DNA of 22,800 bases from Candidatus Magasanikbacteria bacterium RIFCSPLOWO2_02_FULL_44_11 (lineage in GTDB: Bacteria; Patescibacteriota; Patescibacteriia; Magasanikbacterales; GWA2-37-8). A program made the translations under genes and the position numbers. Under the pieces are notes generated by a model that was not told the DNA's origin, made no database searches, and was given only the letters and a program-made list of their open reading frames with translations. Positions 1 to 22,800 of this stretch are shown here, in pieces (the first letter of the stretch is position 1; each line of letters starts with the position of its first letter). The stretch is taken from NCBI GenBank assembly GCA_001783035.1, contig MFQK01000001.1, forward strand, positions 12,095-34,894, in the 5' to 3' direction.

Positions 1-16
1 TTTATGCTGTTTGTTT
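1..16. repeat. Copy of the tail of the gatB/ruvA terminator hairpin
   Basis: The first 16 bases of the window are identical to 8932-8947, the 3' strand and T-rich tail of the terminator hairpin between gatB and ruvA. A 16-base identity is not expected by chance in a window of this size. The rest of this copy, presumably including a GC-rich hairpin, would lie just outside the window, so this is probably the end of a terminator or dispersed repeat belonging to an unseen upstream gene. Confidence 0.55.
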
Positions 17-40
17 AATACCTATTTGCGCGTCTGCTGA

Positions 41-90
41 CCGCTCTCGCTTAAACTATATGATTATATAGGCTGAACGAGGATGAGCGG
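41..90. other. Nested inverted repeat in the upstream intergenic region
   Basis: CCGCTC (41-46) can pair with GAGCGG (85-90) and TCG (47-49) with CGA (78-80). Inside is a second perfect hairpin, CTATAT (56-61) with ATATAG (66-71) and loop GATT. No T-tract follows, so it is not an obvious terminator. I see no tRNA, known RNA family or credible ORF in bases 17-177. It could be part of a structured RNA or a fortuitous fold. Confidence 0.25.
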
Positions 91-177
91 CCAAGCCTTT
101 GCCATACACCCTTATATGCGCACGGCCACCTTGTCATAGCAACACGTCAAAACATTATCAATTTTGCTAAATTAAGT

Positions 178-205
178 TTGACATTCTCTACTAGAATGGT
201 ATACG
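178..205 (+). promoter_or_regulatory. Promoter of the dCMP deaminase gene
   Basis: A perfect -35 TTGACA (178-183) is followed after 16 bp by TATACG (200-205), which is preceded by TGG as in an extended -10. Transcription would begin near 212, leaving a leader of about 14 nt before the ATG at 226. This argues against the in-frame TTG at 178 being the start, since it lies inside the -35 box. Confidence 0.65.
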
Positions 206-225
206 CTAGCTCAAGATTTATTTTT

Positions 226-735
226 ATGACCATCCAGACTCAAGAAACTACTACACAACACATCCGGCCTACCTGGGACGAATACTTTATGGAAATAGCC
301 CGAGCTGTCGCTAAGCGGGCAACCTGTGACCGAGGTCGTGTCGGTTGTGTCATCGCTCGCGACAAACAAATTCTCGTTACCGGCTATGCCGGCGCACCGC
401 GCGGCATGCCGCATTGCGATGAAGTCGGTCACCAAATGAAAACTGTCACGCACGAAGATGGCCACGAAAGCCAGCATTGCATGCGCACAGCTCATGCCGA
501 ACAAAACGCCATTGTCCAAGCCGCCAAAGTCGGCGTCTCGATCGATGGCGGCACCTGCTACTGTAAAATGACTCCCTGCGCGGCCTGTGCCAAAATGATG
601 ATCAATGCCGGACTCAAGCGTGTGGTCTGCGAAAAGCGCTACCACGCCGGGCAAGAAACTGAAATCATGTTTAAAGAAGTTGGCGTCGGCCTTATCTATT
701 TTGAAGAATCAGTCGAAGCCTATGCCCGCCAATAA
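226..735 (+). CDS. dCMP deaminase
   Basis: Deoxycytidylate deaminase, 169 residues, converting dCMP to dUMP and so supplying substrate for the thymidylate synthase encoded further along. The zinc-dependent deaminase signature is complete: H90-A-E92 (zinc ligand and proton-shuttling glutamate) and P117-C118-A-A-C121 (the other two zinc ligands). The N-terminal part (GRVGCVIARD, then GYAGAPRGMPHCDEVGH) is typical of the dCMP deaminase/ComEB family, and extra His/Cys residues around 63-85 may form the second zinc site seen in some members. The ATG at 226 is chosen because a promoter lies just upstream, it is preceded by T like every other start here, and an upstream TTG would sit in the promoter. 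The last codons overlap the start of the next gene, so the two are co-transcribed. The family is secure; the exact substrate (dCMP rather than another cytidine compound) is inferred from family and neighbours. Confidence 0.93.
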   Translation: MTIQTQETTTQHIRPTWDEYFMEIARAVAKRATCDRGRVGCVIARDKQILVTGYAGAPRGMPHCDEVGHQMKTVTHEDGHESQHCMRTAHAEQNAIVQAAKVGVSIDGGTCYCKMTPCAACAKMMINAGLKRVVCEKRYHAGQETEIMFKEVGVGLIYFEESVEAYARQ

Positions 736-1285
736 AATTATTCTTGGTTTTGCCGGCGATCTAGCCTCGGGCAAGGGCACTGTTTGTAAATATTTGGAAC
801 AAAAATACGGCACCCCGTCATATCGCTTCTCGACGATACTTCGGGCGCTGGTTGATAGGCTCTATATACCCCAAAGCCGGGAAAATTTACAAAAGATTTC
901 ACAGGTGCTCCGCGAAAATTTTGGCCAGGACCTACTAAGCAAGGTTATCGCGAAAGACACTTTCAATGATCCGCATGAGCTGGTAGCCGTGGAAGGCATC
1001 CGCCGACCAACAGATCTGACCTACCTTAAAAGTAACCGGGCTTTTCATCTTATTTATATTACGGCGGATCCTAAAATACGCTGGGAGCGTTTGGTTAAGC
1101 GTAATGAGAATACCGGCGACGATAAAAAAACTTTTGAAAAATTTTTGGAAGATGAACAAGCTGAAGCTGACCGGCTTATAAAAGAGCTCGGCCAGAAAGC
1201 GGAATTTGTTATTTCAAACAATAAAACATTCAAAGAACTGTACGAACAAACCGAGGCCATCCTCGCCAAACTTCGCCGGCGTTAG
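722..1285 (+). CDS. P-loop nucleotide kinase-like protein (dNMP kinase / dephospho-CoA kinase superfamily)
   Basis: A 187-residue P-loop kinase. The Walker A motif is G12-DLASGKGT-20, directly after a hydrophobic first strand (KIILGFAG). EGIRRPTDL in the middle and a basic segment with R/K-rich helices near 118-128 fit the strand and lid of nucleoside-monophosphate-kinase folds. Annotation tools may call it dephospho-CoA kinase or an AAA-family ATPase; the GKGT form and the company of a dCMP deaminase suggest a deoxynucleoside monophosphate kinase, but this is inference. The ATG at 722 overlaps the last 14 bases of the deaminase gene in another frame, so translation is probably coupled, and a strong terminator follows directly. 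A longer open frame to 605 exists but would run through the deaminase gene. Fold confident, substrate uncertain. Confidence 0.7.
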   Translation: MPANKIILGFAGDLASGKGTVCKYLEQKYGTPSYRFSTILRALVDRLYIPQSRENLQKISQVLRENFGQDLLSKVIAKDTFNDPHELVAVEGIRRPTDLTYLKSNRAFHLIYITADPKIRWERLVKRNENTGDDKKTFEKFLEDEQAEADRLIKELGQKAEFVISNNKTFKELYEQTEAILAKLRRR

Positions 1286-1289
1286 CAAG

Positions 1290-1313
1290 CTCCGCCAACC
1301 GGCGGAGTTTTTT
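1290..1313 (+). terminator. Intrinsic terminator after the deaminase-kinase pair
   Basis: A perfect 7-bp GC-rich stem CTCCGCC/GGCGGAG with loop AACC is followed by six T residues (1308-1313). It begins 5 bp after the kinase stop codon. Confidence 0.93.
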
Positions 1314-1337
1314 GTTTTGGCCTCAAAATAAAATATG

Positions 1338-1346
1338 TGGTATACT
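1338..1346 (+). promoter_or_regulatory. Extended -10 promoter of the 1369-2812 pair
   Basis: TGG followed by TATACT (1341-1346) forms an extended -10 element. I see no good -35 at 16-18 bp, as expected for a promoter relying on the extended -10. The predicted start lies near 1353, about 16 nt before the ATG at 1369. Confidence 0.6.
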
Positions 1347-1368
1347 ATTGGTATTATATTTTTACTAT

Positions 1369-1548
1369 ATGCCAACACATACCCTAACCAATCCGGCGCT
1401 TAAGCAAATTATCAAACGCGCCGATGAAGCTTATATGGATTATCTCAAAAAAATGAAAGTTTTGGAAAAAAGAGCCCGAGAACTTTTTGAAAAGATTGAA
1501 GCGGAAAAGAAAGCGGCGATACGTGGCAAAATTAAAAAACTTAAATAG
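1369..1548 (+). CDS. Small lysine-rich helical protein, unknown
   Basis: A 59-residue protein I do not recognise. It is almost entirely predicted helix, with heptad-like hydrophobic spacing (YMDYLKKMKVLEKRARELFEKI) and a strongly basic C-terminus ending GKIKKLK. There is no signal peptide or membrane segment. A short coiled-coil or nucleic-acid-associated protein is possible, but nothing in the sequence proves it. The ATG at 1369 is chosen over the frame opening at 1312 because the promoter -10 lies at 1341-1346. The next gene starts 13 bp after its stop, so they form a two-gene unit closed by the terminator at 2825. Confidence 0.6.
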   Translation: MPTHTLTNPALKQIIKRADEAYMDYLKKMKVLEKRARELFEKIEAEKKAAIRGKIKKLK

Positions 1549-1561
1549 TTTACATTTTTTT

Positions 1562-2812
1562 ATGTTTGCCGGTAATTCACAAGAAATACGACGATCCCCC
1601 GTTGAATCACGACGCGTGAATTTGCGATCCTCTCCTGAAAGAGCGGGCAGCCAGGAAGCGGATGAAGCGGTAGCCGCCGTGAACGCACGTGAAAAGGCGG
1701 CTCTTGGTTTGCCCGATAAACCTAAACACTACCTTGATAGGATTAAAAGCACCAGTGAAAACGAAGCTTCTTTGCGAGAAGCGGCCGATATCGAGGCAGA
1801 GATAAACACAGCCTCTTCCAGTTTACATGAAAAAATGGCTAATGCTCATCAGGAATTAAAACGTGCCAACGAAGAATTCAGACAAGCTTGGCACAAACAA
1901 AAATGGGATAAATACGCTAAGGCCAAAGAACCAAAAGAGACGCCGATACGCGTTCCGGAAAATAAATTGAAGAAAAAAATAAACTCCCCCAAGACCAAGA
2001 GCGACATTTTGCAGGATAAATTCCACGCGGATTTTAAGAAAGATTGGGACAAAGAAGTTGTCGCGGTTGAAGCAAACGAACAACCAGCCAAATTGGAAAA
2101 AGAGTGGCTGAACCCTGAACAAAAAGAAACGGGTTTTGATGTAGCGCGTGAAGGGGTAGAGGTCATGAAAAAAACCGAAAAGATGAAAAAACAATTTTTA
2201 GCGGAGCTTAAAACGGCCCGACTTGATAAAGAAACGATTGCCGCCGCCAGTTCTTTGTTCAGCGATCTTCACAGTTCCACCGCATCTGCCGAAACTATTG
2301 CCGGGTCCATGAATATTCTGGCGGCTCGCGGAGTCGATCAAAAAAATCTTGATGATGTTCATAACTTCATCAAAGAAAACTTTCCGGCTATGCTACCCGG
2401 CAGTGAAATACTACATTCTTCAGAGGCCAAAATAGGCGACGCCGGATTGGAGCAGGAATGGGCCGAGGCCAGCTCGGAGCGTTCGGTAATTGAAGGGAAA
2501 AAAGTGAAACAGCTCTGGTTGGAAACTTTCGATGATTTGGAAAAGAAATTTATGGCCGAACCGAGTAAAGAAGGCGGCAATGTGGCGGTGGCGCGGGCGA
2601 TACTCGCCGCGGGAAAGAGCCGTGAAGAAATAATCGAGGCAGCTCAAAAATACCGGCCGCAATTTCTAAAAAAATACCTGCCGGAAAACTGGGATTTTGA
2701 TCGGGCTAAGGTAGAGATTCCAATAAAAACGAAATCTTCCCCGCCAGACCGGCAACCGACCACTATTTTCGCCGCAATTAAAAATTCTTGGAAAAAACTT
2801 CGCGGCAAATAA
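1562..2812 (+). CDS. Charged helical / coiled-coil protein, unknown
   Basis: A 416-residue protein I cannot assign to a family. It is very rich in Lys, Glu and Ala. The N-terminal 50 residues are Arg/Ser-rich and probably disordered. Residues about 65-190 and 200-245 look like long charged helices (for example SSSLHEKMANAHQELKRA), followed by a more compact helical part (about 235-380). A Pro/Lys/Ser linker and a short basic amphipathic tail (AIKNSWKKLRGK) end it. There is no signal peptide or membrane segment, so it is probably cytoplasmic. The ATG at 1562 is used because it lies 13 bp after the previous stop and is preceded by T; upstream residues in this frame overlap the previous gene. 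The tail resembles in character that of the unknown protein at 3532 (basic and Trp-containing), which may be coincidence. Confidence 0.6.
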   Translation: MFAGNSQEIRRSPVESRRVNLRSSPERAGSQEADEAVAAVNAREKAALGLPDKPKHYLDRIKSTSENEASLREAADIEAEINTASSSLHEKMANAHQELKRANEEFRQAWHKQKWDKYAKAKEPKETPIRVPENKLKKKINSPKTKSDILQDKFHADFKKDWDKEVVAVEANEQPAKLEKEWLNPEQKETGFDVAREGVEVMKKTEKMKKQFLAELKTARLDKETIAAASSLFSDLHSSTASAETIAGSMNILAARGVDQKNLDDVHNFIKENFPAMLPGSEILHSSEAKIGDAGLEQEWAEASSERSVIEGKKVKQLWLETFDDLEKKFMAEPSKEGGNVAVARAILAAGKSREEIIEAAQKYRPQFLKKYLPENWDFDRAKVEIPIKTKSSPPDRQPTTIFAAIKNSWKKLRGK

Positions 2813-2824
2813 GCCTAAATACGC

Positions 2825-2848
2825 AACCCGGCTGGTGCCGGGTTTTTT
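2825..2848 (+). terminator. Intrinsic terminator after the 416-residue protein
   Basis: An 8-bp stem AACCCGGC/GCCGGGTT with loop TGGT is followed by a T-tract (2843-2848), 13 bp after the stop codon. Confidence 0.93.
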
Positions 2849-2850
2849 AT

Positions 2851-2879
2851 TTGGCAAACTAATTTTTTTTTGCTATGAT
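2851..2879 (+). promoter_or_regulatory. Promoter of the dTMP operon
   Basis: TTGGCA (2851-2856), a 17-bp spacer and TATGAT (2874-2879) preceded by TGC (extended -10). It starts just after the preceding terminator. The predicted transcription start near 2886 leaves a leader of about 12 nt before the dUTPase ATG. Confidence 0.75.
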
Positions 2880-2897
2880 TGGGTTATCAAAAATACT

Positions 2898-3320
2898 ATG
2901 CACGTCACATTCAAACGAATTGACTCGACTCTCCCCCTTCCGGAATATAAGACACCGGGAGCGGTGGCTTTTGACCTGATTGCCCGTGAAACAACCGTTA
3001 TTCCGGAGCGTGGTATCGCCCGCGTCCCCAGCAATTTTATCGTCAAAATTCCGGTCGGTTATATGCTTTTAATACGTGACCGCTCGAGCACCTGCCAAAA
3101 AAAGGGGCTCTTTTGCACGGCCGGGGTGATTGACCAGGATTATTGCGGCGACTCCGACGAGCTCCAGGTGCAGTACTACAACTTTCTCGACACACCGGTC
3201 ACCGTGGAGCGCGGTGAACGCCTGGCGCAAGCAATTTTCATTAAAATCGAAAAAGCGAAATGGCAGGAAAGCGCCACTATGGCTACCAACAGCCGCGGAG
3301 GATTTGGTACTACAGATTAA
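2898..3320 (+). CDS. dut: Trimeric dUTPase
   Basis: dUTP diphosphatase, 140 residues, hydrolysing dUTP to dUMP and pyrophosphate. This protects DNA from uracil and feeds thymidylate synthase. All five motifs of the trimeric family are in order: I AFDL (24-27), II DRSS (61-64), III GVIDQDYCGD (76-85, with the catalytic Asp79), IV ERGERLAQ (104-111) and V SRGGFGTTD (132-140). Length is normal for the family. Motif III has Cys-Gly-Asp where Arg-Gly-Glu is usual, an uncommon variant. The ATG at 2898 fits the promoter 19 bp upstream and the start of the first strand (HVTFKRID). It heads an operon with two unknown genes, thyA, folA and tmk. A dCTP-deaminase relative is less likely because motif V is the dUTPase form. 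Confidence 0.9.
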   Translation: MHVTFKRIDSTLPLPEYKTPGAVAFDLIARETTVIPERGIARVPSNFIVKIPVGYMLLIRDRSSTCQKKGLFCTAGVIDQDYCGDSDELQVQYYNFLDTPVTVERGERLAQAIFIKIEKAKWQESATMATNSRGGFGTTD

Positions 3321-3324
3321 CTAT

Positions 3325-3513
3325 ATGCCCGAAAAATCATCCGAAAACTTTGCCGAGAAGCTTGCTGCAATAACCGAACGCTCGGACGACAATTTCACCG
3401 AATTACAAAAAGAATTGGAACGGCTGGTTAAGGTTGCTAAAAAACGAGCCGATTCCGGTGATGACGAGAAAGAACAAATAGCCGCGCTAAAAGCGAAAAT
3501 TAAGAATTTCTAG
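3325..3513 (+). CDS. Small charged helical protein, unknown
   Basis: A 62-residue acidic/basic helical protein I do not recognise. After a short start it is one continuous predicted helix with a coiled-coil-like pattern (NFTELQKELERLVKVAKKR, later IAALKAKIKNF). There is no Cys, signal peptide or membrane segment. It begins 4 bp after the dUTPase stop and lies inside the dTMP operon, so co-expression is nearly certain; a role in nucleotide metabolism is not implied by the sequence. The open frame extends upstream, but only within the dUTPase gene, so the ATG at 3325 (preceded by T) is chosen. Confidence 0.6.
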   Translation: MPEKSSENFAEKLAAITERSDDNFTELQKELERLVKVAKKRADSGDDEKEQIAALKAKIKNF

Positions 3514-3531
3514 AATGACTTTCCTAATGAT

Positions 3532-4149
3532 ATGTCTGAACATCTATCCCCTTACATCGAACCAAAGAAAGATTTTCCTTTTTTACCGCTTGAGCAAGAG
3601 CAGGCTACGCTTGATGAAGCCATAACTGAAACCGAGACCGCCGTCATTGATCACATTAAACATGGTCAAAACCTTTACCGGGAAAGTATTGGCGAAATCA
3701 AGCGCTACCAGTCTGAAAAGCAAATAGAAGTTGATGATCTGACCAGCCGCGCCAAAGAAGCCGCTGCCAAGCATTTTTATGAGCAACATTTAAATCTGGT
3801 GGCTCTATATAATTTTTGGGAACCTTCAGTTGACCTGGCGATTAAAAAACTTTCGGAAAATTCCAGGGGGCTGTACCGTGAGTTTGTTAGTTCGTTGCCG
3901 CCCGATTCCCTGGATTCGTCCGCTGAAATGGTAAATGAAATTTGCCAAAGTTATGAATCTTTTAGTAAAGGATCGCTGCCAAAAGATTTATCATCATTTT
4001 TAAAAAAATACTATGATCCTTTCCGAGAAGTGCGAACGCGCCTTACGCAGAGAGATTCGAGTAAACGAAGAACACAGCCGGCATCCAAAACAAAAAACAC
4101 TTTTAGTAAACTTTGGGATAGAATAATCGGTGAGTCTTTGCCAAATTAA
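3532..4149 (+). CDS. Helical protein, unknown
   Basis: A 205-residue, mostly helical soluble protein without a recognisable domain. After a Pro-rich start (about 1-20) come charged helices (DEAITETETAVIDHIKHGQN; SEKQIEVDDLTSRAKEAA), an aromatic region around residues 80-100 (HFYEQHLNLVALYNFWEP), then a segment FLKKYYDPFREVRTRL and a basic Ser/Thr/Lys tail ending in KLWDRIIGE. There are no membrane segments. It starts 18 bp after the previous stop and ends 13 bp before thyA, so it belongs to the operon, but I cannot say what it does. It resembles in style the other unknown helical proteins of this window, with no clear sequence match visible by eye. Confidence 0.6.
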   Translation: MSEHLSPYIEPKKDFPFLPLEQEQATLDEAITETETAVIDHIKHGQNLYRESIGEIKRYQSEKQIEVDDLTSRAKEAAAKHFYEQHLNLVALYNFWEPSVDLAIKKLSENSRGLYREFVSSLPPDSLDSSAEMVNEICQSYESFSKGSLPKDLSSFLKKYYDPFREVRTRLTQRDSSKRRTQPASKTKNTFSKLWDRIIGESLPN

Positions 4150-4162
4150 AAATACACACCTT

Positions 4163-5035
4163 ATGGACGCTTATCTCAATATCGTCAAGAGGATCCTTGA
4201 ACAAGGGGAACGCAAGCCTAATCGCACAGGTGTGGATACGATTGCTATCGCGGGGACCCTGTTTGAACACGACATGAGTAAGGGTTTTCCGATGCTCACC
4301 ACCAAAAAAGTGCCTTTCAAAGCCGTGGCCAGCGAACTTGAATTTTTCATCAAGGGCCTGACCGATAAACAATGGCTCCAGGATCACAACAACCATATTT
4401 GGGATGAGTGGGCCAACCCGAAAAAGGCGCCTTATGGCCACACGCCCGAAGCCAAAGAAAAAATGAAGCAGGAGCGCGACCTCGGGCCAATTTACGGTTT
4501 CCAATGGCGACATTTCAACGCGCCATATGAAAATTACGATACCAACTACGCCGGCCGGGGCATTGACCAGCTCGTCAACATCGTGGCGAAATTAAAATCC
4601 GACCCAACGGATCGACGCATGATCGTTTCAGCCTGGAACCCGTCGATGCTTGGTGAAATGGGTTTACCGCCTTGTCATTACGCCTACCAAATAACCGTCA
4701 TTAACGGCAAACTCAATTTGCTCTGGAACCAACGCTCCGTCGATACCATGCTTGGCCTACCCTTTAACATTGCGAGCTACGCGCTGCTCCTGCACCTTTT
4801 AGCCAAAGAGTCCGGTTTGCAAGAAGGCCGCTTGGTTGGTTTTTTAGCCGACGTTCATATCTATGTTAACCACTTGGACGGCGCCAAAGAACAACTAGCC
4901 AGAGATCCAAATACCTACCCCCTACCCACGCTCGTGACCGAGCCGTTCACTGCTATCTTTAATTGGAAAGCGGAAGACACGAAAGTCGTGAATTACCAAA
5001 GTTTTCCAAAAATCGCTTTTGAAATCGCCGTCTAA
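4163..5035 (+). CDS. thyA: Thymidylate synthase (ThyA type)
   Basis: Converts dUMP to dTMP using methylenetetrahydrofolate, leaving dihydrofolate for the reductase encoded next. It is 290 residues, close to the family norm with a moderate insertion after residue 80. Visible active-site features are the phosphate-binding Arg21 (KPNRTG), Arg151-Arg152 (DPTDRRMIVSAWNP), the nucleophile Cys171 in LPPCHYAYQ, R191-S192-x-D194 and Asn202 (RSVDTMLGLPFN), and H232/Y234 (DVHIYVNH). The ATG at 4163 gives the standard MDAYLNIVKRIL beginning and is preceded by T; no Shine-Dalgarno is present. The stop is 3 bp before folA. The family call is certain; it is not the flavin-dependent ThyX. Confidence 0.98.
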   Translation: MDAYLNIVKRILEQGERKPNRTGVDTIAIAGTLFEHDMSKGFPMLTTKKVPFKAVASELEFFIKGLTDKQWLQDHNNHIWDEWANPKKAPYGHTPEAKEKMKQERDLGPIYGFQWRHFNAPYENYDTNYAGRGIDQLVNIVAKLKSDPTDRRMIVSAWNPSMLGEMGLPPCHYAYQITVINGKLNLLWNQRSVDTMLGLPFNIASYALLLHLLAKESGLQEGRLVGFLADVHIYVNHLDGAKEQLARDPNTYPLPTLVTEPFTAIFNWKAEDTKVVNYQSFPKIAFEIAV

Positions 5036-5038
5036 ACT

Positions 5039-5512
5039 ATGCCTATCGCCCTCATTGCTGCTGTGGCCGATAACGGATGTATCGGTAAAAAAAACCAGCT
5101 CCCGTGGTATCTTCCCGAAGACCTCAAACGCTTCAAACAATTAACGACGGGTAAAGCGGTTCTCATGGGCCGTAAAACCTGGGAATCTTTGCCTGAAAAA
5201 TTTCGCCCCCTGCCCAATCGCGCCAACATTGTCATTACCAGACAACCAGAGTTGAACGTCCCGGCCGGCGTGGAGGTTTTTTCGGATATTAGAGCCGCTT
5301 TTCATAAATACGCGGACAGTGACATTTTTGTTATTGGCGGGGCGGAAATTTACCAACAGACGATTACCGACGCTGACATTCTTCATATCACCGAAGTCCA
5401 TCAGGTTATTGATGGTGACGCTTTTTTCCCGGCAATAGATAAAACGATGTGGAAAGAGACGGCCCGCGAAAACTTTCCGACCTATTCCTTTGTAACCTAT
5501 ACAAAAGTATGA
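5039..5512 (+). CDS. folA: Dihydrofolate reductase
   Basis: NADPH-dependent dihydrofolate reductase, 157 residues, regenerating tetrahydrofolate after the ThyA reaction. The start IALIAAVADNGCIG and the loop LPWYLPEDLKRFK are typical, with the catalytic acid at Asp28. MGRKTWESLP (43-52) and the NADPH-binding VIGGAEIY (98-105) are both present, and the C-terminal strand DGDAFFPAID is normal. It lies 3 bp downstream of thyA and its TGA stop overlaps the ATG of tmk (ATGA), so the three genes are probably translationally coupled. Confidence 0.97.
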   Translation: MPIALIAAVADNGCIGKKNQLPWYLPEDLKRFKQLTTGKAVLMGRKTWESLPEKFRPLPNRANIVITRQPELNVPAGVEVFSDIRAAFHKYADSDIFVIGGAEIYQQTITDADILHITEVHQVIDGDAFFPAIDKTMWKETARENFPTYSFVTYTKV

Positions 5513-6210
5513 CCAAGGGTTGTTTTATCATGATTGACGGCATCGACGGGAGCGGCAAAAAAACACAACTCGACCTTTTGGTTGCTCGACTAAAAAATTC
5601 CGGTTTGACCGTCGAGACAACCGACTTTCCACAATACGGTACTAAAAGCGCCGGATTGGTGGAAGAGTATCTGAATGGCGCTTATGGTACCGCGGAAGAG
5701 GTGAGCCCCGAACAGGCCTCGATTTTTTATGCCGTTGATCGCTATGCCGCCTCTTTTAAAATCAGAAAATGGTTACAAGAGGGAAAAATTGTCATCACCA
5801 ATCGCTACGTTGCTTCTAACATGGGCCACCAAGGCGGTAAAATTGCCGACCCTGTAAAGCGTGAAGATTTCTTTCGTTGGAATGACCAACTTGAGTTTGG
5901 TATTTTCAACATTCCCAAGCCTGATATCAATATTATTTTACACGTCACGCCCGAGATTGCTCAAGAGCTGGTCGATAAAAAGACGGCTCGATCATATATC
6001 CAAGGAGCGAAGCGAGATATCCACGAAGACAATTTAAGCCATCTGCGTAATGCCGAACAAACTTACCTGTTGATCACCAGACTCTTCCCGGAATATACCT
6101 TAATTGAGTGTGTCGAGGGCGGCAATCTCTTGTCTGTTGAAGAAATCCAGAAAAAAGTCTGGCAGTTTGTCGAACGGCGCTTGAACAACCTTGAAATCGT
6201 CACTACCTAA
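5509..6210 (+). CDS. tmk: Thymidylate kinase
   Basis: Phosphorylates dTMP to dTDP, completing the pathway of this operon. It is 233 residues. The P-loop is G11-IDGSGKKTQ-20. DRYAAS (near 77) and IVITNRYVASNMGHQGGKI carry the DR(Y/H) and TNRY motifs of dTMP kinases, and KTARSYIQGAKRDIHEDN is a basic lid region. The Lys-Lys pair after the P-loop glycine is slightly unusual. The ATG at 5509 overlaps the folA stop; a later ATG at 5530 would remove the residues forming the first strand (KGCFIMIDG). No terminator is visible after the gene, and the promoter of the next gene begins within 10 bp. Confidence 0.93.
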   Translation: MTKGCFIMIDGIDGSGKKTQLDLLVARLKNSGLTVETTDFPQYGTKSAGLVEEYLNGAYGTAEEVSPEQASIFYAVDRYAASFKIRKWLQEGKIVITNRYVASNMGHQGGKIADPVKREDFFRWNDQLEFGIFNIPKPDINIILHVTPEIAQELVDKKTARSYIQGAKRDIHEDNLSHLRNAEQTYLLITRLFPEYTLIECVEGGNLLSVEEIQKKVWQFVERRLNNLEIVTT

Positions 6211-6217
6211 AGCTTGT

Positions 6218-6246
6218 TTGCTTTCCAAAGACGATGCTGCTACAAT
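6218..6246 (+). promoter_or_regulatory. Promoter of the membrane-protein gene
   Basis: TTGCTT (6218-6223), a 17-bp spacer and TACAAT (6241-6246) preceded by TGC. The predicted start near 6253 leaves a leader of about 29 nt before the ATG at 6282. Confidence 0.65.
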
Positions 6247-6281
6247 AGACATGTAAATTACTAACCTTTCAATGTTAATCT

Positions 6282-7112
6282 ATGCTCGCCGACATATCGG
6301 AAATTATCTCACAAAGTTTCAAGTTATACCGCGGCAATCTTGCCACTATGTTATTATATGGGTTATTGTTTTTGCTGTTAACACCAATGTACTACATTCT
6401 TTTTTTTATAGTCGCCCTGGTATATGGAATTTTACTTTTTTCGGTCGAGTCAACTTGGTTATACCTGCTCATTACAATCGTCTTAGTTTTAGGAAGCTTT
6501 ATCCTAGCTATGGCAGTGCAAAATGCGGTCACTATATCTTTTTTTCGAAGGGTCCAGAACTTTTTGGGCAAAACGCCATCACATACTCTGCCGGTAAAGT
6601 CGCTAATTTTCCCGGGAATTTTATTAAACATTTTGGTGGGGTCGGTTATGTTTGGCGGTCCTTTGCTATTGATCATTCTTGGTTTCCTTTTTGACCGTTG
6701 GTTGGTTATGTTTGGCGGTGCTTTGCTATTGATCATTCCCAGTATCATTTTTGTCGTTTGGTTTTGTTTTGCAATGCAAGAATTGATTTACGAAAATAAA
6801 CGTGGTGTTAAAGCCCTTAGTTCCAGCAAGGATCTTGTCGCGGGCAGATGGTGGACAATTTTTGTCAGGCTGATCGCGCCGCCAATTGTATTTGCCGTTG
6901 CTTTTATGGCCGTTTATATGGTCATGGGACTTCTTTTTGGCCTCATTCCATCAGATATGGCACGTCTTATCCTGATTGTGTTGGCCAATATCGCCTTAAG
7001 TATTGTCTTCGTTCCTTTATTGGCCATACCGCCGATAGTCTTGTATTTTAGCGCCCGCGAAAACCCAACGGTTACAGCTCCAACCGCGGCAACCTCCGGA
7101 AATCTTGTTTAA
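6282..7112 (+). CDS. Polytopic membrane protein, unknown
   Basis: A 276-residue integral membrane protein with about six hydrophobic segments: roughly 19-52, 58-82, 105-135, 138-165, 195-223 and 228-257. The N-terminus (MLADISEIISQSFKLYRGN) and the general layout resemble the broad group of YesL/DUF975-like or glycerophosphodiesterase-membrane-domain proteins of unknown function, but I cannot assign a family. Residues 122-141 (VMFGGPLLLIILGFLFDRWL) and 142-161 (VMFGGALLLIIPSIIFVVWF) are copies made by a 60-bp tandem duplication, which has added about one helix length. It has its own promoter and a terminator, so it is monocistronic. The Thr/Pro/Ala-rich tail is probably outside the membrane. 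Confidence 0.75.
   Translation: MLADISEIISQSFKLYRGNLATMLLYGLLFLLLTPMYYILFFIVALVYGILLFSVESTWLYLLITIVLVLGSFILAMAVQNAVTISFFRRVQNFLGKTPSHTLPVKSLIFPGILLNILVGSVMFGGPLLLIILGFLFDRWLVMFGGALLLIIPSIIFVVWFCFAMQELIYENKRGVKALSSSKDLVAGRWWTIFVRLIAPPIVFAVAFMAVYMVMGLLFGLIPSDMARLILIVLANIALSIVFVPLLAIPPIVLYFSARENPTVTAPTAATSGNLV
6644..6763 (+). repeat. 60-bp tandem duplication inside the membrane-protein gene
   Basis: Bases 6644-6678 and 6704-6738 are identical over 35 bp except for one position (C6660 versus G6720), and the remainder of the 60-bp units (6679-6703 versus 6739-6763) matches at about two thirds of positions. The period of exactly 60 bp keeps the frame and adds 20 residues, about the length of one transmembrane helix. 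Confidence 0.85.
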
Positions 7113-7127
7113 ATTCTTCATAATATC

Positions 7128-7148
7128 AGCCCGCTTTCGGCGGGTTTT
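7128..7148 (+). terminator. Intrinsic terminator after the membrane-protein gene
   Basis: CCCGC (7130-7134) pairs with GCGGG (7140-7144) around loop TTTCG, with AG/TT extending the base, followed by TTTT. It lies 16 bp after the stop codon. Confidence 0.85.
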
Positions 7149-7167
7149 ATTATTGCCAAAAATTAGT

Positions 7168-7173
7168 TATAAT
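7168..7173 (+). promoter_or_regulatory. Probable -10 box of gatB
   Basis: A perfect TATAAT lies 33 bp before the gatB ATG. The hexamer 17 bp upstream (TTTTAT, 7145-7150) is a weak -35 and lies in the T-tract of the preceding terminator. The predicted leader is about 25 nt. Confidence 0.5.
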
Positions 7174-7205
7174 GCTAACCTAGCTGCAATTGAACTAACT
7201 GTTTT

Positions 7206-8777
7206 ATGTCAAAATTTATTACGATTATTGGCCTCGAGGTCCACGTGGAAATCAAAACAAAATCGAAAATGTTTTGTGCCTGTAAAAACGACCCGTTTAT
7301 CGATACTCCGAATGTCCATATCTGTGAAGTGTGCCTGGCTCACCCGGGCACGCTACCGGTTCCGAACCACTCGGCGATTGACGCGACCGTGAAAATTTCT
7401 AAAGCTCTCGGGTGCGAAATTGCCAAACTTTCTAAATTCGATCGGAAGCATTATTTTTATCCCGATCTGCCAAAAGGGTACCAGATTTCCCAATATGATC
7501 AGCCGATTGGTGAACATGGAAAAGTTGACTTGAGTTTTACGCAAGAAAAAAATCACCGCACTACTGCCACAATTGGCGTGCGCCGAGTCCACTTGGAAGA
7601 AGATACCGCCAAGTCATCGCATGGGGTGGGTGGTAACACGCTTATTGATTTTAATCGGGCCGGTGTGCCACTCGTAGAAATCGTTTCTGATCCCGATGTC
7701 CAAAGCGCCGCCGAGGCCAAAGCCTACTGCCAGGAATTACAAATGGTCTTTCGTTATCTCGGGGTCAGTGATGCCGATATGGAAAAAGGACAAATGCGCT
7801 GTGAAGCTAATATTTCTTTACAAGATGAATCTGGTTTTGAATATGTAGATGGAGAAATCAGGGCGCTGCCGGGGAAACAGTTGAATGCCAAGGTAGAAGT
7901 TAAAAATATTAATTCGTTTCGTGCGGTTGAGAAGGCGATCGACTACGAAATTGCTCGCCAGACCGCCATGATAGAAAAAGGCGAGAGTTGGAAACAGGAA
8001 ACCCGCGGCTGGGATGATGCGAAACAGGCGACCACTCACCAGCGCTACAAAGAGACTGCGGCGGATTATCGCTATTTCCCCGAACCGGATATTCCACCCT
8101 TTGAACCTTTGAAGCTTGCGCCTAACGTCGCCATCACCGAGATGCCGGGTGCTAAAAGAAATCGCTTTGCATCGGAATACGGTTTTTCATTGGCCGACGC
8201 CTATCTCCTGACTACCGATAAAAAATGGGCCGACTACAGCGAAAAAGTCATGAGTGAACTGGAGGAGTGGTTGAACAGCCTGCCGGAAACTGAAATGTGC
8301 GCGAAAACAGGTTTAAAGGATAAAAATGAAGCCGTTTGCAAAACGCGCGCCGATTTGGCGCGCCTGGCCGGAGGGTGGCTGACCAGCAAACTCATGGGGA
8401 TGCTCAATGAACGCGGCCAAAATATCGTCCAATTAGCTGTTAAGCCGGAAAACTTTGCGGAGTTGATCTCCTTGATTTACGCCAACCGCGTTAATTCCAC
8501 AAACGCGCAAAAGATTTTGATCGACATGCTTGATTCAGGAGTCGATAAAGACCCCAGCCACATTATGGAAGACAAAGGTTATGGACAGATCAGTGATGTA
8601 AACAAACTTGGAAAAATTATTGATGTGGTCGTGACTGACTATCCGCGACAGGTTGCCCAATTCAAGGCTGGTAAAGAGCCACTCATCAAATTTTTGATTG
8701 GTATGGCGATGAAGGCTACCGAGGGCAGTGCCGATCCGGTCATTGTCGAAAAAATTCTTCGAGAAAAGATGAAATAA
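7206..8777 (+). CDS. gatB: Aspartyl/glutamyl-tRNA amidotransferase subunit B
   Basis: GatB of the GatCAB complex, 523 residues. It phosphorylates misacylated Glu-tRNA(Gln) or Asp-tRNA(Asn) and transfers ammonia to it, making Gln-tRNA or Asn-tRNA. The N-terminus IIGLEVHVEIKTKSKMFC is diagnostic. Four cysteines (C24, C26, C40, C43) form the usual zinc site. The kinase-like core is well conserved (FYPDLPKGYQISQYD; HLEEDTAKSSH; DFNRAGVPLVEIVSDPD; EVKNINSFRAVEKAIDYE; DYRYFPEPDIPP), and a helical plus YqeY-like tail (about 370-523) recognises tRNA. Neither gatA nor gatC lies in the window. It has its own -10 box upstream and ends at the complex inverted repeat at 8848. Confidence 0.98.
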   Translation: MSKFITIIGLEVHVEIKTKSKMFCACKNDPFIDTPNVHICEVCLAHPGTLPVPNHSAIDATVKISKALGCEIAKLSKFDRKHYFYPDLPKGYQISQYDQPIGEHGKVDLSFTQEKNHRTTATIGVRRVHLEEDTAKSSHGVGGNTLIDFNRAGVPLVEIVSDPDVQSAAEAKAYCQELQMVFRYLGVSDADMEKGQMRCEANISLQDESGFEYVDGEIRALPGKQLNAKVEVKNINSFRAVEKAIDYEIARQTAMIEKGESWKQETRGWDDAKQATTHQRYKETAADYRYFPEPDIPPFEPLKLAPNVAITEMPGAKRNRFASEYGFSLADAYLLTTDKKWADYSEKVMSELEEWLNSLPETEMCAKTGLKDKNEAVCKTRADLARLAGGWLTSKLMGMLNERGQNIVQLAVKPENFAELISLIYANRVNSTNAQKILIDMLDSGVDKDPSHIMEDKGYGQISDVNKLGKIIDVVVTDYPRQVAQFKAGKEPLIKFLIGMAMKATEGSADPVIVEKILREKMK

Positions 8778-8847
8778 TTGCCGAACTGGCGGCTATAACC
8801 GTGGCGCCGAAAAGAAGATGCCGATACTAAAGCAAGAGAGTTTGGGA

Positions 8848-8969
8848 AAATAAGGATACACATAGCTTAAAACAACATATCGCAGCCCGCTCGCGCGGGC
8901 GAGATCGAAGCAAAAACCGCCCAAGGGCGGTTTTATGCTGTTTGTTTTAGGCTATGTGTATCCTTATTT
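8848..8969. repeat. Cloverleaf-like inverted repeat between gatB and ruvA
   Basis: The arms 8848-8875 and 8942-8969 are complementary over 28 bp with a single G-T mismatch (8867/8950). The 66 bases between them contain two further hairpins: GCCCGC/GCGGGC with loop TCGC (8885-8900) and the terminator hairpin at 8910-8938. As RNA this gives a long outer stem carrying two inner arms; as DNA it could extrude a cruciform. The right arm overlaps the last codons and stop of ruvA. It is more elaborate than two convergent genes need, so it may be a repeat or MITE-like element that supplies a terminator. Confidence 0.85.
8910..8948. terminator. Bidirectional terminator between convergent gatB and ruvA
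   Basis: GCA and AAAACCGCCC pair with GGGCGGTTTT and TGC (one bulged A at 8935), leaving an AA at the tip. A-rich and T-rich flanks allow it to end transcription in both directions. Its 3' strand and tail reappear as the first 16 bases of the window. Confidence 0.85.
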
Positions 8970-9545
8970 CACAGATCGTAATGCTTCTCTTAAGAGCTGC
9001 TCACTCGTCTTTCCATTCGCATCCAGCTTTTTAACCGCGTCGCGAGCATCGAGAACGGAGTAGCCGAGTGTGACAAGGCCATCGATAACATCGGTCACCG
9101 CGTCGCTCGCCGCCGGCATGGCCATGCCATTATCTTTCATGCCTTTTGCGACTTTGGATTTAAGATCAACAACAATGCGTTCAGCTGTCTTTTTACCGAT
9201 GCCGCTTACTTTTGTTAAATAGTCTACATCACCGCGACCGATGGCCACCGTGATCTCTTCGACGCTACCAAGCGACAATAAATGCAGGGCGGTTTTAGGA
9301 CCAACCCCACTGACCGATAAAAAATTTCTAAACAAAGCTTTCTCGGCACTGCTGGCAAAACCAAACAAATCTAAGGCATCTTCCTTGACCGATAAATAAG
9401 TCGTCAAAATTATCATACTCCCTATCGCGGCCAATCCGAATGCCGCTTGGCTGACCAACACCCGATACCCGACTCCACCGCTCGTCATAAGAGTCAGTTC
9501 GTTGTTATTTTTACCAATAATTTTTCCTTCAAGTAAGGCGATCAT
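8964..9545 (-). CDS. ruvA: Holliday junction DNA helicase subunit RuvA
   Basis: RuvA, 193 residues, the junction-binding subunit that loads the RuvB motor for branch migration. The N-terminal OB fold is complete (MIALLEGKIIGK to DALDLFGFAS). Two helix-hairpin-helix motifs follow (SVSGVGPKT, 77-85; KVSGIGKKT, 112-120). After an Ala/Met-rich linker, domain III (about 147-193, DVIDGLVTLGYSVLDARDAV) is the RuvB-contacting three-helix bundle. It starts 2 bp after the stop of the NIF3-like gene, so it is the second gene of that operon. Its stop codon lies in the arm of the large inverted repeat. Neither ruvB nor ruvC is in the window. Confidence 0.97.
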   Translation of the reverse strand: MIALLEGKIIGKNNNELTLMTSGGVGYRVLVSQAAFGLAAIGSMIILTTYLSVKEDALDLFGFASSAEKALFRNFLSVSGVGPKTALHLLSLGSVEEITVAIGRGDVDYLTKVSGIGKKTAERIVVDLKSKVAKGMKDNGMAMPAASDAVTDVIDGLVTLGYSVLDARDAVKKLDANGKTSEQLLREALRSVK

Positions 9546-9547
9546 AC

Positions 9548-10531
9548 TTATTTTTTCTTGCTTACTAGCCGATTCCGGCTAACCCGGATCAGACCGCCGC
9601 AAGGGATAATTTCAATACCGGATTTTTCGAGTTCATCGAGCCACAGATTCATCCCCAGGGAGTCCGATGCCATATGGCCGCTGACAATCACGTTCAAACT
9701 GCTCTCGGTGGCTTTATTCATAGCGTCGTCTTTCATGTGCATCGTGATGACGGTGCTGATGCCATAGTTCGACAACGGCTGATAGACTTTGCTGGAAGGG
9801 TTTGTCCCCCCGGTCATCTCGACAATAAACTTTCCGGTGCGATGATGCCCGCTGCCGGAAATTATTTTCGGGCCGGCGCCATTTTTCTTTGCTTGCTGGT
9901 ACTCGGGCAGCTCAAGCAGCGCTTCAATGATATCTTTTATGAATTCCGGTTTCTTTTTCTTTAAGTGTCCGCTGATGAAACTATCGACCATGTTATCCGT
10001 AATGGTGTGAGCGCTCAGGAAATTTATGTGAAGAAGTTTTGCGATATCGACTACCTGAAAATGATTGGCCGGATGGGTGCCGCGTCCGATTTCACGCATG
10101 CGGTCTTCGAACATCTTCTCGGCGAGATGGACCGGCACACCAATGCGCTCATAAACATCTACAACCATGTCCATCACGTCCTGCAAATTCGCCAAGGCTT
10201 TTCCGGTCGGATGGTGGGAAATGACCAAATCAACCGGCGTTCCGCGCTCGTTGAGCTGGCTCGCCAATAAAATATCCGCCGCGGATATGTCAATGCCGGC
10301 CAAAATACGTTTGACTTTTGTTTTACCGTCATCAACATGGACAGCACTATCGGGGTAAGGGTTGGTCAGACGGTCGGTATCAAAATATTTTCTTTCATTT
10401 TCGCCCAATTCATCGTATTGTTTTTTCACTCGGGTAAGATGTTTTTTCACCCCCGAAATTCCCCGCGGATCGTTTTCTATGCCTCGTTTAACTCCCAGGT
10501 CAAAGATCTGTTGTACCGTCATCATAGCCAT
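9548..10531 (-). CDS. NIF3-like metal-binding protein
   Basis: A 327-residue member of the NIF3/YbgI (GTP cyclohydrolase I type 2-like) family. These proteins bind two metal ions; their function is poorly defined. Visible signatures are the first strand and metal site DLVISHHPTGKAL (His106, His107) and the C-terminal site VSGHMASDSLGMN around residue 285. The N-terminal about 65 residues (QQIFDLGVKRGIENDPRG) are longer than in minimal NIF3 proteins, as in the NGG1p-interacting-factor-3-like group. The start has three possible Met codons (MAMM); the first is taken because it is preceded by T. A good promoter lies about 30-55 bp upstream, divergent from that of the ATP-grasp operon, and ruvA follows after 2 bp. 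The family is confident; the biochemical role is unknown. Confidence 0.85.
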   Translation of the reverse strand: MAMMTVQQIFDLGVKRGIENDPRGISGVKKHLTRVKKQYDELGENERKYFDTDRLTNPYPDSAVHVDDGKTKVKRILAGIDISAADILLASQLNERGTPVDLVISHHPTGKALANLQDVMDMVVDVYERIGVPVHLAEKMFEDRMREIGRGTHPANHFQVVDIAKLLHINFLSAHTITDNMVDSFISGHLKKKKPEFIKDIIEALLELPEYQQAKKNGAGPKIISGSGHHRTGKFIVEMTGGTNPSSKVYQPLSNYGISTVITMHMKDDAMNKATESSLNVIVSGHMASDSLGMNLWLDELEKSGIEIIPCGGLIRVSRNRLVSKKK

Positions 10532-10558
10532 ACAATTTTATATGATTAGTTTAGCTGT

Positions 10559-10587
10559 ATAGTAGTGAAATAAGCCCCATCTGTCAA
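10559..10587 (-). promoter_or_regulatory. Promoter of the NIF3-ruvA operon
   Basis: On the minus strand TTGACA (10587-10582), a 17-bp spacer and TACTAT (10564-10559). The predicted start near 10552 leaves a leader of about 20 nt. It is back-to-back with the promoter at 10610. Confidence 0.7.
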
Positions 10588-10609
10588 ACAAAAATGTCGC
10601 TTTCAGGGG

Positions 10610-10638
10610 TTGACAAAAGCCCTAAAATCTGATATACT
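10610..10638 (+). promoter_or_regulatory. Strong promoter of the ATP-grasp/FemAB operon
   Basis: A perfect TTGACA (10610-10615), a 17-bp spacer and TATACT (10633-10638) preceded by TGA (extended -10): the best promoter in the window. The predicted start is at 10645 plus or minus 1, giving a leader of about 135 nt, much longer than those of most other genes here. Confidence 0.9.
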
Positions 10639-10646
10639 GTTCAGGT

Positions 10647-10751
10647 GTGAAAATCATTAATTTTAACCGTTTTAGATTCTTCACCACGATACAATTTCCT
10701 GTGCCGGTCGGTATCGGTTTTTTAGCTAACTTACCCCACTTTAGTCCCTAA
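10647..10751 (+). CDS. Possible 34-codon leader peptide ORF (GTG start)
   Basis: A GTG preceded by T lies at the predicted transcription start and opens a 34-codon frame ending in TAA at 10749-10751. The peptide begins MKIINFNRFRFFTTIQF and ends HFSP; seven of 34 residues are Phe and five are Pro. Its stop codon lies exactly where the antiterminator and terminator hairpins overlap, the geometry expected if translation decides between them. It would be essentially leaderless. Against it: the region also folds as RNA (GTGAAAATC 10647-10655 with GATTCTTCAC 10675-10684, and CGATAC 10687-10692 with GTATCG 10711-10716), GTG is a poor leaderless start, and Phe codons are cheap in T-rich DNA. A protein-free attenuator or riboswitch is the alternative. 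Confidence 0.35.
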   Translation: MKIINFNRFRFFTTIQFPVPVGIGFLANLPHFSP

Positions 10752-10779
10752 AGCTATTCCCTAGCTTTTTTGTTTTTTT
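10739..10779 (+). terminator. Attenuator with mutually exclusive hairpins before the ATP-grasp gene
   Basis: The terminator hairpin AAAGCTA (10750-10756)/TAGCTTT (10762-10768), loop TTCCC, is followed by T6-G-T7 ending one base before the ATG at 10780. The overlapping hairpin CTTTAG (10739-10744)/CTAAAG (10748-10753), loop TCC, uses the same bases of the terminator's 5' strand, so both cannot form together. A further upstream TAGCT (10723-10727) could pair with AGCTA (10752-10756). A terminator placed after a strong promoter and before the start codon points to conditional read-through. Confidence 0.75.
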
Positions 10780-13194
10780 ATGGAAAATTCCACTTTAAAC
10801 AAGAAAACGCTGCTACTCGTCAATACCGCCTCGAAAAAGAAGAAATTCATCATCCAGCGCTTAAAGAAGCTCGGCATCAAACTGGTTGTTTTGAATAAAG
10901 AAAAAAATTGGGCCGACCAATATGTTGACCACTGGATTTTCTCCGATACCTACAACCACAATGAATCAATTGCCGCCATCCAAAGCTTCATTAAAACCCA
11001 TCCCAAAGTGAAAATCGATGGGGTAATCACTTTTTGGGAAGACGATGTGCTGCTCACTTCCAAAATAGTGGATCGGTTCGATTTTATCGGCATACCCCTG
11101 GAGGTCGCCAAAAATGTGCGCAATAAGTTTTTGTTCCGCGAGTTTTGTACGACCCACAATATTCGCTCCCCAAAACACAAAATGGTTCGTACCATACGCC
11201 AGCTCAAAAGCGTCACCCGCTATATGTCCTTCCCGTTGGTCATTAAGCCCGCTTATGGAGCGAGCAGCGCCTATGTCGTGAAAGTCACCAACAAAGATGA
11301 GCTTGTTAACACCTATAATTACATAAAGAAAAACATTTCGACCGATTCGGAATCGGCTTTGGCCGATGGTTTGGATATTTTCGTGGAAGAATATATCGAC
11401 GGCGATGAAGTTGACATAGACATCCTGATCCAAAACGGAAAAATTAAATTTTATTCGATCGCCGATAACTTCAATAAAAACCGCGGCGAATTTTTTGTGG
11501 ACAGCGGCCAATCAGTACCTTCCAGCTTACCGGAAAAAGAGCAGACCGAACTGATCGAAATGGCCGAGCAGACGCTGGAAAAATTAAAAATTCAAAATGG
11601 CTGTATCCACTTTGAAGCAAAATCAACCAAACATGGTCCAGTGCCGATCGAAATCAACATGCGTATGGGCGGCGATTACGTTTACTCCTATGTTAAGGGC
11701 GCCTGGAATGTCGATTTGATCGAATGTGCCGCTAAAATAGCCATGGGTGAATATATCACTATAAAAAAACCCGATCGCCCATATAAATTCATCGTGGGCT
11801 GGGATTTGTACCCCGAATCATCCGGTTTGCTGGCCGAATTAAGCCTGTCGGCAGAATTAAAGGGAAAAGATTATCTGGAAGAAATTGATGTTTACAAAGA
11901 AGTTGGCGACTCGGTGCTTTTGCCGCCCGAGGGTTATGAAAGTCTGGGGTGGATTACAGTGTCTGGAGACAATTTACTAAATGCCCAGGACAACATGAAG
12001 GCCGCGCTCGGTTTTATAAAGTACAAAGTGGTCCACTTTAATCAAGAGTCGGCACTTGGTAAAACGGCCAGAAAAAACCGTCTTTCGGCGGCGGTTTTCA
12101 AAAAAGATTTGTTGTTACAGGCGGCTAAAATTGAAAAGGTCCGTCGTATTTCCTTGCATGACCAGCGTCGTCTGCATATTGGCATTGCCGCCAATATCTC
12201 GGGTGACATGGGAAATTATTACGGCGACGACCTCAAAGAGGTGGCTTTCGCCGTCGATCGTGAACTGACCAGGCGAGGTTATCTCACGACAATTTTTGAT
12301 TTTAATAATCTCTCCAAAGTTTTCAATGAGCTGCGCCGCAGCGATGTCGATCTGGTCTTGAATATCGCCGAAGGAATCAACAATACCGATGTCCTCAAAC
12401 CACAGGTGGCGGCAATTTTAGAAATGTTGCATATCCCATACACCGGAACAAACTCATTTAACCTGGCCTTGTGTCGGGACAAGATCAGACTTAAAAAATT
12501 ATTTTCTTTTCACAATATCCCGACACCAAAATGGGATTACGCCTACGACGTTAAGGATGCTATAAAACCGGATCTCCAGTACCCGCTTATTGTTAAGCCG
12601 GCAAACACGGATAATTCCGAAGGTATTACCCATGAATCGGTGGTGACCAACGAGAAACAGTTGCGCAAGCAGCTGAAATATGTGCTCGTGGATATGCAGC
12701 GTCCCGCCCTGGTCGAGGAATATATCCATGGTGATGAATTTGAAGTGCTTATTCTCGGCGACCGTAAAGATGCCATCCAGGTACTCCCTCTCTCTAGAAC
12801 CGTTTTTAAACCGATTCGCGGACAAAAAAAATGGTCCATCTACACTCAAGATGCGAAATGGTCGAAAATTGGTTTAGGGAAAAGATTCACCATTCAACGT
12901 CCGGCCAAAAATATCAGCAAAAAGCTGGAATCGTTGCTGACAGAAATCGCGCTCGATGCTTATAACATTTCGCACTGTAAAGATTACGGCAAAGTGGAGC
13001 TTCGCGTTGATAAGGACGATAACCCATATGTAATCGAAGTCAATCCCAATCCGCCAATCAGCGCGAAATCAGATATGACATTATCGGCTGAAATAATTAA
13101 CATGAATTACGGCGACCTGTTGGAAGAAATTATCCGGTTGTGTGTCAAGCGCTATAACCAGAATAAATCTTTGTATCATCGACTGATTAGTTAA
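10780..13194 (+). CDS. Fused double ATP-grasp ligase (amino-acid ligase-like plus D-Ala-D-Ala ligase-like)
   Basis: An 804-residue fusion of two ATP-grasp enzymes, which form amide bonds through acyl-phosphate intermediates. Module 1 (about 8-460) has a pre-grasp domain, the ATP-binding FPLVIKPAYGASSAYV (about 150-165), VEEYIDGDEVDIDIL (about 204-218) and the metal-binding PIEINMRMGGDYVY (about 289-302), followed by a domain like the C-terminal part of L-amino-acid ligases. Module 2 (about 464-804) has RRLHIGIAANISGDMGNYYG, CRDKIRLKKLF, YPLIVKPANTDNSEGIT, VEEYIHGDEFEVLIL and VIEVNPNPPIS, as in D-Ala-D-Ala ligases. The catalytic Glu/Asn residues of both grasp sites look intact. The product is unknown; a dipeptide or tripeptide, or a modified peptidoglycan precursor, is plausible. 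It is followed after 2 bp by two FemAB-like transferases, preceded by an attenuator, and driven by a strong promoter. It could also be a purely cytoplasmic peptide synthetase. Confidence 0.88.
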   Translation: MENSTLNKKTLLLVNTASKKKKFIIQRLKKLGIKLVVLNKEKNWADQYVDHWIFSDTYNHNESIAAIQSFIKTHPKVKIDGVITFWEDDVLLTSKIVDRFDFIGIPLEVAKNVRNKFLFREFCTTHNIRSPKHKMVRTIRQLKSVTRYMSFPLVIKPAYGASSAYVVKVTNKDELVNTYNYIKKNISTDSESALADGLDIFVEEYIDGDEVDIDILIQNGKIKFYSIADNFNKNRGEFFVDSGQSVPSSLPEKEQTELIEMAEQTLEKLKIQNGCIHFEAKSTKHGPVPIEINMRMGGDYVYSYVKGAWNVDLIECAAKIAMGEYITIKKPDRPYKFIVGWDLYPESSGLLAELSLSAELKGKDYLEEIDVYKEVGDSVLLPPEGYESLGWITVSGDNLLNAQDNMKAALGFIKYKVVHFNQESALGKTARKNRLSAAVFKKDLLLQAAKIEKVRRISLHDQRRLHIGIAANISGDMGNYYGDDLKEVAFAVDRELTRRGYLTTIFDFNNLSKVFNELRRSDVDLVLNIAEGINNTDVLKPQVAAILEMLHIPYTGTNSFNLALCRDKIRLKKLFSFHNIPTPKWDYAYDVKDAIKPDLQYPLIVKPANTDNSEGITHESVVTNEKQLRKQLKYVLVDMQRPALVEEYIHGDEFEVLILGDRKDAIQVLPLSRTVFKPIRGQKKWSIYTQDAKWSKIGLGKRFTIQRPAKNISKKLESLLTEIALDAYNISHCKDYGKVELRVDKDDNPYVIEVNPNPPISAKSDMTLSAEIINMNYGDLLEEIIRLCVKRYNQNKSLYHRLIS

Positions 13195-13196
13195 CT

Positions 13197-14126
13197 ATGA
13201 CTTCATTTCGAATAGAATGTATAAACGATTTAGCGGCTGCCAAAACCTGGTGGGAACGTTTTTCTCCGCGGAAAACACTATACGACATTTGGGAATTTCG
13301 CTATTGCTTTTACAAACCGTTTCAATATGAGTTATTCTTTTACGTTGGCTATGTCGGTAATGAACCAATCGGACTTTTAGCCCTACAATACAATTCTCGC
13401 CATGAATTATTTGAACCTTTTGGCGGCAGCTTCATGTCGAACATTCAGGTTTTTTGCGACGAAAAACATTCGAAATATGTTCCCAACTTTTACGCCGCCA
13501 TTCCGTCTCCGGCCGTGCTCACCGATATTGTTGGCTGTGACCCCTTTACGATGAGTCTGCCTTTTTCAAACTATCGCTATATTCTCGACCTAACAGCAAT
13601 AAAAAGTGGCGAAGAATATTTGGAAAAATGCGTTAATTCCAAATTTCGCAGCAATGTTAAAAGACGCGTAAAATTAATGGAGGAGACCGGAATTCAAGTC
13701 ACCAGAAACAATTTTACCGATATTGATAAGCTAATCGAACTTAATCTTAAAACTTTTCCCGACTCCAGTTTTAATAAGCCGCACCGTCCGGAAATATTTC
13801 GTGATTTGTTACGCCAAAATTTTAACACGGAGCTACTGTCTTTTTCGATAGACGGTAAAGTCGTCGCCGTTTGCCTGGCTTTTGTTTTCAACGGTATTTA
13901 TCTGAACATTAACATGGGTGCGGATAAGTCTGTGTCGCCACACTTGTGGACCTATGTTACGTTTTATAAGCTCCGACATGCGATTGAGCTCGGCTGCCGG
14001 CAATTTGATTCTGGAATGGAAGACTGCTCCTGGAAGGAGCACTGGGGACACGGTAAATTACCAGAATATAAATTTTATAAACCAGCCGTGGTTACTTTAC
14101 CACAGCCCACGACAACTACGGTATGA
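13197..14126 (+). CDS. FemAB/BioF2-like GNAT-fold acyltransferase, first paralogue
   Basis: A 309-residue protein of the FemAB-like branch of the GNAT fold (BioF2-like acetyltransferase, Acetyltransf_6 type). FRSNVKRRVKLMEETGIQV (about 149-167) is the characteristic basic segment of the family (S/R-N-x-R-R-K pattern), followed by IDKLIELNLKTFPDSSFNKP and, in the second half of the fold, LLSFSIDGKVVAVCLAF. The C-terminal part FDSGMEDCSWKEHWG is aromatic and conserved in the next gene. Relatives transfer amino acids from aminoacyl-tRNA, or acyl groups from acyl-CoA, to an amine. No signal peptide or membrane segment. Its TGA stop overlaps the next start (ATGA). The substrate is unknown; operon partners suggest that it extends or caps the ligase product. 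Confidence 0.78.
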   Translation: MTSFRIECINDLAAAKTWWERFSPRKTLYDIWEFRYCFYKPFQYELFFYVGYVGNEPIGLLALQYNSRHELFEPFGGSFMSNIQVFCDEKHSKYVPNFYAAIPSPAVLTDIVGCDPFTMSLPFSNYRYILDLTAIKSGEEYLEKCVNSKFRSNVKRRVKLMEETGIQVTRNNFTDIDKLIELNLKTFPDSSFNKPHRPEIFRDLLRQNFNTELLSFSIDGKVVAVCLAFVFNGIYLNINMGADKSVSPHLWTYVTFYKLRHAIELGCRQFDSGMEDCSWKEHWGHGKLPEYKFYKPAVVTLPQPTTTTV

Positions 14127-15049
14127 ACCAGACACTCCGTTTTGAAATTATAAAGGATCTGGCTGCGGCCCAAAAAATCTGGGAATCACTTTCACCCCAC
14201 GAAACGATCTACGACGATTGGGATTTTAGAAATACTTTCCACGCCTATCATAAAAAGGAATTATTTTTTATAGTCGGTTACCAAGACACGGAAGCAGCCG
14301 GTTTACTTGCCCTCCAATACAACAATGATCAAAATTATTTTGAATTTTGGGGTGGCAGCTATATGGAAGATAACCGCGTGATGGTAAAGCCGGGTTACGA
14401 AAATCTTATTCCGGAGTTTTATAATTTTGGCGGCACTTTAGGAAAACCGTTGCGCCTCGAATATATCCGCGGTAATGATGCCTACACCACTTCCCTGCCG
14501 TTTCAAGATTACAAATTTGTCTTGCCGCTAAAAAATTTTAGCGACACAAACGATTATCTCGATGCCGTCTTTAGCGGTGAATCCAAGAAAAAGCTGGTTA
14601 AGCGACTAAAAAAAATTGATGACCTGGGAGTCACTATCGAAGAAGATAATTGGGCCGATTTAGAACTTTTGATCAATTGGAATATAGCCGCCTTTTCCGA
14701 CTCCGCCTTCATTGACCGGCCGTTTCACAAGGAAATTTTTCGGGATTTACTCAAACCACACGCTACTTTTCAGGCGCGTTTACTTACCTTCAATATTGGT
14801 GGGAAAAAACAAGCGGTAACGATGGGCCTGGTGTACAATAAAACTTATGCCTCGGTCAATCGAGGTATTGATCCGGAAGCGGATAAAAATGTACGCGAGT
14901 ATATCCACGTAAAGAAAGTGGCCGACGCTCTCAAACTAGGTGGCGAGCTTTTTGACGCTTTTGTCGGCGACTATGGCTGGAAAGAACGGTGGGGTTGCCA
15001 AAAAATCCCGCAACACTCCTTTATTACCTCATCTACCGAACGAGTTTAA
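14123..15049 (+). CDS. FemAB/BioF2-like GNAT-fold acyltransferase, second paralogue
   Basis: A 308-residue paralogue of the preceding gene, aligning over its whole length. Shared blocks include the start (IKDLAAAQKIWESLSPHETIYDDWDFR here, INDLAAAKTWWERFSP there), GLLALQYNN, SLPFQDYKFVLPL, the basic KKKLVKRLKKIDDLGV segment, FRDLLKPH and the C-terminal FVGDYGWKERWG. The two copies have diverged strongly, so the duplication is old and they probably have different substrates or act in sequence, as FemA and FemB do. It starts 4 bp inside the previous gene and ends 17 bp inside the convergent ileS gene, with no terminator visible. Confidence 0.78.
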   Translation: MNQTLRFEIIKDLAAAQKIWESLSPHETIYDDWDFRNTFHAYHKKELFFIVGYQDTEAAGLLALQYNNDQNYFEFWGGSYMEDNRVMVKPGYENLIPEFYNFGGTLGKPLRLEYIRGNDAYTTSLPFQDYKFVLPLKNFSDTNDYLDAVFSGESKKKLVKRLKKIDDLGVTIEEDNWADLELLINWNIAAFSDSAFIDRPFHKEIFRDLLKPHATFQARLLTFNIGGKKQAVTMGLVYNKTYASVNRGIDPEADKNVREYIHVKKVADALKLGGELFDAFVGDYGWKERWGCQKIPQHSFITSSTERV

Positions 15050-17987
15050 CGCGCAGCTCGGCATCTCCGATTTTCAATGTCTCACCCTGATTGTTTGCGG
15101 CAACCATCTTTTTGGCCAAAACATTTTTGGCGATCTCGTCGTGTGCTTCTTGGAACAAAGATGCGAGCTCGGTATCTGCCGTATCATACTCGACTACGAC
15201 TTTATCTTCGATAGTTAATCCTTGGTTTTTTCGTAATTGGTTAATCGAACGAATTACTTCGCGCGCCAAACCTTCTTTTTTCAAAGCGGGCGTCAATTCC
15301 GTATTAAGGGCCACAGTTATATGGTTTTCTTCTTTTTTTAGCCAATTTTTGCAAAGCGCGACTTTTTTAACCAATTTAACTTCCTTAATGTTCATCTCAT
15401 CGGCGATAATTGCCAACAACCCGGAATCTAACGCGCCTATCTCGGTCTTACCTAATGGTGAAAGCCCAATTTCAAGGCTGCTTAACACTTGGCGCACCTT
15501 AATGCCCGCTTCGGCGCGCAACGACAATCCATATTCGACGATTTTTCTAACCCCGACCATCTGTTTGAGGGTGACATCAGTCAATAATTTCTTATTAAAG
15601 TCCGGCCACATCTCCAAATGCACGCTTTTTTGTTCGCCGGTAACGGTCTGGAATATTTTTTCAGCGAGAAAAGGCGTAAAAGGCGCCATGACTTTTGATA
15701 AGGTGGTCAGCACTTCACGAAGCGTCGCGAGAGCCAGGGACTTGTCGGCCGCGTCGTCGTCTTTGAAGCGATCACGGGAGCGGCGCACATACCATTGGGA
15801 TAATTCCGTAATAAAATCTAGAATGGGTCGGGCGGCTTGGGCCAATTCGTAGCGTTCCATATGACGAGTGACCTCGTGTACAAGGACATGCAATTTCGCG
15901 ATCACCCAACGGTCGAGCGCGTGGTTGCTCGTTTTTTTGGCATACTTGCCGTCGTTGAACATGGTATAAAATTCCAACACATTTGTAGCCGTATTGATCA
16001 ATTTACTGAAAACTTCGCGCACACCGGCTTCCGAAAAATTCAAGGCCTCGGCTTCGACGACCGGCGAGCTCATCAAATAATAACGCACGGCATCGGCGCC
16101 ATATTTTTCAATTACCAATTCCGGCTCCGGATAATTTTTCAATCGTTTGCTCATTTTTTTACCATCTTCGGCGAGCACAATGCCGTTAACGACCACATTC
16201 TTGAAAGCCGGAACGCTCCGCTTTACCGATGGTATGGCCGGCTTTTTGCCGCTAGTGAGTGCTGTTGCGAGCACATGTAGGGTATAGAACCAACCGCGAG
16301 TTTGGTCCTGGCCTTCGGCAATAAATTCCGCCGGAAACGACGCTTCAAATTTCTTTTTATTTTCAAACGGGTAGTGCCTTTGACCGTACGGCATACTGCC
16401 AGATTCAAACCAACAATCCAGCACTTCGGGAATACGTCGGTATACTTTCCCGTTTTTCGTGATAGTCAGGTGGTCGATCAAATGTTTGTGCAAATCGGTA
16501 ACTTTCTGGCCAGTCAACGATTCAAGCTCATCGACGCTGCCCACACAAATAATTTCTCCATCGGGACCTTCCCAAACCGGCAGTGGCGTGCCCCAATAAC
16601 GACTGCGGGAAATTGCCCAATCACGAGCACCATCGAGCCATTTACCAAAGCGGCCTTCTTTAATATGCTCCGGCACCCAATTGATGGGTCCGTTATTTTT
16701 TATGAGCTGGTCTTTAAGTTCGGTCACTCGCACAAACCAGCTGGTCGTGGCGTAATTCAAAAGCGGTGTATCGCAGCGCCAGCAATGCGGGTAGCTATGT
16801 TGGACTTTTTCTTTCGCAAAAAGTTTGCCATTGTGAGCAAGCCATTTAATAATTTCAACATCGGCTTTGGTCAGATCGTCCTTCGGCTTTACATCCATAT
16901 CCGCGAAGTCTTTTACCGCCGGGATGAACTTTCCTTCCATCGTCACATGCTGCACCAGGGGGATTTCTTCGGCCTTACCAACAGCAAAGTCATCTTCACC
17001 AAAGGCCGGGGCAATATGGACAATGCCGGTGCCGTCGGTTGTCGTCACAAAATCGGCCACAACCGTGCGGAAAGCATTTGGTGTGTCCTTAAAGTAAGGG
17101 AAAAGCGGCTCGTAAGACAAGTCCGCAAGCTCCACACCCTTAAAACGTCCGACTTCCTTCCATTGTTTACCAACAAAGACGGTTTCGGCACGATCTCGAG
17201 CCACGACATAATGGCCTTCTTCTCCGTCTATTGAAACGAGTACGTATTCAATATCATGACCAAGCGCGAGAAGTACATTCCCCGGCAAGGTCCAGGGAGT
17301 CGTCGTCCAAGCCAGGTAATAAAATGGTCCGGGAAGATGTTCGAAAGCAGTTTTTGATTTTGTGCTGGGAACAATTTTGAATTTCGCCGTCACTGCCAAG
17401 TCCTTGACATCCTTATATCCTTGCGTGACTTCAAAATTCGACAACGTAGTCACACAGCGCGGGCAAATGTGCATGGCCTTATACCCTTTATAGATGAGTT
17501 CGCGGTCCCAAAGCTGCTTGAAAACCCACCAAACACTTTCCATATAGGAGGGGTCCATGGTTTTGTAGTCGTTTTCCATATCAACCCAGCGACCAAGGCG
17601 ATGGATGGTCTTTTTCCACTCTTTAGCATACCGTAACACAGTCGCCCGGCAGGCTTCGTTAAATTTCGCGATGCCAAAATTTTCAATATCTTTTTTGGTT
17701 TTCAAATTCAAATCGGCTTCAATGATGTTTTCAATCGGCAGCCCGTGGCAATCCCAACCCCAGCGACGCTCCACTCGGTATCCGCGCATTGTAAAGTAGC
17801 GCGGCACCACGTCTTTCATGGTCGAAGCGACAATATGGCCATAGTGCGGCAAACCGGTCGCAAACGGCGGGCCATCATAAAAAACATACGGCTTTTTTTC
17901 CGAACGTTCGGCAACGGACTTTTCAAATGTTTTATCTTTATCCCAAAAGGCGAGGACCTTTTGTTCTTCTTGGTTGGCGTTGTACAT
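15033..17987 (-). CDS. ileS: Isoleucyl-tRNA synthetase (eukaryote-like, IleS2 type)
   Basis: Charges tRNA(Ile), 984 residues. The class I signatures are PPFATGLPHYGH (HIGH motif, 48-51) and KMSKR (611-615). GWDCHGLPIE (about 74-83), the editing-domain segments WTTTPWTLPGN and GTGIVHIAPAFGEDDF (about 317-332), the anticodon-binding helical domain (WYVRRSRDRF) and a long C-terminal region are all present. The GWDCHGLPIE form and the lack of a C-terminal zinc ribbon place it with the eukaryote/archaeal-like type 2 enzymes, which as a class are poorly inhibited by mupirocin; that is family knowledge, not shown here. The ATG at 17987 lies just after a T-box leader. An in-frame ATG at 18023 would sit inside the antiterminator and is rejected. 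The last 17 bp overlap the convergent acyltransferase gene. Confidence 0.97.
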   Translation of the reverse strand: MYNANQEEQKVLAFWDKDKTFEKSVAERSEKKPYVFYDGPPFATGLPHYGHIVASTMKDVVPRYFTMRGYRVERRWGWDCHGLPIENIIEADLNLKTKKDIENFGIAKFNEACRATVLRYAKEWKKTIHRLGRWVDMENDYKTMDPSYMESVWWVFKQLWDRELIYKGYKAMHICPRCVTTLSNFEVTQGYKDVKDLAVTAKFKIVPSTKSKTAFEHLPGPFYYLAWTTTPWTLPGNVLLALGHDIEYVLVSIDGEEGHYVVARDRAETVFVGKQWKEVGRFKGVELADLSYEPLFPYFKDTPNAFRTVVADFVTTTDGTGIVHIAPAFGEDDFAVGKAEEIPLVQHVTMEGKFIPAVKDFADMDVKPKDDLTKADVEIIKWLAHNGKLFAKEKVQHSYPHCWRCDTPLLNYATTSWFVRVTELKDQLIKNNGPINWVPEHIKEGRFGKWLDGARDWAISRSRYWGTPLPVWEGPDGEIICVGSVDELESLTGQKVTDLHKHLIDHLTITKNGKVYRRIPEVLDCWFESGSMPYGQRHYPFENKKKFEASFPAEFIAEGQDQTRGWFYTLHVLATALTSGKKPAIPSVKRSVPAFKNVVVNGIVLAEDGKKMSKRLKNYPEPELVIEKYGADAVRYYLMSSPVVEAEALNFSEAGVREVFSKLINTATNVLEFYTMFNDGKYAKKTSNHALDRWVIAKLHVLVHEVTRHMERYELAQAARPILDFITELSQWYVRRSRDRFKDDDAADKSLALATLREVLTTLSKVMAPFTPFLAEKIFQTVTGEQKSVHLEMWPDFNKKLLTDVTLKQMVGVRKIVEYGLSLRAEAGIKVRQVLSSLEIGLSPLGKTEIGALDSGLLAIIADEMNIKEVKLVKKVALCKNWLKKEENHITVALNTELTPALKKEGLAREVIRSINQLRKNQGLTIEDKVVVEYDTADTELASLFQEAHDEIAKNVLAKKMVAANNQGETLKIGDAELRVKLVR

Positions 17988-17995
17988 AGTTAAAC

Positions 17996-18019
17996 AAAAA
18001 ACACGCTTAAAATTGCGTG
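17996..18019 (-). terminator. Terminator of the ileS T-box leader
   Basis: On the minus strand CACGC/GCGTG (18019-18015 with 18006-18002) closes an eight-base loop AATTTTAA and is followed by six T (18001-17996). G-T pairs can extend its base toward the UCUUG strand of the antiterminator, which would make the two structures compete. It ends about 9 bp before the ATG. Confidence 0.8.
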
Positions 18020-18167
18020 CCAAGAGTCACCGACATTTGTCGGGACGGTACCATCTTGTGCTTTCACTTATTTGCAGCGTTGACGGGCTTACCCGAGGAG
18101 GTCTACTTCCCGTCTAGAGGACGGATTTCTACTCCCAGCTCCCCGCTGATAACGGGTAATCGCTTAT
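17996..18167 (-). promoter_or_regulatory. T-box riboswitch leader of ileS
   Basis: Read on the minus strand. Stem I is only CCCG/CGGG (18156-18142) with loop UUAUCAG holding the isoleucine specifier AUC (18150-18148). A second arm CCGUC/GACGG follows, flanked by AGUA (18133-18130) and GAA (18109-18107), as in the S-turn of Stem II. Next comes CGGG/CCCG with loop UAAG (18095-18084). The antiterminator is textbook: CAAGA/UCUUG (18058-18054 with 18025-18021), the seven-base bulge UGGUACC (18053-18047) whose UGGU pairs with the ACCA end of tRNA(Ile), and the A2 stem (18046-18026). A short terminator follows. This is the ultrashort-Stem-I layout known for actinobacterial ileS, but with a terminator rather than a Shine-Dalgarno sequester. 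Core element certain; stem assignments by eye. Confidence 0.88.
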
Positions 18168-18173
18168 GTTTTA

Positions 18174-18202
18174 ATTGTATTCTTAAACTGCACTTTTGTC
18201 AA
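18174..18202 (-). promoter_or_regulatory. Promoter of ileS
   Basis: On the minus strand TTGACA (18202-18197), a 17-bp spacer and TACAAT (18179-18174). The predicted start near 18167 places Stem I of the T-box within the first dozen nucleotides. Confidence 0.82.
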
Positions 18203-18220
18203 AATCGTTTGTCAAAATCG
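18195..18220. repeat. 13-bp tandem duplication containing the ileS -35 box
   Basis: TTTGTCAAAATCG occurs twice without a gap (18195-18207 and 18208-18220). Each copy carries TGTCAA, the complement of a perfect TTGACA; only the copy nearer the gene has a -10 at 17 bp. Confidence 0.9.
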
Positions 18221-18276
18221 TTCTCTCCTTCTTTAGAAATGAGCAACCAAGATGCCCTAACAAGGTTAATTTCGAT

Positions 18277-18615
18277 TTAAACCAGTATGGCGGCTCGATT
18301 TTTTAAATAATCGTCCAAATCGAATAAATACTCCAAAAGTTCTCGCCGCTCTGGCGCCACTTCGGCTTCCGGAAAATTTTGTACTTCACGGGTTATGGCT
18401 TCTTTTAGAGAATGGATTTTTTCAACCGATCGTGGCAGCGGTCTATTATCAAACTTATCAATTTGACCTTGCAATTTATGCATTAAATCTTCCAATAATA
18501 AATTATTCGTGCGTGTTCTTTGGCACCAGGCAATCAGGTCTTTTTTAGGAATTGGTTCCCGTACTTCTTGCTCTTTTATGCCTTCGAACGGTGTATGATA
18601 GAGTTCTTTTTTCAT
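18277..18615 (-). CDS. Small helical protein, unknown
   Basis: A 112-residue soluble protein I do not recognise. After a Pro-containing start (LYHTPFEGIKEQEVREPIPK) it is mainly charged helix: WCQRTRTNNLLLEDLMHKLQ, then HSLKEAITREVQNFPEAE and a leucine/acid-rich end ELLEYLFDLDDYLKNRAA. No membrane segment, signal or metal motif is seen. It has its own promoter, divergent from rpiB, and the ATG at 18615 is preceded by T. No terminator is evident between its stop and the ileS promoter, so some read-through into the T-box region is possible. Confidence 0.65.
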   Translation of the reverse strand: MKKELYHTPFEGIKEQEVREPIPKKDLIAWCQRTRTNNLLLEDLMHKLQGQIDKFDNRPLPRSVEKIHSLKEAITREVQNFPEAEVAPERRELLEYLFDLDDYLKNRAAILV

Positions 18616-18640
18616 AGAAATTTAATGGTAGTCACTTCTG

Positions 18641-18669
18641 ATTGTAAATGAAATCCGCCAGTTGGTCAA
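18641..18669 (-). promoter_or_regulatory. Promoter of the 112-residue protein gene
   Basis: On the minus strand TTGACC (18669-18664), a 17-bp spacer and TACAAT (18646-18641). The predicted leader is about 20 nt. Confidence 0.68.
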
Positions 18670-18672
18670 TCT

Positions 18673-18697
18673 TATCGGGCCACTTCATATCGGGCCA
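18673..18697. repeat. 10-bp direct repeat between divergent promoters, possible operator
   Basis: TATCGGGCCA occurs at 18673-18682 and 18688-18697, a 15-bp period. The pair fills the gap between the -35 boxes of the divergent promoters (18664-18669 and 18698-18703). The position suits a regulator acting on both; no regulator gene is adjacent. Confidence 0.45.
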
Positions 18698-18725
18698 TTG
18701 CCAAACTAAGTAGTCGTGTTATAAT
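18698..18725 (+). promoter_or_regulatory. Promoter of the rpiB operon
   Basis: TTGCCA (18698-18703), a 16-bp spacer and a perfect TATAAT (18720-18725) preceded by TGT (extended -10). The predicted start near 18732 leaves a leader of about 12 nt. Confidence 0.78.
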
Positions 18726-18743
18726 TACCCCCATTATACTCCT

Positions 18744-19184
18744 ATGCTTTATATTGCCTCCGATCACGCCGGGTTTCAGCTAAAAAAGACCCTGGTTGCG
18801 TATTTAACCAAGGTTCTAAAAATGCCGGTAGAAGACCTGGGACCAAGCTCTTTTGATGAAAATGACGACTATCCGGATTTTGCCCGGGCGGTAGCCGAAC
18901 GAGTGGCTGAAGTGCACGAAAATCGCGGCATCTTAATTTGCGGATCTGGACATGGTGTCTGTATTGTAGCCAACAAATTACATCGTATCCGAGCGGTGCT
19001 TGGTCCCAGTATCGAATCGGTAAAATTCGCTCGAAAAGATGAAGACGCTAATATAGTTTGTTTGGCTGGCAGAACTTTATCAGATGAACATGCCCGCGCA
19101 ATCGTCAAAACTTTTTTAGAGACGCCTTTTTCAGGCGAAGAGCGCCACGTCCGCCGATTACAGAAACTAGCTGAACTCGAATAA
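18744..19184 (+). CDS. rpiB: Ribose-5-phosphate isomerase B
   Basis: RpiB/LacAB-family sugar-phosphate isomerase, 146 residues, interconverting ribose 5-phosphate and ribulose 5-phosphate in the non-oxidative pentose phosphate pathway. IASDHAG (4-10), DYPDFA (42-47), the catalytic Cys66 in LICGSGHGVCIVANK and the ARKDEDANIVCLAGR segment identify the family. Two differences from well-studied members are visible: CGSG instead of CGTG, and Asp99-Glu-Asp-Ala-Asn where His-Asn-Asp-Ala-Asn is usual, so the ring-opening histidine appears to be replaced. It is followed after 3 bp by rpe, which uses the product, so the pathway assignment is well supported even if the exact sugar is not. Confidence 0.9.
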   Translation: MLYIASDHAGFQLKKTLVAYLTKVLKMPVEDLGPSSFDENDDYPDFARAVAERVAEVHENRGILICGSGHGVCIVANKLHRIRAVLGPSIESVKFARKDEDANIVCLAGRTLSDEHARAIVKTFLETPFSGEERHVRRLQKLAELE

Positions 19185-19187
19185 TCT

Positions 19188-19850
19188 ATGCGACCTTCAG
19201 TTTTTGCTCCGGCGGTTCTGGCCCACACCTTTCTGGAATTCGAAAGCCAAATTAAAAAAATTGACATAGGGCTTTTTCCATATGTGCACATTGATGTTAT
19301 GGATGGAAAATTTGTCCCGCATACCTCATTTAAAGAAATCGACCGCCTAGAAGGATTAGCCAGCAATCTCCCCTTTGAGCTGCACCTGATGGTGGAAGAT
19401 CCTTTGGCCGAGCTCGAGAAATGGGCCGCTGTCGGCAACGTCTTTCGGATAATTTTTCATATTGAATCTGGCCGTAATCTCGATGTGGCTATGGCTTTGG
19501 CTGAAGACACCGAGCTGGCGGTTGGTTTGGCTATCAAACCCCAGACGCCTCTTTCCTCGCTTGTCCCCTACCTCGATCGGATTGATGTAGCTCAATTCAT
19601 GACCGTCAATCCCGGCGCGCAGGGAGAAAAATTCATAGCTGGCGTGCTCGAAAATATCAGTGAATTTAACAAATCTCGTGAGGGAATTTTGACCAGTGTC
19701 GACGGTGCGGTCAATCTCACGACCCTCCCCGAGTTAATCAAAAGAGGCGTCGATATTTTTACCGTCGGCAGCGCTTTTAGGCATGCTCCCGATGTGAAAA
19801 AAACCTACAAAGCGATGAAAGCAATGATAGCAAGCCAAAAAATTAATTAG
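19188..19850 (+). CDS. rpe: Ribulose-phosphate 3-epimerase
   Basis: A 220-residue TIM-barrel epimerase converting ribulose 5-phosphate and xylulose 5-phosphate. The metal ligands are in place: H34 and D36 (VHIDVMDGKFVPH), H66 (ELHLMVEDP) and D172 (SVDGAVN). Phosphate-binding segments MTVNPGAQGEKF and FTVGSAFR are present. The first strand reads FAPAVLAHTF where IAPSILSADF is typical, so the usual serine is missing, and GAQGEKF replaces GFGGQ; it may be a divergent subgroup or an epimerase for a related pentulose phosphate. It starts 3 bp after rpiB and ends 10 bp before the flavoprotein gene. Confidence 0.88.
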   Translation: MRPSVFAPAVLAHTFLEFESQIKKIDIGLFPYVHIDVMDGKFVPHTSFKEIDRLEGLASNLPFELHLMVEDPLAELEKWAAVGNVFRIIFHIESGRNLDVAMALAEDTELAVGLAIKPQTPLSSLVPYLDRIDVAQFMTVNPGAQGEKFIAGVLENISEFNKSREGILTSVDGAVNLTTLPELIKRGVDIFTVGSAFRHAPDVKKTYKAMKAMIASQKIN

Positions 19851-19860
19851 TCTTTGTCGT

Positions 19861-20808
19861 ATGTATGATCTGATTATTATAGGAGGATCGGCGGTCGGAT
19901 GCTCGGCGGCGATTTATGCAGCGCGCCGCGGCCTTAACTTTAAAGTTGTCACTGATGATATCGGCGGCGAAGTAGCTTTGTCGGGGCAGGTAAACAATTG
20001 GCCCGGCATTCTGGATATCCAGGGCTACGAGCTGGCCCAGCAATTTTATGCCCACGCCAAATCATACGGCGTTGTCTTTGATCAAGGCTGGCAAGTTACA
20101 GCTATCCGGCCAGAAAAAAAACGCTTCGCAGTCACAGCAAAAAATGCTGTCGATGAAGTTAAAACATATGAAGCTAAAACCGTTATTATTGGCAGCGGAA
20201 TTCATCCCCGCCATCTCAATATACCGGGGGAGAAAGAGCTTTACCATAAAGGCGTCACCTATTGTACGGTTTGCGACGGACCCTTGTTTAAAAATAAGGT
20301 GACCGCCACGATTGGCGCGGGAAACAGCGCCCTTGAGTCCGGTTTAATGATGGCGACTCTGGCCAAAAAAGTTTACGTTCTGACCAAATTTCCCAACACC
20401 GCGAATACACAGGGCGGTTTTCCAAAAGGAGAAAAAATCCTGATTGATAAACTAAAAGCTATGAGCAACGTAGAGATCATTTATGAAGTGGCAACGACAA
20501 AAATAATCGGTACGACCAAAGTAGAGGGCCTGGTATATGCCGATGCCAAAGGAAAACCTCGAGAGCTGGTGGCAGACGCCACGATGGTACATATTGGTAT
20601 GACACCGAATTCGCAATTTGCCGGTATTCTCAAAAAAAATAACCAAGCAGAAATTATTGTTGATAACCGGTGTCGAACGTCCGTGCCGGGCATTTTCGCC
20701 GCGGGCGACGTCACAGATATTCCTTATAAACAAATAGGTATCGCCGCCGGACAAGGCATTGTTGCCGCCCTGGCGGCAATCGAGTATACTAATAGGTGGA
20801 CAGAATAA
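19861..20808 (+). CDS. trxB: Thioredoxin reductase-like flavoprotein
   Basis: A 315-residue FAD/NAD(P)-dependent reductase of the thioredoxin reductase family. The FAD site IIIGGSAVGCSAAIYAAR (5-22), the redox pair CTVC (C135, C138; CATC is usual), the second nucleotide site IGAGNSALESG (151-161) and the C-terminal FAD motif GIFAAGDVTD are all visible. The NADPH 2'-phosphate motif HRRxxFRA expected after the second site is absent; the segment reads VLTKFPNTANTQGGFPKG instead. Cofactor preference may therefore be NADH or another donor, as in AhpF-like or ferredoxin-linked relatives. It shares the operon with pentose-phosphate genes, and the pfkB promoter lies in its last codons. Confidence 0.88.
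   Translation: MYDLIIIGGSAVGCSAAIYAARRGLNFKVVTDDIGGEVALSGQVNNWPGILDIQGYELAQQFYAHAKSYGVVFDQGWQVTAIRPEKKRFAVTAKNAVDEVKTYEAKTVIIGSGIHPRHLNIPGEKELYHKGVTYCTVCDGPLFKNKVTATIGAGNSALESGLMMATLAKKVYVLTKFPNTANTQGGFPKGEKILIDKLKAMSNVEIIYEVATTKIIGTTKVEGLVYADAKGKPRELVADATMVHIGMTPNSQFAGILKKNNQAEIIVDNRCRTSVPGIFAAGDVTDIPYKQIGIAAGQGIVAALAAIEYTNRWTE
20762..20790 (+). promoter_or_regulatory. Internal promoter of the pfkB gene with overlapping palindrome
   Basis: TTGCCG (20762-20767), a 17-bp spacer and TATACT (20785-20790) lie in the last codons of trxB. The predicted start near 20797 leaves a leader of about 20 nt before the ATG at 20817. A perfect palindrome TTGCCGCC-CT-GGCGGCAA (20762-20779) covers the -35 box and could be an operator or a hairpin in the upstream transcript. 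Confidence 0.6.
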
Positions 20809-20816
20809 TTTTTATT

Positions 20817-21806
20817 ATGCACGATCTCATCACCATCGGCGACCCGGTAATAGATACACACGTTCAAATCGCGGATAATCAGGCGTCGGTACAAACCAAT
20901 GACCGTGAAGAGAGTTTTTTGTGCTTTCCCTATGGCCAAAAAATTTCTATTAACGACAGTTTCCAGGCTCTGGGGGGCAACGCGGCTGATGTTGCCGTTG
21001 GCGCCAGTCGGCTTGGGCTCAAGACCGCGCTTTTAACGACGCTTGGCGGTGATGCCGGAGCACAATTGGTATCGACCAAGCTACAGGCAGAAGGCATAGC
21101 CACCGATTATATCATGACTGACCCAAAAAGTTTGACGCGTTATTCAATCATCCTTAATTATAAATCCGAACGGACAATTTTGACTCATGCCGATAAGCGA
21201 AATTATGCCTGGCCAGATAATGTTGGCGGCGCAAATTGGTTGTATTATTCCGGCCTGGGCGCGGGTTTCGAAAAGGTTCAAAAAAAGATTCTTCAATATT
21301 TAAAAAACCATTCATCAACGCGACTGGCCGTGAATCCCGGATCGTACATGCTCGAACATGGTCGAGCGGCCTTAAAAGACGTCTTATTGCAAACCGATTT
21401 GCTATTTGTAAATCTTGAAGAAGCCGAAATATTAAGCGGCACCACACTTGCCAAGCAAAAAAGCGTGGAAGCGTTGCTGCGAGCCTTGTTGGCGCTCGGT
21501 CCGGATGAAGTAGTCATAACTGATGGAGAAAAAGGCGCTTGGGCAAGCACCAGCGATGAGTGGTGGCATATTGCGGCCTTACCGGTGAAGGTTGTCTCTA
21601 AAACCGGAGCCGGCGACGCTTTTGCCTCCGGATATCTCGCGGCCCGATTCTACGAACACGATATTAAAAACGCCTTGCAATGGGGCATTGCCAACAGCTC
21701 TGCCGTAATCGGACAACATGGCGCCCAAACCGGTCTTCAAAACAAAACAGGCCTGCTCGGCCTGGTTAAAAAATATTCTTCAGTTACACCTGTTAAACAA
21801 GGGTAA
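20817..21806 (+). CDS. PfkB-family sugar kinase
   Basis: A 329-residue ribokinase/PfkB-type kinase. ALGGNAADVAVGASRLGLKTA is PfkB signature 1 (sugar-binding Gly-Gly-Asn), VITDGEKGAWA precedes the ATP site, and KTGAGDAFASGYLAARF is signature 2 with the catalytic Asp in GAGD. The substrate cannot be read from sequence; ribokinase, fructokinase or adenosine-kinase-like activities are all possible, and the rpiB/rpe context favours a pentose or hexose entering that pathway. An upstream GTG at 20796 overlaps trxB and the predicted transcription start, so the ATG at 20817, preceded by T, is preferred. The last 14 bp overlap the convergent unknown gene. Confidence 0.9.
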   Translation: MHDLITIGDPVIDTHVQIADNQASVQTNDREESFLCFPYGQKISINDSFQALGGNAADVAVGASRLGLKTALLTTLGGDAGAQLVSTKLQAEGIATDYIMTDPKSLTRYSIILNYKSERTILTHADKRNYAWPDNVGGANWLYYSGLGAGFEKVQKKILQYLKNHSSTRLAVNPGSYMLEHGRAALKDVLLQTDLLFVNLEEAEILSGTTLAKQKSVEALLRALLALGPDEVVITDGEKGAWASTSDEWWHIAALPVKVVSKTGAGDAFASGYLAARFYEHDIKNALQWGIANSSAVIGQHGAQTGLQNKTGLLGLVKKYSSVTPVKQG

Positions 21807-22509
21807 AAGCTTTGGAAGTGTGAATACCTTTTAGGCGGTTCAATTCGTGTTTGCGACCATTAAAAAAGTCCGGTGCTTGGCAAACGGCTTCATACTCAAG
21901 ATTTGGTCCCAAAAGGCACAGGCCATGCTCAAAATGACGCACACGCGCGCGAATCTCATCGGCTAAAGTAGGATGATCATGCTCGGCCTCAGCCAAATTT
22001 CGCAAGTGGCCTAAGGTCAATTTAATATCTTTTATCAAATTTTTAAAATCTTCAACGCGGGCCAAATAATGTTTTTGTTTCAAGCCCGCGATGTCCCGCC
22101 TGACGTATTTACGCAAGTCAACTTGCATATCGACCAGTGCCCGACATAACTCACCACGATCTTCCAAACTGAAAAAACTGGCCGGTTTGCCGACGTGTAG
22201 ATCGCGGAAAGAACCGCCGTATTTTATAAAATCGTGATACTTATTGGCTACCGCCTCAGAAAGTTTGGGTAATAAAAAATGTTCGCCAATATCCGTTTCG
22301 GCCGAGGCCATGAGTTCCCGAAAGGCTTGGTTCCAAGGCCAGATTTCATAACCAAAGACGATCATAGTATCTTCCAAACTTTCGAGGCTGCTGGCGGGGT
22401 TATCTTTTAACTCCCGAATGGTCTGGGCGATTTTTTCTTTCCGATCTGCTGGAAACAAGGGAGGAAGGTGCTCAAAAAGATGTTTGAAAATTTCTAAGGT
22501 TGATTGCAT
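21793..22509 (-). CDS. Soluble helical protein, unknown
   Basis: A 238-residue protein I do not recognise. It is mainly helical and charged (KIAQTIRELKDNPASSLESL; RGELCRALVDMQVDLRKYVRRD; DFKNLIKDIKLTLGHLRNLA) with several His residues in the second half (KQKHYLARVE, EAEHDHPTLADEI, ARVRHFEHGLCLLG). A metal site is conceivable but no known motif is seen. No membrane segment or signal. The ATG at 22509 is chosen because the predicted transcription start lies near 22532, downstream of a longer in-frame ATG at 22572. It overlaps the end of pfkB by 14 bp, tail to tail. Confidence 0.65.
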   Translation of the reverse strand: MQSTLEIFKHLFEHLPPLFPADRKEKIAQTIRELKDNPASSLESLEDTMIVFGYEIWPWNQAFRELMASAETDIGEHFLLPKLSEAVANKYHDFIKYGGSFRDLHVGKPASFFSLEDRGELCRALVDMQVDLRKYVRRDIAGLKQKHYLARVEDFKNLIKDIKLTLGHLRNLAEAEHDHPTLADEIRARVRHFEHGLCLLGPNLEYEAVCQAPDFFNGRKHELNRLKGIHTSKAFTLV

Positions 22510-22538
22510 ATTGCGTGATAATAGGTTGCTATTTGTAT

Positions 22539-22567
22539 ATAATAACACTCTTTGGTGTTTGCTCCAA
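22539..22567 (-). promoter_or_regulatory. Promoter of the 238-residue protein gene
   Basis: On the minus strand TTGGAG (22567-22562), a 17-bp spacer and TATTAT (22544-22539) preceded by TGT. The predicted leader is about 23 nt. Confidence 0.6.
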
Positions 22568-22628
22568 GCCAACGATGTGAAAACCTGGCGCTTTGAGCGA
22601 CCGGAGAACGCGGTTGGTCTAGGCCATA

Positions 22629-22800
22629 CTATTCAAAACGGAACAAGATAATGATGGAAGCCATACCCAAACCGAGCCCCAGAAGTTCGAGTTGAGTGAT
22701 ATGTTCTTTATAGAAAAATGCCCCGAGTAAAAATAAGCTCATGACGATGGTCAACGAATAGAGGGCGCCGAGGATAGAGAGCTCTTCGCGTCGCATGAGA
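22629..22800 (-). CDS. DMT/SMR-like small transporter, 3' end only
   Basis: The C-terminal 56 residues of a membrane protein running off the right edge; the stop TAG is at 22631-22629. It reads REELSILGALYSLTIVMSLF, a hydrophobic helix, then FFYKEHITQLELLGLGLGMA and a last helix ending IIILFRFE. The E-x-I-T-x-x-x-L-L-G-x-G pattern before the last helix is typical of the drug/metabolite transporter superfamily (EamA or small multidrug resistance proteins). The start is not in the window and the substrate cannot be inferred. Confidence 0.65.
   Translation of the reverse strand, partial: LMRREELSILGALYSLTIVMSLFLLGAFFYKEHITQLELLGLGLGMASIIILFRFE

Follow-up and report, generated by a model that had tools for sequence, protein, structure and literature searches.

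The window (i.e. the whole 22,800-nt stretch of DNA that was analysed) derives from an uncultured, small-genome bacterium whose genome contains an EF-P gene. It carries an ATP-grasp operon preceded by a predicted leader, with the following features:

10610..10638, + strand: sigma-70-type promoter, TTGACA-N17-TATACT with TG before the -10, scoring 11/12
10645..10779, + strand: predicted leader RNA of 135 nt, with its start inferred from the -10 spacing
10647..10751, + strand: predicted 34-codon GTG ORF with 7 Phe and a TAA that shares bases with the start of the terminator
10739..10753, + strand: small hairpin overlapping the 5' arm of the terminator (the proposed antiterminator), -3.0 kcal/mol when folded alone
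10750..10768, + strand: intrinsic terminator hairpin, AAAGCUA-UUCCC-UAGCUUU, -5.3 kcal/mol, z -3.1 versus shuffles
10766..10779, + strand: T-tract, T6-G-T7, ending immediately before the ATG at 10780
10780..13194, + strand: double ATP-grasp protein of 804 aa, with an L-amino-acid-ligase-like and a D-Ala-D-Ala-ligase-like half
13197..14126, + strand: Acetyltransf_6 domain protein of 309 aa
14123..15049, + strand: second Acetyltransf_6 domain protein, of 308 aa

The 309-aa protein, which we take to be FemAB-like, falls into a sequence cluster present in 14 distinct loci (the window counted once).

The initial annotation had described the promoter as the best of the window. The promoter is present but only as joint best, since three other sites likewise scored 11/12. 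Identical hexamers and spacer length precede the leader ORFs of five relatives (L008, L012, L014, L015 and L084). The terminator hairpin with T-tracts reaching the ATG was found as described. Of the genome's 810 gene entries, 3 reach its count of 13 T in the 16 nt preceding the ATG; one of them is this gene, leaving two others among the remaining 809 (9 of the 810 entries being duplicates). Terminator strength was ordinary: of the 412 gene entries that have a long upstream gap, 99 reach -5.3 kcal/mol or lower. The gene set was taken from 20-kb pieces in which ~7.9 kb of contig 1 appears twice, accounting for 4 duplicates in the 412 and 9 in the 810 entries, and it stops a few hundred bases short of the end of two contigs.

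The GTG frame with seven Phe codons that ends in the terminator was likewise confirmed. In shuffled sequences, a frame of at least 12 codons starting within 12 nt of the -10 and stopping near the hairpin arose in 7.7% of cases, and one of at least 30 codons starting within 60 nt arose in 14.4%. The small hairpin put forward as an antiterminator does fold alone and overlaps the terminator, but the competing pairing is not conserved in relatives: pairing of the terminator 5' arm with upstream RNA was at shuffle level in the window (p 0.485) and at chance level across 24 leaders (mean z -0.03), with L084 alone standing out (p 0.005). The antiterminator was rejected on these values. A further hairpin and T-run at 10703-10718, within the GTG frame, was not significant (z -0.61). 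Taken alone, the GTG frame and the competing hairpin are no more than chance.

Short ORFs and terminators before related ATP-grasp genes

Loci for the same ATP-grasp gene were compared. The 82 loci with an N-terminus were reduced by sequence identity to 68, of which 67 had at least 200 nt of upstream sequence; the window is one of the 67 and was counted as lacking a motif ORF. In 24 of the 67 non-redundant loci, an ORF of 15–50 codons encoding an acidic-proline motif lay between a promoter and a terminator upstream of the gene. A strict count of motif-bearing ATG ORFs within 200 nt upstream gave 19/67 as compared to a mean of 0.71 and a maximum of 5 for dinucleotide shuffles (200 runs), 0 for the reverse complement and 1/179 for other genes; the motif pattern had been defined after the first sequences were viewed and was applied identically to every control. 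The five loci outside the strict 19 (i.e. L006, L051, L053, L068 and L087) were added by eye. Leader ORFs mostly lacked a Shine-Dalgarno sequence. No separate ORF was present in 43 of the 67 loci, window included.

Terminators of -8 kcal/mol or lower in the last 80 nt were present in 17/24 loci with the ORF versus 3/43 without (the window in neither count), and shuffling of the 24 gave 0.6 on average with a maximum of 2 (30 runs). Weak hairpins of -2.0 to -4.9 kcal/mol were found in L006, L019, L051 and L068, and the window terminator is weaker than the hairpins of 19 of the 24 relatives. When the 68 loci were scanned for a motif ORF followed by a terminator, 17 of 19 matches fell directly before the ATP-grasp ATG. 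In 23/23 measured leaders, the stop codon fell within the hairpin, past it or no more than 17 nt ahead of it, versus 50/111 gene ends in the same loci, a comparison in which the energy limits differ between leaders and gene ends and in which short leaders leave little room. L053 is absent from this measurement and from that of motif position (hence n = 23); the scan took a wrong, larger hairpin for L050 and an inner hairpin for the window, for which 10750-10768 was used instead. In L015, L050 and L073, the ORF crosses the hairpin up to the ATP-grasp start. From these sequence comparisons, a promoter, a short ORF and a predicted intrinsic terminator at the ATP-grasp ATG form a module that recurs in this gene family more often than chance would allow.

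The motif (e.g. EEPPDG, SEDPYP or DEPDS) begins early in the peptide, with the first motif Pro at residue 6–14 in 20/23 leader ORFs. All four Pro codons and all four Asp/Glu codons occur in the motifs, indicating that amino acids rather than RNA are kept. About the first 15 residues are kept, and the C-termini overlap the hairpin or its approach; a frameshift between L044 and L050 leaves the N-terminus intact and alters the C-terminus. The motif also occurs within the N-terminus of the enzyme itself in 5/44 loci without a separate ORF, as compared to 0/24 loci with one and 1/232 other genes. Acidic motifs located within the first 30 residues, many of them with Pro, are reported to pause or dissociate ribosomes, an example being EPDP in MgtL (PMC11282234). 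The relatives' ORFs carry the acidic-proline motif within this span and the window ORF does not.

The position of the GTG frame matches that of the relatives' short ORFs; its sequence does not. No acidic-proline ORF was found upstream in any + strand frame of the window. An alternative frame (LDSSPRYNF...) resembling the sister peptides was rejected, having no ATG, GTG or TTG start and a DNA alignment at shuffle level, and the window leader DNA showed no resemblance to the other leaders (p 0.56). Closer relatives were sought in 86 genomes of the order, in class and phylum samples and in a genome contig collection; none of the full-length matches exceeded 59% amino-acid identity, and a 272-residue fragment reached 60%. 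Among the 412 gene entries preceded by a gap of at least 90 nt, none fitted as a source of the motif peptide elsewhere in the genome: a motif ORF occurred in four, three without a terminator-like hairpin and the fourth with one of only -1.5 kcal/mol. The window enzyme branches as the sister (SH-aLRT 99) of a seven-row clade, six members of which have a motif ORF; the window therefore probably holds a diverged copy of the module that lacks the motif. L011 has no ORF though it belongs to the genus of L008 and L012.

Proposed ribosome-coupled attenuation

These sequence features, i.e. the module, the motif, the stop/hairpin geometry and the phylogenetic position, suggest that translation of the peptide may control the operon. 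The preferred reading, with a probability of roughly 0.38, is that the window leader works as a pyrBI-type attenuator coupled to the ribosome and that the acidic-proline motif acts as a translation brake in the relatives. A ribosome that reaches the end of the ORF close behind RNA polymerase would mask or unzip the 5' arm of the terminator and transcription would continue into the operon. If the ribosome initiates late, stalls on the way or falls off, the hairpin would be able to form, and transcription would end at about 10766-10779. The motif would be the pause element in relatives, slowing or destabilising ribosomes, a situation in which EF-P or EttA helps in E. coli; the EF-P gene of this genome accords with that. 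The window would have lost the motif, its GTG frame keeping the geometry only. The initial annotation had proposed that a ribosome at the stop favours read-through, the reverse of trp/phe attenuation; this polarity fits, and the recurrence of the stop/hairpin geometry in relatives speaks for it. Termination, translation, coupling and sensing, and function as a whole, are what we infer from this arrangement.

Precedents exist for several of these steps. Terminators near a stop codon are reported to be repressed by the ribosome (PMC4824070), and polyproline upstream of the pyrL terminator combined with loss of EF-P is reported to increase termination (PMC5021804). According to PMC4824070, a ribosome will probably not catch RNA polymerase inside the first 100 bp if the polymerase is not detained at a pause site. 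The distance from ORF start to hairpin start is 48–108 nt in 22 relatives and 103 nt in the window, so a polymerase pause would be needed here, which counts against the attenuator reading. In E. coli pyrBI, as described in these two sources, the leader ORF (pyrL) similarly runs to or through an intrinsic terminator and a coupled ribosome keeps the hairpin from forming (PMC4824070, PMC5021804). That system works by regulated RNA polymerase pausing, whereas the element kept here is the acidic-proline motif, which the window lacks. Likeness extends to MgtL (mgtA) and mgtP (mgtC) of enteric bacteria, where a very short acidic/Pro or Pro-Pro leader peptide is reported upstream of the regulated gene (PMC11282234, PMC5021804). 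MgtL, however, acts through a change of RNA conformation and a Rho-dependent terminator, such that drop-off turns the gene ON. In the present leaders, the terminator is intrinsic and comes immediately afterwards, a family-wide RNA switch was not seen and drop-off should turn the gene OFF.

Several observations stand against attenuation. The window ORF starts with GTG, is without the motif and has a geometry that is not rare (7.7–14.4% of shuffles), the window leader DNA is unlike the other leaders, and the hairpin is among the weaker ones. Most loci (43/67) have no separate ORF, L011 lacking it within its own genus. The N-terminal fusions, with no separate ORF before them, are not explained by a pure attenuator.

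Competing explanations

The main rival to attenuation is that the peptide of the short ORF matters as a molecule, i.e. as a precursor, carrier or ligase partner of a RiPP-like kind, with the terminator setting its excess over the enzyme and the window peptide diverged or lost. This is possible, though short of probable. It would suit the position of the peptide gene, immediately upstream of an amino-acid/peptide ligase, and the presence in some loci of neighbours that are epimerase-like or carry Acetyltransf_6 or SET domains, as well as a neighbour that is presumably aminopeptidase-like. It would also suit a motif that is kept at the amino-acid level and, in five loci, fused to the enzyme but never alongside a separate ORF. 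The stop-hairpin overlap, in turn, is not expected of a plain ratio-setting terminator, and conservation is confined to about the first 15 residues, with C-termini running into the hairpin or its approach and the L044/L050 frameshift tolerated. In the fused L052 protein, residues 1–21 have a pLDDT <50 in an AlphaFold model, so docking is not indicated, which is weak evidence against this rival. Clusters for CPR graspetides with precursors near ATP-grasp genes have been reported (PMC8939145), and these come from the same broad bacterial group as the present loci and likewise pair a small peptide gene with a nearby ATP-grasp gene. Such an adjoining gene is present in the relatives; the motif peptide was not found in the window. 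The present loci differ from these clusters in their double LAL/Ddl-like ligase, in peptides of 15–50 residues that keep an N-terminal motif only, and in their lack of graspetide signatures, the leader signature P-h-h-x(1,2)-h occurring in 2/24 and GG in 0/24 ORFs (window included).

A decaying module in the window, with the peptide ORF lost, promoter and terminator left as a constitutive partial brake and the GTG ORF due to chance, is somewhat unlikely. The missing acidic-proline ORF, the 8–14% chance probability of the GTG frame, a hairpin weaker than in 19/24 relatives and the absence of the ORF from L011 inside one genus would all accord with decay. Conversely, the promoter is near consensus, the T-tract is equalled by only two other entries of 809, and the promoter/frame/stop/hairpin geometry is still that of the relatives.

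A classical amino-acid attenuator with a Phe-rich leader peptide and an antiterminator, as the initial annotation had considered, is very unlikely. The seven Phe in 34 codons (4.3 ± 1.2 expected from composition, p 0.03) and the overlapping hairpins of the window leader are the points in its favour. Phe is nevertheless rare in the relatives, at 34/611 residues in all 23 ORFs and 5/186 in the six of the sister clade, their common feature being the acidic-proline motif; pairing by the antiterminator was at chance level over the 24 leaders, the polarity would be wrong and the operon proteins gave no Phe-pathway match. Phe attenuation was rejected because neither control codons common to the relatives nor a family-wide antiterminator was found, and the likeness to trp/phe-type attenuators ends with a leader ORF and terminator ahead of an operon. 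The module and its stop/hairpin geometry recur in relatives; Phe richness and the antiterminator are not conserved. Equally improbable is a riboswitch or protein-binding leader, the fallback that had been offered for this 135-nt RNA with a terminator at its end: the leader as a whole is not unusually structured (fold z -0.77), Rfam gave no match at the gathering threshold in the whole window and only sub-threshold matches to unrelated families for the leader at E <= 10, and the relatives have neither leader homology nor a conserved competing pairing.

Meaning for Patescibacteria

Experimental gene regulation in Patescibacteria is, to our knowledge, little explored, and neither the attenuator module nor the short-peptide class is described in the titles and opening parts of abstracts of a limited open-access literature. 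The leader module is found repeatedly across this group, and peptides of its acidic-proline kind are known from elsewhere to slow ribosomes. If the peptide is instead the product, these loci would point to very short peptides, linked to a double amino-acid ligase, as a class that has so far gone unrecognised. A broader proposal, which is unlikely as it stands, is that Patescibacteria have widespread attenuators in which an ORF of 15–50 codons carries the motif as a brake and its own stop codon serves as anti-terminator, the window being a divergent case with its brake sequence replaced. Under such a scheme, expression of the amino-acid-ligase operon would be confined to conditions in which ribosomes clear the motif fast, as allowed by EF-P, an ABC-F factor, Mg2+ or charged tRNA-Pro, and some lineages would have moved the motif into the N-terminus of the enzyme.

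The leader of the ATP-grasp gene in the window

All of the elements named in the initial annotation were present upstream of the ATP-grasp gene (window 10780..13194, plus strand), which is the first gene of its operon:

10610-10638: promoter TTGACA-17-TATACT, scoring 11/12 with 17-nt spacing
10647-10751: GTG frame encoding MKIINFNRFRFFTTIQFPVPVGIGFLANLPHFSP
10750-10768: terminator hairpin, -5.3 kcal/mol, z -3.1

The promoter had been claimed as the best in the window; its score of 11 was equalled by three other window sites, making it joint best. The T-tract before the ATG (13 T in 16 nt) was extreme for the genome, as only 3/810 gene entries, including the ATP-grasp gene, reached this level. 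The strength of the hairpin was ordinary (99/412 gene entries). Frames comparable to the GTG frame arose in 7.7% of shuffles (start beside the promoter) or 14.4% (long frame, looser start), and the peptide it would encode is putative. The frame contains seven Phe, as compared to 4.3 +/- 1.2 expected from composition (p 0.03). Regulation by Phe was not upheld in relatives, where this residue accounted for 34/611 positions over 23 leader ORFs and 5/186 in the six ORFs from the sister clade. The proposed antiterminator (-3.0 kcal/mol on its own) paired with the terminator arm at chance level in the leader context (p 0.485), and the alternative of a riboswitch was not supported, with no Rfam match at gathering on the window, only sub-threshold matches to unrelated families in the leader at E up to 10 and no unusual stability of the whole leader (z -0.77).

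A recurrent leader module in relatives

The attenuator-type leader proposed for the window proved to be a real module, consisting of a promoter, short leader ORF, intrinsic terminator and ATP-grasp ATG, that recurs in relatives. Many relatives carried a short ORF with an early acidic-proline motif upstream of the ATP-grasp ATG (e.g. MDSSSSEDPYPITNYLIYINNTRI in locus L008, MSHISCTTDEPDSILIKKHSQNC in L014, MEASYSKEEPEPNSTIHHRNQPALFL in L020, MHTSSLEEPPSIVLN in L089 and MEITKEEDQPPENLNKNG in L044). A strict count (i.e. a motif-bearing ATG ORF, 12-55 codons long, no more than 200 nt upstream) detected this ORF in 19 of 67 non-redundant loci, with the window among the misses, as compared to a mean of 0.71 in dinucleotide shuffles (maximum 5 in 200), 0 in the reverse complement and 1/179 upstream of other genes in the same loci. 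The motif pattern was defined with the first sequences already in view, and the controls were run with the identical pattern. Five further loci were added by eye, giving a set of 24. A scan of 68 loci for a motif ORF plus terminator, using a slightly wider pattern, placed 17 of 19 matches directly 5' of the ATP-grasp gene.

Hairpins of -8 kcal/mol or better in the last 80 nt were present in 17/24 loci with the ORF and 3/43 without (the window being in neither set), against a shuffle mean of 0.6 (at most 2), indicating that terminators accompany the leader ORF across loci. The stop codon lay at most 17 nt 5' of the hairpin, inside it or past it in all 23 leaders measured, as compared to 50/111 gene ends in the same loci with a nearby hairpin of -6 or better, a contrast that is suggestive rather than a clean test because a short leader offers few alternative positions and the two sets were scanned at different energy limits. 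In L015, L050 and L073, the ORF crosses the hairpin up to the ATP-grasp start. A TTGACA-17-TATACT promoter identical to that of the window preceded the ORF in L008, L012, L014, L015 and L084. Shine-Dalgarno sequences were rare (18/208 other genes; 2/24 leader ORFs, window counted), indicating that SD-less, near-leaderless starts are normal here.

Phylogenetic analysis of 66 ATP-grasp proteins placed the window as sister to seven rows (SH-aLRT 99), six of which have a separate ORF. Presence and absence of the ORF were clustered on the tree yet switched frequently (15 changes for all labels; shuffled mean 25.1). On the simplest reading of these sequences, the ancestor of the window would have had an acidic-proline ORF; the window retains the promoter, spacing and terminator, and the motif is absent. 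The window leader DNA was not alignable to other leaders, and none of the 412 gene entries of its genome had an upstream motif ORF accompanied by a good terminator.

The first operon protein (804 aa) has two ligase-like halves, one resembling L-amino-acid ligases (best solved relative 3vot, E 1e-24) and the other D-Ala-D-Ala ligases (3r23, E 7.6e-17), and is followed by two Acetyltransf_6 proteins. Enzyme relatives occurred in 64/95 related genomes (E 0.001), in 29/380 genomes of the class and 16/379 of the phylum (E 1e-60), and in 20/86 of the order. Among those found, no full-length relative exceeded 59% identity; a 272-residue fragment (L062) reached 60%. Upstream sequences were identical within the locus pairs L053/L013, L054/L003, L040/L009 and L039/L010. 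A neighbourhood of ileS and a NIF3-like gene (ruvA in some) was conserved, with rearrangements, around the operon in L008, L016, L017, L034 and the window, i.e. the window's family and near kin. A ~457-aa family (cluster c2, e.g. 3' of the ATP-grasp gene in L073) lay near this gene in 16 loci; a single member was searched and matched neither Pfam nor NCBIfam models at E 0.001. Genome G042 carries paralogous ATP-grasp genes (L004 and L084), each with its own, differing acidic-proline leader ORF and terminator.

Constraint on the motif and the likeliest mechanism

The first motif Pro fell at residue 6-14 in 20/23 ORFs, and every one of the four Pro and four Asp/Glu codons was used, indicating that it is the early amino acids that are constrained. 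A comparison of L008 with L012 revealed four synonymous and three non-synonymous changes in codons 1-17, and five non-synonymous changes in the last seven codons, with the hairpin-arm core kept. A one-base indel between L044 and L050 shifts the frame after ~15 conserved residues. Of the 44 loci (window included) that lack a separate ORF, five had the motif within the N-terminal 22 residues of the enzyme, as compared to 0/24 loci with such an ORF and 1/232 other genes; in an AlphaFold model of one such fusion, this stretch was disordered (residues 1-21, pLDDT <50).

In the main rival to attenuation, favoured by these fusions and by the ligase context of the ORF, the peptide itself would be a product, made in an excess that the terminator sets. 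Graspetides of CPR bacteria have been described, with precursor features unlike those of these leader peptides (PMC8939145). A known graspetide type is disfavoured by the lack of C-terminal constraint, the tolerance of a frameshift and the missing graspetide signatures (2/24 and 0/24 ORFs). Attenuation and a peptide product can both hold together.

Competing RNA structures were not shared across the family (mean z -0.03 over 24 leaders; p 0.005 for L084, the single significant case), suggesting that the switch is the ribosome itself. Published measurements fit the module geometry. A ribosome represses an intrinsic terminator several bases 3' of a stop codon almost fully, with recovery by ~30 nt (PMC4824070). 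A polyproline stretch 5' of the pyrL terminator combined with EF-P loss leads to more termination (PMC5021804). Acidic motifs within the first 30 residues, frequently containing Pro, cause ribosomes to pause or dissociate (e.g. MgtL), an effect relieved by EttA (PMC11282234). The genome of the window has an EF-P gene, and its ABC-F proteins matched the EttA-type model only below cut-off. Translation-dependent read-through is the likeliest mechanism, every functional step of which is inferred: efficient leader translation would give read-through and poor translation termination, the polarity that had been proposed for the window and that comparison favours. A point against this mechanism is that, unless a pause intervenes, ribosomes rarely reach polymerase within the first 100 bp (PMC4824070); with hairpins beginning 48-108 nt downstream of the ORF start in 22 relatives (103 in the window), it requires the assumption of a polymerase pause.

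Other leaders in the genome of the window

Within this genome (983,246 bases, 56 contigs), a T-box-like attenuator precedes ileS (TIGR00392) at window 17988-18187, minus strand:

18202-18174, minus: promoter
18021-18058, minus: antiterminator CAAGA-UGGUACC-GUC...GAC-UCUUG
18001-18020, minus: terminator, 13 nt 5' of the ATG

The leader fold had a z of -2.4, and AUC was seen by eye in a candidate specifier loop. A second such antiterminator, UCGGG-UGGAACC-GUC...GAC-CCCGA, lies upstream of thrS (TIGR00418) at about 6170-6232 of L152 (contig C44 of the same genome), plus strand, with a strong terminator 17 nt 5' of the ATG. No other T-box-like match was detected in the 200 nt scanned upstream of each of the 363 gene entries having a gap of 120 nt or more. 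Rfam gave no T-box at either leader, and the literature searched contained no co-mention of T-box riboswitches with Patescibacteria, or of T-box, candidate phyla radiation and riboswitch.

Terminator-like hairpins ended within 30 nt of the ATG for 37/412 gene entries, including those for ribosomal protein L10 (L137:6598), ftsH (L163:2501), L114:16085 (presumably aspS-like) and L101:2365. This frequency suggests that attenuator-like leaders may be common in the genome of the window.
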